Position numbers and translations under genes: made by a program. Positions 1 through 64,000 of a DNA stretch of 64,000 bases are shown in pieces (the stretch's first letter is position 1; each line of letters begins with the position of its first letter). Source of the stretch: Blastococcus tunisiensis (lineage in GTDB: Bacteria; Actinomycetota; Actinomycetes; Mycobacteriales; Geodermatophilaceae); contig NZ_FOND01000001.1 of assembly GCF_900112815.1 (NCBI RefSeq), positions 280,816-344,815 on the forward strand, read 5' to 3'. Under the pieces are notes generated by a model. It searched no databases and was not told the origin of the DNA. It was given only the letters and a program-made list of their open reading frames with translations.

Positions 1-110
1 TACCGCCGCGACATGGGCGGCGGCACGTTCGTGCTGATAAGGACGTCTCCGCACCTATCTCGGTGCAGGGCCGGCACTGGGGCGGGCTCCGGCTGGCCTA
101 CCGGGCCTGA
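1..110 (+). pseudogene. 3' end of a methyl-accepting chemotaxis protein-like gene, apparently frameshifted
   Basis: The gene enters from the left edge. Frame 1 (bases 1-36) reads YRRDMGGGTFVL. Frame 3 from about base 40 reads DKDVSAPISVQGRHWGG, followed by LRLAYRA and a stop at 108-110. Joined together, these two halves match the usual C-terminus of a class of methyl-accepting chemotaxis proteins (a TYRRDMGGG...MKDVSAPI...GRHWGGLR pattern known for that family). One base appears to be missing near 36-41, where gtgctgat-aaggac would need an extra g. This is either a real inactivating frameshift or a sequence error. The 3' end overlaps the convergent methyltransferase gene by a few bases. Confidence 0.55.
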
Positions 111-1333
111 GCCGCGCACACCAGCGCCGTCGGGGCGCCGGCCACGCGGGTCACCACGACGACCGCCGCGTCGGTCCCCGGCCCTCTCAGCCGCCGGGCG
201 AGGGCCTCCGGCTCGATCGCCGAGCCGCGCTTCTTGACCACGACCCGGCCGATGCCGCGCCCCCGCAGGTGCGCCTTCAGCTTCTTGAGGTTGAACGGCA
301 GCACCTCGCTCACCCGGTAGGAGCGGACCCAGGGGGAGTCGGTCGCCCTGTCCGACGTCAGGTAGGCGATCGTCGGGTCGACGAGCGTGGCACCCAGGTC
401 CGCGGCCACCAGTGACAGCAGACCCGAGCGGATGAGCGCCGGATCGGGCTCGTGCAGCCAGCCGCGGACGGCGTCGACGGGGGCCGGGCCGGGGTCGTCG
501 TCCGCCGTCACCTCGGTGAAGCGGCCGTCGTGCCGCAGGGTCGCCCGCCGCCAGGTGGTCGACAGGCCACGGCCCCACAGCAGCGCCTCGACGATGGTGC
601 CGCCCGCGGACACCCACTCGGCCTCCACGCCGGGCGGGACGCGGTCGTGGTCGAGCCCGGGCGCGACCTTGACCACCGCGTCGGGGAGGCGCTCGAGGAG
701 CGTGCCGACCGTCGACCAGGGCGGCGACCAGCGGTCCGGGTCCAGCTGCCGGCGGCCGCCGGCCCGCCGGGCCGGGTCCAGGACGGCGGCGCGGCACCCG
801 GCCACCTCGCCGTCCGTGGCGGCCGCCACCAGGTCCACGACGTCGGCCTCGACCACCTCAACCCCGGCGAGGCCGAGCGCCGTGACGTTGCGCCGGGTGA
901 GCTCCCGCGCCACCGGATCGCGGTCCACGGCGACCACCCGGGCCCCCGCCCGCGCCAGGGCGATCGTGTCGGTGCCGGCCGCGCAGCCGAGGTCGGCCAC
1001 GGCGTCCGCGCCCCCGGCGAGCAGCCGCGTGGCGCGCCGGTCGGCCAGGGCCGGGCGTCCGGCCTGCTCGAGGGTGTCGGCGGTGAACAGCAGCCGGTCG
1101 GCGTCGGCGCCGAACACCGGGCGGGCCTTCTCCCGCTGACGCGCGATGCCCCACGCGGGACCGGCCAGCTCCGTGCCGACCTCGGCGCGCAGGCGGCTCA
1201 GCGCCGAGACGGCGTCCGTCCCGCCGGCCAGCAGCGCCGCGGCCCGGGACAGCGCCGCCTCCCCCTCCGGTGTGGCCAGGGCGCTCAGCTGGCGCACCGT
1301 CTCGGCGGCCTGCTCATCGGATCCCGGGTCCAC
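98..1333 (-). CDS. class I SAM-dependent methyltransferase with C-terminal THUMP-like domain
   Basis: This is a predicted cytoplasmic methyltransferase of unknown substrate, probably RNA-related. A helical N-terminal part precedes a Rossmann SAM-binding core with ADLGCAAGTDTIALA as motif I and VVAVDRD as motif II. The C-terminal end (VSEVLPFNLKKLKAHL, then GIGRVVVKKRG) is the THUMP-like domain typical of this actinobacterial family. The open frame runs back to a TTG at 1426, but that codon lies inside the groES CIRCE element. A GTG start at 1333 is chosen because it leaves a family-sized protein (411 aa); GTGs at 1339, 1351 and 1378 are alternatives. It is divergent from groES. Confidence 0.8.
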   Translation of the reverse strand: MDPGSDEQAAETVRQLSALATPEGEAALSRAAALLAGGTDAVSALSRLRAEVGTELAGPAWGIARQREKARPVFGADADRLLFTADTLEQAGRPALADRRATRLLAGGADAVADLGCAAGTDTIALARAGARVVAVDRDPVARELTRRNVTALGLAGVEVVEADVVDLVAAATDGEVAGCRAAVLDPARRAGGRRQLDPDRWSPPWSTVGTLLERLPDAVVKVAPGLDHDRVPPGVEAEWVSAGGTIVEALLWGRGLSTTWRRATLRHDGRFTEVTADDDPGPAPVDAVRGWLHEPDPALIRSGLLSLVAADLGATLVDPTIAYLTSDRATDSPWVRSYRVSEVLPFNLKKLKAHLRGRGIGRVVVKKRGSAIEPEALARRLRGPGTDAAVVVVTRVAGAPTALVCAAQAR

Positions 1334-1391
1334 CGCCACAGCCTCGCGCACCGGCCGCGAGGCGCCGCCGTCACCCACCCCGGGGACCGGG

Positions 1392-1421
1392 TTGAGCGGC
1401 TGGCACTCTCGTGGGTAGAGT
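1392..1421 (+). promoter_or_regulatory. groES promoter (-35 TTGAGC, -10 TAGAGT)
   Basis: TTGAGC (1392-1397) and TAGAGT (1416-1421) are separated by 18 bases. The -10 hexamer sits inside the CIRCE element, so HrcA binding would directly block polymerase. The predicted 5' leader is about 125 nt long. Confidence 0.6.
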
Positions 1422-1426
1422 GCCAA
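1400..1426 (+). promoter_or_regulatory. CIRCE element (HrcA operator)
   Basis: The inverted repeat CTGGCACTC-N9-GAGTGCCAA closely matches the CIRCE consensus TTAGCACTC-N9-GAGTGCTAA. It lies upstream of groES and indicates HrcA-mediated heat-shock repression of groES-groEL1. Confidence 0.9.
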
Positions 1427-1551
1427 CCGACACGGGCTGGCGCCCGACCCCCGCGACGGCGGGTGCCCGAATCCCGTGCCACAGCATCAGCAGTTCAGCA
1501 CCACAACGTCATAGTCACCAGCCGTCCGACACCGAAGGGGGCGTCACCGAC

Positions 1552-1860
1552 GTGACGACCGCTACCAAGGTCAGCATCAAGCCGCTGGAGGACCGGGTCG
1601 TGGTCCAGGCCAACGAGGCCGAGACCACCACCGCCTCCGGTCTGGTCATCCCGGACACCGCCAAGGAGAAGCCCCAGGAGGGCACCGTCGTCGCCGTCGG
1701 CCCCGGCCGCATCGACGACAACGGCAACCGCGTCCCGCTCGACGTGAACGTGGGCGACGTGGTCATCTACTCCAAGTACGGCGGCACCGAGGTCAAGTAC
1801 AGCGGCGAGGAGTACCTCGTGCTCTCCGCCCGCGACCTGCTCGCCGTCGTGGAGAAGTGA
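1552..1860 (+). CDS. groES: co-chaperonin GroES (Hsp10)
   Basis: GroES is the 10-kDa heptameric lid that caps GroEL during ATP-driven protein folding in the cytoplasm. The 102-aa product begins [18 protein letters not shown] and carries the mobile-loop region ([14 protein letters not shown]) and the conserved [16 protein letters not shown] end. The GTG start at 1552 is chosen because GAAGGGGG lies about 10 bases upstream and the length is canonical. It is first in a groES-groEL1 operon controlled by CIRCE. Confidence 0.97.
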
Positions 1861-3642
<1,782 letters not shown>

Positions 3643-3701
3643 GAAGGGCCCCCGTCCTCCTCACCGCTCGCGCGCTCGCGGCGAGCCCCGGGACGGGCCC
3701 C
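3643..3701 (+). repeat. TCGC-NN-GCTC stem-loop repeat, copy A (after groEL1)
   Basis: This compound hairpin directly follows the groEL1 stop. The outer arms are GGGCCCCCGTCC and GGACGGGCCC. The inner arms are CTCACCGC and GCGGCGAG with one A-C mismatch. The loop TCGCGCGCTC lies at 3668-3677. It is one of five related copies in the window and could serve as a terminator or 3'-end stabiliser. Confidence 0.7.
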
Positions 3702-3704
3702 GAT

Positions 3705-3849
3705 GATCAGGTGACCTGATCGTGGCGCGTCCTCCCTCGTGGCAGACGGCGGGGGAGGACGCGCCACGGTGGGGGAGGACGAGCTGCGGCGCCCGTCCGG
3801 CCGCGCACACGAGAGGGCCCGGTCCAGGATTCCTGGACCGGGCCCTCTC
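3705..3849. terminator. series of hairpins between convergent groEL1 and whiB3
   Basis: Three hairpins follow each other. The first, 3705-3721, is GATCAGGT-g-ACCTGATC. The second has 16-bp arms at 3721-3736 and 3753-3768. The third is a perfect 19-bp inverted repeat (3811-3829 and 3831-3849) placed just past the whiB3 stop. The last is well placed to terminate whiB3, and the first two could terminate groEL1. No long T-tracts are present. Confidence 0.65.
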
Positions 3850-3864
3850 GGACGTGTGTGGGAG

Positions 3865-4164
3865 TCAGACCCCGGCGGCGACGGCGGCGGGCTCCGCGGC
3901 GATCAGCCGGGCCCGCTCCTCCTCGCTCATGCCACCCCAGACCCCGTAGGGCTCCCGGACCGACAGTGCGTGCTTGAGACAGGACTCGAGAACCGGGCAG
4001 CGCGCGCACACGGCCTTCGCGGCGTTCTGCCGCCGCGCCCGGGCCGGGCCGCGTTCACCGTCCGGGTGGAAGAAGAGGGACGTGTTCTCGCCACGGCATG
4101 CGCCGTGGAGCTGCCAGTCCCAGACCTCGGCGACCGGCGTCGGGAGCCTGCGAATGTCGGCCAT
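3865..4164 (-). CDS. whiB3: WhiB-family regulator (WhiD/WhiB3 type)
   Basis: This 99-aa iron-sulfur transcription factor carries the four cluster-binding cysteines (C23, C53, C56, C62), the G-V-W-G-G turn at 74-78, and WDWQLHGACRG and FFHPDGERG motifs characteristic of Streptomyces WhiD and mycobacterial WhiB3. The start ATG at 4164 is set by GGAGGA four bases upstream; an in-frame upstream ATG lacks such a site. It is divergent from a BldM-like gene, as in the groEL-whiD-bldM neighbourhood of Streptomyces. Family members sense redox or nitric oxide and act with a sigma factor in development or stress. Confidence 0.93.
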   Translation of the reverse strand: MADIRRLPTPVAEVWDWQLHGACRGENTSLFFHPDGERGPARARRQNAAKAVCARCPVLESCLKHALSVREPYGVWGGMSEEERARLIAAEPAAVAAGV

Positions 4165-4516
4165 GTGTCCTCCAGGGCTCGGTGAGCCGGAGGGGGGCTG
4201 TCCGGCTGCAAGGGGCCGGTGCCCTTGGCCCCCCATGGTCAAACACGTCGTGATCGCAACTTTTCGTCCGATGTTCTCCGTCACCGGCCCTCACCCCCCG
4301 GGGTGATGGCCGCTGTCGTAGCCCGATCGTGTCGATCAAGGTGGGTTCTGGACGCGTCGGTTCCGGAGGGAATTTCCCGCCGGAACCGTGCCGCGACCAG
4401 CGCAGCGGCGGTGGCTCCCACGGACGGGGACCGCGACCCGCGCGACGCCCGGCCGGGTGTTCCCCGGCCGGTTCGGGCCCGGCCGCCAGCCGTCCGGGGG
4501 GAGCGAGGAGCTAGGC
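4165..4516. promoter_or_regulatory. divergent whiB3-bldM regulatory region
   Basis: These 352 bases hold no convincing gene. There are two dyads: TCACCCC-cc-GGGGTGA at 4291-4306, and a 31-bp palindrome at 4358-4388 (left arm CGGTTCCGGAGGGAA, right arm TTCCCGCCGGAACCG, one mismatch). The second lies about 130 bases before the bldM-like start and is a plausible operator. No promoter was assigned with confidence. Confidence 0.5.
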
Positions 4517-5242
4517 GTGATCGAGGACAAGATGCGTGGGCCGGTCAACGGCGCCACTGTCTGGGTGTACGACGAGCGCCGGCGCGTCCGGGACGACGTC
4601 GCCTCGCGCCTGGTGGCGCTGCCGTTCGTGGGCCGGGTCGAGGTCGTCGCCGACGCCGCGTCCCTGATGTCCCGGCTGGCCACCCGGTCGCCCGACGTGC
4701 TGATCGTCGGCACCCAGCGGGCGGTCGACACCGGGCTCAGCGCCGCCACCCAGGCGCTGCGGGCCTACCCGGGCCTGCCCGTGCTGGTCCTCGGTGCGCC
4801 CGACGACGCGGAGAGCGTCCGGGCCGCCGTCGCCTTCGGGGCCCGCGGCTACCTCCGGTGGGACGCCAGCCCGATCGAGATGGGCCTGGGCCTGTCGCGG
4901 GTCGGGCTGCGCGCCGACGGCGGCCGCATCCCGCAGCAGGTCGCCTCCGGCCACACGAACGGTGTGCCCGCCTGGAGCGGTGCCGCCCCGCTGAACGGTT
5001 CCGCGCCGACGACCGTCCGCTCGACGGTCCGCGAGGCCGCACCGCAGGCCAGCCTGTCCATGCGGGAGATGCAGGTGCTCACCGGCATGAGCCAGGGCAA
5101 GAGCAACGCCCAGATCGGCCGCGAGCTCTACCTGTCCGAGGACACCATCAAGACCCACGCCCGCCGGCTGTTCCGCAAGCTCAGCGCCAAGGACCGTGCC
5201 GAGGCCGTCGCCATCGGCTTCCGCCGCGGCATCATGGCCTGA
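4517..5242 (+). CDS. bldM: BldM-like orphan response regulator (LuxR/FixJ family)
   Basis: This is a 241-aa regulator. The N-terminal region (about 13-140) has a receiver fold with early acidic residues D19 and E20. The position normally holding the phosphoacceptor Asp is a glycine (PDVLIVG, about G65), so canonical phosphorylation is unlikely. The C-terminal HTH (about 179-241), with REMQVLTGMSQGKSNAQIGR, LSEDTIKTHARRLFRKL and AVAIGFRRG, is nearly diagnostic for Streptomyces BldM. The GTG at 4517 is chosen because GAGGAG lies six bases upstream; ATG 4532 is an alternative. Pairing with a WhiD/WhiB3 gene supports a developmental or stress role. Confidence 0.8.
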   Translation: MIEDKMRGPVNGATVWVYDERRRVRDDVASRLVALPFVGRVEVVADAASLMSRLATRSPDVLIVGTQRAVDTGLSAATQALRAYPGLPVLVLGAPDDAESVRAAVAFGARGYLRWDASPIEMGLGLSRVGLRADGGRIPQQVASGHTNGVPAWSGAAPLNGSAPTTVRSTVREAAPQASLSMREMQVLTGMSQGKSNAQIGRELYLSEDTIKTHARRLFRKLSAKDRAEAVAIGFRRGIMA

Positions 5243-5257
5243 GCGCGCCGTGACACC

Positions 5258-5310
5258 GCGATCCTCCGGATCGCACCACGTGAGGGAGCATCGCCGCTGC
5301 GCGGCTCCCT
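5258..5310 (+). terminator. hairpins after bldM-like gene
   Basis: Two stem-loops follow: GCGATCC-tcc-GGATCGC (5258-5274), then AGGGAGC paired with GCTCCCT (5283-5289 and 5304-5310). They lie between the bldM-like gene and the next promoter. Confidence 0.5.
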
Positions 5311-5371
5311 GCGGTTCCCACTCCGCGCGATCAGCGCTCCGCCGTCACCAGTCCCGGCGGATCGTCGGCCC

Positions 5372-5377
5372 TAGACT
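5372..5377 (+). promoter_or_regulatory. -10 hexamer TAGACT, leaderless start
   Basis: TAGACT ends six bases before the GTG at 5384, the spacing expected for a transcript that starts at its initiation codon. No Shine-Dalgarno sequence is present. Confidence 0.6.
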
Positions 5378-5383
5378 CGGCGG

Positions 5384-6949
5384 GTGGCTCCCGACGAGGA
5401 GACCGGCGTCCGGCTCGCCGAGCTGGTGGCCGCCCTGTCACTACCTGTCGACCTGGGGCTCGGCCAGCCCATGGAGCACGTGCTCCGCAGCACGATCGTG
5501 GCGCTGCGGCTGGCTGAGGCCGAGGACCTGGACGTCGAGGAACGGGCGGCGACGTACTACGTGTCGCTGCTGGCGTGGGTGGTCTGCGTCGCCGACACCC
5601 ACGAGGTCGGGGTGTGGTTCGGCGACGAGGCCGACCTGGCGGCGGATGCCTCCGGAGTCGACTTCGCCGACACCCGGATGCTGCTGTTCCTGCTGCGGCG
5701 GATCGGTGCCGGGCGGTCACCGCTGCGGCGGATCAGCCTCATCGGACAGTTCCTCGCGGCCGGCGGACGCCCGCTGGAACGGGTGATCGCGGCGCAGTGC
5801 CAGGCGGCCGGTGAGCTGGCCGATCGTCTGGGCTGCGCCGCCGCCGTCCGGGAACCCCTGCTCCAGGCACTGGAACGCTTCGACGGCAAGGGCGGCCCGC
5901 GCGGGATCGCCGACGGGCAGCTGGCGCCGGTGATCCGGATCGTCCAGCTGGCCGACATCGTCGAGGTGTTCCACCGGGCGGGCGGAGTCTCGGCCGCGGT
6001 CGAGGTCGCGCGGGCCCGTCGGGGGACGCAGTTCGCCCCCGACCTGGTCGACCGGTTCTGCGTGCGCGCGCCGGACCTGCTGCGCGGCCTGGACGGCGCT
6101 ACCTGCTGGGACGCGGTGATCGAGGGCGAACCGGGCCTCGCCCGGATGCTGTCGGGCACCGAACTGGACGCTGCGCTGGAGGCTGTCGCCGACTTCACCG
6201 ACCTGAAGTCCCCGTTCACGCTGGGACACTCGCGCGGCGTCTCCGCGCTGGCGGCCGAGGCCGCCCGGCGGTCGGGGCTGCCACCGTCCGACGTGGTCCT
6301 CCTGCGGCGGGCCGGGCTGGTGCACGACGTGGGAAGGCTCGGGGTCCCGAGCGTCGTGTGGGACAGCCCCCGGGCGCTGACCGACGCCGAACGCGAGCGC
6401 GTCCGTACCCATCCCTACCTGGCCGAACGGACGCTGGGCCGCTCGTCCGTGCTGGGGGACATCGCCGCCCTGGCCGGCCTGCACCACGAGCGCCTCGACG
6501 GCTCGGGTTACCCGCGCGCCCTGACCGCAGCGGCCATCCCGGTGACCGCCCGCATCCTCGCCGCCGCCGACGTCTACCACGCCCTGGTCGAACCTCGCCC
6601 GCACCGCTGCGCACATGCGCCGGCGCCGGCCCAGGAGCTGCTCCGCGCCGAGGTCCGCGCCGGCCGGGTCGACGGGGTGGCCGCCGACGCGGTGCTGGCC
6701 GCGGCCGGGCACCGCGTGCGGCGCCGGGCGGGCCTGCCGGGCGGGCTGACGGCGCGCGAGGTGGAGGTGCTCGTGCTGCTCGCGAGGGCGCTGCCCAACC
6801 CGCAGATCGCCCGGCAGCTCGGCATCTCGCGCAAGACCGTCGCGGCCCATCTCGAGCACGTCTACCTCAAGCTCGGCGTCCGCAGCCGGACCGAGGCGGC
6901 GCTGTTCGCGATGCGGCACGGGTTGGTGCCGGACCGGCCGGAAACGTAG
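5384..6949 (+). CDS. HD-GYP-type domain protein fused to a LuxR HTH
   Basis: This is a 521-aa fusion. Residues about 15-260 form a degenerate helical module resembling the N-terminal half of two-lobed HD regulators; its own HD residues are not conserved. Residues about 265-410 carry an HD-GYP signature: H314-D315 in [14 protein letters not shown]367-H368 in [12 protein letters not shown], and [16 protein letters not shown]. Such domains usually hydrolyse cyclic dinucleotides or related substrates. Residues about 450-515 form a LuxR HTH ([33 protein letters not shown]). A direct link from a nucleotide or metal signal to DNA binding is inferred. The substrate is unknown. Confidence 0.85.
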
Positions 6950-6996
6950 GTCAGCTGCCCGATGCACCGGCGACCGTCGCCGAGTACGAAAACCCC

Positions 6997-8073
6997 ATGA
7001 CAGCTACCCGGACCATCGTCGACGACGCCCGGGTCGAGGCCTTCGCGGAGAAGGTGCTCGGCGACTTCGCGGGGGCGAGCGCCTGCTACCTCGGCGCCCT
7101 CGGCGACGCCCTCGGCCTGTTCACCGATCTGGACGGACGAGGGCCCGCGACGAGTGTCGAGCTGGCCGGTCGTGCGGGCCTGGACGAGCGGTACGTCCGG
7201 GAATGGCTGGCCGGGATGAACGCGGCCGGCTACCTGACGTTCGACGCGTCCACCGGCCGGTACGCGCTGCCCGCCGAGCACGCCCCGGTGCTGGCGCAGG
7301 AGGGGGGACCGATGTTCTTCGGCGCGGCCCTGCGCGACAGCATCGAGAAGGCGGAGACGTTCGCCGAGCTTCTCGAGGTCTTCCGGCGCGGCGGCGGCAT
7401 CGCGGCGGACTCCTTCACGGAGCAGAACCGGGAGACGCTGGCCCGCTTCACCGCACCGTGGTTCGAGAACGCGCTGCGACAGGAGTGGCTTCCGCGGCTG
7501 CCGGAGATCGCGGCCGTACTGGAGGCGGGTGCGTCGGTCGCGGACGTGGGGTGCGGCCGCGGGTTGGCGGCGATCCGACTGGCCCAGGCCTACCCGCGGT
7601 CACGGTTCGCCGGCTACGACGTGCACGCCGGCGACGTCGCCGTCGCGCAGCGGGCGGCGCTCGAGGCCGGGGTCGCGGACCGAGTGCGGTTCGAGGTCCA
7701 CGACGTCACCGCCGGCCTGCCCGAGACCTTCGACGTGATCACGGCGTTCGACGTGATCCACGACGCGGTGGATCCGGCGGGGATCCTGCGCGCGATCCAC
7801 GCGGCGCTCGCCCCGGGCGGCCGCTTCGTGTGCGTCGACGTCCGGTGCGGGGAACGGCCGGAGGACAACGTCGGCCCGATCGCGACGATCATGTACGCGT
7901 CCAGCGTCAGCTTCTGCCTCACCGTCTCCCTCGCCGAGGGTGGTGCCGGACTGGGCACGTGCGGGCTCGCCGAACCGGTGCTGCGCCGGATGGCCGCCGG
8001 AGCGGGCTTCCGGGACGTGCGGCACGTCCAGGTCGACGACCCGTTCAACACGGTCTACGAGCTGACGCCCTGA
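6997..8073 (+). CDS. class I SAM-dependent methyltransferase with N-terminal winged helix
   Basis: The product is 358 aa. Residues about 10-90 look like a winged-helix dimerisation domain (ELAGRAGLDERYVREWLAGMN). Residues about 170-290 form the SAM-binding core, with VADVGCGRGLAAIRLA as motif I and APGGRFVCVDV near motif III. The architecture matches the mycobacterial Rv2258c family of small-molecule methyltransferases of unknown substrate. The start ATG at 6997 lacks a clear ribosome site; TACGAA six bases upstream weakly resembles a leaderless -10. The gene lies just after the HD-GYP/LuxR gene on the same strand. Confidence 0.85.
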   Translation: MTATRTIVDDARVEAFAEKVLGDFAGASACYLGALGDALGLFTDLDGRGPATSVELAGRAGLDERYVREWLAGMNAAGYLTFDASTGRYALPAEHAPVLAQEGGPMFFGAALRDSIEKAETFAELLEVFRRGGGIAADSFTEQNRETLARFTAPWFENALRQEWLPRLPEIAAVLEAGASVADVGCGRGLAAIRLAQAYPRSRFAGYDVHAGDVAVAQRAALEAGVADRVRFEVHDVTAGLPETFDVITAFDVIHDAVDPAGILRAIHAALAPGGRFVCVDVRCGERPEDNVGPIATIMYASSVSFCLTVSLAEGGAGLGTCGLAEPVLRRMAAGAGFRDVRHVQVDDPFNTVYELTP

Positions 8074-8199
8074 GCCCTCGACGGACTGCCGGGCCGGCGC
8101 GGGCGATCCGTGGTGACCGACGAGCTGGCACGGGGGCTCGACCATCTGTCCTGCGCGGACCCTCCGGGGCCCGCTCGGCGGGATCAGTGCGTCCCGTGG

Positions 8200-8598
8200 C
8201 TACTCCTCGCGGGCGTGCCGGCCGCCGTGGCGGCCGGTCGGCTCCTCCTGCTCGGCGGTGGCGGCGACCCCGTCGGCGTAACCGCTGGCGTAGTCCCAGC
8301 TGACGTAGTCGTCGGGGTTCGGGTCGAAGGGCGGTTCGTGCCGGCCGGTCTGCCCTTCGTCCAGCAACTGGCGGAGGTTGGCCTGCATCAGCGCCCAGTC
8401 GACGTGGTGCTCCTCGTCGCAGTCGGGGCAGTCGACGACGATGCCCTTGACGCCGGTCGGTTCGAGCAGGGTGCGGAACACCTCGAGCTCGGCGAGGTCG
8501 TCGAGGACACCGGCGCGCTCCTCCATCGTCAGCGGGGGCTGGCCCGCCGGGTCGAGGGGCCCGAAGTCGGGACCGGAGGCGTCGTCGAACGGAGTCAC
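8200..8598 (-). CDS. DUF5319 family protein
   Basis: This 132-aa conserved actinobacterial protein has unknown function and is typically encoded divergently from guaB (Rv3412 next to guaB2 in M. tuberculosis). It has a small zinc-ribbon-like CPDCDEEHH motif, an acidic middle, and a charged C-terminal tail (EQEEPTGRHGGRH). The GTG at 8598 is chosen because TACCGT lies seven bases upstream, the leaderless -10 spacing. GGAGGG also overlaps this position but is too close for a normal ribosome site. The genomic link suggests a connection with GMP synthesis, but no mechanism is known to me. Confidence 0.85.
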   Translation of the reverse strand: MTPFDDASGPDFGPLDPAGQPPLTMEERAGVLDDLAELEVFRTLLEPTGVKGIVVDCPDCDEEHHVDWALMQANLRQLLDEGQTGRHEPPFDPNPDDYVSWDYASGYADGVAATAEQEEPTGRHGGRHAREE

Positions 8599-8605
8599 GC
8601 CCTCC

Positions 8606-8611
8606 ACGGTA
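8606..8611 (-). promoter_or_regulatory. -10 hexamer TACCGT for DUF5319 gene
   Basis: TACCGT is read on the minus strand and ends seven bases before the GTG at 8598, consistent with leaderless transcription. Confidence 0.5.
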
Positions 8612-8652
8612 ACGGCCGGGCAGGCAGAACACCGCCCCTTCCGGCCGCCGCC

Positions 8653-10251
<1,599 letters not shown>

Positions 10252-10252
10252 G

Positions 10253-11400
10253 ATGAGCGCACGCGAGACCGTCGAGATCGGGCTCAACAGGTTCGCCCGC
10301 CGGGGCTACGACCTCGACGAGGTCTCGATCGTCCCGTCCCGGCGCACCCGGGACGTCGACGACGTCTCGACCGCCTGGCAGATCGACGCCTTCCGCTTCG
10401 GGATCCCGCTGGTCACCAGCCCCTCGGACGCCGTCGTCAGCCCGTCGACGGCGATCGCCGTCGGGCAGGCCGGTGGTCTGGGCGTGCTCAACGCCGAGGG
10501 CCTCTGGACCCGGTACGAGGACCCGGAGCCGGTCTACCGCAAGCTCCGCGACGCCGCGGCCGCGGGCGCCCCCCCGGTGGCGCTCCTGCAGGACGTGTAC
10601 TGCGAGCCCGTCAAGCCCGGGCTGATCGGCGAGCGCATCCGCGAGATGCGCGACGCCGGGGTCACGACGGCGGTCCGGGTCTCCCCGCAGCACACCGAGC
10701 AGCTCGCGCCGGCGGCGCTCAAGGCCGGGGTCGACCTGCTGGTCATCCAGGGCACGATCGTCTCCGCCGAGCACGTGACGACGCAGGGCGACGCGCTCAA
10801 CCTCAAGCAGTTCATCGCCGACCTCGACGTCCCGGTGATCGTCGGCGGCGCGGCCAACCACACGACGGCCCTGCACCTCATGCGCACCGGTGCGGCCGGG
10901 GTGATCGTCGGCGTGGGGGCGGACAGCTTCTCCACCGGGGACGCCGTCATGGGCATCCGCGTGCCGCTGGCCAGTGCCATCGCCGACGCCGCGGCCGCCC
11001 GCCGCGACTACCTCGACGAGACCGGCGGCCGGTACGTGCACGTGATCGCCAACGGGCGGATCGAGACCAGCGGCGCGATCGCGCGGGCGCTGGCCTGCGG
11101 TGCCGACGCCGTCCAGCTCGGCGAACCGCTGCGGATCGCCGCCGAGGCGCCCGCGGGCGGCATCTGGTGGGACTCGGTGGCCGCCCATCCGCGGCTGCCG
11201 CGGGGCGGCACGTCGGCGCCGGTCGGCCCGGTGGGGTCCCTGGAGCAGGTGCTGCTCGGCCCGGCGGAGACCTCGGACGGGCGCACCAACCTCTTCGGCG
11301 CGCTGGCCCGCACGATGGCCAAGACGGGCTACAGCGACCTCAAGGAGTTCCAGCGGGTGGACCTGGTCATCGGTGGAGCGATCGGCGGCGGGCTTCGTTG

Positions 11401-11401
<1 letters not shown>
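10253..11401 (+). CDS. guaB3: GuaB3 family IMP dehydrogenase-like protein
   Basis: This 382-aa actinobacterial paralogue of IMP dehydrogenase lacks the CBS insertion. At the position of the catalytic Cys loop it reads [15 protein letters not shown] instead of [11 protein letters not shown], so the nucleophilic cysteine is missing and IMP dehydrogenase activity is doubtful. Some relatives have been described as GMP reductases; that role is not shown here. ATG 10253 starts one base after the guaB stop, and the stop TGA (11399-11401) overlaps the guaA ATG by one base, giving tight coupling within the operon. Confidence 0.9.
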
Positions 11402-12962
<1,561 letters not shown>

Positions 12963-12963
<1 letters not shown>

Positions 12964-13018
12964 GACCCCCTTCCTCCCCACCCTTCGCACGCTCAGGGCG
13001 GGCCCCTGGAACGGGGCC
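12963..13018 (+). repeat. TCGC-NN-GCTC stem-loop repeat, copy B (after guaA)
   Basis: The outer arms are GGACCCCCTTCC and GGAACGGGGCC. The inner arms are CCCACCCT and AGGGCGGG with one A-C mismatch. The loop TCGCACGCTC is at 12985-12994. It begins at the guaA stop codon. Confidence 0.65.
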
Positions 13019-13086
13019 TGACGCTGCGGGCTCGTGCGTCCTGTGCTGGGCTGGTCCGGCAGCGACGTCGCGGAGCGGAGGAACGG

Positions 13087-14172
13087 GTGAGCGGGACGCC
13101 GTGGCCGCTCGTCCCCAGCCTGCTCGCGTTGCTCGGCATGGCCGTCGTCATCGTCGTGGTCGGGGTCCGGCTGACCCGCATCGCGGACACCCTCTCCGAG
13201 CGCACCGGGCTCGGCGACGCCGTGGGGGGTGCCCTCCTGCTGGGCGCGGTGACCTCGCTGCCCGGCAACGTCACCGTGCTGACCGGTGCACTGGAGGGCG
13301 ACCCGGGCTTCGCGCTCGGCAATCCGATCGGCGGCATCGCGCTGCAGACGGTGTGGCTGGCCATCGCCGACCTCGTCTACCGGCGGGCCAATCTCGAGCA
13401 CGCGGCCGCGTCGCTGGAGAACGTGCTGCAGTCGGTGATCCTCTCCGCGATGCTCGCGATCCCGGTCATCGGCTACGCCACCCCCGGGTTGCAGCTGGGC
13501 TGGTTCCACCCGCTCTCGCTGCTCATCCCGATCCTCTACGGCTACGGGCTGCGGCTGCTGCGCAAGATGCGCGAGGAGCCGATGTGGCAGCCCACGAAGA
13601 CCGACCAGACCGCCGACGACGACACCGGCGAGAGCAACGGCAACGGCAACGGGAACGGGAACGGGAACGGGAACCGGAACGCCGAGGACGAGGACCCCTA
13701 CGCCGGGACGTCCACCCGCGGGATGTGGGGGCGGCTGGCCGCACTCGGGCTGGTCGTGGGCGTCGCCGGCTGGATCGTGGGCCGGGCCGGGCTCGGCGTC
13801 GTGGCCGCCACCGGCCTCGACAGCGGGCTGGTCGGCTTCACGCTGACCACCGCCATCAGCTCGCTGCCCGAGCTCGTGGTGCTGATCGCCGCCATCCGCC
13901 TGGGCCAGCTCACCCTCGGCGTCGGCAACATCGTCGGCGGCAACGTCTACGACGTCCTCATGATCACCATCGCCGACCTGGCCTACCTGGACGGTCCGCT
14001 CTACCGGAACGCGGGGCCGACCAGCCTGGTCCTGCTGGGCGGCACCCTGCTGATGACCGCCGTCCTGGCCGGGGGGCTGATCCTCCGCGACCGGAAGTGG
14101 ATCGGGTTCGAGGGCATCTCCATCCCGCTGATCTACCTGGGCACCGTCGCCCTGGTCTTCGCCAGCGGATGA
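13087..14172 (+). CDS. sodium/calcium exchanger family membrane protein (CaCA superfamily)
   Basis: This is a 361-aa integral membrane antiporter with two clusters of about five membrane helices. Each cluster has the alpha-repeat pattern of the CaCA superfamily: GAVTSLPGNVTVLTGAL near 50-70 and TAISSLPELVVLIAAIR near 255-275. The cytoplasmic loop between the halves (about 165-215) contains a (Asn-Gly)n run encoded by tandem aacggg units. The GTG at 13087 has GGAGGA five bases upstream. The transported ion cannot be told from sequence. It ends in a perfect terminator palindrome. Confidence 0.85.
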   Translation: MSGTPWPLVPSLLALLGMAVVIVVVGVRLTRIADTLSERTGLGDAVGGALLLGAVTSLPGNVTVLTGALEGDPGFALGNPIGGIALQTVWLAIADLVYRRANLEHAAASLENVLQSVILSAMLAIPVIGYATPGLQLGWFHPLSLLIPILYGYGLRLLRKMREEPMWQPTKTDQTADDDTGESNGNGNGNGNGNGNRNAEDEDPYAGTSTRGMWGRLAALGLVVGVAGWIVGRAGLGVVAATGLDSGLVGFTLTTAISSLPELVVLIAAIRLGQLTLGVGNIVGGNVYDVLMITIADLAYLDGPLYRNAGPTSLVLLGGTLLMTAVLAGGLILRDRKWIGFEGISIPLIYLGTVALVFASG

Positions 14173-14180
14173 ACGGCGAA

Positions 14181-14210
14181 GGGCCCGGGGAGCAGCTGCT
14201 CCCCGGGCCC
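14181..14210. terminator. perfect palindrome terminator between convergent genes
   Basis: A 15+15 base perfect inverted repeat (GGGCCCGGGGAGCAG and its complement) lies between the exchanger gene and the convergent small membrane protein gene. It is likely bidirectional. Confidence 0.75.
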
Positions 14211-14231
14211 TCGTGCCGTCCGCGCCGTCGC

Positions 14232-14534
14232 TCAGCGCCCGCGGCGGCGGGACTTCTTCACCTCCGACACCAGCAGCGCGATCCCGCCACCGATCAGCAG
14301 CATCCACACGAACCCACCGTCGTCCCAGAACCCCGAGCTCAGGTCGACGCCGGCCATCAGGACGACGGCCAGGGCGATGAACAGGACTCCCGGGATCAGG
14401 GCCCCCAGGTCGACCGATCGCCTGGGGGGCTCGGGGGGATCCTCGGTGGAGTACGGGATCACGGTCTGCCAGTCCCTCAGCTGCTGCTCCTGCCAGGCGG
14501 TCGGGGTCGTGGGGAACTCGCTGTAGTCAGCCAC
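14232..14534 (-). CDS. small membrane protein downstream of the PspC gene
   Basis: This 100-aa protein has an acidic/aromatic N-terminus, two predicted membrane helices (LGALIPGVLFIALAVVLM and GGFVWMLLIGGGIALLVS) and a basic tail KKSRRRGR. No family was recognised. The GTG start at 14534 lies inside the 3' end of the PspC gene (8-base overlap), with GGAGGTG upstream, so the two are translationally coupled. It may be an accessory of the PspC membrane-stress module; that is inference from context only. Confidence 0.7.
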   Translation of the reverse strand: MADYSEFPTTPTAWQEQQLRDWQTVIPYSTEDPPEPPRRSVDLGALIPGVLFIALAVVLMAGVDLSSGFWDDGGFVWMLLIGGGIALLVSEVKKSRRRGR

Positions 14535-15489
14535 GGGACACCTCCACGTCTCCGACCCCGAGGTCGATGGTGAGGACGAACTCTGCCTGGTCGTCGTCGG
14601 TCCACGCCGCCGAGCCGGTGCCCGGCACGAGCCGGCCGTCGTCGGCGTCGTCGCTGCCGAACACCCGGGCGTCCCCGATGCCCTGGTCCAGTCGCACGCT
14701 GACGTCGGCCGACCGAGGCACGATGACGTTCAGGTCCCCGACTCCGTGCTCGATCGTCGTGCGGATCGGCTCGTCCAGGTCGGAGAGGTCCACGTCGCTC
14801 AGGTCGACGGTCATCTCGCCCGCCCCGATCTCGTAGAGCGGGCGGACCTCCGCGGCGGTGGTCGGCCGGTAGCTGCGCTCGCCGACGCCGCCGGAGCCGG
14901 GCACGTCCACCGTCGACACCGTGAGCAGGGCCAGGGAGAGGACGACGCCCAGGGCGACGAGCCCGCCCCGTGCGCTCCGTCGGTTGCTGAAGGCCGTGGC
15001 CACGAGGCCGAGCCCCACCACGGCCAGCAGGGTGCCGAGGACGCCGCGCGGGCCGATGTCCCAGTCGCTGAAGTTCGCGATCATCGCCATCAGCCCGGCC
15101 ACGATCAGCAGTGCGGCGACGGTGATCCGGGGGACCGGCGACCGCGGCCCCGCCGGCGCCTGCACGGTGCCCGGGACGCCGGCAGTGCCCGGGGCGCCCG
15201 CGGCGGCGGGTGGCCCCGCCGGCATGAGCACCCACAGCAGCAGGTAGACGATGACGCCGGTGCCGGCCGCGAGGGTCAGGGCCACGAAGCCGACCCGCCA
15301 GAGCAGGGCGTCGATGCCGGTGTACTCGGCCAGCCCGCCGTTGACCCCGCCGAGGATCTTGTCGGTGCGGCTGCGGCGCAGCTGCGGGCGGACCGGCTGG
15401 GGCCCCTCGGGTGGCGGCGGGGGCCAGGACGGCGGTTCCATCGGCGGCGGCAGGGGAGGCGGTGGTGCCGGGGGCGGTGCGGAGGTCAT
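14527..15489 (-). CDS. PspC domain-containing membrane protein
   Basis: This 320-aa protein has a proline-rich N-terminus (about 1-35), a PspC domain (about 40-105: KILGGVNGGLAEYTGIDALLWRV, then a membrane helix), three further hydrophobic helices, and a C-terminal soluble domain (about 215-320) with repeated beta-strand motifs (GAGEMTVDLS, GVGDLNVIVP, GIGDARVFG, DLGVGDVEVS) typical of toast-rack/LiaF-like domains. It is divergent from a PspC-histidine kinase and its response regulator, so it probably senses or relays envelope stress. ATG 15489 is preferred over an ATG at 15507. Confidence 0.88.
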   Translation of the reverse strand: MTSAPPPAPPPPLPPPMEPPSWPPPPPEGPQPVRPQLRRSRTDKILGGVNGGLAEYTGIDALLWRVGFVALTLAAGTGVIVYLLLWVLMPAGPPAAAGAPGTAGVPGTVQAPAGPRSPVPRITVAALLIVAGLMAMIANFSDWDIGPRGVLGTLLAVVGLGLVATAFSNRRSARGGLVALGVVLSLALLTVSTVDVPGSGGVGERSYRPTTAAEVRPLYEIGAGEMTVDLSDVDLSDLDEPIRTTIEHGVGDLNVIVPRSADVSVRLDQGIGDARVFGSDDADDGRLVPGTGSAAWTDDDQAEFVLTIDLGVGDVEVSRG

Positions 15490-15624
15490 GGCACAGAGCC
15501 TGCCCATCGTCTGCCCGGTAATCCATCAGGGAACGCCCCCATCCGACCCTGGATCGCCCGGGTCTGCTCTTCCAGGGTGATCACCGGTGTCGGTGGGCGG
15601 CCCGACGGTGCGACGATCGAGTAC

Positions 15625-16830
15625 GTGACCACCACTGCGACCGGCTCGCCGCCGGCCACGACGGCCGCGCGGCCGCCGCTGGTGCGCCCGCGGTCCGGTC
15701 GGCTGGTGGCCGGGGTCGCCGCGGGGACCGCCGCGCACCTGCGCCAGGATCCGCTGGTCGTCCGGGTCGCCTTCGTCGTCCTGGCGAGCTTCGGCATCGG
15801 CGTCGTCCTGTACGCGCTGCTGTGGCTGACCATGTCCGTCGCCGCGCCGGGCGAGGACCCGACGCCCGGCGCGGTGCGGCTGGAGCGCCCCACCGGGCGC
15901 CGCCAGCTGGTCGTGCTGGTGATCCTCGGGATCGCCGCGGTCACGGTCCTCGGCCAGCTGGCGAGCCTCAGCAGCAACAGCCTGGCGCTGCCGCTGCTCG
16001 TGGTCGCCGTCGGCATGGCGGTCATCTGGCGCCAGCTCGACACCGACCGGGCGCTGAGCCTCCCGGGGGTCCGGTGGGCCCTGGCCGGAGGTGCCGCGCT
16101 GGCCGCGGGCGGTCTCATCCTGCTGCTGGCCACGACCGGCCAGCTCGCCAACGCCCGCAACGGGTTCGCCGCGACCCTGGTGATCCTCACCGGCGTGGTG
16201 CTGGCGACCGCCCCGATCTGGCGCCGGCTCCTGGCCTCCCGCGCCGAGGAGCGCTCGGCGCGGGTCCGCTCGGAGGAGCGCGCCGCCGTCGCCGCGCACC
16301 TGCACGACTCGGTGCTGCAGACGCTGGCCCTGATCCAGCGGAACGCCGAGGACGCGCAGGCGGTGAGCCGGCTGGCCCGGAGTCAGGAACGGGAACTGCG
16401 CGCCTGGCTGTACGACCCGAAGGTGGTCCGCGAGGGCGGCACCTGGGCCGGCCTGGTGGCCCAGATGGTGGCCGACGTGGAGGCCGACCACGCCTTCCTG
16501 GTCGACCCGGTCGTGGTCGGCGACGCCCCCGTCGACGACGAGCTCGCCGCGCTGGGCGCCGCCACCCGGGAGGCGCTGGTCAACGCGGCCAAGCACTCGG
16601 GCGCGACGGCGGCGGACCTGTACTCCGAGGTCACCCCGGGGCGGGTGTCGGTGTACGTCCGCGACCGGGGGAAGGGGTTCGATCCGCAGGAGGTCCCCGA
16701 CGACCGTCGCGGACTGCGCGACTCGGTCCACGGCCGGCTGGCCCGGCTGGGTGGCACTGCCGTCGTCCGCTCCGCGCACGGCGAGGGAACCGAGGTGGAG
16801 CTGGTGCTCCCGAGAGGAGCGAGCCAGTGA
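15625..16830 (+). CDS. PspC-domain sensor histidine kinase
   Basis: This 401-aa kinase has an N-terminal PspC domain (about 20-75, SGRLVAGVAAGTAAHLRQDPLVVRVAF), four or more further membrane helices to about residue 200, a HisKA_3-like dimerisation helix with the probable phosphorylated H227 in AHLHDSVLQTLALIQ, and a HATPase domain (REALVNAAKHSG, YVRDRGKGFDP). GTG 15625 is chosen because GACGAT lies seven bases upstream. It is coupled to its response regulator by a 3-base overlap. Together with the divergent PspC gene it forms a LiaRS-like envelope-stress system. Confidence 0.9.
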   Translation: MTTTATGSPPATTAARPPLVRPRSGRLVAGVAAGTAAHLRQDPLVVRVAFVVLASFGIGVVLYALLWLTMSVAAPGEDPTPGAVRLERPTGRRQLVVLVILGIAAVTVLGQLASLSSNSLALPLLVVAVGMAVIWRQLDTDRALSLPGVRWALAGGAALAAGGLILLLATTGQLANARNGFAATLVILTGVVLATAPIWRRLLASRAEERSARVRSEERAAVAAHLHDSVLQTLALIQRNAEDAQAVSRLARSQERELRAWLYDPKVVREGGTWAGLVAQMVADVEADHAFLVDPVVVGDAPVDDELAALGAATREALVNAAKHSGATAADLYSEVTPGRVSVYVRDRGKGFDPQEVPDDRRGLRDSVHGRLARLGGTAVVRSAHGEGTEVELVLPRGASQ

Positions 16831-17498
16831 CCGCGCCCATGACCGGCCCCCGGGTCTTCGTCGTCGACGACCACGCGATGGTCCGCGCCGGCGTGCGCGC
16901 CGAGCTGGGGGACGACGTCACGTTCGTCGGTGAGGGCGCCGACGTCGCGTCCGCCGTCGAGGGCATCCGGGCCACCCGGCCCGACGTCGTCCTGCTCGAC
17001 GTGCACATGCCCGGCGGAGGCGGGCGGACGGTGTTGGAGACCCTGCGCGCGGAGCTCCCGGACGTGAAGTGGCTGGCGCTCTCGGTGTCCGACGCCGCGG
17101 AGGACGTGATCGCGGTCATCCGGGCCGGGGCGAGGGGCTACGTCACCAAGACCATCTCGGGGCCGGATCTCCTCGACGCCGTCCGCCGGGTGGCCGACGG
17201 CGACGTCGTCTTCAGCCCGCGGCTGGCCGGGTTCGTGCTCGACGCCTTCTCCGCCGGCGGCCCGGCGGCGCCCGAGCCGGAGGAGGAGGCGACCGATCCG
17301 GGGCTGGACCTGCTGAGCGCCCGCGAGCGGGAGGTCATGCAGCTGCTGGCCCGCGGCTACACCTACCGGGAGATCGGCTCCCGGCTGTTCATCTCGGTCA
17401 AGACCGTGGAGAGCCACGCCTCCAACGTGCTGCGCAAGCTGCAGCTGTCCAACCGCAACGAGCTCACCCGGTGGGCGGCGACCAACCGCCTGCTCTGA
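16827..17498 (+). CDS. LuxR-family response regulator of the PspC kinase
   Basis: The 223-aa protein has a receiver domain with acidic D14-D15, phosphoacceptor D58 (VVLLDVHMPG) and the conserved Lys in GYVTKTI, plus a C-terminal LuxR HTH (LLSAREREVMQLLARGYTYR, ISVKTVESHASNVLRKL). GTG 16827 overlaps the kinase stop codon and has GAGGAG nine bases upstream; ATG 16839 is an alternative. The residues needed for phosphotransfer are intact, unlike the BldM-like regulator at 4.5 kb. Confidence 0.93.
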   Translation: MTAPMTGPRVFVVDDHAMVRAGVRAELGDDVTFVGEGADVASAVEGIRATRPDVVLLDVHMPGGGGRTVLETLRAELPDVKWLALSVSDAAEDVIAVIRAGARGYVTKTISGPDLLDAVRRVADGDVVFSPRLAGFVLDAFSAGGPAAPEPEEEATDPGLDLLSAREREVMQLLARGYTYREIGSRLFISVKTVESHASNVLRKLQLSNRNELTRWAATNRLL

Positions 17499-17586
17499 CG
17501 AGCGCCGCGTCGCGGGTCCCCCCATGATGCTGAGGGCGGACGTGAAGCAGGTCACGTCCCCTCGCTTCCTGAGGAGATGACCGCGG

Positions 17587-18930
17587 ATGCTGCGGACGTT
17601 GTCGCGCCCCCTGGTCGCCGGCGTGGAGAGGTACCTCCCCGGCGCCTTCGTGTTCGCGGTGGTGCTGACCGTGATCGTCGCCGTGCTGGCGCTGATCTTC
17701 GGCGACATCGGCCCGGCGGAACTGACCCGGGCGTGGGGTGACGGGCTGGCCGGGCTGCTGGCGTTCATGACGCAGGTCGCCCTCGTGCTGCTGCTCGGCT
17801 ACACGCTGGCACTGACCCGGCCGGTCAAGGCGGGGCTGCTCCGGATCGCCGACGTGCCCAAGAGCCCCCGCGCCGCGTACGCCTTCGTCGCGTTCGTCTC
17901 GGCCGTCGCCTCGCTGATCAGCTTCGGCCTGGGGCTGGTGGTCGGCGGGGTCATCGCCCTCGAGGTGGGCCGCGCCGCCCGCCGCCGGGGCACGCAGCTG
18001 CACTACCCGCTGCTGGTCGCCAGCGCCTACTCCGGCTTCGCGGTCTGGCACATGGGCTACAGCGCCACCGGCCCGCTGGCCGCCGCCACGCCCGGCAGCT
18101 TCGTCGAGGAGGCCATCGGCCGGACCATCCCGATCAGCGAGACCGTCTACTCGCCGTGGAACCTGATCGCGATCGTGATCGCGGTCGCGGCGATCATCGG
18201 CACCGTCGTGCTCATGGCGCCCAAGGGCACGGACCGGGTCATCGAGCTGCCCGAGCGGATGGGGGAGGAGGAGCCCGACGTCGCGCTGAAGGACCCGGAG
18301 ACCCCGGCCGAGCGCATGGAGGCCTCGCGCGTGGTGACGCTGATCCCGGGCCTGGCGCTGCTCGGGTACCTGGGGGTCTACCTCGCCCAGGAGGGCTTCG
18401 ACCTCACCCTCGACATCGTCAACTGGAGCTTCCTGGCGGCGATCCTGCTGATCGTGCGCAGTCCCGCCGAGCTGGCCGAGCTCGTGGGTGGGGCGGTGCG
18501 CACGGTCGGGGAGGTGCTGCTCCAGTACCCGCTCTACGCCGGCATCATCGGCATGATGACCGCCTCCGGGCTCGCGGCGCAGCTCAGCGGGTGGTTCACC
18601 GACATCGCCAGCCCCGGGACGCTGGGCCTCTTCGCGTTCCTGTCGGCCGGGCTGCTGAACCTGTTCGTGCCCAGCGGCGGCGGCCAGTTCGCCGTCCAGG
18701 CGCCGATCTTCCTGGACGCGGCGGACTCCCTCGGGGTGGATCCGGCGGTCATCACCATGGCGATCGCCTACGGCGACCAGTGGACCAACATGATCCAGCC
18801 GTTCTGGGCGTTGCCGCTGCTCGCCGTCGCCGGGCTCGGGGTGCGCGACATCTTCGGCTTCACCGCGATCACCTGCCTGATCACCGGCATCGTGTTCGGC
18901 GGGACGATGCTGGTCCTCGGGGGCGGGTGA
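17587..18930 (+). CDS. short-chain fatty acid transporter (AtoE family)
   Basis: This 447-aa integral membrane protein has about a dozen helices and the AtoE family pattern throughout (RYLPGAFVFAVVLTVIV at the N-terminus, SAYSGFAVWHMGYSATGPL, LLNLFVPSGGGQFAVQ, AYGDQWTNMIQPFWALPLL). Family members import acetoacetate, butyrate and similar acids. ATG 17587 has GAGGAG about 10 bases upstream. No acetoacetate or butyrate catabolic genes are adjacent, so the substrate is not resolved by context. Confidence 0.9.
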   Translation: MLRTLSRPLVAGVERYLPGAFVFAVVLTVIVAVLALIFGDIGPAELTRAWGDGLAGLLAFMTQVALVLLLGYTLALTRPVKAGLLRIADVPKSPRAAYAFVAFVSAVASLISFGLGLVVGGVIALEVGRAARRRGTQLHYPLLVASAYSGFAVWHMGYSATGPLAAATPGSFVEEAIGRTIPISETVYSPWNLIAIVIAVAAIIGTVVLMAPKGTDRVIELPERMGEEEPDVALKDPETPAERMEASRVVTLIPGLALLGYLGVYLAQEGFDLTLDIVNWSFLAAILLIVRSPAELAELVGGAVRTVGEVLLQYPLYAGIIGMMTASGLAAQLSGWFTDIASPGTLGLFAFLSAGLLNLFVPSGGGQFAVQAPIFLDAADSLGVDPAVITMAIAYGDQWTNMIQPFWALPLLAVAGLGVRDIFGFTAITCLITGIVFGGTMLVLGGG

Positions 18931-18931
18931 C

Positions 18932-19234
18932 CTACTGCTGGGACTCCACCCAGGCGCGGGCCTCGTCGACGACCGGGGCCCGGGCCACGGATCCGCCCAG
19001 CAGGACCCACCCGTTCATCCGCCGGCCCGGCATCGGCTCGAAGGGCTCGGCCTGCCCGGCCGCGACCAGCTCGTCCCGCCGCCCCGCGGGCAGCTTCACG
19101 ACCAGCTGCTCGTGCCAGCGGATGGCGAAGAACCTCCGTCCCGTCCGCAGCCCCCGGCAGCCGAACATCGACCCGGCCGTCACGTCCCCGTCGCAGCTGC
19201 GCTCGACCAGGTCCTCCCACCAGTCCTCAGGCAT
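18932..19234 (-). CDS. TfoX N-terminal-like domain protein
   Basis: This 100-aa single-domain protein (MPEDWWEDLVERSCDG, GSMFGCRGLRTGRRFFAI, GWVLLGG) matches the TfoX/Sxy N-terminal fold, which in proteobacteria regulates competence. Stand-alone actinobacterial members have unknown roles. The gene is tail-to-tail with the AtoE gene, with one base between the stop codons. ATG 19234 has no ribosome site, but CATGCT six bases upstream fits a leaderless start. Confidence 0.75.
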   Translation of the reverse strand: MPEDWWEDLVERSCDGDVTAGSMFGCRGLRTGRRFFAIRWHEQLVVKLPAGRRDELVAAGQAEPFEPMPGRRMNGWVLLGGSVARAPVVDEARAWVESQQ

Positions 19235-19380
19235 GCGCGGAGCATGCCAGCCGAGGGTGACGATCTGTCGTGCCGAGTGGGCCCCGGAGGGGTCCGCGCA
19301 GGGGCGACGCAGCGGCTCAGGTCGGGCGGACGGCATCTGGTCGCGGTGTCGTCCGGAGGACGACAGATCACAGAGACAGA

Positions 19381-20115
19381 TCACATGGTGTGCACGACGT
19401 GGAAGGCCTCGGCCAGCCGGCCCTCGGGCAGGCCGAAGCGCGTCGCCGTCTGCCCCATCCACGCCGTCACGAACTGCTCGAGGTCGGGGTTGTGGCTGAC
19501 CTGGGTCACGTGGCAGCGCAGCGCGGCCAGCTTGCGGTCGAGCACGTCGGTGACGTCGAGCGGATGGTCGGCCCGCGGGCTCGCCCCCAGCCACACCTCG
19601 GACACCGTCCAGGCGTCGAGCCCCTCGTCGGCGAGCAGTTCGGGGAACGCGAACGGATTGCGCGCGTCCGGGTAGACGGCCCGCAGGGTGGCCTCGCCGA
19701 CGGTCATGTGGTCGGGGTGGCTGGCCCCGATCCGGTCCCAGAACCGCTCCGGTGAGCTGGTGAGGACCCGCTGCGGCCGGACCTGCCGGATGACCCGGCT
19801 GATGTCGCGGCGCAGGTCCAGGGTCAGCTCGAGCCGGCCGTCGGGGTAGCCGAGGAAGCGCACGTCGCTCACCCCGACGGTGGCGGCCGCGGCCTGCTGC
19901 TCCGCCCGCCGCAGCACGGGCATCTGCTCCCGCGGGGTCTCGTCGAAGCCGCCGGCGTCGCCGTCGGTCACGATGCAGTAGACGACCTCGGTGCCGGCGG
20001 CGGTCCAGGTCGCGACGGTCCCCGCCGAGCCGAAGTCGACGTCGTCGGGATGGGCGAGGACGCACAGGACGCGTTCGACGTGCTCGGCCGGCGTGCGGGG
20101 GAGGGGGGCGGTCAC
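19381..20115 (-). CDS. PIG-L family deacetylase
   Basis: This 244-aa zinc-dependent N-deacetylase-like protein belongs to the LmbE/MshB superfamily. The metal-binding motif AHPDDVDFGSAGTV lies near residue 21, a second motif SHPDHMTVG near residue 130, and a C-terminal segment contains KLAALRCHVTQV. Actinobacterial members act on mycothiol precursors, mycothiol conjugates or GlcNAc derivatives. The exact substrate is not determined; MshB orthologues are usually longer. The GTG at 20115 follows TAGGCT by seven bases, a leaderless arrangement. Confidence 0.88.
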   Translation of the reverse strand: MTAPLPRTPAEHVERVLCVLAHPDDVDFGSAGTVATWTAAGTEVVYCIVTDGDAGGFDETPREQMPVLRRAEQQAAAATVGVSDVRFLGYPDGRLELTLDLRRDISRVIRQVRPQRVLTSSPERFWDRIGASHPDHMTVGEATLRAVYPDARNPFAFPELLADEGLDAWTVSEVWLGASPRADHPLDVTDVLDRKLAALRCHVTQVSHNPDLEQFVTAWMGQTATRFGLPEGRLAEAFHVVHTM

Positions 20116-20122
20116 CCGCGCG

Positions 20123-20128
20123 AGCCTA
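20123..20128 (-). promoter_or_regulatory. -10 hexamer TAGGCT for the PIG-L gene
   Basis: The hexamer is read on the minus strand and ends seven bases before the GTG at 20115, implying a leaderless mRNA. Confidence 0.55.
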
Positions 20129-20134
20129 GGACAG

Positions 20135-20168
20135 GGACCCTCCTGCCCCCCGCCCCTGCAGGAGGGCC
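20135..20168 (-). terminator. hairpin after the ECF41 sigma gene
   Basis: The arms GGACCCTCCTGC (20135-20146) and GCAGGAGGGCC (20158-20168) pair with one bulged base. They lie immediately past the sigma-factor stop and just before the PIG-L promoter. Confidence 0.65.
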
Positions 20169-20169
20169 G

Positions 20170-21072
20170 TCAGCGCGACCCGATGCCCCGGAGCTTGTCG
20201 GGGTTGCGGACGAGCAGCACCTGCTCGATCCGGCCGTCCTCGCCGAGCACCATGGACATGGACAGGAAGGGTGCACCGCCCGCCCAGGCCACGATGGCCG
20301 GACCGCCGTTGACGTCGGCCACCTCCACCCGGAGGTCGGGGACGGTCAGTCCCTGCGCGGAGACGCCGGCGAGGAAGCGCGCCACCTTCCCGGCGCCGGT
20401 GATCGGCCGCAGGGCCGCCTTGGCCTTGCCGCCCCCGTCGCTGACCAGGACGACGTCGGGCGCCAGCGCCGCCAGCAGAGCGTCCACGTCCCCGCCCGCG
20501 GCGGCGGCGAGGAACCGCTCGGTCACCTCCCGCTGCGCCCGCCGGTCGGCCTCGAACCGGGGACGACGGGCGCGCACGTGCTCGCGGGCGCGGTGCGCCG
20601 TCTGGCGCACGGCGACCTCGGTGCTGCCCAGCGCCGCGGCCACCTCGGCAGCCGGCAGGCCGAACACCTCGCGGAGCACGAACACCGCCCGCTCCGTCGG
20701 GGAGAGGGTCTCCAGGACCACGAGCAGGGCCAGGGACACCTGCTCGCCGACCTCGGCGGCGTCCGGCGGGTCGACCGGCCCCGAGCCGGCGGCGATCAGG
20801 TCCGCGTCGGTCAGCAGCGGTTCCGGCAGCCACGGGCCGACGTAGCTCTCCCGCCGGCTGCGGGCCGACCGCAGCCGGTCCAGGGCGAGCCGGGTGGCGA
20901 TCTGCACCAGGTAGGCGCGCTCGTCGTCGACGCCGCTCCGGTCGGCCGCCGACCACCGCAGCCAGGCGTCCTGGACGACGTCCTCGGCGTCGGCGACGCT
21001 GCTGAGCATCTGGTACGCCACCGCGAAGAGCAGCCGCCGGTGGCGGTCGAAGGGAGCGAGCGCGGAGCTCAC
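20170..21072 (-). CDS. sigJ: ECF41-family RNA polymerase sigma factor (SigJ-like)
   Basis: This 300-aa ECF sigma factor has region 2 (AYQMLSSVADAEDVVQDAWLRW, about 15-75), region 4 (LSPTERAVFVLREVFGLPAAEVA, about 120-175) and a fused C-terminal SnoaL-like domain (about 185-300). It carries all three ECF41 signatures: WLPEPL, DGGGK and NPDKL. In this family the C-terminal extension replaces an anti-sigma factor. The GTG at 21072 overlaps the stop of the upstream carboxymuconolactone-decarboxylase-like gene by four bases, the classical ECF41 partner arrangement. Confidence 0.92.
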   Translation of the reverse strand: MSSALAPFDRHRRLLFAVAYQMLSSVADAEDVVQDAWLRWSAADRSGVDDERAYLVQIATRLALDRLRSARSRRESYVGPWLPEPLLTDADLIAAGSGPVDPPDAAEVGEQVSLALLVVLETLSPTERAVFVLREVFGLPAAEVAAALGSTEVAVRQTAHRAREHVRARRPRFEADRRAQREVTERFLAAAAGGDVDALLAALAPDVVLVSDGGGKAKAALRPITGAGKVARFLAGVSAQGLTVPDLRVEVADVNGGPAIVAWAGGAPFLSMSMVLGEDGRIEQVLLVRNPDKLRGIGSR

Positions 21073-21632
21073 GCCGGGAGCTCGCAACGGTCCTTGAACC
21101 CCTGGCTGGTCAGCCCGAGAGCGCTGTTGAAACGGGACCGGCTGTTCTCCACGGACACCATCATCGTCAGCTCGACCAGCTGGGCGTCGTCCAGCCGGCG
21201 CCGCAGCCGCGCCACCATCTCGTCGGTGACCCCGAGCGGCGTGGTGCTCATCGCCTCGGCGTAGCCCATCACGTCGCGCTCGAGGTCGGAGTAGACGTCG
21301 CTGTCGCGCCAGCGCGGGACGTCGCGGAGCTTGGCCGGGTCGACGCCGTCCTGGGTGCTCACCCAGTAGCCGAAGTCCAGGCACCAGGAACAGCCGATGG
21401 TGGCGGCCGAGGACATGACGGCCAGCGCCTTCAGCGTCGGGTCGAGCCGATCCCACCGGGCCACCGACTGCTCGTGGCGGATGTAGGTGCGCAGCACCCG
21501 GCCGTTGTGCGCGATCGCGGCGGCGGGATCGAGCACCGCGCCGTACGTGCGGCGCGAGTACCACCCGGTGAGCCGGTTCAGCAGCGTGCGCGGGGGGTCG
21601 AGGGGGATGCGGGCGGTGCCGGTCGCGGTCAT
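21069..21632 (-). CDS. carboxymuconolactone decarboxylase/AhpD-like protein (ECF41 partner)
   Basis: This 187-aa AhpD-fold protein has a C-x2-C redox motif (ATIGCSWCLDFGYW) and a following conserved helix typical of carboxymuconolactone decarboxylase and alkylhydroperoxidase-like proteins. ATG 21632 has AGAGGAA about seven bases upstream. It is transcribed first and overlaps the sigma-factor start by four bases. ECF41 sigma factors characteristically control such a gene. A CGTC/TGTCAC promoter lies upstream. The physiological substrate is unknown; a peroxide or disulfide reductase role is possible. Confidence 0.88.
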   Translation of the reverse strand: MTATGTARIPLDPPRTLLNRLTGWYSRRTYGAVLDPAAAIAHNGRVLRTYIRHEQSVARWDRLDPTLKALAVMSSAATIGCSWCLDFGYWVSTQDGVDPAKLRDVPRWRDSDVYSDLERDVMGYAEAMSTTPLGVTDEMVARLRRRLDDAQLVELTMMVSVENSRSRFNSALGLTSQGFKDRCELPA

Positions 21633-21670
21633 GTCGGTTCCTCTGGCGTCGGGGGCGTCGTCGACATGGA

Positions 21671-21697
21671 GACGGGACGGCGCCACCGGACGTGACA
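21671..21697 (-). promoter_or_regulatory. ECF41-type promoter TGTCACG-N16-CGTC
   Basis: Read on the minus strand, TGTCACG (21691-21697) is followed after 16 bases by CGTC (21671-21674). The described ECF41 target promoter is TGTCACA with a CGTC -10. It lies about 40 bases before the partner gene, implying autoregulation of the two-gene operon. Confidence 0.75.
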
Positions 21698-22083
21698 GGG
21701 GGCCGGGGCCGGCCGGGTCCTCCCCCTCGCGACCCGGCGGCCCCGGCGACCGGGTGCGCGGCTCACCACCGGGAGCGGCGGTGGGCGCGTTCCGGCCTCC
21801 GGTACGCGGGCGCTCCGCTGGATCAGGGCGGGCGGGCCCGGCGTGCCGGACGGTGGAGGTCAGCAGCCGCAGAGCTCGGTGGAGTGGCCGCTGCGCGGTG
21901 GCCCGGCGGGGGGGAGCGGTGGCGCGGATCCGCGCGGCGACGTCGCGGGGCAGGCGGTGGCGGAACGGGGGAACGGGCAACGGCTCGGGCATCGGCTGGC
22001 GTCCTTCCGGTGGGCTGCTGACCGGAGGAGGCTGCGGGCGGGCAGCCGGATACACCGGTGCGGCCGACCGGCACACTTCCCGG
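21698..22083. other. 386-base region without an assigned gene
   Basis: On the minus strand, an ATG at 21992 with AAGGA nine bases upstream opens a Pro/Arg-rich frame that continues without a stop into the AhpD-like gene, adding 120 residues. Low complexity, and a promoter located inside it, argue against it as the main protein start, but a longer isoform or small protein cannot be excluded. Otherwise nothing was recognised. Confidence 0.4.
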
Positions 22084-22377
22084 GTGGACACCTTCACGCT
22101 CTTCCTGGCGCTGCGTCCCGAACCGTCGCTGGACGACGACGCCCTCGACCGGCTGGCCGAGGTCCTGCGTCCGGGCGACCCCGACCTGCGGGTGTGGCGG
22201 GAGGAGGGGCGCGGCCTCCTGCGGGTGTCGACCGAGTGCTCCGCCGACCGGCTCGAGGAGGCGCTCCAGCTCGCCCACGACCTCGGCGCCGAGGTCCGGG
22301 CGCAGTGCCCGGGGACGTTGCTGGAGGTCTCCGCCCTCGGGGACGAGGACTCCCTGGTCTGGCGTGCGGTGCCCTGA
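22084..22377 (+). CDS. conserved small protein of unknown function
   Basis: This 97-aa product begins VDTFTLFLALRPEPSLDDDALDRL and is rich in acidic residues, with a predicted alpha/beta ferredoxin-like pattern (two beta-alpha-beta units). No signal peptide or membrane helix is present. GTG 22084 follows CACACT by six bases, so a leaderless start is plausible. It sits tail-to-tail with chorismate mutase. No function can be assigned. Confidence 0.6.
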   Translation: MDTFTLFLALRPEPSLDDDALDRLAEVLRPGDPDLRVWREEGRGLLRVSTECSADRLEEALQLAHDLGAEVRAQCPGTLLEVSALGDEDSLVWRAVP

Positions 22378-22403
22378 CGCGCCGGGCCGCAGGAGGCCCT
22401 GGG

Positions 22404-22694
22404 CTACAGGCGGCCGCGGCCCTGGCGGAGCAGCATCATCCCCAGCGCGGCGCCGTCGGCACCGAGCGCGGCCGTGAACCGGGCGAGCACCTGCTGCTCG
22501 CGGGCGAGGTTGAGCCGGGTGCCGCCGCTGGCCGAGCGGAGGGCGCCGATCTGCTGGGAGACGGCCAGCCGGCGCTGGACCAGCGCGATGATCTCGGTGT
22601 CGGCGGCGTCGATCTCCGCCCGCAGCTCGCGGATGCGCTCGACGTCGGTGCCGGTGACCGAGGTCGGGGCGGAGGAGGCGGTGACGGTGCTCAT
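22404..22694 (-). CDS. aroQ: chorismate mutase (AroQ class)
   Basis: This 96-aa all-helical AroQ chorismate mutase converts chorismate to prephenate for Phe/Tyr synthesis. Motifs include IRELRAEIDAADTEIIALVQRRLAVSQQIG and a C-terminal MMLLRQGRG. It is the counterpart of mycobacterial Rv0948c, divergent from pcrA as here; that enzyme is activated by complex formation with DAHP synthase. The ATG at 22694 has GAAGGA six bases upstream. A leader peptide and terminator ahead of it indicate transcription attenuation. Confidence 0.93.
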   Translation of the reverse strand: MSTVTASSAPTSVTGTDVERIRELRAEIDAADTEIIALVQRRLAVSQQIGALRSASGGTRLNLAREQQVLARFTAALGADGAALGMMLLRQGRGRL

Positions 22695-22737
22695 GGGATG
22701 TCCTTCGGGGTGCGGATGGCCCTCGGGTCCCCAGGAA

Positions 22738-22775
22738 CGAGAAAACGCCCCGGGGCTCTTCGGGCCCGGGGCGTC
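22738..22775 (-). terminator. attenuator terminator upstream of chorismate mutase
   Basis: On the minus strand ACGCCCCGGG (22765-22774) pairs with CCCGGGGCGT (22745-22754) around a 10-nt loop, followed by TTTTCTC. It lies between the leader peptide stop and the chorismate mutase start, so it is a rho-independent attenuator rather than an end-of-gene terminator. Confidence 0.85.
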
Positions 22776-22791
22776 TGTTGCGGCGGAGTGC

Positions 22792-22854
22792 TCAGCCAGC
22801 GGTGACGGACACCGGATCCCGGTGACCGTAGAAAAAGCTGACCGTGGCGAGCAC
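22792..22854 (-). CDS. Phe/Tyr leader peptide of the chorismate mutase attenuator
   Basis: This 20-codon ORF reads (M)LATVSFFYGHRDPVSVTAG and contains consecutive Phe-Phe-Tyr codons at 7-9. GTG 22854 follows CAGACT by seven bases, so translation can begin on a leaderless transcript. The first codons (GTGCTC, GCC) can pair with GGC, GAGCAC at the leader end. CACCGG-gat-CCGGTG forms a hairpin just past the FFY codons. Ribosome stalling at FFY under Phe/Tyr shortage would be expected to prevent terminator formation. Confidence 0.8.
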   Translation of the reverse strand: MLATVSFFYGHRDPVSVTAG

Positions 22855-22861
22855 GGTCCGG

Positions 22862-22867
22862 AGTCTG
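22862..22867 (-). promoter_or_regulatory. -10 hexamer CAGACT for the attenuator transcript
   Basis: CAGACT ends seven bases before the leader-peptide GTG at 22854, the same spacing seen at other leaderless genes in this window. Confidence 0.5.
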
Positions 22868-22954
22868 CCACAGCCCCGACCGGACGGCCAGGACGCGGTC
22901 CGGGACGGGTGTGGCGGACGGTGGACGGCGGCGGGCGGCGTCCCCCGTCCGGCT

Positions 22955-22960
22955 TACAGT
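22955..22960 (+). promoter_or_regulatory. -10 hexamer TACAGT for pcrA
   Basis: TACAGT ends nine bases before the pcrA ATG at 22970. The transcript would be leaderless or have a leader of only a few bases. Confidence 0.55.
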
Positions 22961-22969
22961 GGTCAGGAC

Positions 22970-25285
22970 ATGAGCAGCGTCCAGGAAGCCCTGTCGGGGC
23001 CGCAGCAGTCCCTGCCCGGAACCGAGGCGCTCCAGCGCAGCGGCAAGGGCTCCGTCGGGCGCGAGCTCGAGCGGATGCTCGCCGGGCTGAACGGCCCGCA
23101 GCGCCAGGCCGTGGTCCACGAGGGCGGGCCGCTGCTCATCGTCGCCGGTGCCGGCTCGGGCAAGACCCGCGTGCTGGCGCACCGCATCGCCTACCTGCTC
23201 GGCGCCCGGAACACGCAGCCGGGGGAGATCCTCGCGATCACCTTCACCAACAAGGCCGCCGGTGAGATGAAGGAGCGGGTGGCGCACCTCGTCGGGCCCC
23301 GCGCCCGGGCGATGTGGGTCTCGACGTTCCACTCCATGTGCGTGCGGATCCTGCGCGCCGAGGCCGCGAAGCTCGGTCTGAAGTCCTCGTTCACGATCTA
23401 CGACCAGGGCGACTCGGTCCGGCTGATGACGATGGTCGCCCGCGATCTCGACCTCGACGCCAAGCGCTACCCGGGCCGCAGCCTCGCGGCGCAGGTGTCG
23501 AACCTGAAGAACGAACTGGTCGACGACGAGGGCTACGTGCCGCAGACGGCGCCGGAGAAGGTGCTGGCCGAGGTCTACCGGCTCTACCAGCAGCGGCTGC
23601 GCCAGGCGCACGCGATGGACTTCGACGACCTGATCATGAACACCGTCCACCTGCTGCAGGCGTTCCCGGACGTCGCCGAGCACTACCGGCGCCGCTTCCG
23701 GCACGTCCTGGTGGACGAGTACCAGGACACCAACCACGCCCAGTACATGCTGGTCCGGGAGCTGGTGGGCACCGGTGAGGGCCCCGTGCCGATGGCCGAG
23801 CTCTGCGTCGTCGGCGACGCCGACCAGTCGATCTACGCGTTCCGCGGCGCCACCATCCGCAACATCGACGAGTTCGACCGCGACTACCCGCAGGCCACCA
23901 CGATCCTGCTGGAGCAGAACTACCGCTCCACCCAGCGGATCCTCAAGGCCGCCAACCAGGTCATCTCGCGCAACACCGGCCGTCGTCCGAAGAACCTGTG
24001 GACCGACTCCGGCGACGGCGAGCTGATCGAGGGCTACGTCGCCGACAACGAGCACGACGAGGCCGCCTGGGTGGCCGAGCAGATCGACGCGCTGGTCGAC
24101 GAGGGCGCCGCGCAGCCGAAGGACATCGCGGTCTTCTACCGGACGAACAACGCCTCCCGCGTGTTCGAAGAGGTCTTCATCCGCGTCGGCATGCCCTACA
24201 AGGTCGTCGGCGGGGTGCGCTTCTACGAGCGCAAGGAGGTCCGCGACGCGCTGGCCTACCTGAAGGTCGTGGCCAACCCGACCGACATCGTGAGCCTGCG
24301 CCGGGTGATCAACACCCCCAAGCGCGGCATCGGTGACCGGGCCGAGGCGTGCATCGAGAACTTCGCCGACCGCGAGCGGATCCCGTTCGCCACGGCGCTG
24401 CGGCGCTGCTCGGAGGTGGGCGAGCTCGCCACCCGCTCGCTGAAGTCGATCCAGGAGTTCGTCGCGCTGCTGGAGGAGTTCGAGCAGCTGGTCGAGACCG
24501 GCTCCGGGCCCGCCGCCCTGCTTGAGAGCATCCTGGACCGCACCGGCTACCTGGCCGAGCTGCAGGCGAGCACCGACCCGCAGGACGAGGGCCGGGTCGA
24601 CAACCTCAACGAACTCATCTCCGTGGCCGCCGAGTTCGAGGCCGCCACCCCCGACGGGACGGTCACCGACTTCCTGGAGCAGGTGTCCCTGGTGGCCGAC
24701 GCGGACCAGATCCCGGTGACGGGTGACGACGCCGGCGTGGTCACGATGATGACGCTGCACACGGCGAAGGGCCTGGAGTTCCCGGTCGTGTTCCTGACGG
24801 CGCTGGAGGACGGCGTCTTCCCGCACCTGCGTGCGCTCGGCGACCCGCGCGAGCTGGAGGAGGAGCGGCGGCTGGCCTACGTGGGCATCACCCGCGCCCA
24901 GCAGCGGCTCTTCCTCTCCCGGGCGCAGGTGCGGACCAGCTGGGGGCAGCCGTCCTACAACCCGCCGTCGCGGTTCCTCGACGAGATCCCGCCGGAGACG
25001 GTGCACTGGGCCCGGCTCGAGCCGGCGCCGGCGTCCACCGGTTTCTCCTCGGCGCAGTCGCGGGTGGCCGCGACGGGGCTGTCCACGGGCGGGCTGCGCG
25101 GTGGTGCGGGCAACCGGCCGGTCATCTCGGTGGACGTCGGGGACCGGGTCAGCCACGACGCGTTCGGTCTCGGCACCGTCGTCGAGATCACCGGGATCGG
25201 CGACAAGGCCCAGGCGACGGTCGACTTCGGCTCCGGCGGCACCAAGCGCCTGGTGCTGCGCTACGCACCCCTGGTCAAGCTCTGA
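22970..25285 (+). CDS. pcrA: ATP-dependent DNA helicase PcrA/UvrD1
   Basis: This is a 771-aa SF1A 3'-5' helicase used in nucleotide excision repair and replication-fork maintenance. Walker A AGAGSGKT is at 59-66. Other motifs are FTNKAAGEMKERV, the DEYQDTN box, GDADQSIYAFRGA, LEQNYRST, MTLHTAKGLEFPVVF and VGITRAQ. The C-terminal about 65 residues form a Tudor-like domain (GDRVSHDAFGLGTVVEI) that contacts RNA polymerase in PcrA proteins. It is divergent from the chorismate mutase attenuator, as in mycobacteria (Rv0948c-Rv0949). Confidence 0.97.
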   Translation: MSSVQEALSGPQQSLPGTEALQRSGKGSVGRELERMLAGLNGPQRQAVVHEGGPLLIVAGAGSGKTRVLAHRIAYLLGARNTQPGEILAITFTNKAAGEMKERVAHLVGPRARAMWVSTFHSMCVRILRAEAAKLGLKSSFTIYDQGDSVRLMTMVARDLDLDAKRYPGRSLAAQVSNLKNELVDDEGYVPQTAPEKVLAEVYRLYQQRLRQAHAMDFDDLIMNTVHLLQAFPDVAEHYRRRFRHVLVDEYQDTNHAQYMLVRELVGTGEGPVPMAELCVVGDADQSIYAFRGATIRNIDEFDRDYPQATTILLEQNYRSTQRILKAANQVISRNTGRRPKNLWTDSGDGELIEGYVADNEHDEAAWVAEQIDALVDEGAAQPKDIAVFYRTNNASRVFEEVFIRVGMPYKVVGGVRFYERKEVRDALAYLKVVANPTDIVSLRRVINTPKRGIGDRAEACIENFADRERIPFATALRRCSEVGELATRSLKSIQEFVALLEEFEQLVETGSGPAALLESILDRTGYLAELQASTDPQDEGRVDNLNELISVAAEFEAATPDGTVTDFLEQVSLVADADQIPVTGDDAGVVTMMTLHTAKGLEFPVVFLTALEDGVFPHLRALGDPRELEEERRLAYVGITRAQQRLFLSRAQVRTSWGQPSYNPPSRFLDEIPPETVHWARLEPAPASTGFSSAQSRVAATGLSTGGLRGGAGNRPVISVDVGDRVSHDAFGLGTVVEITGIGDKAQATVDFGSGGTKRLVLRYAPLVKL

Positions 25286-25295
25286 GCCCCGCTCG

Positions 25296-25994
25296 TCAAT
25301 CTCTGAGGGACCCCGCGGCCGCCGTGGCGTGCTGTCGGCGCACCATCTCGCCGATCCAGACGGGGACGAACGGAGAGGTGCACCCCGGCGACGTGGGGTA
25401 GTCCTCGAGGACCCGCAGGCGCTCCCCGATGTCGATCGCGCGGGCGCGGTGCTCGGCGTGCTCGATCCCGATGTGCGCCAGGCACTCGTTCATCGCCCAC
25501 TGCAGGCGGTCGGGGGCGCCCGTCATCTCCGCCTCGATGACGTCGAGCAGCCCGGGGAGGTCGAGCCCCTCGGGCTTCTTCCGCACCCGTTCGCTGGTCA
25601 GCGCCCAGCCGGCGCTCGCGACCACCGGATCGCGATCGGCGAGCCAGGCGACGCGCAGCTCCTCGGCGTGCGGGCTCTTCTTCACCACGTAGTTCACGAG
25701 CCAGTCGTGCACCTTGGGGGTGCGTGCGCCGCGCACCATGGCGTCTAGCTCGTCGCGCTCGAACGCCTTCGGGCGGCAGACGAGGGTCGCCAGCAGCCTC
25801 GCCGCGGTGTCGCCGGTCTCCCAGAGCCGGGACGCGAGCTCCTGCTGCGTCCTCAACCGCTTGGCCAGCGCACGGAGCTGCCCGAGGTTCACCCCGTGGT
25901 CGTCCCCGTGCTTCTCGTTGACCTCGCGTGCCCTCGGGTCCGCCAGTGCGGCCAGCTCGGCCATCACCTCGTCCACGGTCGTCACGGGCAGCAT
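25296..25994 (-). CDS. DNA alkylation repair protein (AlkD-like)
   Basis: This 232-aa HEAT-like repeat protein has the pfam08713 pattern: NLGQLRALAKRLRTQQELASRLWETG, TPKVHDWLVNYVV, VASAGWALTSERV. AlkD-type glycosylases remove N3- and N7-alkylated purines. The conserved W...R...S region appears present, but catalytic residues were not verified by alignment. It is tail-to-tail with pcrA, 10 bases apart. A 3' CTSPFVPVWIGEMVRR tail resembles a short metal-binding/TfoX-like extension seen in actinobacterial members. Confidence 0.8.
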   Translation of the reverse strand: MLPVTTVDEVMAELAALADPRAREVNEKHGDDHGVNLGQLRALAKRLRTQQELASRLWETGDTAARLLATLVCRPKAFERDELDAMVRGARTPKVHDWLVNYVVKKSPHAEELRVAWLADRDPVVASAGWALTSERVRKKPEGLDLPGLLDVIEAEMTGAPDRLQWAMNECLAHIGIEHAEHRARAIDIGERLRVLEDYPTSPGCTSPFVPVWIGEMVRRQHATAAAGSLRD

Positions 25995-26063
25995 CGTCCC
26001 GGCCGTCCCGCCCTCCTGTCCATCACCGGCGGAACCCGGCGGGCGCGACCCGGCTGACGGCGG

Positions 26064-26936
26064 TCAGAGGTGGACGCCGCGCTCGGCGAGCCAGTCCTGG
26101 GGGTCGAGCGGGCGGCCGTCGATGTCGCCGCGGTGGATCTCGTAGTGCAGGTGCGGCCCGGTCGAGAAGCCCTCGTTGCCGACCTTCGCGATCTGGTCAC
26201 CGGCGTGCACCAGGTCGCCGGCCCGGACGTCGTAGTAGCGCATGTGCCCGTAGATGTGCACGTTGCCGTCGGCGTCCTGGACGTAGACGGCGTTGCCGAA
26301 GCCGGCGACCCGGCCGGCCTTGATGACCACGCCGTCGGCGGCCGAGTAGATCGGGGTGCCGAGCGGGGCGGCGAGGTCCAGGCCGTAGTGCATCTGGCCC
26401 CAGCGCATGCAGTAGCAGGTGGTGAGCCGGCCCTGGGTGGGCAGGACCGTCTTCGGGGCGCGCGCGGCACGCGAGGCGGCGAGTTCGCCGAGCCGGGCCT
26501 GCGCCTCCGCCTCGGTGATGCTGCGCCGCACCCCGGCGTCGTCGATGCCGCCGAGGGCCAGGTCGGCGGCGACCCCGAGGCCGTAGTCGGAGGCGGTGCC
26601 GGTGAGCTCCTCGGACGGTCCGGTGAAGCTCGGGATCGCGGCGATGAGGGCCCCGGCGATGAGGGCGGCGAGCCAGAGGTGCGCCCGCCGGCCGGGGGGC
26701 TGGGGGAGGCGGCGGGTCCGGGACGCCGGGACGGCGGCGTCCTCCTCCGTGCTCGTCCCGGTGGCAGCCGGCTCGGGAACCACGGGGGTGTCCGAGGCGT
26801 CGCGGGCGGTGCGCGGGCGCAGCACGGCGGCCGGGTCGATCCGTGGCGCGACGTCGACGAGGGGAGCGCCCAGGGAGGCGGTGTCGCGCTCGGTCCCGGA
26901 CCGCTCGAGCACCTGCGGTGCACTGCTGCGGGCCAT
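26064..26936 (-). CDS. M23 family peptidoglycan metallopeptidase
   Basis: This 290-aa protein is membrane-anchored, with a single helix (about 84-103, LWLAALIAGALIAAIPSF), a disordered Arg/Pro-rich cytosolic N-terminus, and an extracytoplasmic LytM domain (about 170-285). The zinc motifs are HYGLDLAAP (HxxxD) and PHLHYEIH (HxH), both intact, so it is likely an active endopeptidase cleaving peptidoglycan crosslinks. The counterpart is Rv0950c, which lies between pcrA and sucC in M. tuberculosis. ATG 26936 has GGAAGG about six bases upstream. Confidence 0.92.
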   Translation of the reverse strand: MARSSAPQVLERSGTERDTASLGAPLVDVAPRIDPAAVLRPRTARDASDTPVVPEPAATGTSTEEDAAVPASRTRRLPQPPGRRAHLWLAALIAGALIAAIPSFTGPSEELTGTASDYGLGVAADLALGGIDDAGVRRSITEAEAQARLGELAASRAARAPKTVLPTQGRLTTCYCMRWGQMHYGLDLAAPLGTPIYSAADGVVIKAGRVAGFGNAVYVQDADGNVHIYGHMRYYDVRAGDLVHAGDQIAKVGNEGFSTGPHLHYEIHRGDIDGRPLDPQDWLAERGVHL

Positions 26937-27046
26937 GGCGCACCTTCCGGGTGAGCGCTGCCCTGCCGGACCGCGGAGCGGCCCGCCGGGGGAGCGGCGG
27001 CGGCGGGGGACGACGGGGCGTCGTCCGACCGGCGGTCACCGGTGCC

Positions 27047-27063
27047 GTGATCGAACCGTAACG
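27047..27063. promoter_or_regulatory. GTGATC-GAACC-GTAACG motif upstream of M23 gene
   Basis: Two GTRAYS-like half-sites about 11 bases apart lie ahead of the peptidase gene. A related arrangement (GTAACG-AACC-GTGATC) is found before the CAP-protein gene at 42861-42881. OmpR-type regulators such as MtrA bind similar direct repeats. Confidence 0.35.
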
Positions 27064-27171
27064 ATGCGTCAGGACACCGCAAAGCACCGCGCAGTACGTG
27101 TCGCGCCGTGTGCGCCGTGTGACCGAACGGGTCGAGGGCCGGCGTTCGGAGCGGGGTGGTGGGGCCCGGGC

Positions 27172-28038
27172 TCAGGCGACGGCGCTGCGGCCGGCGGCAC
27201 GGGGTGCGGCGGCGCGGCGCCCGGCCAGCGTCACGGCCACCTCGTCCACGACCTGCCGGTGCCGCGGGAGGCTCATGTGGCCGACCCCGCGCACCAGGAC
27301 GTTGCGGGCGGCGAGATCGGGGTGGTCGCAGCGGCCCGACCGCGTCGGAAGCACGACCTGGTCGAGGTCGCTGTAGATCGCGGTGACGGTCGTCGCGCAG
27401 GCGGGCGAGGGCTGGGAGAGGGCGCGCAGCACGGCCGACCCGGGCCGCAGCTGGCGGATCAGCGGCGTGGGGGCGACGTGGGCGAGCACCGATCCCTCGT
27501 GCGGCGTCCCGAGGGTGACCAGCGACTCGATCCGCCGGTCCCCGCCCTGCCGCTGCACGTGGAAGCGGGCGATCAGCCCGCCGAGGCTGTGCCCGACGAC
27601 GTGCACCCGCTCGTAGCCGGTCTGCTCGCAGATCCGCTCGACCTGCCGGCCCAGGGCGGCCGCCCCGCGGGCGACGTCGGTCAGGAGGGGGCTGTAGTTC
27701 CAGGTGCACACGTGGGCGAACCCCCGTCGCCGCAGGCTGCGCTGCATCACGGAGAAGACCGAGCGGTTGTCCACCAGGCCGTGGACCAGGAGGACCGGGA
27801 TGCGGGCGGCCAGCGGGTCGGCGGCGAACAGTGCCCGCGCAGCCGGTGGCTGCTGCCCCGGACGCCGGCGCGGATCGGGCCGCAGTGCCGGCACGCGGGT
27901 GCCGAGGGGGTACATGAGCAGGTGCGCCCCCACCCAGGCGAGCTCGGTGAGACCGCCGGTCAGCGCCGTCCGTGAGCACAGCGTGCGCAGCACGCTCCCC
28001 GGCTCCGTACCCGGCGCGGAGTCGTCCGCCAGCCGCAC
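27172..28038 (-). CDS. alpha/beta-hydrolase, lipase-like
   Basis: This 288-aa hydrolase has VLLVHGLVDNRSVF as the oxyanion region, the nucleophile elbow GHSLGG, SLVTLGTPHEGS, IYSDLDQVV (probable Asp) and GVGHMSLPRH (probable His), so the catalytic triad looks complete. The pattern matches triacylglycerol lipase/esterase-type proteins of actinobacteria. A hydrophobic stretch near 25-45 could anchor it, but no cleavable signal peptide was found. The GTG at 28038 has GGGAGG seven bases upstream. The C-terminal tail is Ala/Arg-rich and probably disordered. Confidence 0.85.
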   Translation of the reverse strand: MRLADDSAPGTEPGSVLRTLCSRTALTGGLTELAWVGAHLLMYPLGTRVPALRPDPRRRPGQQPPAARALFAADPLAARIPVLLVHGLVDNRSVFSVMQRSLRRRGFAHVCTWNYSPLLTDVARGAAALGRQVERICEQTGYERVHVVGHSLGGLIARFHVQRQGGDRRIESLVTLGTPHEGSVLAHVAPTPLIRQLRPGSAVLRALSQPSPACATTVTAIYSDLDQVVLPTRSGRCDHPDLAARNVLVRGVGHMSLPRHRQVVDEVAVTLAGRRAAAPRAAGRSAVA

Positions 28039-28275
28039 GACCCACCTCCCGACCGTCTCCGCCTCGGCGCGCGGGTTGGGCCGGCGGGCGCATGGCTATG
28101 TGGCCGTTGACACCACGGTAATGCGCCCGTGTGGTGCGCGTCACACGCAGCGCGGGGGTTCCGGCGGATCGAGTCCGGTTCGTGACCGGCTCGCGGCCAC
28201 CCGGAGGCACCCGGCCGTCGGCCGCGGCCGCAGACTGGGACCGACGCCGGCGCATCCGGCAACGAAGGGGGAGCT

Positions 28276-29313
28276 GTGTCCCGCGACGCCCGAACGGGGC
28301 CGACCAGCCGCCGCGGAACGCCGTCCGCACGCCGTGCTGCCGTGCGGACGGCGCCGTCGGCACGGCCGGCCGAGACGCGCGCACCGATGCCGGGGGAGGG
28401 GCTGGTCGTCGGCCCGGTCCCGCGGGGCGCGCGCGGCACCGGGGTGCTGCTCGTGCTGGCGGCCCTCGCCGGTGCCGCCGCAGCGTTCCCGGCCTACCTC
28501 GTCGTGGACGGCCGGGAGCTGTCCATGGCCCAGGGGGTCGGCAGCGCGCTGGTCGCCCTGCTGGTCCCGGCCGTCCACCTCGTGGTCGGCGTGGGCCTGC
28601 TCCGTGGATCGGTGCCGAAGTTCGGTCTCGCCTACGCCGGCGTGGCGGGGGCGCTCGCCGTCGGCCAGTTGCTCATCGAGATCTACCGCGGCAGCAGTTC
28701 CACCTCCCGGCCCGCGGTGGAGGTCCTCGCCGGGGAACGGGTGCTCACCAGCGCCGTGCAACCGGCGCCCGGCTGGGTCCTCGGCCTCGTGGCCCTCGGG
28801 CTCACGGTCCTCGCCGGCGCCGCCGCCGTCCGGGTGTGGGGGCGGACCGTCATGGACGACGGCGGCAGGCTCGACGCCGTCCGCTCCGGTCTCGCCGGGG
28901 CCGCCGTCCTGCTGGGCGTCGGGGCCGTCCTGTGCCTCGCCCTCCCGGCCGCCGACGTCCCGGACCAGCTGGTCGTCGACCCCACGACGGGGCTGGAGGT
29001 GGTGGTGACCCAGGAGGGGCCGCAGGCGCTGCTCGAGCGGCCCGGTCTGGCGCTCATGGGCGGGCTGCTGCTCGCCGGCGCGGTGGTCCTCTGCTCGGTC
29101 GTCGCGCCCTCGCTGCGCCCCCGGCTCGCCGTCGTCGGCGGGCTGCTCGCGCTGACCGCCACCGTCCTGGGCCTCGCGCTCGCGGGCCTGCGGGACGCGG
29201 TCGCCTCCGACGAGCTGGACTGGACCGTCCCGGGAGCGGGACTGCTCCTCGCCGGGCTGGCGTACGCGGGGCTCACCGTGCTCGCCTGGCGGCTGCGGCG
29301 CGGCGTCGGCTGA
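28276..29313 (+). CDS. polytopic membrane protein of unknown function
   Basis: This 345-aa protein has a basic disordered N-terminus (about 1-45) and about seven or eight hydrophobic helices. One extracytoplasmic loop reads [21 protein letters not shown]. No known family was recognised. The GTG at 28276 is preceded by AAGGGGGAG, which decides the start. It is divergent from the lipase gene. TTGACA at 28107-28112 is the only -35-like element in the intergenic region, but its -10 is poor. Function unknown. Confidence 0.7.
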
Positions 29314-29379
29314 CCGACCCCGGTGCGGGTCCACACCGAGCGCGCCCGTGGACGGGTGGGTGCCGGGGCGTTCTGTCAC

Positions 29380-29385
29380 TAGGCT
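29380..29385 (+). promoter_or_regulatory. -10 hexamer TAGGCT, leaderless start
   Basis: TAGGCT ends seven bases before the GTG at 29393 and no Shine-Dalgarno sequence is present. Confidence 0.6.
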
Positions 29386-29392
29386 GCGCCTC

Positions 29393-29794
29393 GTGGACGA
29401 ACGCATCCGGGTGGTCATCGCCAAACCGGGCCTCGACGGGCACGACCGCGGCGCCAAGATCGTGGCGCGCGCGCTGCGCGACGCCGGGATGGAGGTGGTC
29501 TACACCGGTCTGCACCAGACGCCGGAGCAGATCGTCGAGACGGTGGTCCAGGAGGACGCCGACGCCGTCGGCCTGTCCGTGCTCTCCGGTGCCCACATGA
29601 CCCTCTTCGCCCGGCTGCGCGAGCTGCTGGACGCGCGGGGCATCGACGACGTCGTCGTCTTCGGCGGCGGGATCATCCCCGACGAGGACCTCCCCGAGCT
29701 CGAGCGGCTGGGGGTCGGCCGGATTTTCACCCCCGGGGCCACCACCACCGACATCGTCGACTGGGTCCAGCAGCACGTGGGCGCACCCGCCTGA
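29393..29794 (+). CDS. cobalamin-binding protein, small subunit of an acyl-CoA mutase (IcmB-like)
   Basis: This 133-aa stand-alone B12-binding domain contains DGHDRG (D15-x-H17-xx-G20, base-off cobalamin binding), GLSVLSGAH and VFGGGIIP. It closely resembles IcmB, the small subunit of isobutyryl-CoA mutase, and the C-terminal domain of methylmalonyl-CoA mutase. The large substrate-binding subunit is not in the window and must be elsewhere. It lies immediately before sucCD, as icmB lies near sucCD in Streptomyces, so a link to succinyl-CoA metabolism is plausible. Leaderless GTG start. Confidence 0.9.
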
Positions 29795-29911
29795 CGTTTC
29801 CCCCGGCGTCGGCGCCCCGACCTGCAGCGAACGGGTGACACGGCGTGTGATGCCCCCCACGACGTCCGGCTCGCTGCCCCGCCCGAGGGGGCGGCCGGGT
29901 TACGGGCGGGC

Positions 29912-29917
29912 TACGGT
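29912..29917 (+). promoter_or_regulatory. -10 hexamer TACGGT for sucC
   Basis: TACGGT ends eight bases before the sucC GTG at 29926, consistent with a leaderless sucCD mRNA. Confidence 0.55.
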
Positions 29918-29925
29918 GCCTGATC

Positions 29926-31086
29926 GTGGATCTCTTCGAGTACCAGGCCCGTGACCTGTTGGCCTCGCACGGCGTGCCCGTGCTCCCTGGAGGCGTCGCC
30001 GAGACGCCGGAGGAGGCGGAGGCGATCGCCCGTGAGATCGCCCAGCCCGTCGTCGTCAAGGCGCAGGTGAAGGTCGGCGGCCGCGGCAAGGCCGGCGGTG
30101 TGAAGCTGGCCGACAACCCCGAGGACGCCCGGGCCCGCGCCCAGGACATCCTCGGGCTGGACATCAAGGGGCACATCACGCACAAGGTGATGGTGGCCCA
30201 GGCCAGCGACATCGCCGAGGAGTACTACTTCTCCTACCTGCTCGACCGGTCCAACCGCACCTTCCTGGCCATGGCCTCGAAGGAGGGCGGCATGGAGATC
30301 GAGCAGCTCGCGGTCGAGCGCCCGGAGGCGCTGGCCCGCATCCCGGTCGACGCCTCCAAGGGCGTCGACGAGGCCAAGGCCGCCGAGATCGTGGACGCGG
30401 CAGGCTTTCCGGCCGACGTCCGCGACCAGGTGATCGCGATCGCCGTCCGGCTCTGGGACGTGTTCTCGAAGGAGGACGCCACCCTGGTCGAGATCAACCC
30501 GCTGGCCAAGGCTCCCGACGGCACGGTGCTGGCGCTCGACGCGAAGGTGACCCTCGACGCCAACGCCGACTTCCGGCAGACCGAGCACGCCGCCCTCGAG
30601 GACGCCGCCGCCGCCGACCCGCTCGAGGCGCGGGCCAAGGAGAAGAACCTCAACTACGTGAAGCTCGAGGGCGAGGTCGGCATCATCGGCAACGGTGCCG
30701 GCCTGGTCATGAGCACCCTCGACGTCGTCGCCTACGCCGGTGAGGAGTTCGGCGGCGTCAAGCCGGCGAACTTCCTCGACATCGGCGGCGGCGCCTCGGC
30801 CGAGGTGATGGCCAACGGCCTGGAGATCATCCTCTCCGACCCGGCGGTCAAGAGCGTGTTCGTCAACGTCTTCGGCGGGATCACCTCCTGCGACGCCGTC
30901 GCGAACGGGATCGTCTCCGCCCTCGGCATCCTGGGCGACGAGGCGACCAAGCCGCTGGTCGTCCGGCTCGACGGCAACAACGTCGAGGAGGGCCGGCGGA
31001 TCCTCGCCGAGGCCAACCACCCCCTGGTGACCGTGGTCGACACGATGGACGGCGCCGCGCGCCGGGCCGCCGAACTCGCCGCCTGA
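29926..31086 (+). CDS. sucC: succinyl-CoA synthetase, beta subunit
   Basis: SucC is the nucleotide-binding beta subunit that, with SucD, interconverts succinyl-CoA and succinate with ATP/GTP synthesis in the TCA cycle. The product is 386 aa. It has an N-terminal ATP-grasp fold ([43 protein letters not shown]) and a C-terminal ligase domain ([42 protein letters not shown]). GTG 29926. It is followed after 30 bases by sucD in one operon. Confidence 0.97.
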
Positions 31087-31116
31087 TCGCCCCGACTCCG
31101 GACTAGGACACAGCAG

Positions 31117-31992
31117 ATGTCGATCTTCCTCAACGAGAACAGCAAGGTCATCGTCCAGGGCATGACCGGCTCCGAGGGCAGCAAGCACACATCGCGCATG
31201 CTCGCCTCCGGAACCGCCATCGTCGGCGGCGTGAACCCCCGCAAGGCCGGGACCAGCGTCGACTTCGACGGCACCGGCGTCCCGGTCTTCGGTGGCGTCG
31301 CCGAGGCCATGAAGGAGACCGGCGCCGACGTCAGCGTCATCTTCGTGCCGCCGCCGTTCGCCAAGGCCGCCGTCATCGAGGCCGTGGACGCGGGCATCGG
31401 CCTCGCCGTCGTCATCACCGAGGGCATCCCGGTGCACGACTCGACCTACTTCTGGGCGCACGCCCAGGGCAGCTCGACCCGCATCATCGGGCCGAACTGT
31501 CCCGGGCTGATCAGCCCCGGGCGCTCGAACGCCGGCATCATCCCGGCCAACATCACCCAGGGCGGGAAGATCGGGCTGGTCAGCAAGTCCGGCACCCTGA
31601 CCTACCAGATGATGTACGAGCTCCGGGACATCGGTTTCTCCACCGCCGTCGGCATCGGTGGGGACCCGGTCATCGGCACCACGCACATCGACTGCCTCCA
31701 GGCGTTCCAGGACGACCCGGAGACCGAGGCCATCGTGATGATCGGCGAGATCGGTGGTGACGCGGAGGAGCGCGCCGCCGACTTCGTCAAGGCCAACGTC
31801 ACCAAGCCCGTGGTCGGCTACGTCGCCGGCTTCACCGCGCCCGAGGGCAAGACGATGGGCCACGCCGGCGCCATCGTCTCCGGCTCGGCCGGCACCGCAC
31901 AGGCCAAGAAGGAGGCCCTCGAGGCCGCCGGTGTGCGCGTGGGCAAGACGCCGTCGGAGACCGCCCGGCTCATGCGCGAGATCGTCGGCTAG
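31117..31992 (+). CDS. sucD: succinyl-CoA synthetase, alpha subunit
   Basis: SucD is the 291-aa CoA-binding alpha subunit that carries the phosphohistidine intermediate. It has an N-terminal CoA-binding Rossmann domain ([24 protein letters not shown]), a [10 protein letters not shown] loop, [14 protein letters not shown], and the active-site H249 in [15 protein letters not shown] 31117 has AGGACA upstream. It is coexpressed with sucC and followed by hairpins. Confidence 0.98.
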
Positions 31993-32043
31993 GCATACCT
32001 CCTCCCGGCCCCCGCTCGGGGGTGGTTCCCTGGGAGGGGGCCG

Positions 32044-32081
32044 CGCTGCCCGGTGTCCCCCTCCCGGGGCGCCGGGCAGCG
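32044..32081 (+). terminator. hairpin after sucCD
   Basis: CGCTGCCCGG (32044-32053) pairs with CCGGGCAGCG (32072-32081), with an inner CCCC/GGGG pairing. A weaker CCCCC-gct-CGGGGG hairpin lies just upstream. It probably ends the sucCD transcript. Confidence 0.6.
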
Positions 32082-32168
32082 GTGTCTCGGCCGCCCTGCG
32101 AAGATCGCGCTCCGACGACGCGCGGCGCCGTCGCCGCACCCCCGATCACCAGCGAGGAGAGCCCTGCG

Positions 32169-33302
32169 ATGACCGCCAGCCAGCCGCCCGAGCCCCCTCC
32201 GGGTGGGCAGCCGGAGCGGGAGCAGGCGCCCTCCGGCCAGCAGCCCCCCTCGGGTCCGCCGCGCGCGTACGACGCCGGGGACCGGTCCGGGCAGCAGCCG
32301 CCGCCCGGCTACGGACAGCAGCCGTCGCCCGGCTACGGGCAGCAGCAGCCGCCCGGCTACGGGCCTCCGCCGGGTTTCGGGTCCACGCCGGCGTACGGGT
32401 CTCCGCCGGGGTACGGGTCTCCGCCGGGGTACGGACCACCGCCGGGGTACGGGCCACCGCCCGGCTACGGGCCGCCCCCCGGCTACGGGCAGCAGCCGCC
32501 GCCCGGCTACGGGCCTCCGCCGGGGTACGGCGCCCCGCCCGGCTACGGGCCGCCGCAGGGATACCCGGGCGGCTACGGGCCCACCGGCTACGGGCCGCCC
32601 GCCTACGGCCAGGGCCCGCACCCGTACGCGCGGCCGGCCCACCCTCCGGCGTCCTTCTCCTTCGATCTCTCGCGGCTGAAGCCGGCCGACTACGCCCTGC
32701 CGGGCGGCACGCTGCTGTTCTTCGTGCTGGCCTTCTTCCCGTGGCTCAGCTTCGGTGACGAGTTCTTCGGCATCCAGCTCAGCGGCTGGGAGCTCGGCCA
32801 GGTGACGTCGGCCTTCGTGCTGTTCCTCCTGGCGACCGCGTGGGCGCTCCTGCCGGCCTTCGTGGACATGACCGTGGGTTTCCCGCGGTCGTGGATCACG
32901 GTGGGCCTGGTGGGGCTGGGCTGGCTGTTCACCCTCTTCGCCTGGCTGGACGCGCTGGACGCCGGATTCTCCGTCTGGCCGCTGCTCGGTCTCCTGACGG
33001 CGACGGCGCTCCTCGTGGTCGCCGTGCTGGCGCTGACGGCGGAGGTCCGTGCCGCGCCGGCGACGCGCCCGTCGACCACCGCGCCGTGGCCCGGCCCGCC
33101 GGCGCAGGGCTTCGGGCAGGCCTATCCGCAGTCGCCCTACGGGCCCGGCGGGCCCGTCCAGGGGCAGCCCGTCCAGCCGTACGGACACCAGCCGCCGCCA
33201 CCCAGTCCTACGGCGCCCAGCCCTCCGGCGCCCCCGGGTGGGTCGACCGCGTCGGGTGAGGGCACGGGCACGCCGGGTCCCGACGGGCGGTCCACTCCCT
33301 GA
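32169..33302 (+). CDS. membrane protein with PPGYG-repeat N-terminal region
   Basis: The product is 377 aa. Residues about 1-150 are Pro/Gly/Tyr/Gln-rich with at least ten PPGYG or closely related units, encoded by tandem gggtacgg/ggctacgg repeats. Then follow four predicted membrane helices (about 170-295, including GGTLLFFVLAFFPWLSFG) and a second Pro/Gln-rich tail. The start ATG at 32169 has GAGGAG upstream. Similar proline/tyrosine-rich cytoplasmic tails in actinobacterial membrane proteins may mediate condensate formation or protein binding, but no function is known here. Confidence 0.75.
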   Translation: MTASQPPEPPPGGQPEREQAPSGQQPPSGPPRAYDAGDRSGQQPPPGYGQQPSPGYGQQQPPGYGPPPGFGSTPAYGSPPGYGSPPGYGPPPGYGPPPGYGPPPGYGQQPPPGYGPPPGYGAPPGYGPPQGYPGGYGPTGYGPPAYGQGPHPYARPAHPPASFSFDLSRLKPADYALPGGTLLFFVLAFFPWLSFGDEFFGIQLSGWELGQVTSAFVLFLLATAWALLPAFVDMTVGFPRSWITVGLVGLGWLFTLFAWLDALDAGFSVWPLLGLLTATALLVVAVLALTAEVRAAPATRPSTTAPWPGPPAQGFGQAYPQSPYGPGGPVQGQPVQPYGHQPPPPSPTAPSPPAPPGGSTASGEGTGTPGPDGRSTP

Positions 33303-33386
33303 CGCCCACGCCGGGGCGCCCCGATATCGCTCGGGACCTCGGCGCGTGCGGCTCGGTCCCCGGCCGCTCCTTGGGACAGTGGTGAC

Positions 33387-34562
33387 GTGGTCTCCCTGCT
33401 CGCCCGTCTGCCCCGGGGCAACCACCTGGCCGCACTCCCGCTCGCCGGCCTGGCCGCGGCGGCGTCCGTCGCCGTCAGCGCTGCCGCGCTCGCCGGGCTG
33501 GCGCTCGCCCTCGTCGTCGTCCAGACCCTCGACCCCGCCGGTGGCCAGTCCGTCGGCGACTCCGTCGTCCTGGCCGGGCGGCTGCTGCTGCTCGCGCAGG
33601 GTGGAGAGCTCCGCCTGGCCTCCGGCCCCCTGGTCCTCGCGCCGCTGCTGCTCACCCTGGGCCTGGCCTGGGGGCTGTCGCAGGCCGGCCGCGGAATCGC
33701 CCGGCTCCGCGCCCCGGTGAGCCCGCGGGACGCCGTCCGGACGGTCGGCGTCGTCGCCGGCGTGCACGTGCTGCTCGTGCTGGGACTGGCGCTCGTGGTC
33801 GACGCCCCGGAGGCGCGCGTCGGGCTCATCCGGACGGCGCTGGGGGCCACGGTGCTCGCCGTGCTCGCCGCCGGGTGGGGCGTGCTCCGGGAATCCGGCC
33901 TGCTCGACGACGTCCTGGACCGGGGACCGGCGCGGGCGGTGCTCCGCGGGGTCCTCGCGGGCCTGCTGACGGCGCTCGGGCTGTGCACCGTCGTGGTCGC
34001 CGTCGCCGTGGTCTCCGACGCCGGTGGCCATGCCGCGCTGGCCGGATCGCTGGGCGGGGCGGGGGCCGGCGCGGTCGGGCTCCTCGGCCTCGAGTTGGTC
34101 CTGCTGCCCAATGCCGCCGCCGCGGTGCTGGGCCTGGCCGCGGGGCCCGGCTTCCACGTCGGCTCCGGCACCCTGGTGTCCGTGCACGGGGTGACCCTGG
34201 ACGCGGTCCCCGCGCTGCCCCTGCTGGCCGCCCTGCCGGACACCCAGGCGGTCCCCCTGATCGCCTTCGCGTCGCAGGCCGTGCCCGCCCTGGCCGGGCT
34301 CGTCGCCGGCCTCACCATGGCGCGCTGGCTGCGGGACGACGCCGGCGGCTCGGTGGTCGCCGGGCTCACCGGCATCCTCACCGGCGGGCTGCTGGGGGTG
34401 GCGGCCGGCCTCCTGGTCTGGCTGGCCGGCGGATCCCTGGGGGACGGTGCCCTGGCCGAGGTGGGCGCCCCGCCGATCGCCACCGCCGTCGCGATCGCGG
34501 CGCAGGCGGCGATCGCGGCCGCCGTCGGTGCCGCGGTCAGCCGCTGGCGCGCCCTCGGCTGA
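33387..34562 (+). CDS. PerM-like polytopic membrane protein (DUF6350)
   Basis: This 391-aa protein has about ten predicted membrane helices. It occupies the position between sucCD and purN-purH that perM (Rv0955) holds in M. tuberculosis, and shows the DUF6350 family pattern (VLLPNAAAAVLGLAAGPGFHVGSG and ALPLLAALPD). Mycobacterial PerM is needed for cell division under stress, where it stabilises FtsB. Whether that applies here is inference. GTG 33387 follows GACAGT by six bases (leaderless). A hairpin follows its stop. Confidence 0.82.
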   Translation: MVSLLARLPRGNHLAALPLAGLAAAASVAVSAAALAGLALALVVVQTLDPAGGQSVGDSVVLAGRLLLLAQGGELRLASGPLVLAPLLLTLGLAWGLSQAGRGIARLRAPVSPRDAVRTVGVVAGVHVLLVLGLALVVDAPEARVGLIRTALGATVLAVLAAGWGVLRESGLLDDVLDRGPARAVLRGVLAGLLTALGLCTVVVAVAVVSDAGGHAALAGSLGGAGAGAVGLLGLELVLLPNAAAAVLGLAAGPGFHVGSGTLVSVHGVTLDAVPALPLLAALPDTQAVPLIAFASQAVPALAGLVAGLTMARWLRDDAGGSVVAGLTGILTGGLLGVAAGLLVWLAGGSLGDGALAEVGAPPIATAVAIAAQAAIAAAVGAAVSRWRALG

Positions 34563-34568
34563 GACGGC

Positions 34569-34586
34569 CCCGGGAGCCCTCCCGGG
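34569..34586 (+). terminator. short hairpin after perM-like gene
   Basis: CCCGGGAG-cc-CTCCCGGG lies directly after the stop codon. A T-run is absent, so efficiency is uncertain. Confidence 0.5.
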
Positions 34587-34629
34587 TTCGGCCGCGGTGG
34601 GGAGGAGGAGGTCCGCCGCGCGGTCCTTA

Positions 34630-34635
34630 TAGGGT
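34630..34635 (+). promoter_or_regulatory. -10 hexamer TAGGGT for purN
   Basis: TAGGGT ends seven bases before the GTG at 34643, which decides this start over a GTG at 34637. Confidence 0.55.
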
Positions 34636-34642
34636 CGTGGGC

Positions 34643-35287
34643 GTGGCTGCGGGCGGGACGGAGGACGCAGCCGGACCCGTCCCGCGGGCCCGTGTCGCCG
34701 TCCTGCTGTCCGGGACCGGTTCGCTCTGCGCGGCACTGCTGGCCGCGACCGACGACCCCGGCTATCCGGCCGAGGTCGTCGTGGTCGGCAGCGACCGGGA
34801 GGCCGACGGGCTGGCGCACGCGAGACGGCGGGGCATCCCCACGTTCACCTGCCCGCTCGCCGAGCACCCGGACCGCGGCGCCTGGGACCGTGCCCTGGCC
34901 GGCGCGCTGGCCGGCCACGACCCCGAGCTGGTCGTGTCCGCCGGGTTCATGAAGCTGGTCGGGCCGGCCGTGCTGGACGCCTTCGGCGGTCGGCTGATCA
35001 ACACCCACCCGGCCCTGCTGCCGGCCTTCCCCGGGGCGCACGCCGTCCGCGACGCCCTGGCGGCCGGGGTGCCGGTGACGGGTGCGACCGTGCACCTGGT
35101 GGACGCCGGTCTCGACAGCGGCCCGGTGCTCGCCCAGCGCGAGGTCGCCGTCCACCCGGGCGACGACGAGGCTCGGCTGCACGAGCGGATCAAGCAGGTG
35201 GAGCGCGAGCTCCTGGTGGAGACGGTGGCCGCGCTGGTCACGCCCACCGGAACGGCACCGCGAGGAACGAGGAAGAGCGACCGATGA
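34643..35287 (+). CDS. purN: phosphoribosylglycinamide formyltransferase
   Basis: PurN transfers formyl from 10-formyl-THF to GAR in purine synthesis. The 214-aa product has [17 protein letters not shown] for phosphate binding, the catalytic N120-x-H122 in [13 protein letters not shown], and [15 protein letters not shown]. The final codons overlap purH (ATGA). A leaderless GTG is chosen from the upstream TAGGGT. It encodes the last formyl-transfer steps together with purH, and IMP from this pair feeds GuaB. Confidence 0.95.
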
Positions 35288-36834
35288 GTGACCGCACCCC
35301 CATCCGCCGGGCCCTGCTGGGCGTCTACGACAAGGCGGGCGTCGAGGAGCTGGCCGCGGGGCTGGCCGCGGCCGGCGTCGAGCTGGTCAGCACCGGGGCG
35401 ACCGCCCGGCGGATCGCCGAAGCCGGCATCCCGGTGACCCCGGTCGAGCAGGTGACCGGCTTCCCCGAGTGCCTGGACGGCCGGGTGAAGACCCTGCACC
35501 CGGCCGTCCACGCCGGGATCCTCGCCGACCGGCGCCGGCCCGAGCACGTCGCCCAGCTGGAGGAGCTGGGGATCGCGCCGTTCGACCTGGTGGTCGTCAA
35601 CCTCTACCCCTTCACCGAGACGGTCGCCTCCGGGGCGAGCTCCGACGAGTGCGTCGAGCAGATCGACATCGGCGGGCCGGCCATGGTGCGGGCGGCGGCG
35701 AAGAACCACCCGTCCGTCGCCGTCGTCGTCGACCCGGCCCGTTACGGCGACGTCCTCACCGCGGTCGCCGAGGGCGGCTTCACGCTGGCCGAGCGCCGGC
35801 GGCTGGCCGCGGCGGCGTTCCGGCACACCGCCTCCTACGACATCGCCGTCGCCTCCTGGCTGGGCAACGTCGTGGCGCCGGACGACGACAGCGGCTTCCC
35901 GGCCTGGGCCGGTGCGAGCTGGGAGCGGGCCGACGTCCTGCGCTACGGCGAGAACCCGCACCAGAGCGCGGCGCTGTACCGCGGCGTGCAGCCGGGCCTG
36001 GCGCACGCCGAGCAGCTGCACGGCAAGGAGATGTCCTACAACAACTACGTGGACACCGACGCCGCCTGGCGGGCCGCCCACGACCACGCCGACCCCTGCG
36101 TCGCGATCATCAAGCACGCCAACCCGTGCGGCATCGCCGTCGGGCCCGACATCGCCTCGGCGCACCGCAAGGCGCACGCCTGCGACCCCCTCTCGGCGTT
36201 CGGCGGCGTGATCGCGGCCAACCGGGAGGTCGACCTCACGATGGCCGAGCAGGTCGCCGACGTCTTCACCGAGGTGATCGTCGCCCCGTCGTTCACCGAC
36301 GACGCACTCGCCGTCCTGACCGGGAAGAAGAACCTCCGGCTGCTGCGGCTGCCGCACCTCCCCGCCGCGGGGGCCGAGATGCGCCCGATCAGCGGCGGAC
36401 TGCTCCTGCAGGTCGTCGACCGCCTCGACGCCCCCGGCGACGACCCCACGACGTGGACGCTGGCCACCGGTGAGCCGCTGGACGCCGCCGGGCTCGACGA
36501 CCTGGTGTTCGCCTGGCGGGCGGTCCGCGCCGTGAAGAGCAACGCGATCCTGCTGGCCCACGACCGGGCCACCGTCGGCGTCGGCATGGGCCAGGTCAAC
36601 CGGGTGGACTCCGCCCGGCTCGCCGTGTCGCGGGCGGGGGAGCGGGCGGCCGGGTCGGTCGCGGCCTCCGACGCGTTCTTCCCCTTCGCCGACGGGCTGC
36701 AGGTGCTGCTGGACGCCGGGGTGCGCGCGGTCGTCCAGCCCGGTGGCTCGCTGCGGGACGAGGAGGTGGTCGCCGCCGCGGCCGCCGCCGGCGTGCCGCT
36801 CTACCTGACCGGCACCCGCCACTTCGCCCATTGA
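35284..36834 (+). CDS. purH: bifunctional AICAR formyltransferase / IMP cyclohydrolase
   Basis: The 516-aa enzyme catalyses the last two steps of IMP synthesis. The N-terminal MGS-like cyclohydrolase domain (about 1-195) contains [20 protein letters not shown] and [15 protein letters not shown]. The AICAR transformylase domain (about 200-516) contains [41 protein letters not shown] and [12 protein letters not shown]. It starts at ATG 35284, overlapping the purN stop by four bases. Its own stop overlaps the TTG start of the pentapeptide gene. Confidence 0.98.
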
Positions 36835-37472
36835 GCCCGCGGTACTCGTCCCGCCCGCAGGTCGGTCCTCCCCAGGCCGGTGCGGAGCTCGAGGGGGCGG
36901 ACTTCGCCCGCGTCGACTGGTGGGGCGCCGAGCTCGACGGCGTCACCTTCACCCGGTGCCGGTTCGACGACGCCGGGCTGGAGGAGCTGGTCACCCGGCG
37001 CTGCGTCTTCGACCAGTGCGCGCTCACCGGGGTGCGGATGGGCGGCTCCCGGCACCTGGGGTCGGCGTTCCTCTCCTGCCGCTTCGACCGGGCCAAGCTG
37101 ATCGACGTCACGTGGGACGGCTGCAAGCTGACCGGCTCGCAGTTCCCGGGGGCGCAGCTGCGGCCGATGACGGCGACCGAGTGCGACTGGAGCTACGTCT
37201 CCCTGCGGGGGGCGGACCTCTCCGCGCTGGACCTCTCCGGGCAGCGGCTGCGCGAGGCCGACCTCACCGACGCCGACCTGCGCGGCGCCGACCTCACGCA
37301 CGCCGACCTGGCGCGGGTCCGGCTGCAGGGCGCGAAGCTGCGCGGCGCCGATCTGCGCGGCGCGTCGACGGACGGGTTCAACTGGCAGGCCTTCGAGCTC
37401 ACCGACGTCCGGATCGACCTCGCCCAGGCCGTCCAGTTCGCCGCCGCCCACGGCGCCGTCGTGGCGAGCTAG
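36831..37472 (+). CDS. pentapeptide repeat protein
   Basis: The 213-aa product folds as a right-handed quadrilateral beta-helix, judged from A(D/N)LXX repeats, clearest at about 125-185 ([44 protein letters not shown]). MfpA/Qnr-like proteins of this type protect DNA gyrase, but many have other unknown roles. The TTG start overlaps the purH stop (TTGA), so translation is coupled. Its stop TAG overlaps the convergent gene's stop by four bases. Confidence 0.85.
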
Positions 37473-38002
37473 CGCGGGTGCTTCTTGCCGGTGAGGATGG
37501 CCTTGAGGCTCCCCAGCAGCCCGAGGACCGCGACGATGATCGCGCAGTAGAAACCCGGCCCGAAGAAGCCGAAGTCCCAGTCGGCGTCCTGGAGGGGGAC
37601 GAGCACCGCCGCCGTCACCACCAGGCTGACCAGCAGGGCCAGCAGCCCGAAGAAGCGGTGCGAGCGCATCGGCAGCCACATGAGGATCCCGAGGACGAAG
37701 AGGACCCCGCCGCCCAGCACGACTGCCAGCGGCTGCCACAGCCCGTCGTCGAAGATGTTCCCCAGGTCGTCGAAGCCGTTGCGGACCAGGCCCCAGCCGG
37801 AGATGTCGTCGTCGGTCAGCCAGTCCATGAGCAGGCTGAGGCCGGCCGCGATCCCGGCGAGGATCAGCAGCAGTCCACCGAGGCTCTCCGGACCGCGGAT
37901 GCCGACCGGCCGGTCGGAGTACTGAGGCGTGGTGGTGTGCTCGGGGGCCGGCGTACCCCCGTAGGCGGTCGCCCCGGTCCGCTCGTTCTCGGGCTGGCTC
38001 AT
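37469..38002 (-). CDS. membrane protein with four predicted helices, unknown function
   Basis: The 177-aa protein has a disordered N-terminus (about 1-38) and four hydrophobic helices (LGGLLLILAGIAAGLSLLMDW, PLAVVLGGGVLFVLGILMWL, FGLLALLVSLVVTAAVLV, FYCAIIVAVLGLLGSLKAI) with an acidic loop after the first. ATG 38002 has GGAGG upstream. The layout resembles other short actinobacterial four-helix proteins. No family or function was assigned. Confidence 0.7.
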   Translation of the reverse strand: MSQPENERTGATAYGGTPAPEHTTTPQYSDRPVGIRGPESLGGLLLILAGIAAGLSLLMDWLTDDDISGWGLVRNGFDDLGNIFDDGLWQPLAVVLGGGVLFVLGILMWLPMRSHRFFGLLALLVSLVVTAAVLVPLQDADWDFGFFGPGFYCAIIVAVLGLLGSLKAILTGKKHPR

Positions 38003-38103
38003 CTGCGTACCTCCGGCGATCGGCGAGCGCGGGGGAGTGTCCGCTGCGCCCTGAGCCTAGGACCGCGCGGCCGGTCCCGGGGCCGCTCGGGCAGACTGTC
38101 CGC

Positions 38104-38157
38104 GTGCCCGCGACGACTCCCGGCGGTCAGGCGACGGCGCGGTGCGCCGGGCCGTGA
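38104..38157 (+). CDS. possible 17-codon leader ORF coupled to the DUF3017 gene
   Basis: GTG 38104 follows CAGACT by six bases and encodes MPATTPGGQATARCAGP. Its TGA overlaps the GTG of the DUF3017 gene (GTGA). The arrangement would let ribosomes on a leaderless transcript re-initiate at the membrane-protein gene. The peptide sequence itself is unremarkable. Confidence 0.4.
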   Translation: MPATTPGGQATARCAGP

Positions 38158-38453
38158 CGCGTCCACCGCTCTACGTCCGGCGGCCGTTCCTCGCCGGGCT
38201 GCTGCGCCAGCTGCCCCTGCTGGCGGTCCTCGGCGTCGTCGGGGCGGGCCTGCTGATGGTCGGCGTCGGGCACTGGCGGCAGGGGCTGGCCGTGGTGGGC
38301 GCCGCGCTCGTGGGTGCGGGGCTCCTGCGCGCCGTCCTCCCGGTGCGGCGGGTGGGCTTCCTGGCGGTGCGCAGCCGGCCGGTGGACGTCGTCCTCATGG
38401 CGGGCACCGGGCTGCTCCTCACCGTGCTGGCCCTGCTCATCCCCGCCGGGTGA
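38154..38453 (+). CDS. DUF3017 membrane protein
   Basis: This 99-aa protein has three hydrophobic helices (LLRQLPLLAVLGVVGAGLLMVGV, LAVVGAALVGAGLLRAVL, VDVVLMAGTGLLLTVLALL) and the DUF3017 loop RVGFLAVRSRPVDV. In other actinobacteria it is found between folD and mdh; here folD is absent but mdh follows. The GTG at 38154 overlaps the stop of a 17-codon ORF; a GTG at 38142 in the same frame is possible. Function unknown. Confidence 0.75.
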   Translation: MTRPPLYVRRPFLAGLLRQLPLLAVLGVVGAGLLMVGVGHWRQGLAVVGAALVGAGLLRAVLPVRRVGFLAVRSRPVDVVLMAGTGLLLTVLALLIPAG

Positions 38454-38500
38454 GGAAGCTCCCGGGAGGGGGCCGGTCGGCGGCGGTGCGGACTCAGCGA

Positions 38501-38506
38501 TAGGTT
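38501..38506 (+). promoter_or_regulatory. -10 hexamer TAGGTT for mdh
   Basis: TAGGTT ends seven bases before the mdh ATG at 38514, consistent with a leaderless transcript. Confidence 0.55.
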
Positions 38507-38513
38507 GCTGGCC

Positions 38514-39467
38514 ATGGCAGACACGTCCAGGCAGGGCAAGGTCACCGTCGTCGGCGCCGGTTTCTACGGCTCCACCACCGCTCTCCGTCTCGCCGAGTAC
38601 GACATCGTCGAGACCGTCGTCCTCACCGACATCGTCGAGGGCAAGCCCGAGGGCATCGCCCTCGACATGAACCAGTCGCGGCCCATCGAGGGCTTCGAGA
38701 CCAAGGTCGTCGGCGTGGGCGGGGGGTCCTACGAGGGCACCGAGGGCTCCGACGTCGTCGTCATCACCGCGGGACTCCCGCGCAAGCCCGGCATGAGCCG
38801 GATGGACCTGATCGAGACCAACGCGAAGATCGTGCGCCAGGTCGCGGAGAACATCGCCTCGACCTCGCCCGACGCGGTGATCATCGTCGTGTCCAACCCG
38901 CTGGACGAGATGACGGCGCTGGCCCAGCTGGCCACCGGCTTCCCGAAGAACCGGGTGATGGGCCAGGCCGGCATGCTCGACACCGCGCGCTTCACCAACA
39001 ACGTGGCCGAGGAGCTCGGCGTGCCGGTCTCCTCGGTGCGGACCCTGACCCTGGGATCGCACGGCGACACGATGGTGCCGGTGCCCTCGCGCTGCACCGT
39101 CGACGGCAAGCCGCTGTCGGACGTGATGGCCGCCGACCGCATCGAGCACCTGGTCGACCGCACCCGCAACGGCGGCGCCGAGGTCGTGGCGCTGCTGAAG
39201 ACCGGCTCGGCTTACTACGCGCCGTCGGCCGCCGCCGCCCGCATGGCCAAGGCCGTGCTGGAGGACTCCGGCGAGGTCATGCCGGTCTGCGCCTGGGTCG
39301 ACGGCGAGTACGGGATCAACGGTGTCTACCTGGGCGTCGAGGCCGAGATCGGTCGACAGGGTGTGCGGAAGGTCGTCGAGGGCGACCTGTCCGAGAGCGA
39401 GCTGGCCGGGCTGCGGGACGCGGCCGAGGCCGTGCGCGCCAAGCAGGCTGACGTAGCCGACCTCTGA
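38514..39467 (+). CDS. mdh: malate dehydrogenase (LDH-like type)
   Basis: The 317-aa enzyme oxidises malate to oxaloacetate with NAD+ in the TCA cycle. The Rossmann motif VVGAGFYGSTTALRLA, the substrate loop GLPRKPGMSRMDL, VSNPLDEMTALA and the active-site His in TLGSHGDTMVP are intact. Arg residues in the substrate loop favour malate over lactate. ATG 38514 is leaderless. It is followed after repeat copy C by icd. Confidence 0.96.
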   Translation: MADTSRQGKVTVVGAGFYGSTTALRLAEYDIVETVVLTDIVEGKPEGIALDMNQSRPIEGFETKVVGVGGGSYEGTEGSDVVVITAGLPRKPGMSRMDLIETNAKIVRQVAENIASTSPDAVIIVVSNPLDEMTALAQLATGFPKNRVMGQAGMLDTARFTNNVAEELGVPVSSVRTLTLGSHGDTMVPVPSRCTVDGKPLSDVMAADRIEHLVDRTRNGGAEVVALLKTGSAYYAPSAAAARMAKAVLEDSGEVMPVCAWVDGEYGINGVYLGVEAEIGRQGVRKVVEGDLSESELAGLRDAAEAVRAKQADVADL

Positions 39468-39477
39468 AGAAGTAGAA

Positions 39478-39532
39478 GGACCCCGTCCTTCTCACCCCTC
39501 GCAAGCTCGGGGTGAGCCTCGGGACGGGGCCA
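39478..39532 (+). repeat. TCGC-NN-GCTC stem-loop repeat, copy C (mdh-icd)
   Basis: This is the best-formed copy. The outer arms are GGACCCCGTCC and GGGACGGGGCC, the inner arms CTCACCCC and GGGGTGAG pair fully, and the loop TCGCAAGCTC is at 39499-39508. It lies between mdh and icd, so it may terminate mdh or process a joint transcript. Confidence 0.75.
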
Positions 39533-39554
39533 CAACAGCACAAGGAGAAATTGC

Positions 39555-40769
39555 GTGGCGAAGATCAAGGTCGAGGGCACGGTCGTCGAGCTCGACGGCG
39601 ACGAGATGACCCGGATCATCTGGCAGTTCATCAAGGACCAGCTGATCCTCCCGTACCTCGACGTGAACCTGGAGTACTACGACCTGGGCATCGAGGCGCG
39701 CGACGCGACCGACGACCAGATCACCGTCGACTCCGCGAACGCCATCAAGAAGCACGGCGTCGGGGTCAAGTGCGCCACGATCACCCCGGACGAGGCACGC
39801 GTCGAGGAGTTCGGCCTCAAGCGCATGTACCGCTCGCCCAACGGGACGATCCGCAACATCCTCGGCGGCGTCATCTTCCGCGAGCCGATCATCATGCAGA
39901 ACGTGCCGCGGCTGGTGCCGGGCTGGACCAAGCCGATCGTCGTCGGCCGCCACGCCTTCGGCGACCAGTACCGCGCCACCGACTTCCGCTTCCCCGGTGA
40001 GGGCACGCTGACGATCACCTTCACGCCGAAGGACGGCTCGGCGCCGATCGAGCACGAGGTCTTCCAGTCCCCGGGCGGCGGCGTCGCGATGGCGATGTAC
40101 AACCTCGACGACTCGATCCGCGACTTCGCCCGCGCGTCGATGAACTACGGGCTGCAGCGCGAGTACCCGGTCTACCTGTCGACCAAGAACACGATCCTCA
40201 AGGCCTACGACGGCCGCTTCAAGGACCTGTTCGAGGAGGTCTTCCAGGCCGAGTTCAAGGACAAGTTCGAGGCCGCCGGCATCACCTACGAGCACCGGCT
40301 GATCGACGACATGGTCGCCGCCTCCCTCAAGTGGGAGGGCGGCTACGTCTGGGCGTGCAAGAACTACGACGGCGACGTGCAGTCCGACACCGTGGCGCAG
40401 GGCTTCGGCTCGCTCGGCCTCATGACGTCGGTGCTGATGAGCCCCGACGGCCGCACCGTCGAGGCCGAGGCGGCGCACGGCACGGTGACCCGCCACTTCC
40501 GGCAGCACCAGCAGGGTAAGGAGACGTCGACCAACCCGATCGCGTCGATCTTCGCCTGGACGCGGGGTCTGGCCCACCGCGGCAAGCTGGACGACACCCC
40601 CGAGGTGACCCGCTTCGCCGAGACGCTGGAGAAGGTCTGCATCGACACCGTCGAGAGCGGTCAGATGACCAAGGACCTCGCGCTGCTCATCTCCAAGGAC
40701 CAGCCGTGGCTGACCACCCAGGACTTCCTGGCGGCCATCGACAGCAACCTGCAGAAGGCCATGGCCTAG
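39555..40769 (+). CDS. icd: NADP-dependent isocitrate dehydrogenase
   Basis: The 404-aa enzyme oxidatively decarboxylates isocitrate to 2-oxoglutarate. It is of the homodimeric subfamily II (eukaryotic-like, mycobacterial Icd1): [61 protein letters not shown] and [16 protein letters not shown] 39555 is chosen because AAGGAG lies about eight bases upstream. It is followed by a strong terminator. Confidence 0.97.
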
Positions 40770-40790
40770 AGGAACACCCGCGCGCACGAC

Positions 40791-40822
40791 GGCCCCCTCA
40801 CCCGCACCCGGGTGAGGGGGCC
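40791..40822 (+). terminator. terminator hairpin after icd
   Basis: GGCCCCCTCACCCG (40791-40804) pairs perfectly with CGGGTGAGGGGGCC (40809-40822) around a 4-base loop. Confidence 0.75.
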
Positions 40823-40956
40823 GCTGTGCGGGGAGGGGCGTGCTCGGAGCCGCTGCAGCGGGGGGTCAGTGCCGGGGGAGGGCCCGGTGGAGCGGCGGTG
40901 ATCATGCCTGTGGACGGCGGCAGCGACGGGCGGCCGGAGTCCGGCACGCTCCCCGG

Positions 40957-41841
40957 GTGCCCGTCCCGCCCCATCGCCCGGAGGCTCTCCGCGGCCGGGT
41001 GTTCCGGGGCACGTCCGCGGTACGGGCGGGGCTGCTCTCCCCGGACCAGCTCCGCAGCTCCGCGTGGCGCCGGCTCCGGCAGGACGTCTACGTCGACGCC
41101 CGCCTCCCCCTCACCCACCTGGTCCAGGCGCTCGGCGTCCGCCTCGTGGCGCCTCCGGAGGCCGCCTTCGGCGGGCTGACGGCTGTGGCCCTGTGGGGCG
41201 GGGAGGGGTTCGCCGGCCGGGACGATCCGGTGGAGGTGGTGGTGCCGCCCGGTGCCCGGTGGCGGCCGTCCCCCGGCGTGGTGGTGCGCACGGCGACGCT
41301 GGACGGCGATGTCGTGCGGCCGCCTCGGGCGCTCCCACGCACGTCGCGCGTGCGGACCGCGGTGGACCTGGTCCGCCGAGGACCTGTGGACGACGGCGTC
41401 GTCCTGCTCGATCGCCTCGTCGCCGCCGGGCTCGTCCGCCTGCCCGAGGTGCGCGACGCGGTGGCCGGGTTGCCGCGGTGCCGTGGCAGCCGGTCGGCGC
41501 GCGAGGTGGCGGCGCTCGCCGACGGTCTGGCGGAGTCCCCGCAGGAGACGCGCCTGCGCCTGCTGATGCACCGCGCCGGTCTGCCCGCCCCGACCCCTCA
41601 GCACCGGGTCGTCGACGACGAGGGCTTCGTCGCGCGCCTCGACTTCGCCTATCCCGCCCGGAAGGTGGCCATCGAGTACGACGGCGCATGGCACGCCGAG
41701 CCCGGGCAGTTCGCCAGGGACCGGCGCCGGCTGAATCGGCTCACGGCGGCCGGGTGGCGCGTCGTGTTCGTCACCGCAGCCGACCTGCGGGATCCGGCCG
41801 CGCTCGTCCGCCGCATCGCGGCCGAGCTCGACCGGTGGTGA
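40957..41841 (+). CDS. DUF559 / endonuclease-like domain protein
   Basis: The product is 294 aa. The N-terminal half (about 1-150) resembles AbiEi-type winged-helix regions (GRVFRGTSAVRAGLLSPDQLRS, RQDVYVDA). The C-terminal DUF559 domain (about 190-294) has a PD-(D/E)xK nuclease-like core (RLDFAYPARKVAIEYDGAWHA, RRRLNRLTAAGWRVVFVTAADL). Such proteins are common in actinobacteria, usually as isolated genes, and have been grouped with type IV toxin-antitoxin AbiEi proteins. No cognate nucleotidyltransferase toxin is adjacent. GTG 40957 follows CACGCT by six bases. Confidence 0.75.
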   Translation: MPVPPHRPEALRGRVFRGTSAVRAGLLSPDQLRSSAWRRLRQDVYVDARLPLTHLVQALGVRLVAPPEAAFGGLTAVALWGGEGFAGRDDPVEVVVPPGARWRPSPGVVVRTATLDGDVVRPPRALPRTSRVRTAVDLVRRGPVDDGVVLLDRLVAAGLVRLPEVRDAVAGLPRCRGSRSAREVAALADGLAESPQETRLRLLMHRAGLPAPTPQHRVVDDEGFVARLDFAYPARKVAIEYDGAWHAEPGQFARDRRRLNRLTAAGWRVVFVTAADLRDPAALVRRIAAELDRW

Positions 41842-41850
41842 TCACCACCT

Positions 41851-41889
41851 GTCCAGCGGGCCCTCCCGGAGATCGAGGGCCCGCTGGAC
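41851..41889. terminator. bidirectional terminator between convergent genes
   Basis: GTCCAGCGGGCCCTC (41851-41865) pairs perfectly with GAGGGCCCGCTGGAC (41875-41889) around a 9-base loop. It lies between the DUF559 gene and the CAP-protein gene. Confidence 0.8.
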
Positions 41890-41917
41890 CGGTGCTGATC
41901 ACCCCGAGGCGGAGATG

Positions 41918-42841
41918 TCAGCCGAAGAGCTGGGTCCACCAGGGACCGCCGCCGCCCTGGGCCACGCCCACACCCAGGCGGGTCAGGCCGCAGTTGAGGA
42001 TGTTCGCCCGGTGCCCGGAGCTGTTCATCCAGGAGGTCATGACCGCGGCCGCCGTCTGCTGGCCCCGGGCGATGTTCTCGGCACGCGCGCTGACCCCGGC
42101 CCGGTCGGCGCGGTCGAACGGGTCCAGCCCGTCCAGGTTGACGTGGTCGAAGAAGCCGCGGTCGCGCATGTCCGCACTGTGCGCGAGCGCCACCGCGGCG
42201 AGCCCGGCGTCGGCGGAGACGGCACCGCACCCGGCGGCCGCGCGCTCGGCGTTCACCAGCGCCAGCACCTGGGACTCGACGCCACCCGACGCCGGAGCCG
42301 CGGCGGCCGTCGGCGCGGGTGCCGGCGCCGCCTTCGGTGCCGGAGCCGGAGCCGGAGCCGGGGCGGGAGCGGGTGCCGGAGCGGACGTGGACGTCTCGGG
42401 AGCCGGCGCCTCGGCCGCGGCGGCCCCGGGGGCGGGCTCGGGAGCGGGCTCGGCCGGCACGTCCGGTGCCGGGGCGGCCGGTGCGGACGTCGAGGGCGGG
42501 GCGGCCGCGGCGGACGGCGCGGCGCTCGCCGACCGGGTCGCCGACGGCGCGGCCGACGCCTCGCCGGTGCCCGAGGAGAACGTCGCGGCCGACGTCAGGC
42601 CGGCGAAGGCGCTGGAGGACAGCGGTTGCCCGTCCTGGCCCAGCACCACGGGTGAGTCCGTCCCCGTCCCGGCCATCACCGGGACGGCGAGGAGCAGCGT
42701 GGTGACCACGGTGCTCAGGCCGGCGCTCAGGGCCAGCCGCCGGCCACGGCGCCGCCGTTCGCCGCGGGCGAGGTGCGCCCGTCGGGGCAATGCCCTGGTC
42801 GCGCGGGAGGAGTGCGGGGGGCCCGCGGGGACGTGGTGCAC
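41918..42841 (-). CDS. secreted or anchored CAP-domain protein
   Basis: The 307-aa product has a basic N-terminus, a hydrophobic signal/anchor (about 37-58, ALSAGLSTVVTTLLLAVPVM), a long Ala/Pro/Ser-rich linker with an AP-dipeptide run (about 150-175), and a C-terminal CAP/SCP domain (about 188-307: VLALVNAERAAAGCG, LAHSADMRDRGFFDH, AENIARGQ, SSGHRANIL). The CAP His and Glu residues look conserved. Bacterial CAP proteins of this layout are extracytoplasmic and associated with the cell wall. GTG 42841 has GAGG upstream. It is divergent from the CNNM/CorC gene. Confidence 0.85.
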   Translation of the reverse strand: MHHVPAGPPHSSRATRALPRRAHLARGERRRRGRRLALSAGLSTVVTTLLLAVPVMAGTGTDSPVVLGQDGQPLSSSAFAGLTSAATFSSGTGEASAAPSATRSASAAPSAAAAPPSTSAPAAPAPDVPAEPAPEPAPGAAAAEAPAPETSTSAPAPAPAPAPAPAPAPKAAPAPAPTAAAAPASGGVESQVLALVNAERAAAGCGAVSADAGLAAVALAHSADMRDRGFFDHVNLDGLDPFDRADRAGVSARAENIARGQQTAAAVMTSWMNSSGHRANILNCGLTRLGVGVAQGGGGPWWTQLFG

Positions 42842-42860
42842 GGCTTGACCTCACGAGAAC

Positions 42861-42881
42861 GGTTGATCACGGTTCGTTACC
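42861..42881 (-). promoter_or_regulatory. GTAACG-AACC-GTGATC motif upstream of CAP gene
   Basis: On the minus strand GTAACGAACC-GTGATCAACC forms an imperfect 10-bp direct repeat close to the CAP start. Similar half-sites occur upstream of the M23 peptidase gene (27047-27063). It is a candidate site for an OmpR-type regulator. Confidence 0.35.
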
Positions 42882-43063
42882 GGACCGAGACTAACGGTGC
42901 GTGCAAGGTCACGGTGAGTCCCCGAGAGAAACGTCACGGCCGCGGCCGGGAAACCCCAGGTCGAGGGGTTCCGGGCACCCGGTGCCCGCACCGGAGCCGG
43001 GCGACCAGGCACCATGGACCCGACCGCGCTCCACCCCACTCAATCCCGAGGAGTACGCCGCCG

Positions 43064-44389
43064 GTGAGCGACGTCTGGCTCAGCATCGTCATGGTCGTCG
43101 TGTTCATCCTGATCGGCGGGGTCTTCGCGGGGGCGGAGATCGCCCTGGTCTCGCTGCGCGAGTCCCAGGTGCGCGCCATGGCCGAGACCGGGCGGCGCGG
43201 CCAGGCGGTGCAGAAGCTGCTCAGCGACCCCAACCAGTTCCTGGCCGCGGTGCAGGTCGGGGTGACCTTCGCCGGGTTCTTCTCGGCCGCGTTCGGGGCC
43301 AGCACGCTGTCGCAGCCATTCGCCGACTGGCTGGTCGGCCGCGGGGTGTCGGAGGGGCTGGCCGGGACCCTGGCGTTGGTCCTGGTCACGGTCGCCATCA
43401 GCTACCTGTCCCTGGTCGTCGGGGAGCTGACCCCCAAGCGGCTGGCCCTGCAGCGGGCGGAGGGCTTCGCGCTGCTCGTCGCCGCCCCGCTGAACGCGAT
43501 CGCCAAGCTGTCGCGGCCGGTCATCTGGCTGCTCTCGAAGTCGACGAACGTCATGGTGCGGCTCTTCGGCGGCGACCCCCGGCAGAGCGGGGAGTCCATC
43601 AGCCAGGAGGAGCTGCGCGACCTCGTCGCCGCGCACGAGTCCCTCAGCAGCGACGAGCGGCGGTTGATCGACGAGGTCTTCCGGGCCGGCGAGCGCGAGG
43701 TCCGGGAGGTCATGACGCCCCGGACGGAGGTCACCTTCCTGGACGCGTCCATGACCGCGAGCCGGGCGGCGAAGCTCGTCGTCGACAGCAACTACTCGCG
43801 GTACCCGGTGTCCGGCCGCGACCAGGACGACGTCGTCGGCTTCGTGCACGTGCGCGACCTCTTCCTGCCGAACCATCCGGCCGGCCGGGCCGCGACGGTC
43901 GGTGACCTGGCGCGGGAGGTGAAGCGGCTGCCGGGCACGGCGGGGGTGCTCACCGCGCTCAGCGAGATGCGCCGCGAGAACCACCACCTGGCGATCGTGA
44001 TCGACGAGTACGGCGGAACCGACGGGATCGTCTCCCTCGAGGACCTCATCGAGGAGGTCATCGGCGAGATCTACGACGAGTACGACGAGGAGGTCGCCCC
44101 GGAGGGCATGCAGCCCGACGGCGGCCCGCGCGAGGTCGACGGCCTGCTCAACCTCGACGACTTCGCCGAGGCCACCGGCCTCCAACTGCCCGACGGGCCC
44201 TACGAGACGGCGGCCGGCTACGTCCTCGCCGAGCTCGGCCGGCTCCCCGAGGTGGGGGACACCGTCGAGGTCGGCGGCCGGACCCTGTCGGTGGTCGACC
44301 TGGACGGCCGGCGGATCGCCCGGCTCCTGGTCAGCCCCCCGCCGGAGCCGTCGGGCGAGGGGACGGACGCGACGACGACGACCGCCTGA
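43064..44389 (+). CDS. CNNM/CorC-type hemolysin family membrane protein
   Basis: This 441-aa protein has a DUF21/CNNM transmembrane domain (about 1-145, GGVFAGAEIALVSLRESQVR), a CBS pair (about 215-335, VMTPRTEVTFLDAS, VVGFVHVRDLF, LAIVIDEYGGTDGIVSLEDLIEEVIGEI) and a CorC_HlyC domain (about 355-425). Such proteins are implicated in Mg2+/Co2+ efflux; the hemolysin name is historical. GTG 43064 has GAGGAG 10 bases upstream. Upstream bases 42882-43063 contain no gene. Confidence 0.9.
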   Translation: MSDVWLSIVMVVVFILIGGVFAGAEIALVSLRESQVRAMAETGRRGQAVQKLLSDPNQFLAAVQVGVTFAGFFSAAFGASTLSQPFADWLVGRGVSEGLAGTLALVLVTVAISYLSLVVGELTPKRLALQRAEGFALLVAAPLNAIAKLSRPVIWLLSKSTNVMVRLFGGDPRQSGESISQEELRDLVAAHESLSSDERRLIDEVFRAGEREVREVMTPRTEVTFLDASMTASRAAKLVVDSNYSRYPVSGRDQDDVVGFVHVRDLFLPNHPAGRAATVGDLAREVKRLPGTAGVLTALSEMRRENHHLAIVIDEYGGTDGIVSLEDLIEEVIGEIYDEYDEEVAPEGMQPDGGPREVDGLLNLDDFAEATGLQLPDGPYETAAGYVLAELGRLPEVGDTVEVGGRTLSVVDLDGRRIARLLVSPPPEPSGEGTDATTTTA

Positions 44390-44417
44390 CGGACTCGCGC
44401 CCGCCCTGCGGGTACCC

Positions 44418-44469
44418 GACCCCGTCCCGAGGCTCCCCCGAGCCTGCGAGGGGTGGGAGGGCGGGGTCC
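44418..44469 (-). repeat. TCGC-NN-GCTC stem-loop repeat, copy D (after galE)
   Basis: Read on the minus strand downstream of galE: GGACCCCGCCC, loop TCGCAGGCTC (44440-44449), and GGGACGGGGTC. The inner CCC/GGG pairing is less symmetric than in other copies. Confidence 0.65.
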
Positions 44470-44471
44470 TG

Positions 44472-45440
44472 CTACGAGCGGTGGGCGGCAGCGGGGTCCA
44501 CCAGCGCCCAGGCGTCGCGGACGATGCCGACGAGGTCGGTGTGCCGCGGCATCCAGCCCAGGTCGGACCGGATGCGCGCGCTCGAGGCCACCAGCTGCGC
44601 CGGGTCGCCGGCTCTCCGCCCGCCGTCCACGGTCGGCAGGGCGTGCCCGGTGACCTCGCGCGCGGCGTCGACCACCTCCTGCACCGAGAAACCGGTGCCG
44701 TTGCCCAGGTTGTAGATCCGGTGCTCGCCCTCGGCCGGGGCGGGCAGGGCCAGCAGGTGCGCGTCGGCGAGGTCCTGCACGTGCACGTAGTCGCGGATGC
44801 AGGTGCCGTCGGGCGTCGGGTAGTCCCGCCCGAAGACCGTCAGCGACTCCCGCTCCCCGGCCGCGACCTGCAACGCCAGCGGGATGAGATGGGTCTCCGT
44901 CGCGTGCCGCTCGCCGAGCCCGAAGGCGGCGCCCGCGACGTTGAAGTAGCGCAGGCTGACCGCGGCGAACCCGTGCGCGACCGCGTAGGAGGTGAGCATG
45001 TGGTCGACGGCGAGCTTCGAGGCGCCGTAGGTGTTGGTCGGCCGTGTCGGCGCCTCCTCGCGGATGGGCACGGACTCCGGCTCGCCGTACGTCGCGGCGG
45101 TGGAGGAGAAGACGATCCGCCGGCAGCCGACCGCCCGCATCGCCTCCAGCAGCGCCAGCGAGCCGCCGACGTTGGTGTCCCAGTACTCGTGCGGCCGCTG
45201 CTGGGAGACCCCCACCAGGCTCCTGGCCGCGAAGTGCAGCACCGCCTCCGGCCGCACCTCGGCCAGCACGGGAGCGGAGTCGTGCAGCGCCACCCGCGCC
45301 AGCGTCGCCCCCGCGGGCACCGCGTCGGCGTGGCCGGTGGACAGGTCGTCGAGCACGGTCACGTCGTGGCCGGCGGCCAGCAGGGCCGCCGTCACTACGC
45401 TGCCGATGTAGCCGGCTCCACCGGCGACGAGGACACGCAT
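44472..45440 (-). CDS. galE: UDP-glucose 4-epimerase
   Basis: This 322-aa short-chain dehydrogenase/reductase interconverts UDP-glucose and UDP-galactose with bound NAD. It has [15 protein letters not shown] (GxxGxxG), the catalytic SST motif in [11 protein letters not shown]-x3-K in TNTYGASK, and [13 protein letters not shown] 45440 follows TAGGGT by six bases (leaderless). It is divergent from hisC, followed by repeat copy D, and may supply galactose precursors for cell-surface polysaccharide. Confidence 0.94.
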
Positions 45441-45446
45441 GGCGTC

Positions 45447-45452
45447 ACCCTA
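45447..45452 (-). promoter_or_regulatory. -10 hexamer TAGGGT for galE
   Basis: The hexamer is read on the minus strand and ends six bases before the galE ATG at 45440. Confidence 0.55.
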
Positions 45453-45482
45453 GGAGGGGCGCCGCGGAGAGGTGGTCACCCA

Positions 45483-46595
45483 GTGGTCGAGCCGCGTACG
45501 GCCGTGCAGGCGCTCCCGGCGTACCGGCCGGGTCGCAACCCCGCCGACCTGGCCCGGGACATCGGCGTCGAGCGCGCCGTGAAGCTCGCCAGCAACGAGG
45601 TCGCCTTCCCGCCGCTGCCGGCGGTCGTCGAGGCCATCGCCGCCGCCGCCGCCGAGACCAACCGCTATCCCGACAACGGTGCGGTCGTGCTCACCGGGGC
45701 CCTGGCCGGCCGCTACGGCGTCGACCCGGGGCAGGTGGCTACCGGCTGCGGGGCGGTCACCCTCTGCCAGCAGCTGGCGCAGGCCTACAACGACCCGGGC
45801 ACGAGCATCGCCTTCGCCTGGCGCTCGTTCGAGATGTACCCGCTGCTCGCGCAGGTCGCCGGTGCCCGCGCCGTCCAGGTGCCGCTGGTGCCCGGCCGGC
45901 CGGGGGGCCCGGCGGACACCCACGACCTCGACGGTCTGCTGGCCGCGATCGACGGGTCCACCCGGCTGGTCTTCGTGTGCAACCCGAACAACCCGACGGG
46001 GACGGCGGTCCGGCGTGCGGACCTCGAGCGGTTCCTCGACGCCGTCCCCGCGCAGACCCTGGTCGTCCTCGACGAGGCCTACCGGGAGTTCGTGACCGAC
46101 CCCGACGTCCCGGACGGCGTCGAGCTGATGCGGGGCCGGCCGAACGTCGCCGTCCTGCGCACCTTCTCCAAGGCCTGGGGGCTGGCCGGGCTGCGGGTCG
46201 GCTACCTGATCGCCGAGGACCCGGCCGTCGCCGAGGCGGTCCGCAAGACGCACGTGCCGTTCAGCGTGTCCATGGTCGCCCAGGCCGCCGCGGTCGCCGC
46301 GCTGGCCAGCGAGGAGGAGGTGCGGGCCCGCTGCGCCGCCGTGGTGGCAGAGCGGACCCGGCTGACCGCCGCGCTGCGCGAGCGCGGGATCGACGTGGCC
46401 GACAGCCAGGCGAACTTCGTGTGGCTTCCGGTGGGGGAGGACGCGGCGAACCTCGCCGCCGCACTGGAGGCGCGGGCCGTCATCACCAGGCCCTTCGCGG
46501 GCGAGGGGGTGCGGGTCACCGTCGGCACGCCGGAGGAGGACGACGTCTTCCTGGCCGCGCTGGACGACATCCGGGCGGGCGAGCGGTTCGTCTGA
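45483..46595 (+). CDS. histidinol-phosphate/aromatic aminotransferase (HisC2/Pat-like)
   Basis: This 370-aa fold-type I PLP enzyme has KLASNEVAFPPLP, NRYPDNGAVVLTGALA, GCGAVTLCQQL, VFVCNPNNPTG, VVLDEAYREFV, the PLP lysine in LRTFSKAWGLAGLRVGY, and QANFVWLP. Local features match the mycobacterial Rv3772 (HisC2/AroT) branch more than the his-operon HisC, so phenylpyruvate/tyrosine transamination is likely. GTG 45483 has GAGAGG 10 bases upstream. It is followed by repeat copy E. Confidence 0.9.
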   Translation: MVEPRTAVQALPAYRPGRNPADLARDIGVERAVKLASNEVAFPPLPAVVEAIAAAAAETNRYPDNGAVVLTGALAGRYGVDPGQVATGCGAVTLCQQLAQAYNDPGTSIAFAWRSFEMYPLLAQVAGARAVQVPLVPGRPGGPADTHDLDGLLAAIDGSTRLVFVCNPNNPTGTAVRRADLERFLDAVPAQTLVVLDEAYREFVTDPDVPDGVELMRGRPNVAVLRTFSKAWGLAGLRVGYLIAEDPAVAEAVRKTHVPFSVSMVAQAAAVAALASEEEVRARCAAVVAERTRLTAALRERGIDVADSQANFVWLPVGEDAANLAAALEARAVITRPFAGEGVRVTVGTPEEDDVFLAALDDIRAGERFV

Positions 46596-48304
<1,709 letters not shown>

Positions 48305-48356
48305 CCGGCGCTCCGGCCGCAGCGCGCCGGGGCGGGCCGTCCCCCAGACTCGGGCG

Positions 48357-49337
48357 GTGAGCTCCGCCGCCCCTCCGGACGACGCCCCTCCGGCCCGGTC
48401 CAGCGCCCGGGATCCGTGGTGGACACGGCTGTACTCCCGGTTCGAGGACGCCGTCGCGGCCCAGCGCCGGCGGCATCGCTGGTTCGACCACCTGGCCCGC
48501 GCGGGCGGCCGGTACCAGCGCACCCAGGGCGACCTGATGGCGGCCGGGGTCACCTACTTCGTGTTCCTCGGGCTCTTCCCGATGCTCCTGCTGGTGGCCT
48601 CGATCATCGGGCTGGTCCTGGCCGGCAACGAGATCCTCCAGGCCGAGCTCTTCGCCACCATCCGCGACACCTTCCCCGGCAGCATCGGCCGGGAGCTGGT
48701 GAGCCAGCTGCGCGGCGCGATCGACGGTGCCGGGTTCATCGGGTTGCTCGCCCTCGCCGGGTTCCTCTACGCCGGGCTGCGGGCCATGGACAAGCTGCGC
48801 ATCGGCATGGAGCGGATCTGGAAGGGGCACGTGGACCCGCCCGACGCCCTCCGGGACAACCTGCAGGACGTGGTCGCCCTCCTCGCCCTCGGCGCGGTGG
48901 GGCTGGCCAGCCTCGGCCTGACCGGCGGGGTCACCCAGGCGACGTCGTGGGTGCTCGACCTGCTCGGGGTGGCCGACGAGCCCGGCTTCGGGGTGCTGAC
49001 CTGGCTGGTCGGCATCGGGCTGGCCGTGACCGCCGACACGCTGGTCTTCCTCTGGCTGCTGCGGGTCGTGCCGTCGGTCAACCACCCGCTGCGGCTGCTC
49101 CTGCCCGGGGCGCTGTTCGGGGCGGCGGGTGTGGAGGCGCTCAAGGTGATCGGCGGCTACTACCTGTCCCTGATCTCGGGGAGCGTGACGGCGTCGGCGT
49201 TCGGCGGCGCCGTCGGCCTGCTGGTGTGGATCAACCTGGTGGCCCGGTTCGCGTTCTTCACGGCCGCGTGGACGTCGACCCTCCGGCGGATCGAGGCGGT
49301 GAGCCCTCCCCGGGAGGAGCGTCCGGTCCTCGCGTGA
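48357..49337 (+). CDS. YihY/BrkB family inner membrane protein
   Basis: This 326-aa protein has about six membrane helices and the YihY family pattern (GDLMAAGVTYFVFLGLFPMLLL, DALRDNLQDVVALLALG, LLLPGALFGAAGVEALKVIGGYYL, FGGAVGLLVWINLVARFAFF). Family function is unresolved; the ribonuclease BN label is historical. GTG 48357 follows CAGACT by six bases. Its 3' end overlaps the convergent carboxypeptidase gene by 80 bases. It lies downstream of trpS, as in mycobacteria. Confidence 0.88.
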   Translation: MSSAAPPDDAPPARSSARDPWWTRLYSRFEDAVAAQRRRHRWFDHLARAGGRYQRTQGDLMAAGVTYFVFLGLFPMLLLVASIIGLVLAGNEILQAELFATIRDTFPGSIGRELVSQLRGAIDGAGFIGLLALAGFLYAGLRAMDKLRIGMERIWKGHVDPPDALRDNLQDVVALLALGAVGLASLGLTGGVTQATSWVLDLLGVADEPGFGVLTWLVGIGLAVTADTLVFLWLLRVVPSVNHPLRLLLPGALFGAAGVEALKVIGGYYLSLISGSVTASAFGGAVGLLVWINLVARFAFFTAAWTSTLRRIEAVSPPREERPVLA

Positions 49338-50553
49338 GCACCGGGACCACCCGCACCGCCCGGCGCCGCCCGAGGAGGGTCGCGACCACGATCGCGAGCG
49401 CACCCCCGCCGAGTGCGACCGGCACCCACGGGGACGACGTCCCGGCCGGGACGGGCCCCGCGCTCTGCCGCAGGGGCTCCGACGGGCGGGCCGGGGATGC
49501 GGTGGTCGACGGGGTGGGGAGCGGCGGGAGCTCCCCGGAGGCCACCAGGGTGCCCACCTCGTCGGCGCCGGCGGGGACGGTGAACCCCCAGTCGAGCAGC
49601 AGGGCCGCCTGGTCGGCCGCCCGCAGCGGGACGTTCTCGGTGTCCATGACGCTGACGACGAGCCGCCGGCCGTCCCGCTCGGCCGCGGTGACGAAGGCGT
49701 GGCGGGCGGCGTCGGTGAACCCGGTCTTGCCCCCGAGGTTCCCCGGGGTGCCGGCCAGCGGGTTCTGGTTCTGGATCTGGTAGCCGGGGGACCGGCCCTC
49801 GACGGCCGGCATGTCCGCGGTCGGCGTCGTGAGGATCTCCGCGGTCACGGGGTCGGCGACCAGCCGCCGGAAGATCAGCGCCAGGTCGTACGGGGAGGAG
49901 GACTGGCCGGCGACGTCCAGCCCCGACGGTGTCCCGGCCACGGTGTCGTACGCGCCGATCGCCTCCGCGGTCTCGTTCATCGCCGCGAGCGTGACCGGCA
50001 CGCCGCCGGCCGCCCGGGCCAGCGCGTTGGCGGCGTCGTTGCCCGACTGCAGGATCAGCGCCCGGTACAGCAGCCGGACCGGGTACCGGCCGCCGCGGAC
50101 GAGCCCGACCCGGCTGCCCTCGATGTTCTCGTCCTCCACGGTCCCCTCGACGACGGTCGCGGGATCCAGGAGAGGGACGAGGGTCAGCAGCGTCAAGGTC
50201 TTGAGGGTGCTGGCGGGGTAGTAGCGGCCGTGCGGGTCCCGTGCCGCCAGGACGTCCCCGGTGACGGCGTCGGCGACCAGCCACCCGCCGGCCGTCAGGC
50301 CCTCGGGCAGCGGCGGGGCGCCCTCGGCGACCACGGTCCGGCGGGTGTCCAGCTCCTCGCCGCCCACGGTCCGCCCGTCCGGCGCCGAGCCCTGCGGTGG
50401 CCGGCCGGGGTGCGGCGCCGTCGGGGTGGGCGCCGTGGGGTCGACTGTCGGGCGGGGTGCCTGGGCCGCGGCCGGACCGGCTCCGGCGAGGGCGATCAGC
50501 GCAGCGGCCAGGGCGGCCAGCGGCCACCGCATCCCCTCCGGGCGTCCCCTCAT
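49258..50553 (-). CDS. D-alanyl-D-alanine carboxypeptidase (DacB1-like, PBP5 family)
   Basis: The 431-aa secreted, C-terminally anchored protein trims pentapeptides in peptidoglycan. It has a signal peptide (about 7-30, MRWPLAALAAALIALAGAGPAAAQ), a Pro/Thr-rich linker, and the serine penicillin-binding motifs SxxK (PASTLKTL), SxN (QSGNDAAN) and KTG (GGKTGFTDAARH). A C-terminal membrane helix (PVALGGGALAIVVATLL) precedes a basic tail. ATG 50553 follows TAGCGT by seven bases. The last 26 codons overlap the convergent yihY gene. Confidence 0.92.
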   Translation of the reverse strand: MRGRPEGMRWPLAALAAALIALAGAGPAAAQAPRPTVDPTAPTPTAPHPGRPPQGSAPDGRTVGGEELDTRRTVVAEGAPPLPEGLTAGGWLVADAVTGDVLAARDPHGRYYPASTLKTLTLLTLVPLLDPATVVEGTVEDENIEGSRVGLVRGGRYPVRLLYRALILQSGNDAANALARAAGGVPVTLAAMNETAEAIGAYDTVAGTPSGLDVAGQSSSPYDLALIFRRLVADPVTAEILTTPTADMPAVEGRSPGYQIQNQNPLAGTPGNLGGKTGFTDAARHAFVTAAERDGRRLVVSVMDTENVPLRAADQAALLLDWGFTVPAGADEVGTLVASGELPPLPTPSTTASPARPSEPLRQSAGPVPAGTSSPWVPVALGGGALAIVVATLLGRRRAVRVVPVLTRGPDAPPGEGSPPRSAGGSTSTRP

Positions 50554-50560
50554 GGAAGGC

Positions 50561-50566
50561 ACGCTA
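50561..50566 (-). promoter_or_regulatory. -10 hexamer TAGCGT for the carboxypeptidase gene
   Basis: The hexamer is read on the minus strand and ends seven bases before the ATG at 50553, which decides the start over an upstream in-frame ATG. Confidence 0.55.
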
Positions 50567-50798
50567 AGGGGGACGGGGCCTCGCGCGGCCCAGGGGGTGA
50601 CCCAGCGCACGCCCGGCGGGGCAGTTCGCAACGATCGCATCTCAGTCCGGAACACAGCGCTGGTGTCGGCGCCCCGCGCGGTTAGCGTTCCTCAGTCCTA
50701 AGCGATCGAGTCCGGCCGGTGGCCGGGGCCGATGGATCCCTGACCCACCCGGGACGCACCCCGACGAGACCGTGCGTCCCCCCAGAGAGGAGATCGTC

Positions 50799-51857
50799 TT
50801 GCGCCGAGCGCGGATGACGAAGGCTGCGGCACTGCTGCTGGCCGGCAGCCTGGCCCTCGCGGCCTGTGCCAGCGACGAGGACGGGGGCGACGCCGCCACC
50901 GGCAACGGTGGCGGTGGCAGCGAGGACCTCAAGATCGGCGTCGCTTACGACACCGGCGGTCGCGGCGACCGCTCGTTCAACGACTCCGCCATCGCCGGCG
51001 TCGAGGCCGCGATCGAGGAGCACGGCGGCGAGGTCCGGGACCTGAGCCCCAACTCCGACGCCTCCAACCGCGTGGAGCTGCTCACCCAGCTCGCCGACGA
51101 GGGCTACAACCCCGTCATCGCCGTGGGCTTCGCCTACGGCGATGTCATCGCCGACGTCGTGGAGCAGTACCCGGACACCACGTTCGCGATCATCGACTCC
51201 TCGGTCGAGGAGATCGGTGCCGAGAACCTGACCGGCCTGCTGTTCGCCGAGGAGCAGGGCTCCTACCTCGCCGGTGTCGCGGCCGCGCTGAAGACCGAGA
51301 CCGACCACATCGGCTTCGTCGGCGGCGTCGAGACCCCGCTGATCCAGAAGTTCGAGGCGGGCTACGTCGCCGGCGCCACGGCCGTCAACCCCGACATCCA
51401 GGTCGACGTGCAGTACATCTCGCCGGCCGGTGACTTCTCCGGCTTCAACGACCCGGCCCGGGGGCAGATCGTCGCGCAGGGCATGTTCGACGCCGGGGCC
51501 GACATCGTCTACCACGCCGCGGGTGGCTCCGGCCTGGGCGTCTTCCAGGCCGCCGCCGCCTCGGGTGGCCGCGCGATCGGCGTCGACTCCGACCAGTACC
51601 AGACCGTCGACGACCCCGCGCTGCAGGCCGTGATCATGACCTCGATGCTCAAGCGCGTCGACAACGCGGTCGAGTCGTTCATCGACTCCTACGTCGAGGG
51701 TGACTTCGAGGGCGGCCAGGACGTCGTCTACGACCTCGAGTCCGAGGGTGTCGGCCTGTCCGACTCCGGCGGCTTCATCGAGGACATCCAGGGCGATATC
51801 GACGACTACCGCCAGCAGATCATCGACGGTGAGATCGAGGTCCCGACGACCCCGTGA
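50799..51857 (+). CDS. BMP-family nucleoside-binding lipoprotein (PnrA-like)
   Basis: This 352-aa lipoprotein is the extracellular receptor of a nucleoside ABC importer. It has a signal peptide with lipobox LALAAC, a Gly-rich spacer, and a BMP/PnrA domain (KIGVAYDTGGRGDRSFND, NPVIAVGFAYGDVI, FAIIDSSVEEI, GFVGGVETPLI, IVYHAAGGSGLGV). TTG 50799 is chosen because GAGAGGAG lies six bases upstream; ATG 50814 is possible. It is first in an operon with ATPase, permeases, cdd and deoA, which points to pyrimidine/purine nucleosides. Confidence 0.93.
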   Translation: MRRARMTKAAALLLAGSLALAACASDEDGGDAATGNGGGGSEDLKIGVAYDTGGRGDRSFNDSAIAGVEAAIEEHGGEVRDLSPNSDASNRVELLTQLADEGYNPVIAVGFAYGDVIADVVEQYPDTTFAIIDSSVEEIGAENLTGLLFAEEQGSYLAGVAAALKTETDHIGFVGGVETPLIQKFEAGYVAGATAVNPDIQVDVQYISPAGDFSGFNDPARGQIVAQGMFDAGADIVYHAAGGSGLGVFQAAAASGGRAIGVDSDQYQTVDDPALQAVIMTSMLKRVDNAVESFIDSYVEGDFEGGQDVVYDLESEGVGLSDSGGFIEDIQGDIDDYRQQIIDGEIEVPTTP

Positions 51858-52168
51858 TCCCCGGTCGCGGGCCCGCTCCGGCGGGCCCGCGACCACGGTC
51901 GACCCCGACGGCGGGTCCGGGCGCTCGCACCAGCGGTGCGGAACCCCGGGCCCGCCGTCGTGATCCGGGGTCCGTTCGGCGGGCCCCCGCCGAACCCGGT
52001 CCCCGCGCGGGGACCGCGGTGCGACATCATGCGGCCAGCCCGAACCGGGCGCCGCGGGAGTCCGCGCCCGGCCCGGGTTCCCGCCGGCCGACGGTCGATC
52101 CCGTCGCCGGCGCCGACGGACAGCCGTGCGCCGCGCACCCGTGGCAGCACACGAGCGAGAGGCCCACC
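51858..52168 (+). other. structured intercistronic region between the binding protein and ATPase genes
   Basis: The 311 bases contain no good ORF but four consecutive stem-loops. These are a perfect 13-bp stem (51863-51875 with 51880-51892); a long stem at 51906-51960 with a GCACC-agc-GGTGC hairpin in its loop; GTTCGGCGGG paired with CCCGCCGAAC (51974-51995); and the palindrome GGTCCCCGCGCGGGGACC (51998-52015). They probably lower expression of distal genes relative to the binding protein, or act as a regulatory RNA. Confidence 0.6.
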
Positions 52169-53782
52169 ATGGCCGCAACAGGAGGAACCGGGGACGGCCC
52201 GCCCCCGGGTGCACGGTCCGGTGACGCCTACGCCGTCGAGCTGCGCGGCATCACCAAGCGCTTCCCCGGGGTGGTCGCCAACCGCGACATCGAGCTGCGG
52301 GTCCGCCGCGGCGAGGTGCACGCGATCGTCGGGGAGAACGGCGCGGGCAAGTCGACGCTGATGAAGACCCTCTACGGGATGCACCGCCCCGACGAGGGGA
52401 AGATCCTGCTCGACGGCCGCGAGGTGCACTTCAAGAGCCCGGCCGACGCCATCGAGGCCGGCATCGGCATGGTGCACCAGCACTTCATGCTGGCCGACAA
52501 CTTCACCGTCCTCGAGAACGTCGTCCTCGGCAGCGAACCCACCAAGGGCGTCCGGCTCGACCGGGCCGAGGCCCGGCGTCGCATCCGGGAGATCTCCGAG
52601 CGGTACTCGCTGGACCTCGACCCCGACGAGCTGGTCGAGAACCTCGGCGTCGGCGCGCGGCAGCGGGTCGAGATCGCCAAGGTGCTCTACCGCGGGGCGA
52701 CCGTCCTCATCCTCGACGAGCCGACGGCGGTGCTGGTGCCGCACGAGGTCGACGAGCTGTTCGGCAACCTGGCCGAGCTCACCCGCGAGGGCCTGACGGT
52801 CATGTTCATCTCGCACAAGCTCGACGAGGTGCGCCGCGTCGCCGACGCCATCACCGTCATCCGCCGCGGCACGACCGTCGGGACGGCGGATCCGCGGACG
52901 ACGACGGTCAAGGAGCTGGCCGAGATGATGGTCGGCTCGGAGCTGCCCTCCCCGGAGACCCGCAGTTCCACGGTGCGCGACGAGCCGGTCCTGGTCCTGC
53001 GCGGCCTCACCGTGCGCTCGCGCGAGGGGCGGGCGCTCGTCGACGACGTCGGCCTCACCGTGCGGGCCGGCGAGGTGGTCGGCATCGCCGGGGTCGAGGG
53101 CAACGGCCAGGCCGAGCTCGTCGACGCGATCATGGGCCTGCGCCCGCTCGCCGCCGGGCAGGTCCAGCTCGACGGCGGCACCACCGGCGACGGCGGGGAC
53201 GTCGCCGGGCTGGAGGACATCACCGGCTGGAGCACCCGGGCCCGCCGCGAGGCCGGCCTCGGTTTCATCCCGGAGGACCGGCACCGGCAGGGCATCCTGC
53301 TCGACGCGCCGCTCTGGGAGAACCGGATCCTGGGCCACCAGACGCTGCCGCCGGCCGCCAAGGGCCAGTTCATCGACCGCAAGGCGGCCCGTGCCGACAC
53401 CGAGCGGATCATGCAGGAGTACGACGTGCGGGCGCCCGGACCGGACACCCTCGCCGTCGCGCTGTCCGGCGGCAACCAGCAGAAGCTCATCGTCGGACGC
53501 GAGATGAGCTCGAGCCCGCGGCTGCTCATCGCCGCCCACCCCACGCGCGGCGTGGACGTCGGCGCCCAGGCCGCGATCTGGGAGCTGCTCAAGGACGCCC
53601 GGGCCGAAGGAATGGGAATCCTGCTGATCTCCGCCGACCTCGACGAGCTCATCGGCCTGTCGGACACGCTGCAGGTGATGCTGCGCGGCCGGCTCGTCGC
53701 CACGCTCGACCCGGCCACCGTCACACCCGAGGACCTCGGCGGGTACATGACCGGGGCCCGGAGCGCGGCGGGTGCCGCATGA
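52169..53782 (+). CDS. nucleoside ABC transporter, dual ATPase subunit
   Basis: The 537-aa product is a tandem ATPase of the sugar/nucleoside importer type. The first domain has Walker A GENGAGKST, a divergent signature NLGVGARQRVEIAK and Walker B VLILDEPTAVL. The second has a noncanonical P-loop region (GIAGVEGNGQAEL), signature ALSGGNQQKLIVGREM and a degenerate Walker B (LLIAAHPTRGVDVG). Asymmetric sites are usual in this family. ATG 52169 has GAGAGG upstream. It is coupled to the permeases by a 4-base overlap. Confidence 0.95.
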   Translation: MAATGGTGDGPPPGARSGDAYAVELRGITKRFPGVVANRDIELRVRRGEVHAIVGENGAGKSTLMKTLYGMHRPDEGKILLDGREVHFKSPADAIEAGIGMVHQHFMLADNFTVLENVVLGSEPTKGVRLDRAEARRRIREISERYSLDLDPDELVENLGVGARQRVEIAKVLYRGATVLILDEPTAVLVPHEVDELFGNLAELTREGLTVMFISHKLDEVRRVADAITVIRRGTTVGTADPRTTTVKELAEMMVGSELPSPETRSSTVRDEPVLVLRGLTVRSREGRALVDDVGLTVRAGEVVGIAGVEGNGQAELVDAIMGLRPLAAGQVQLDGGTTGDGGDVAGLEDITGWSTRARREAGLGFIPEDRHRQGILLDAPLWENRILGHQTLPPAAKGQFIDRKAARADTERIMQEYDVRAPGPDTLAVALSGGNQQKLIVGREMSSSPRLLIAAHPTRGVDVGAQAAIWELLKDARAEGMGILLISADLDELIGLSDTLQVMLRGRLVATLDPATVTPEDLGGYMTGARSAAGAA

Positions 53783-54978
53783 GCGTCGTCCGCCGCATGG
53801 GGATGGCGCTGTTCGCGCCCGTCCTCGCCGTCGTCGGCGCGCTGGTCATCTCCACCGCCGTCATGGCCGCGTTGCAGGTGAACCCGCTGCGCGTCTTCGA
53901 GGTGATGGTCGACTTCGGTGACTCGCCGGCGCAGCAGATCACCGCGCTGGTGGTGATCCTCAACCGCGCCATCCCGCTGTTCCTCGCGGGTCTGGCGGTC
54001 GCGATCGCGTTCCGCATGGGCCTGTTCAACATCGGCGTCGAGGGGCAGTACCGGCTGGCCACGATCGTGGCGGCGGCGGCCGGCGCGGCCGTGACGCTGC
54101 CCGGGCCGCTGCACGTGCTGTTCATCATCGCGGTGGCGGTGGTGGTCGGGGCCTTCTGGGCCGGCATCGTCGCGGTGCTCAAGGTGACCCGGGGCGTCAG
54201 CGAGGTCATCAGCTCGATCATGCTGAACTTCATCGCGCTGGGGCTGGCGTCCTACCTGCTCACCGGACCGTTCCGGGGCAGCGAGGAGGGCGCCTCCATC
54301 ATCAGCACGGCGGAGATCCCGGAGTCGGGTCAGCTCGGCGGCCTGAACGCCGTCTTCGACGTGCTGGGCCTGGCGAACCCGCCGCGGCAGCTCTACGGCT
54401 TCCTGCCGCTGGCGATCGTGCTGGGCGTCGCCCTCGCCGTGCTGCTCAACCGCACCCGCTTCGGCTACGACCTCAAGATCAGCGGCATGTCGCCGTCGGC
54501 GGCCGGGGCGAGTGGCGTCGACGCCCGCGCGATGGTGCTCAAGGCGATGCTGCTGTCGGGTGCGGTCGCCGGGCTCATCGGCCTGCCCGACCTGTTCGGC
54601 ACCACCCACTCCTACACGACCGACTTCACCGCCGGCCTGGGCTTCCTCGGTATCGCCGTTGCGCTGCTGGGGCGCAACCGGCCGCTGGGCATCGCCTTCG
54701 CCGCCCTGCTGTTCGCCTTCCTGGACCGCGCCCTGGTGCCGCTGCAGATCGCGGACTTCCCGGCCTCGGTCGTCACCATCATCCAGGGCACCATCGTGCT
54801 CGCCGTCGTGGTCGCCAACGAGGTCGCCCGGCGGGTCACCCGCCGGTCGGCCGAGCGGGGCAGCGCGGAGCCGCCCGCCCCGGTGGCGGGGGACGGCGGT
54901 TCCGCCGCGATGCAGACGCCGAGCGGTCCGGCCGGGCCGGCCGGGGACACCGACGAGCGGCAGGGGGCGCCGAGATGA
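53779..54978 (+). CDS. nucleoside ABC transporter permease 1
   Basis: The 399-aa product has about eight to ten membrane helices of the BPD_transp_2 family (FRMGLFNIGVEGQY, RGVSEVISSIMLNFIALGLASYL, GMSPSAAGASGVDARAMVLKAMLLSGAVAGLIG). The C-terminal tail is Pro/Ala/Gly-rich and disordered. It overlaps the ATPase and the second permease by four bases on each side (ATGA), typical of a translationally coupled importer complex. Confidence 0.95.
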   Translation: MSVVRRMGMALFAPVLAVVGALVISTAVMAALQVNPLRVFEVMVDFGDSPAQQITALVVILNRAIPLFLAGLAVAIAFRMGLFNIGVEGQYRLATIVAAAAGAAVTLPGPLHVLFIIAVAVVVGAFWAGIVAVLKVTRGVSEVISSIMLNFIALGLASYLLTGPFRGSEEGASIISTAEIPESGQLGGLNAVFDVLGLANPPRQLYGFLPLAIVLGVALAVLLNRTRFGYDLKISGMSPSAAGASGVDARAMVLKAMLLSGAVAGLIGLPDLFGTTHSYTTDFTAGLGFLGIAVALLGRNRPLGIAFAALLFAFLDRALVPLQIADFPASVVTIIQGTIVLAVVVANEVARRVTRRSAERGSAEPPAPVAGDGGSAAMQTPSGPAGPAGDTDERQGAPR

Positions 54979-56255
54979 GCACCGTGGTGACCTCACCGGG
55001 GACCCGGCCGAGCCGTGGTCCGCTCACCGACCTGCTGACCGGTGGCGGCAAGGGGCGGCGGTTCCTCTGGATCGCCCTGGCGGTGATCGTCCTCGTGTCG
55101 CTGGTGCGGGTCATCAGCGGCGAGGAGGCGCTGACGTCGTCCTCGACGATGTCTGCCGCGTTGCTGCTGGCCGTGCCGATCGGGCTGGCCGCGCTGGGCG
55201 GGCTCTTCTCGGAGCGCGCGGGCGTGGTCAACATCGGCCTCGAGGGCATGATGATCCTCGGCACCTGGGGGGCCGGCTACGCCGGCTACCAGTGGGGCTG
55301 GGGTGCCGCACTCGTCGGCGGGGTGCTCTTCGGCGCCCTCGGCGGGCTGCTGCACGCGATCGCCACGGTGACCTTCGGCGTCGACCACGTGGTGTCCGGC
55401 GTGGCGATCAACATCCTGGCCGCCGGGGTGGCGCGCTTCCTGTCCGAGCTGTTCTACACCGACAACCCGGCCGGTGGCGGTGTCACCCAGTCGCCGGCCA
55501 TGTCCAGTGACCCGCCGCGGCTGTCGCTGCCGGTGCTGTCCTCGGGCCCCGACCTGCTCGGCGACCTGGAGCGGCAGCACTGGTTCCTGATCAGCGACAT
55601 CGCCGGCGTCCTGCGCGGGCTCACGGGTGACATCGGCGTGCTGACGATCCTGGCCGTGCTCCTGATCCCGGCGTCCTACCTGCTGCTCTGGCGGACGGCG
55701 TTCGGTCTCCGGCTGCGGTCGTGCGGGGAGAACCCCGCGGCCGCCGACTCGCTGGGCGTCGCGGTCTACCGGATGAAGTACATCGCGGTGATCATCTCCG
55801 GCGGGCTGGCGGGCATGGGCGGGGTGTTCCTCGTCTTCATCGCCGGCATCTACCGGGAGAACCAGACCAACGGCCGCGGCTTCATCGGCCTGGCCGCGCT
55901 GATCTTCGGCAACTGGCGTCCGGGCGGCCTCGCCACGGGCGCGGGGTTGTTCGGGTTCGCCGACGCGCTGCAGCTGCGCAGCCGCTCGGCGGTGGTGGCG
56001 CTGCTGCTGCTGGTCGCCGTCCTGCTGGCCGGTGTCGCGGTGTGGCAGTCGGTGCGCCGGCGCCTGCTCCAGGCGATCCTGGCCGGTGCGTTCGCCGCCG
56101 CGGCCCTCACCGGCTTCGTCCTGATCGACGAGCTCCCGCCGGGCATCGTGTCGTTCACCCCGCACCTGACCACGCTGCTCGTGCTCTCCCTGGCGTCCCA
56201 GCGATTGCGCATGCCCCAGGCCGACGGCCTGGTCTACCGACGAGGAGAGCACTAG
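54975..56255 (+). CDS. nucleoside ABC transporter permease 2
   Basis: The 426-aa product belongs to the BPD_transp_2 family (LFSERAGVVNIGLEGMMILG, FGVDHVVSGVAINILAAGVARFL, LRSCGENPAAADSLGVAVYRMKYIAVIISGGLAGMGG). Additional hydrophobic segments at the C-terminus suggest a few extra helices. The stop TAG shares one base with the GTG of cdd. It partners with permease 1 to form the membrane channel. Confidence 0.95.
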   Translation: MSTVVTSPGTRPSRGPLTDLLTGGGKGRRFLWIALAVIVLVSLVRVISGEEALTSSSTMSAALLLAVPIGLAALGGLFSERAGVVNIGLEGMMILGTWGAGYAGYQWGWGAALVGGVLFGALGGLLHAIATVTFGVDHVVSGVAINILAAGVARFLSELFYTDNPAGGGVTQSPAMSSDPPRLSLPVLSSGPDLLGDLERQHWFLISDIAGVLRGLTGDIGVLTILAVLLIPASYLLLWRTAFGLRLRSCGENPAAADSLGVAVYRMKYIAVIISGGLAGMGGVFLVFIAGIYRENQTNGRGFIGLAALIFGNWRPGGLATGAGLFGFADALQLRSRSAVVALLLLVAVLLAGVAVWQSVRRRLLQAILAGAFAAAALTGFVLIDELPPGIVSFTPHLTTLLVLSLASQRLRMPQADGLVYRRGEH

Positions 56256-56680
56256 TGGCGGCGGTACGGCCGGACTGGGACGCCCTGCGGGCGGCCGCAC
56301 GCGAGGCCATGACGCACGCGTACGCGCCGTACTCGAGATTCCCGGTCGGGGTGGCCGGGCTCGTGGACGACGGCCGGGTCGTGACCGGCTGCAACGTGGA
56401 GAACGCCTCCTACGGGCTGGGCCTGTGCGCCGAGTGCGGCATGGTCAGCGACCTGGCCCGCACCGGCGGCGGCCGGCTCGTCGCGGTGGCGTGCGTGGGC
56501 GGCGACGGGCAGCCCCTGATGCCGTGCGGACGGTGCCGCCAGCTGCTGTGGGAGCACGGAGGGAAGGACATGCTCATCGAGACCGTGTCGCTGGGGATCG
56601 TGCCGATGGCCGAGGTGCTGCCCGACGCCTTCGGACCGGACGACCTGATCGCGGCCGCCGGGCGGGGGCAGGGCCGATGA
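56255..56680 (+). CDS. cdd: cytidine deaminase
   Basis: This 141-aa zinc enzyme converts cytidine and deoxycytidine to uridine and deoxyuridine. The zinc ligands are C58, C91 and C94, and the catalytic E60 lies in the C-A-E motif; TGCNVENASYGLGLCAECG and MPCGRCRQLLWE are intact. GTG 56255 overlaps the permease stop and has GAGGAG upstream. Its stop overlaps the deoA ATG. It salvages imported nucleosides. Confidence 0.96.
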   Translation: MAAVRPDWDALRAAAREAMTHAYAPYSRFPVGVAGLVDDGRVVTGCNVENASYGLGLCAECGMVSDLARTGGGRLVAVACVGGDGQPLMPCGRCRQLLWEHGGKDMLIETVSLGIVPMAEVLPDAFGPDDLIAAAGRGQGR

Positions 56681-57960
56681 GCAACGCCTTCGACGCGATC
56701 GACGTGATCCGGGCCAAGCGGGACGGCGTCCCGCTGTCCGCCGGGCAGATCCGCTGGGTGGTCGACGCCTACACCCGGGGGGTGGTGCCCGACGAGCAGA
56801 TGAGCGCACTGCTCATGGCGATCTTCTTCCGCGGGATGTCCGGGGACGAGCTGGCGGCCTGGACCCAGGCGATGATCGACTCCGGCGAGCGGAAGGACCT
56901 CTCCTCCCTCGGCCGGCCCACCGCCGACAAGCACTCCACCGGCGGGGTCGGTGACAAGATCACGCTGCCGCTGGCTCCGCTGGTCGCCGCCTGCGGGGTC
57001 GCGGTGCCGCAGCTGTCCGGCCGCGGGCTCGGGCACACCGGCGGCACGCTGGACAAGCTGGAGGCCGTCCCCGGGTGGCGGGCCGACGTGCACGAGGAGG
57101 CCTACCTCCGGCAGCTGCGCGAGGTGGGCGCGGTGATCTGCGCGGCGGGCAACGACCTGGCGCCGGCGGACAAGCTGCTCTACGCGCTGCGCGACGTCAC
57201 CGGCACGGTGGAGTCGATCCCGCTGATCGCCAGTTCGATCATGAGCAAGAAGATCGCCGAGGGCGCCGACGCGCTGGTCCTCGACGTGAAGACCGGTTCG
57301 GGCGCCTTCATGAAGAGCGCCGAGGACGCCCGCACGCTGGCCCGCACGATGGTGGGGCTGGGGGAGGCGGCCGGCGTCCGGACGGTGGCGCTGGTGACGG
57401 CGATGGACCGGCCGCTGGGTCGTGCGGCGGGCAACGCCGTCGAGGTGGCCGAGTCGGTCGAGGTGCTCGCCGGGGGCGGGCCGGCCGACGTCGTCGAGCT
57501 GACCCTCGCCCTGGCGCGGGAGATGCTGGCCGGGGCGGGCCGCGACGACGTCGACCCCGCGGACGCGCTGGCCGACGGGCGTGCCATGGACGTGTGGCGC
57601 GCGATGATCGCCGCCCAGGGCGGCGACCCCGACGCCCCGCTGCCGTCGCCGGCGGAGACGCACGTCGTCACCGCCCCGGCGACCGGCACGCTGACCCGGC
57701 TGGACGCGTTCTCCCTCGGGGTCGCGGCGTGGCGGCTGGGGGCGGGCCGGGCGCGCAAGGAGGACCCGGTCTCCGCGGCGGCCGGCGTCGTCTGGCGCGC
57801 GGGCGTGGGGGAGCAGGTCACCGCCGGTCAGCCACTCCTCGAGCTGCAGACCGACGACGCCGCGCGCATCCCGCGGGCGCTGGAGGCGCTGGAGGGCGCG
57901 GTCGGCGTCGACACCGGCGAGCAGCCCCTGCCGCTGATCCTGGACCGCATCACCGCCTGA
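56677..57960 (+). CDS. deoA: thymidine phosphorylase
   Basis: The 427-aa enzyme splits thymidine and deoxyuridine to base and deoxyribose-1-phosphate. Motifs are DKHSTGGVGDKITLPLAPL (phosphate binding), SGRGLGHTGGTLDKLE, SSIMSKKIAEGADALVLDVK, MDRPLGRAAGNAVEV, and a C-terminal barrel-sandwich domain (LGVAAWRLGAGRARKED). ATG 56677 overlaps the cdd stop. It is last in the nucleoside uptake and salvage operon. Confidence 0.97.
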   Translation: MSNAFDAIDVIRAKRDGVPLSAGQIRWVVDAYTRGVVPDEQMSALLMAIFFRGMSGDELAAWTQAMIDSGERKDLSSLGRPTADKHSTGGVGDKITLPLAPLVAACGVAVPQLSGRGLGHTGGTLDKLEAVPGWRADVHEEAYLRQLREVGAVICAAGNDLAPADKLLYALRDVTGTVESIPLIASSIMSKKIAEGADALVLDVKTGSGAFMKSAEDARTLARTMVGLGEAAGVRTVALVTAMDRPLGRAAGNAVEVAESVEVLAGGGPADVVELTLALAREMLAGAGRDDVDPADALADGRAMDVWRAMIAAQGGDPDAPLPSPAETHVVTAPATGTLTRLDAFSLGVAAWRLGAGRARKEDPVSAAAGVVWRAGVGEQVTAGQPLLELQTDDAARIPRALEALEGAVGVDTGEQPLPLILDRITA

Positions 57961-57969
57961 CGGCGGGGG

Positions 57970-58356
57970 TCACTCCTCGTCGGAGAAGCGGTAGACGACG
58001 TCTTCGGCCGAGTCGGTCGCGAACGCGTACACGAGGCGGAGGGCTCCGTCGCCGGTGTTGCGGAGGCCGTGCTCGGCGTCGCCCGGGACGAACACCGCGG
58101 AGCCCGCCGCGACCGGGTGCTCGACCCCGTCCAGGACGACGACCCCGCTGCCCTCCAGGACGTGGTAGACCTCCGGCTGGGGATGCCGGTGCCGCCCCAC
58201 CCATCCTCCGGGCGGCAGTTCCGCCCGGCCGGTGTACACCGCGGACGTGGCGGTGCGGTCCTGGCTGAAGACGACCTGGAACGAGACGTGCCCCCGGACC
58301 GGGTCGTGCCACACCTCGGGCTCGACGTCGGCGACGTGCCGGATCACTGGGTCCAT
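57970..58356 (-). CDS. cupin-domain protein
   Basis: The 128-aa small beta-barrel has cupin motif 1 (GRHRHPQPEVYHVLEG, with H-x-H and E/Q ligands) and motif 2 (PGDAEHGLRNTG), so it probably binds a metal. Function is unknown; such single-domain cupins can be sugar or dioxygenase-like proteins. ATG 58356 has GGGGGA upstream; a GTG three bases earlier is possible. It is tail-to-tail with deoA and divergent from the ABC exporter. Confidence 0.8.
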   Translation of the reverse strand: MDPVIRHVADVEPEVWHDPVRGHVSFQVVFSQDRTATSAVYTGRAELPPGGWVGRHRHPQPEVYHVLEGSGVVVLDGVEHPVAAGSAVFVPGDAEHGLRNTGDGALRLVYAFATDSAEDVVYRFSDEE

Positions 58357-58478
58357 CACGGCCACGTCCCCCGGAGGCGGTGCCGGCACACCGCGTCGGC
58401 CCGGAAAACTTCGGCCAGGGCGTGCTTCGGGGGAGGGCCGCGCCGGGTCCTCGGCGCGGAGGTGGAGACTGTCTTCCT

Positions 58479-59381
58479 GTGACACGGACTCCCGCTGCTG
58501 CCGGCGTGCTGCCGGCGCAGTCCGGCGCCCCGCTCGACGCGGACGCCGCCATCTCCATCCGCGGCCTGGTCAAGCGGTACGGCGACTTCGTCGCCGTCGA
58601 CGGGCTGGACCTCGACATCCGCCGCGGCGAGATCTTCGCGCTGCTGGGACCCAACGGGGCCGGCAAGACGACCACGGTCGAGATCTGCGAGGGCTACCGG
58701 TCGCGGGACGCCGGCGAGGTCCGGGTCCTGGGCGAGGACCCCGCCGACGGCGCGCGCTCCTGGAAGGCGCAGCTGGGCATCGTGCTGCAGTCCGGCGCCG
58801 GTGAGAGCCAGCTGACCACGCGGGAGATGCTGATCGCCCAGGCCTCCTACTACGCCGACCCCCAGGATCCCGACGAGGTGCTCGAGCTCGTCGGGCTCAC
58901 CGAGAAGGCCGGCGTCCGGGGCAAGGCGCTCTCCGGCGGGCAGCGCCGGCGGCTCGACGTCGCGCTCGGCATCGTCGGCCGGCCCACGCTGCTCTTCCTG
59001 GACGAGCCGACGACCGGCTTCGACCCGGAGGCGCGCCGCCAGTTCTGGTCGCTGATCCGGTCGCTGCGCGAGCTCGGCACCACGATGCTGCTCACCACGC
59101 ACTACCTCGACGAGGCGGAGGCGCTGGCCGACCGCGTCGGCGTCATCACCCGGGGGAAGCTGGTGGAGGTCGCGGTCCCGTCGCTGCTGGGCGGCCGCGA
59201 GACCGCCCCGGCCGTCGTCAGCTGGACCGAGGACGGTGCCCGCCGCACGGAGGCCACGGCCACGCCGACGGCCCTGCTGCGCGAGCTCGGGACGCGCTTC
59301 CCCGGGGAGATCCCCGACCTGGCGGTGGCCCGCCCCACGCTCGAGGACGTGTACCTGCAGATGATCGGTGAGGCCCGATGA
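58479..59381 (+). CDS. ABC-2 type exporter ATPase
   Basis: This 300-aa ATPase has Walker A GPNGAGKTT, the Q-loop in GIVLQSGAGE, signature LSGGQRRRLD, Walker B LLFLDEPTTGFD, the H-loop in TTHYLDEAE, and a C-terminal substrate-type extension ending ARPTLEDVYLQMIG. The GTG at 58479 is chosen to fit family length; GAGACT lies eight bases upstream. It overlaps its permease by four bases. The exported molecule is unknown; DrrA-like drug efflux is the nearest named group. Confidence 0.92.
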   Translation: MTRTPAAAGVLPAQSGAPLDADAAISIRGLVKRYGDFVAVDGLDLDIRRGEIFALLGPNGAGKTTTVEICEGYRSRDAGEVRVLGEDPADGARSWKAQLGIVLQSGAGESQLTTREMLIAQASYYADPQDPDEVLELVGLTEKAGVRGKALSGGQRRRLDVALGIVGRPTLLFLDEPTTGFDPEARRQFWSLIRSLRELGTTMLLTTHYLDEAEALADRVGVITRGKLVEVAVPSLLGGRETAPAVVSWTEDGARRTEATATPTALLRELGTRFPGEIPDLAVARPTLEDVYLQMIGEAR

Positions 59382-60211
59382 CCACCACGACGACGTCCTC
59401 CGCGGCGACGGCCCGACCGCTGCCGTCCCTGCCGACGGTGTACCGCTCCCGTGCGTCGGTGGAGCTCAAGGAATTCTTCCGGCAGCGGGAGTCGGTGGTC
59501 TTCACCCTGATGCTGCCGGTGCTGCTCCTGGTCGTGTTCGGTGCGGTGCTCGACTACGAGCTGGCCGACGGGGTCAGCTTCACCCAGTACTTCACGGCCG
59601 GGATCATCGCGGCGGGCATCCTCGGCGCCAGCCTGCAGAACATGGCGATCAGCATCGCCACCGAACGCTCCGACGGGACGCTGAAGAGCCTCGCCGGGAC
59701 GCCGATGCCGAAGAGCGCCTACTTCGTCGGCAAGGTGGTGCAGGTCCTCGCCGTCACGGTGGCGATCATCGTCGTGCTGCTGTTCATCGCCGTCGTCTTC
59801 TACGGCATCGAGCTGCCCTCGGGCGCGGACTGGCTGACCTTCGCGTGGGTGGCCGCTCTCGGGGCGGCCGCCTGCACCCTGCTCGGGATCGCGCTCTCCA
59901 GCCTGGCCAAGAACGGCCGGTCGGCGTCGGCGACGGTGACCCCCTTCGCGCTGCTGCTGCAGTTCATCTCCGGGGTGTTCTTCCAGTTCGAGCAGATCCC
60001 GACGTGGATGCAGACCGTCGCGGCCTTCTTCCCGCTGAAGTGGATGGCGCAGGGCTTCCGCTCGGTGTTCCTGCCCGACGTGATGGCCGCCGCGGAACCG
60101 GCCGACAGCTGGGAGCTGGGCCGGACGGCGCTGGTGCTGGGCGCCTGGTGCATCGCCGGCCTGCTGCTGTGCGTCGCCACGTTCCGCTGGCAGGACCGCT
60201 CGGCGGGCTGA
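59378..60211 (+). CDS. ABC-2 type exporter permease
   Basis: The 277-aa product has six predicted membrane helices and the ABC-2 pattern (LKEFFRQRESVVFTLMLPVLLLVVFG, ERSDGTLKSLAGTPM, LLQFISGVFFQFEQIPTW, FFPLKWMAQGFRSVFLPD). It is coupled to its ATPase by an ATGA overlap. No toxin, glycopeptide or biosynthesis genes are adjacent to suggest a cargo. Confidence 0.9.
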   Translation: MTTTTTSSAATARPLPSLPTVYRSRASVELKEFFRQRESVVFTLMLPVLLLVVFGAVLDYELADGVSFTQYFTAGIIAAGILGASLQNMAISIATERSDGTLKSLAGTPMPKSAYFVGKVVQVLAVTVAIIVVLLFIAVVFYGIELPSGADWLTFAWVAALGAAACTLLGIALSSLAKNGRSASATVTPFALLLQFISGVFFQFEQIPTWMQTVAAFFPLKWMAQGFRSVFLPDVMAAAEPADSWELGRTALVLGAWCIAGLLLCVATFRWQDRSAG

Positions 60212-60223
60212 CGCCCGCCCGGC

Positions 60224-60898
60224 TCACCCCGGCGGCGGTCCGGGCGCGGGGGGCAGCCACCGCAGCAGCCAGGCGGCGGCCAGGTCGACCACCTGCTCCA
60301 GCGCACCCGGCTCCGCGAAGAGGTGCCCGGCGCCGGGCACGACGGCCAGCTCCCGCTCGGTCGTCAGCCGTCCGGCGGCCTGCCGGTTGAGGTCCAGCAC
60401 CTCCCGGTCGGCACCGCCGACGATCAGCAGCGTGGGGGCCCGGACCCGGTCGAGGGCGTCGCCGGCGAGGTCCGGCCGCCCACCACGCGAGACGACGGCG
60501 CGGACCCGGTCCGGCCGGTCCGCCGCGGTGATCAGCGCCGCGGCCGCCCCGGTGCTCGCGCCGAACGTGGCCACCGGCAGGCCCGGTTCACCGTCCGGCC
60601 CGCCCAGCCAGTCCGCGGCCCCGGTCAGCCGTGCGGCCAGGAGCGGGATGTCGAACCGGAGCCGGCGCGCGGCGGCGTCGGCCCGTTCCTCGCCCTCGGT
60701 CAGCAGGTCCAGCAGCAGCGTGCCCAGACCTGCGGCCCGCAGCCCGGCCGCCACCTGCTGGTTGCGCGGGCTGTGCCGGCCGCTGCCGCTGCCGTGGGCG
60801 AAGAGGACGACGCCCCGCGGCTCCTCGGGCAGCGAGAGGTCGCCGGCGAGCTCGGCCCCCGGCACGGGGATCGGCGAGGAACGCCGGACGGCCGCCAT
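60224..60898 (-). CDS. alpha/beta-hydrolase (dienelactone hydrolase-like)
   Basis: This 224-aa protein has GVVLFAHGSGSGRHSPRN (oxyanion region), a nucleophile elbow FGASTGAAAAL in place of the usual GxSxG (G-A-S-T-G is consistent), and APTLLIVGGADREVL and PGAGHLFAEPG for the probable Asp and His. This subgroup often accompanies phosphoribosyltransferase-like domains in stress-linked proteins. It is 12 bases after the DUF2267 gene in the same operon. The substrate is unknown. Confidence 0.8.
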   Translation of the reverse strand: MAAVRRSSPIPVPGAELAGDLSLPEEPRGVVLFAHGSGSGRHSPRNQQVAAGLRAAGLGTLLLDLLTEGEERADAAARRLRFDIPLLAARLTGAADWLGGPDGEPGLPVATFGASTGAAAALITAADRPDRVRAVVSRGGRPDLAGDALDRVRAPTLLIVGGADREVLDLNRQAAGRLTTERELAVVPGAGHLFAEPGALEQVVDLAAAWLLRWLPPAPGPPPG

Positions 60899-60910
60899 CG
60901 CGCACTCCCG

Positions 60911-61297
60911 TCAGTGCTGCGCGTTCTCCGTGTGCACCAGATCGGCGTAGTCCTGCGGCAGCTGGGACAGCAGGTGGCGGTACTCCGCGCCGACGGCCTC
61001 GCGCAGTGCCGCCGTCACCGCCCGCGCGTGCTGGCGGGCCTGCTCCGGGGTGCAGCCGGCGCCCTCCTCGGCAGCCACCCGCCGGTAGAACTCGTCCAGG
61101 TCGAACCGCTCGACCCCGGCGTCGTCCGGCAGGCAGGTCGCGTACTCCGGCGGCAGCTGCGCCGCCAGGTCACGGGCCTCGGTGGACAGTCGCTGCCCGA
61201 GCACGGTCAGCGTGGCGCGGACGGCACGGTCCGCGTGGTCGTGGGTGTCGATGCGCGCCGACTGCTGCACCGCGGCGGCGATCTCGTGGGCCTGCAT
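60911..61297 (-). CDS. DUF2267 domain protein
   Basis: The 128-aa helical protein (AHEIAAAVQQSARIDTHDHADRAVRATLTVL, LAAQLPPEYATCL, EYRHLLSQLPQDYADLV) matches DUF2267, made of two repeated helical halves around QLP motifs. Function is unknown. In actinobacteria it is frequent in SigB-type stress regulons. ATG 61297 has a strong GGGAGGAG site upstream. It is the first gene of a two-gene operon with the hydrolase. Confidence 0.85.
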   Translation of the reverse strand: MQAHEIAAAVQQSARIDTHDHADRAVRATLTVLGQRLSTEARDLAAQLPPEYATCLPDDAGVERFDLDEFYRRVAAEEGAGCTPEQARQHARAVTAALREAVGAEYRHLLSQLPQDYADLVHTENAQH

Positions 61298-61508
61298 CTG
61301 ATCTCCTCCCTCGGTATCCGTCCGGGGCACCACGGGCGGTGCGCCCGGGAGGTCGGCGCCGGACGCGGAACACGGCGACCGGCGGCACCCGAGGACCTAC
61401 CCGGTCGCTCCGCGGCGATGCCCGTCCGGGGGGATTCGTGCCGGATCGCGTCCCTTCCGCCGGCGGCCCGTCACCGGGTGCCGTTCCGTCCGGCGGGACC
61501 GCGAGGAC

Positions 61509-61534
61509 ACCGCGATGCCGGCACCGCGATGCCG
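61509..61534. repeat. 13-bp direct repeat upstream of add
   Basis: CACCGCGATGCCG (61508-61520) and CACCGCGATGCCG (61522-61534) lie head-to-tail with a 14-base period, ending 15 bases before the add -10 hexamer. It is a possible operator. Confidence 0.45.
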
Positions 61535-61549
61535 ACAGCGGCGATGACA

Positions 61550-61555
61550 TAGCGT
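61550..61555 (+). promoter_or_regulatory. -10 hexamer TAGCGT for add
   Basis: TAGCGT ends six bases before the GTG at 61562, consistent with a leaderless transcript. Confidence 0.55.
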
Positions 61556-61561
61556 CGTCGT

Positions 61562-62638
61562 GTGCCGCTCCCGCTGACCGCCGAGTCGATCCGCCGCGCC
61601 CCCAAGGTCCTCCTGCACGACCACCTGGACGGCGGCCTGCGGCCGCAGACGGTGCTCGAGCTGGCCGACGAGGGCGGCTACCGCGACCTGCCCGCGACCG
61701 ATGCCGGCGAGCTGGCCCGGTGGTTCCGGCGGGCGGCGGACTCCGGCTCGCTGGTGCAGTACCTGGAGACGTTCGCGCACACCGTCGGCGTGATGCAGCG
61801 GCCCGAGGCCGTCCACCGGGTCGCGCGCGAGTGCGCCCTCGACCTGGCCGCCGACGGGGTGGTGTACGCCGAGGTGCGGTTCGCCCCGGAGCTCTCGACC
61901 GCCGGTGGCATGGCGATCGACGAGGTCGTGGAGGCCATGGTCGACGGCTTCGCGGTGGGCGGCCGCGAGGCGGCGGAGGCGGGGACGCCGATCCGCGTCG
62001 GAGCCCTGCTCTGCGCCATGCGGCAGGCCGACCGCTGGGAGGAGGTGGCCGGCCTGGTCGTCCGCTTCCGCGACGCCGGGGTGGTCGGGTTCGACCTGGC
62101 CGGGCCCGAGATCGGCTTCCCCCCGGACCGCGTCCCCTCGGCCATCGGCGTCCTCGACGGCGCCCGCGCGCACCGGACGATCCACGCCGGTGAGGCCGCC
62201 GGGATCGACAGCATCCGGACCGCCCTGGACGGCGCGCACGCCGAACGCCTGGGTCACGGGGTCCGCATCGCCGACGAGGTCCCCGCGGACGGCCCGCTCG
62301 GCCCGCTGGCGCAGCGGGTGCTCGACGAGCAGGTGACCCTGGAGGTCGCGCCGTCGTCGAACGTGCAGACCGGCGCCTACCCCTCGCTCGCCGAGCACCC
62401 GGTGGACCGGCTGCACCGGCTGGGCTTCGCCGTCACCCTCAACACCGATAACCGGTTGATGAGCGGGGTGTCGGCCACCAGCGAGGTGGCGGCCGTCGCG
62501 CGCACGTTCGGCTGGTCCTGGGACGACGTCCAGACGGTCACCGAGCGTGCCGTGGCCGGTGCCTTCCTGGACGACGGGGAGCGCGCCCGCCTGCTCACCG
62601 ACGTCGTCCGCCCGGGCTACACGGTCCTCCGCTCCTGA
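61562..62638 (+). CDS. add: adenosine deaminase
   Basis: This 358-aa zinc enzyme converts adenosine and deoxyadenosine to inosine and deoxyinosine. It has the zinc ligands H19-x-H21 in LLHDHLDGGLRP, FDLAGPE, HAGEAAG with the catalytic Glu-like pattern, RLGHGVRIAD, and LNTDNRLMSG (the usual final D is N here). It complements the cdd-deoA operon and supplies hypoxanthine nucleosides to the IMP/GMP pathway (guaB, guaA). Confidence 0.95.
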   Translation: MPLPLTAESIRRAPKVLLHDHLDGGLRPQTVLELADEGGYRDLPATDAGELARWFRRAADSGSLVQYLETFAHTVGVMQRPEAVHRVARECALDLAADGVVYAEVRFAPELSTAGGMAIDEVVEAMVDGFAVGGREAAEAGTPIRVGALLCAMRQADRWEEVAGLVVRFRDAGVVGFDLAGPEIGFPPDRVPSAIGVLDGARAHRTIHAGEAAGIDSIRTALDGAHAERLGHGVRIADEVPADGPLGPLAQRVLDEQVTLEVAPSSNVQTGAYPSLAEHPVDRLHRLGFAVTLNTDNRLMSGVSATSEVAAVARTFGWSWDDVQTVTERAVAGAFLDDGERARLLTDVVRPGYTVLRS

Positions 62639-62693
62639 CGGAGGGTGACCGTGGACACCCCGTGCTGGGGAATCGTCCGGCGGGCCCCGCTGC

Positions 62694-62880
62694 TAACCTG
62701 GGCAGACCGGCACAACGCCGGTCATCCTCCCGGACGGTTGGTCCGGGCATGAGCGCATCCGTGCAGATCACGCGTTCCATCCCTGGGCGCATCCGATCGC
62801 CAAGTGAGGACGCCGGTACCTGACGGTGCTCCTCCTCTTTCACGGGACGCGCTCCGAGCTGTATCGGAGCCCCACCCCGC
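62694..62880 (+). promoter_or_regulatory. promoter and structured leader of the DEAD-box helicase gene
   Basis: TAACCT (62694-62699) is a probable -10. The leader of about 175 nt contains three hairpins: GACCGGC-acaac-GCCGGTC (62705-62723), CCCGGAC-ggttg-GTCCGGG (62729-62747) and GCTCCGA-gctgta-TCGGAGC (62851-62870). A 24-codon upstream ORF (ATG 62749 to TGA 62823) lies between the second and third. Long structured leaders are typical of cold-inducible RNA helicases. Confidence 0.6.
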
Positions 62881-64000
62881 ATGACGTTGGTCCACCCTGT
62901 CTCGTTCGAGTCGAACGCTGTTCAGAACACTGCTGTCCAGAAGACTTCTGAGAACGCCCCCGTCGAGACCCCCGCGGGTCCGACCTTCCACGAGCTGGGC
63001 CTGCCCCAGCCGCTGGTGACCGCCCTCGAGCGGCGCGGCATCCACCGCCCGTTCGCCATCCAGACCTCCGCCCTGCCGGACGCCCTCGCCGGGCGTGACG
63101 TGCTCGGCAAGGCCGCCACCGGCTCCGGCAAGACGCTGGCCTTCGGTCTGCCGCTGCTGGCCCGCGTGGGCCGGGAGGTCAAGAACGGCCGCCGCGCGCC
63201 GCGCGGGCTGGTCCTGGTGCCGACCCGTGAGCTGGCCCAGCAGGTGCACGACGCCCTGGCGCCCCTCGGCCAGGCCAGTGGCGTCCAGCTCGTCGCCGTC
63301 TACGGCGGCGCGCCGATGTACCGCCAGATCCAGCAGCTGCGCCGTGGCGTGGACGTCATCATCGCCACCCCGGGCCGGCTGCAGGACCTGATCAGCCAGG
63401 GCGAGGCCACCCTCGCCGAGGTCGTCGTCACCGTGCTGGACGAGGCCGACTTCATGGCCGACCTGGGCTTCCTCCCGGTCGTCAAGGAGCTGCTCGACCA
63501 GACCGACCGCAACGCCCAGCGGCTGCTGTTCTCGGCCACGCTGGACGGCGAGGTCGACTCGCTGGTCCGCCGCTACCTCAAGGACCCGGCGCGGCACGAG
63601 GTCAAGCGGGCCGGCGACGACGCCCCGCCGGCCGAGCACCTGGCCTTCAGCCTGGCCTTCCGCGACAAGCTGCAGGTGGCCACCGAGCTCGCCGGCCGCC
63701 CCGGCCGGACGATCGTCTTCGCCCGCACCCAGCTGGGCGTGGACCGGCTGGCCGAGAACCTGAAGGCCGCCGGCATCAAGGCCGAGGCGATCCACGGCGG
63801 GCTGCCCCAGTCCGCGCGCAAGCGGGCCCTCGAGGAGTTCACCGACGCCCGGTCCCCGGTGCTGGTGGCCACGGACGTCGCGGCCCGCGGCATCCACGTG
63901 GACGACGTCTCGCTGGTCCTGCACTACGACCCGCCGACGGACGCCAAGACCTACCTGCACCGGTCCGGCCGCACCGCCCGCGCCGGTGCCGCCGGTGTCG
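62881..64000 (+). CDS. DEAD-box RNA helicase (5' part, runs off the right edge)
   Basis: 373 complete codons are visible. After an N-terminal extension of about 35 residues come the Q motif (FHELGLPQPLVTALERRGIHRPFAIQ), Walker A ATGSGKT, VPTRELAQQV, the GG motif, TPGR, the DEAD box (LDEAD), SAT, and in the second RecA domain TIVFARTQ, HGGLPQ, VATDVAARGIH and the start of HRSGRTARAGA. No stop is reached, so the C-terminal part lies outside. ATG 62881 is the first in-frame start. Confidence 0.95.
   Translation, partial: MTLVHPVSFESNAVQNTAVQKTSENAPVETPAGPTFHELGLPQPLVTALERRGIHRPFAIQTSALPDALAGRDVLGKAATGSGKTLAFGLPLLARVGREVKNGRRAPRGLVLVPTRELAQQVHDALAPLGQASGVQLVAVYGGAPMYRQIQQLRRGVDVIIATPGRLQDLISQGEATLAEVVVTVLDEADFMADLGFLPVVKELLDQTDRNAQRLLFSATLDGEVDSLVRRYLKDPARHEVKRAGDDAPPAEHLAFSLAFRDKLQVATELAGRPGRTIVFARTQLGVDRLAENLKAAGIKAEAIHGGLPQSARKRALEEFTDARSPVLVATDVAARGIHVDDVSLVLHYDPPTDAKTYLHRSGRTARAGAAGV

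Follow-up and report, generated by a model that had tools for sequence, protein, structure and literature searches.

Conserved hairpins, a promoter-like block and a structured leader in the gap between the binding-protein and ATPase genes of a nucleoside-type ABC importer operon in Blastococcus and related Geodermatophilaceae

Purine, nucleoside and base riboswitches form a known class of metabolite-sensing leader RNA. A different kind of element is found inside the operons of ABC importers, where stem-loops after the gene of the binding protein are established as partial terminators (PMC9045158). In that report, long GC-rich stems with few U residues terminated transcription with efficiencies of 20.7–96.1% in a clostridial reporter operon, and in its types II–IV the 3' U-rich tract is reduced or hardly visible (PMC9045158). 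Stable, U-poor hairpins are also a measured class of 3' ends in Streptomyces clavuligerus (72.5% GC), where a term-seq study describes them as I-shaped or "HS-U-lack" (PMC8269248). In actinobacteria the dual hairpin RNAs that are targets of ANTAR proteins consist of two neighbouring leader hairpins with hexaloops whose first position is A and whose fourth is G (PMC8164766).

The window analysed here is a 64,000-nucleotide stretch of the genome of Blastococcus tunisiensis; all features described below lie on its forward strand. It contains an operon that begins with a BMP-family lipoprotein, the binding protein of a nucleoside-type ABC importer (50799–51857), and continues with an ATPase comprising two ATPase domains (52169–53782), two permeases (53779–54978 and 54975–56255), a cytidine deaminase (cdd, 56255–56680; NCBIfam NF004064, above cut-off) and a thymidine or pyrimidine-nucleoside phosphorylase of the deoA type (56677–57960; NCBIfam NF004490, above cut-off). 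The start codon of the binding protein is probably TTG, as read from the conserved sequence MRRARM. The binding protein matches an NCBIfam BMP-type model and the transporter proteins in general match BMP/B6-type models, all of them under the curated cut-off, and the assignment of the importer to nucleosides therefore rests on the neighbouring genes. The only junction without an overlap is the one between binding protein and ATPase, which are separated by 311 nt (51858–52168). The four remaining junctions overlap, at 53779–53782 (ATPase/permease), 54975–54978 (permease/permease), 56677–56680 (cdd/deoA) and by the single base 56255 (second permease/cdd). Both the length of the gap and the overlap of all other operon genes had been described correctly in an earlier, sequence-only reading of this DNA.

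The gap as a whole folds with a predicted energy of -214.1 kcal/mol compared to -183.1 ± 5.3 kcal/mol for shuffled sequences (z = -5.8, none of 100 shuffles as stable). A match to the binding protein is present in 15 of 16 genomes of the genus. Close copies with identities of 69–100% were found at 15 loci, including the window's own, in 14 of these genomes, and one further genome has nothing beyond a fragment and a distant paralog. From the GTDB collection we took 80 named orthologous loci, 79 of which have an ATPase match at most 1500 bases downstream. After removal of duplicates and of rows that could not be placed, 51 gaps from Geodermatophilaceae formed the working set. The orthologous gaps share, in their sequences, the composite make-up of the 311-nt gap with a recurrent order of elements: a hairpin HP1 (in the Blastococcus group), a second hairpin HP2, a stretch that varies, a box resembling a -10 element, a leader and the ribosome-binding site. 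Stable structure directly after the stop codon of the binding protein (z < -2) occurs in 50 of the 51 gaps. Of 31 gaps in other families, which judging from the genus names we take to be mostly Streptosporangiaceae and some Micromonosporaceae, 28 open with a stable hairpin (z < -2 for the initial 75 nt). Outside the Geodermatophilaceae the gap is mostly shorter. Many gaps of Nonomuraea and related genera (L092–L120) have a shorter hairpin of the GGGCCCGGAGTCC...CTTCGGGCCTTCTGTCT type after the binding-protein gene, which comes near to a textbook internal terminator.

The reading frame of the ATPase is open back through the gap (51854–53782), as it would be if the gap encoded an N-terminal extension of the ATPase. 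We regard such an extension as very improbable. The gap lengths of the 15 loci of the genus fall into all three classes modulo 3, because of which the gap is read as non-coding; conservation is confined to stems and blocks, and a ribosome-binding site lies right before position 52169. The gap was also considered as a dispersed repeat. This was rejected, as the genome holds no second full copy and its best other match reaches 45 bits over 43 nt, on a different contig.

HP1 (51863–51894) follows directly after the stop codon of the binding protein and has a loop of the sequence UCCG. The sequence-only reading had recognized it as a perfect stem of 13 bp; the stem is indeed perfect, its length is 14 bp. 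HP2 (51906–51960) had been described as a branched stem of about 55 nt. The length of 55 nt was confirmed, but the structure is one unbranched hairpin with a stem of 16 bp and a 3x3 internal loop. Both stems are GC-rich, with predicted energies of -37.5 kcal/mol over 40 nt for HP1 (z = -6.1) and -48.8 kcal/mol over 63 nt for HP2 (z = -5.7).

Pairing in HP1 and HP2 was counted on plain MAFFT alignments made from the sequences without structural information. In each hairpin 94.3% of the cells are paired (19 rows for HP1 and 31 rows for HP2, the window included). The 19-row alignment contains 16 double-change cells for both hairpins together compared to 1–6 with slid partners, and the 31-row alignment of HP2 contains 38 compared to 4–14. 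Further pair types were not clearly above chance in the 19-row alignment, where 56 of 500 shuffles reached the count. To count changes along lineages we employed a tree built from the two proteins (binding protein and ATPase). On this tree HP1 shows 8 double compensatory changes (0–3 with slid partners) and HP2 18 (0–5); none of 200 re-dealt sets reached either number. HP2 is visible by eye in 49 of the 51 family gaps, being absent in L016 and L057. Under a stricter automated criterion the count was 47 (absent in L057, L067, L075 and L113), and one of these 47, L016, is in fact HP1. The Blastococcus form of HP1 was counted as a motif in 22 of the 51 gaps. The locus L016 belongs to the same genus as the window; it has an unrelated short hairpin in the place of the lost HP2 and retains HP1 together with a variant promoter-like block (TGCGACAAGATGCGCG).

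The U-content downstream of these stems differs between branches. UUUU follows HP2 in Modestobacter loci and UUUCU in three of four Klenkia loci, whereas neither HP1 nor HP2 of the window is followed by a U-run, and a consensus scan of positions 50500–52300 yielded no terminator-like site with a U-tract. In L050 (4583–4650) and further gaps of Modestobacter, UUUUCC stands immediately after HP2 and leads into GTGTGTACCGTC, so that the terminator-like hairpin abuts a -10-like box within about 20 nt.

HP1 and HP2 resemble the internal terminators of ABC importers from Ruminiclostridium cellulolyticum and other Clostridia in position, in the long GC-rich stem and in the low number of U residues; the gene order, with the binding protein first and the translocator genes after it, is also the same (PMC9045158). 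In contrast to the clostridial examples, the hairpins of the Blastococcus group occur in tandem, the window has no U-tract, and downstream lie a block that looks like a promoter and then a structured leader (PMC9045158). Two of the features that define internal terminators are present, the stem-loop in the gap and a GC-rich stem with a minimum length of about 7 bp. The 3' U-rich tract is missing in the window and present in the Modestobacter relatives, and for this reason we say that HP1 and HP2 would work like internal terminators and do not call them members of the class.

The hairpins can also be compared with the HS-U-lack ends. Both lie below -23 kcal/mol, with the reservation that our energies refer to 37 °C instead of 30 °C and that the 40-nt segment was not set by a mapped end, and in both the 8 nt that follow the stem contain fewer than 3 U (PMC8269248). 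They differ from this class by their location inside an operon, and the class is defined by mapped 3' ends while HP1 and HP2 are known from their sequence (PMC8269248). Taken by analogy, the two hairpins most likely represent a leaky internal terminator or a 3'-end protector.

It is conceivable that the hairpins do nothing but protect mRNA 3' ends after cleavage by a nuclease, with neither termination nor an internal promoter. The very stable stems of the window, which lack U-tracts, would suit this role, and the stability of terminal stems is likewise discussed in the clostridial report (PMC9045158). We nevertheless consider protection as the sole function unlikely in view of the U-runs that come after this hairpin in Modestobacter and in the majority of Klenkia loci, and of the separately conserved promoter-like block downstream. 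Attenuation in favour of the binding protein, which had been suggested for the first stem, is the likeliest role of HP1 and HP2: both covary, hairpins of the HP2 type follow the binding-protein gene throughout the family, and U-runs are found in the Modestobacter/Klenkia branch, though not in the window's copy.

Two palindromes further downstream had been counted among the elements of a structured RNA. Both exist, with 9 bp at 51974–51995 and 8 bp at 51998–52015. Over 13 relatives, however, only about half of the aligned cells are paired (35 of 70 and 51 of 104, respectively), which is approximately the level of slid controls elsewhere, and we rejected them as conserved structures.

Downstream of the palindromes lies a conserved block, TGCGACATCATGCGGC, at positions 52020–52035, with the -10-like hexamer CATCAT at 52025–52030. 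The corresponding pattern, TGCGNSATCATGCGGC, was detected at 21 sites, in 12 of 16 genomes of the genus and 19 of 112 genomes of the family, compared to 3 occurrences of the reversed control pattern in all 112 family genomes. With the exception of L125, all of these sites (20 of 21, the window's own included) adjoin matches to the binding protein and the ATPase, both of which are partial at L138. Within the genus the block is nearly fixed, whereas its flanks vary. A -10-like hexamer of some kind is located between HP2 and the start of the ATPase in 50 of the 51 gaps; this number is a description and not a test, because the patterns were chosen after the sequences had been seen. The box reads TACCGT or TACGGT in 13 gaps of the Modestobacter/Klenkia branch, and GAGGAT, GAGAAT or CAGAAT in 7 of 12 loci named Geodermatophilus. 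No -35 element is apparent in the gap sequences of the family, and the consensus scan of 50500–52300 found no sigma-70 promoter. From the conserved block and its hexamer we infer, with moderate confidence, an internal promoter around 52025–52030.

The block is at the same time an imperfect palindrome and could be the operator of a transcription factor instead of a promoter. Sixteen nearly fixed positions, which are more than a bare -10 box needs, and the lack of a visible -35 element speak for an operator. The genome, however, contains only one exact copy of the block. Three further copies deviate by one mismatch (one copy) or two mismatches (two copies), compared to 6 copies of the reversed control pattern, and the one-mismatch copy sits within a coding region, presumably that of pyruvate kinase as recognized from the protein sequence. 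In addition, other genera have TACSGT, GAGRAT or CAGAAT in this position instead, as one would expect if it were a -10 box. An operator is accordingly the less convincing interpretation and, in our judgement, not a probable one.

The region between the putative internal promoter and the ATPase contains two hairpins that the sequence-only reading had not singled out. HP-A (52082–52112) has a variable stem and a conserved loop, (c)GAyC, with a fold z-score of -3.9. HP-B (52126–52150) has the loop CACC or UACCC and a z-score of -2.3, with 4 of 200 shuffles as stable. The linker between both hairpins is conserved. HP-B ends 6 nt before GAGAGG (52157–52162), the ribosome-binding site for the ATPase, which is conserved in the leader alignment as well.

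RNAalifold predicted only 7 pairs (-0.8 kcal/mol) from a plain 15-row alignment, because the variable stems fall out of register there. The structure was then placed by hand on a seed of 11 rows and the sequences were re-aligned with a covariance model. Such a re-alignment leans toward the hand-placed structure; the tree count, the slid controls and the extra genomes are meant to offset this. At E ≤ 0.005 the 11-row model matches 25 of 38 loci of the Blastococcus/Geodermatophilus group, 14 of them outside the seed (two of the 14 repeat seed sequences), and does not match the other 13. The Modestobacter, Klenkia and Goekera loci searched gave no match at the leader; several of them nonetheless have hairpins with (A/C)GACC loops. 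In 22 distinct rows, 13 of 19 pairs changed on both sides, with 38 double-change cells compared to 1–10 for slid partners, and 22 of 500 shuffles reached the number of further pair types. The protein tree gave 20 double compensatory changes (13 in HP-A, 7 in HP-B) compared to 0–5 with slid partners, a number that none of 200 re-dealt sets reached. In a further set of 19 loci, of which 10 contribute sequences that did not enter the model, 84.4% of the cells are paired and there are 38 double-change cells (4–11 slid). By these compensatory changes, which exceed the controls, HP-A and HP-B are a conserved structured RNA. The expectation of a structured RNA in the remainder of the gap thus holds for these two hairpins, which covary, and fails for the two palindromes it had named. 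Our calculations establish conserved pairing for HP1, HP2, HP-A and HP-B within the aligned sequences, as well as the conservation of the block at 52020–52035. Conserved pairing in orthologous operons was the check on which the sequence-only reading had staked its claim, and the claim withstood it.

A second leader model gave 45 matches in 43 of 108 family genomes. All 30 matches that were inspected in sequence, and L181 in addition, are located between the genes of the binding protein and the ATPase. Among 14 other matches, two at E ≤ 1e-5 (G011:C262 and G108) and several weaker ones are at the known operon by their coordinates, and at least one weak match (G002:C7, E = 0.004) is on a contig other than that of the genome's operon. 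Every match at E ≤ 1e-5 in the 108 genomes belongs to this operon. The window's genome holds one strong copy. Of 394 genomes sampled from the class, 10 match the leader model at E ≤ 0.005. Two of them, the window's genome and another member of the family, match at this operon; the other eight lie outside the family, their matches are weak (E from 2e-4 to 0.004), and neither the binding-protein nor the ATPase gene was found in the flanking stretches. Searches of Rfam 15 with the window and 16 related loci produced no match at the gathering score; the sole match was at chance level (E = 9.1) and on the other strand. The stability of the leader is unremarkable (z < -2 in 17 of 51). Across the 51 leaders the ribosome-binding region is unpaired with a median of 0.42 (range 0.21–0.68) and hence neither consistently buried nor free.

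Like the ANTAR targets, which come closest among the two-hairpin leaders considered here, HP-A and HP-B are two neighbouring leader hairpins in an actinobacterium. They deviate from the hexaloops given for these targets, since the HP-A loop, UCGAUC, has U at position 1 and A at position 4 and the loop of HP-B in the window has 4 nt (PMC8164766).

With nucleoside or base riboswitches the element shares its position as a leader RNA ahead of nucleoside transport genes, but it has no Rfam match, no junction or pseudoknot was seen in it, and it occurs in a single gene context. One might suppose that HP-A and HP-B answer a signal, by binding either an RNA-binding protein or a metabolite related to nucleosides, and thereby set the translation of the transport genes. 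The covarying stems, the conserved loops (c)GAyC and (C/U)ACC, the conserved linker and the short distance of HP-B from the ribosome-binding site would all be compatible with such a cis-regulatory RNA. The architecture is simple, however, the genome has a single strong copy, the matches checked show one gene context, the ribosome-binding site is not consistently sequestered, and HP-A is unrecognizable in several close relatives (e.g. L012 and L013). A signal-responsive leader is for these reasons quite unlikely. For the sensing of a ligand, which had been raised for the structured part of the gap, we found nothing in its favour: there are two simple hairpins, one strong copy in the genome and a single gene context in those matches that were checked. 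A related proposal is that HP-A and HP-B are an undescribed cis-regulatory RNA restricted to the Geodermatophilaceae, which would be recognized by a protein or a nucleoside-related ligand via the loops (c)GAyC and (C/U)ACC and would control how much is made of the transporter and salvage proteins separately from the binding protein; this we regard as rather unlikely. Among the titles and beginnings of abstracts that literature searches for the leader or the operon listed, none dealt with the HP-A/HP-B leader.

Based on these results we propose that the gap is a module which partitions expression and combines an internal terminator, an internal promoter and a structured leader. We assign this reading a probability of roughly 0.6. 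Transcription from a promoter upstream of the binding-protein gene would cross this gene and reach HP1 and HP2, where a fraction of the transcripts would stop or pause and where the stems would protect the 3' ends so formed. As a result, the cell would produce more binding protein than membrane parts. Read-through of the hairpins and initiation at the internal promoter would both supply mRNA for the ATPase, the permeases, the cytidine deaminase and the phosphorylase. This second mRNA would carry a short leader with HP-A and HP-B, which probably stabilize its 5' end and shield the region of the start, perhaps through a bound protein. The overall interpretation of the sequence-only reading is thereby supported in part.

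Within this proposal, the terminator part would be another instance of a known device, and the arrangement of promoter and leader turns it into a variant; only the HP-A/HP-B leader RNA may represent something new in kind. The hairpin after the binding-protein gene, as a device of ABC importers, would thus extend to GC-rich actinobacteria, and the comparative evidence points to selection on the stems despite the absence of a U-tract from the window's copy. The leader is a covariation-supported RNA that is absent from the Rfam copy searched. If RNA mapping agrees, termination, re-initiation and a structured leader would jointly set subunit ratios from within one gap.

Further conserved elements were observed upstream of the binding-protein gene. 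About 150 nt before its start lies the block TTCGCAACGATCGCATCTCAGTCC (50625–50648), whose flanks vary. In the alignment of the upstream region 14 of 15 rows of the genus reach this block, most of them nearly identical and L016, L018 and L019 less so. It is possibly an operator of the whole operon or part of a promoter. A -10-like hexamer, TAGCGT, at 50683–50688 is likely to mark the main promoter of the operon; a block of the GGTTAGCGT type is present in 15 rows of the genus, among which L014 and L021 each show one difference. A 9-bp hairpin (50751–50780, fold z = -4.0) immediately precedes the ribosome-binding site of the binding-protein gene. The presence of a hairpin before the ribosome-binding site in this leader, too, suggests a general feature of expression rather than a sensor. 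Its arms, seen by eye, are GGGACGCAC and GTGCGTCCC, with apparent compensatory changes in relatives, e.g. GGGGCGC/GCGCCCC in L020.
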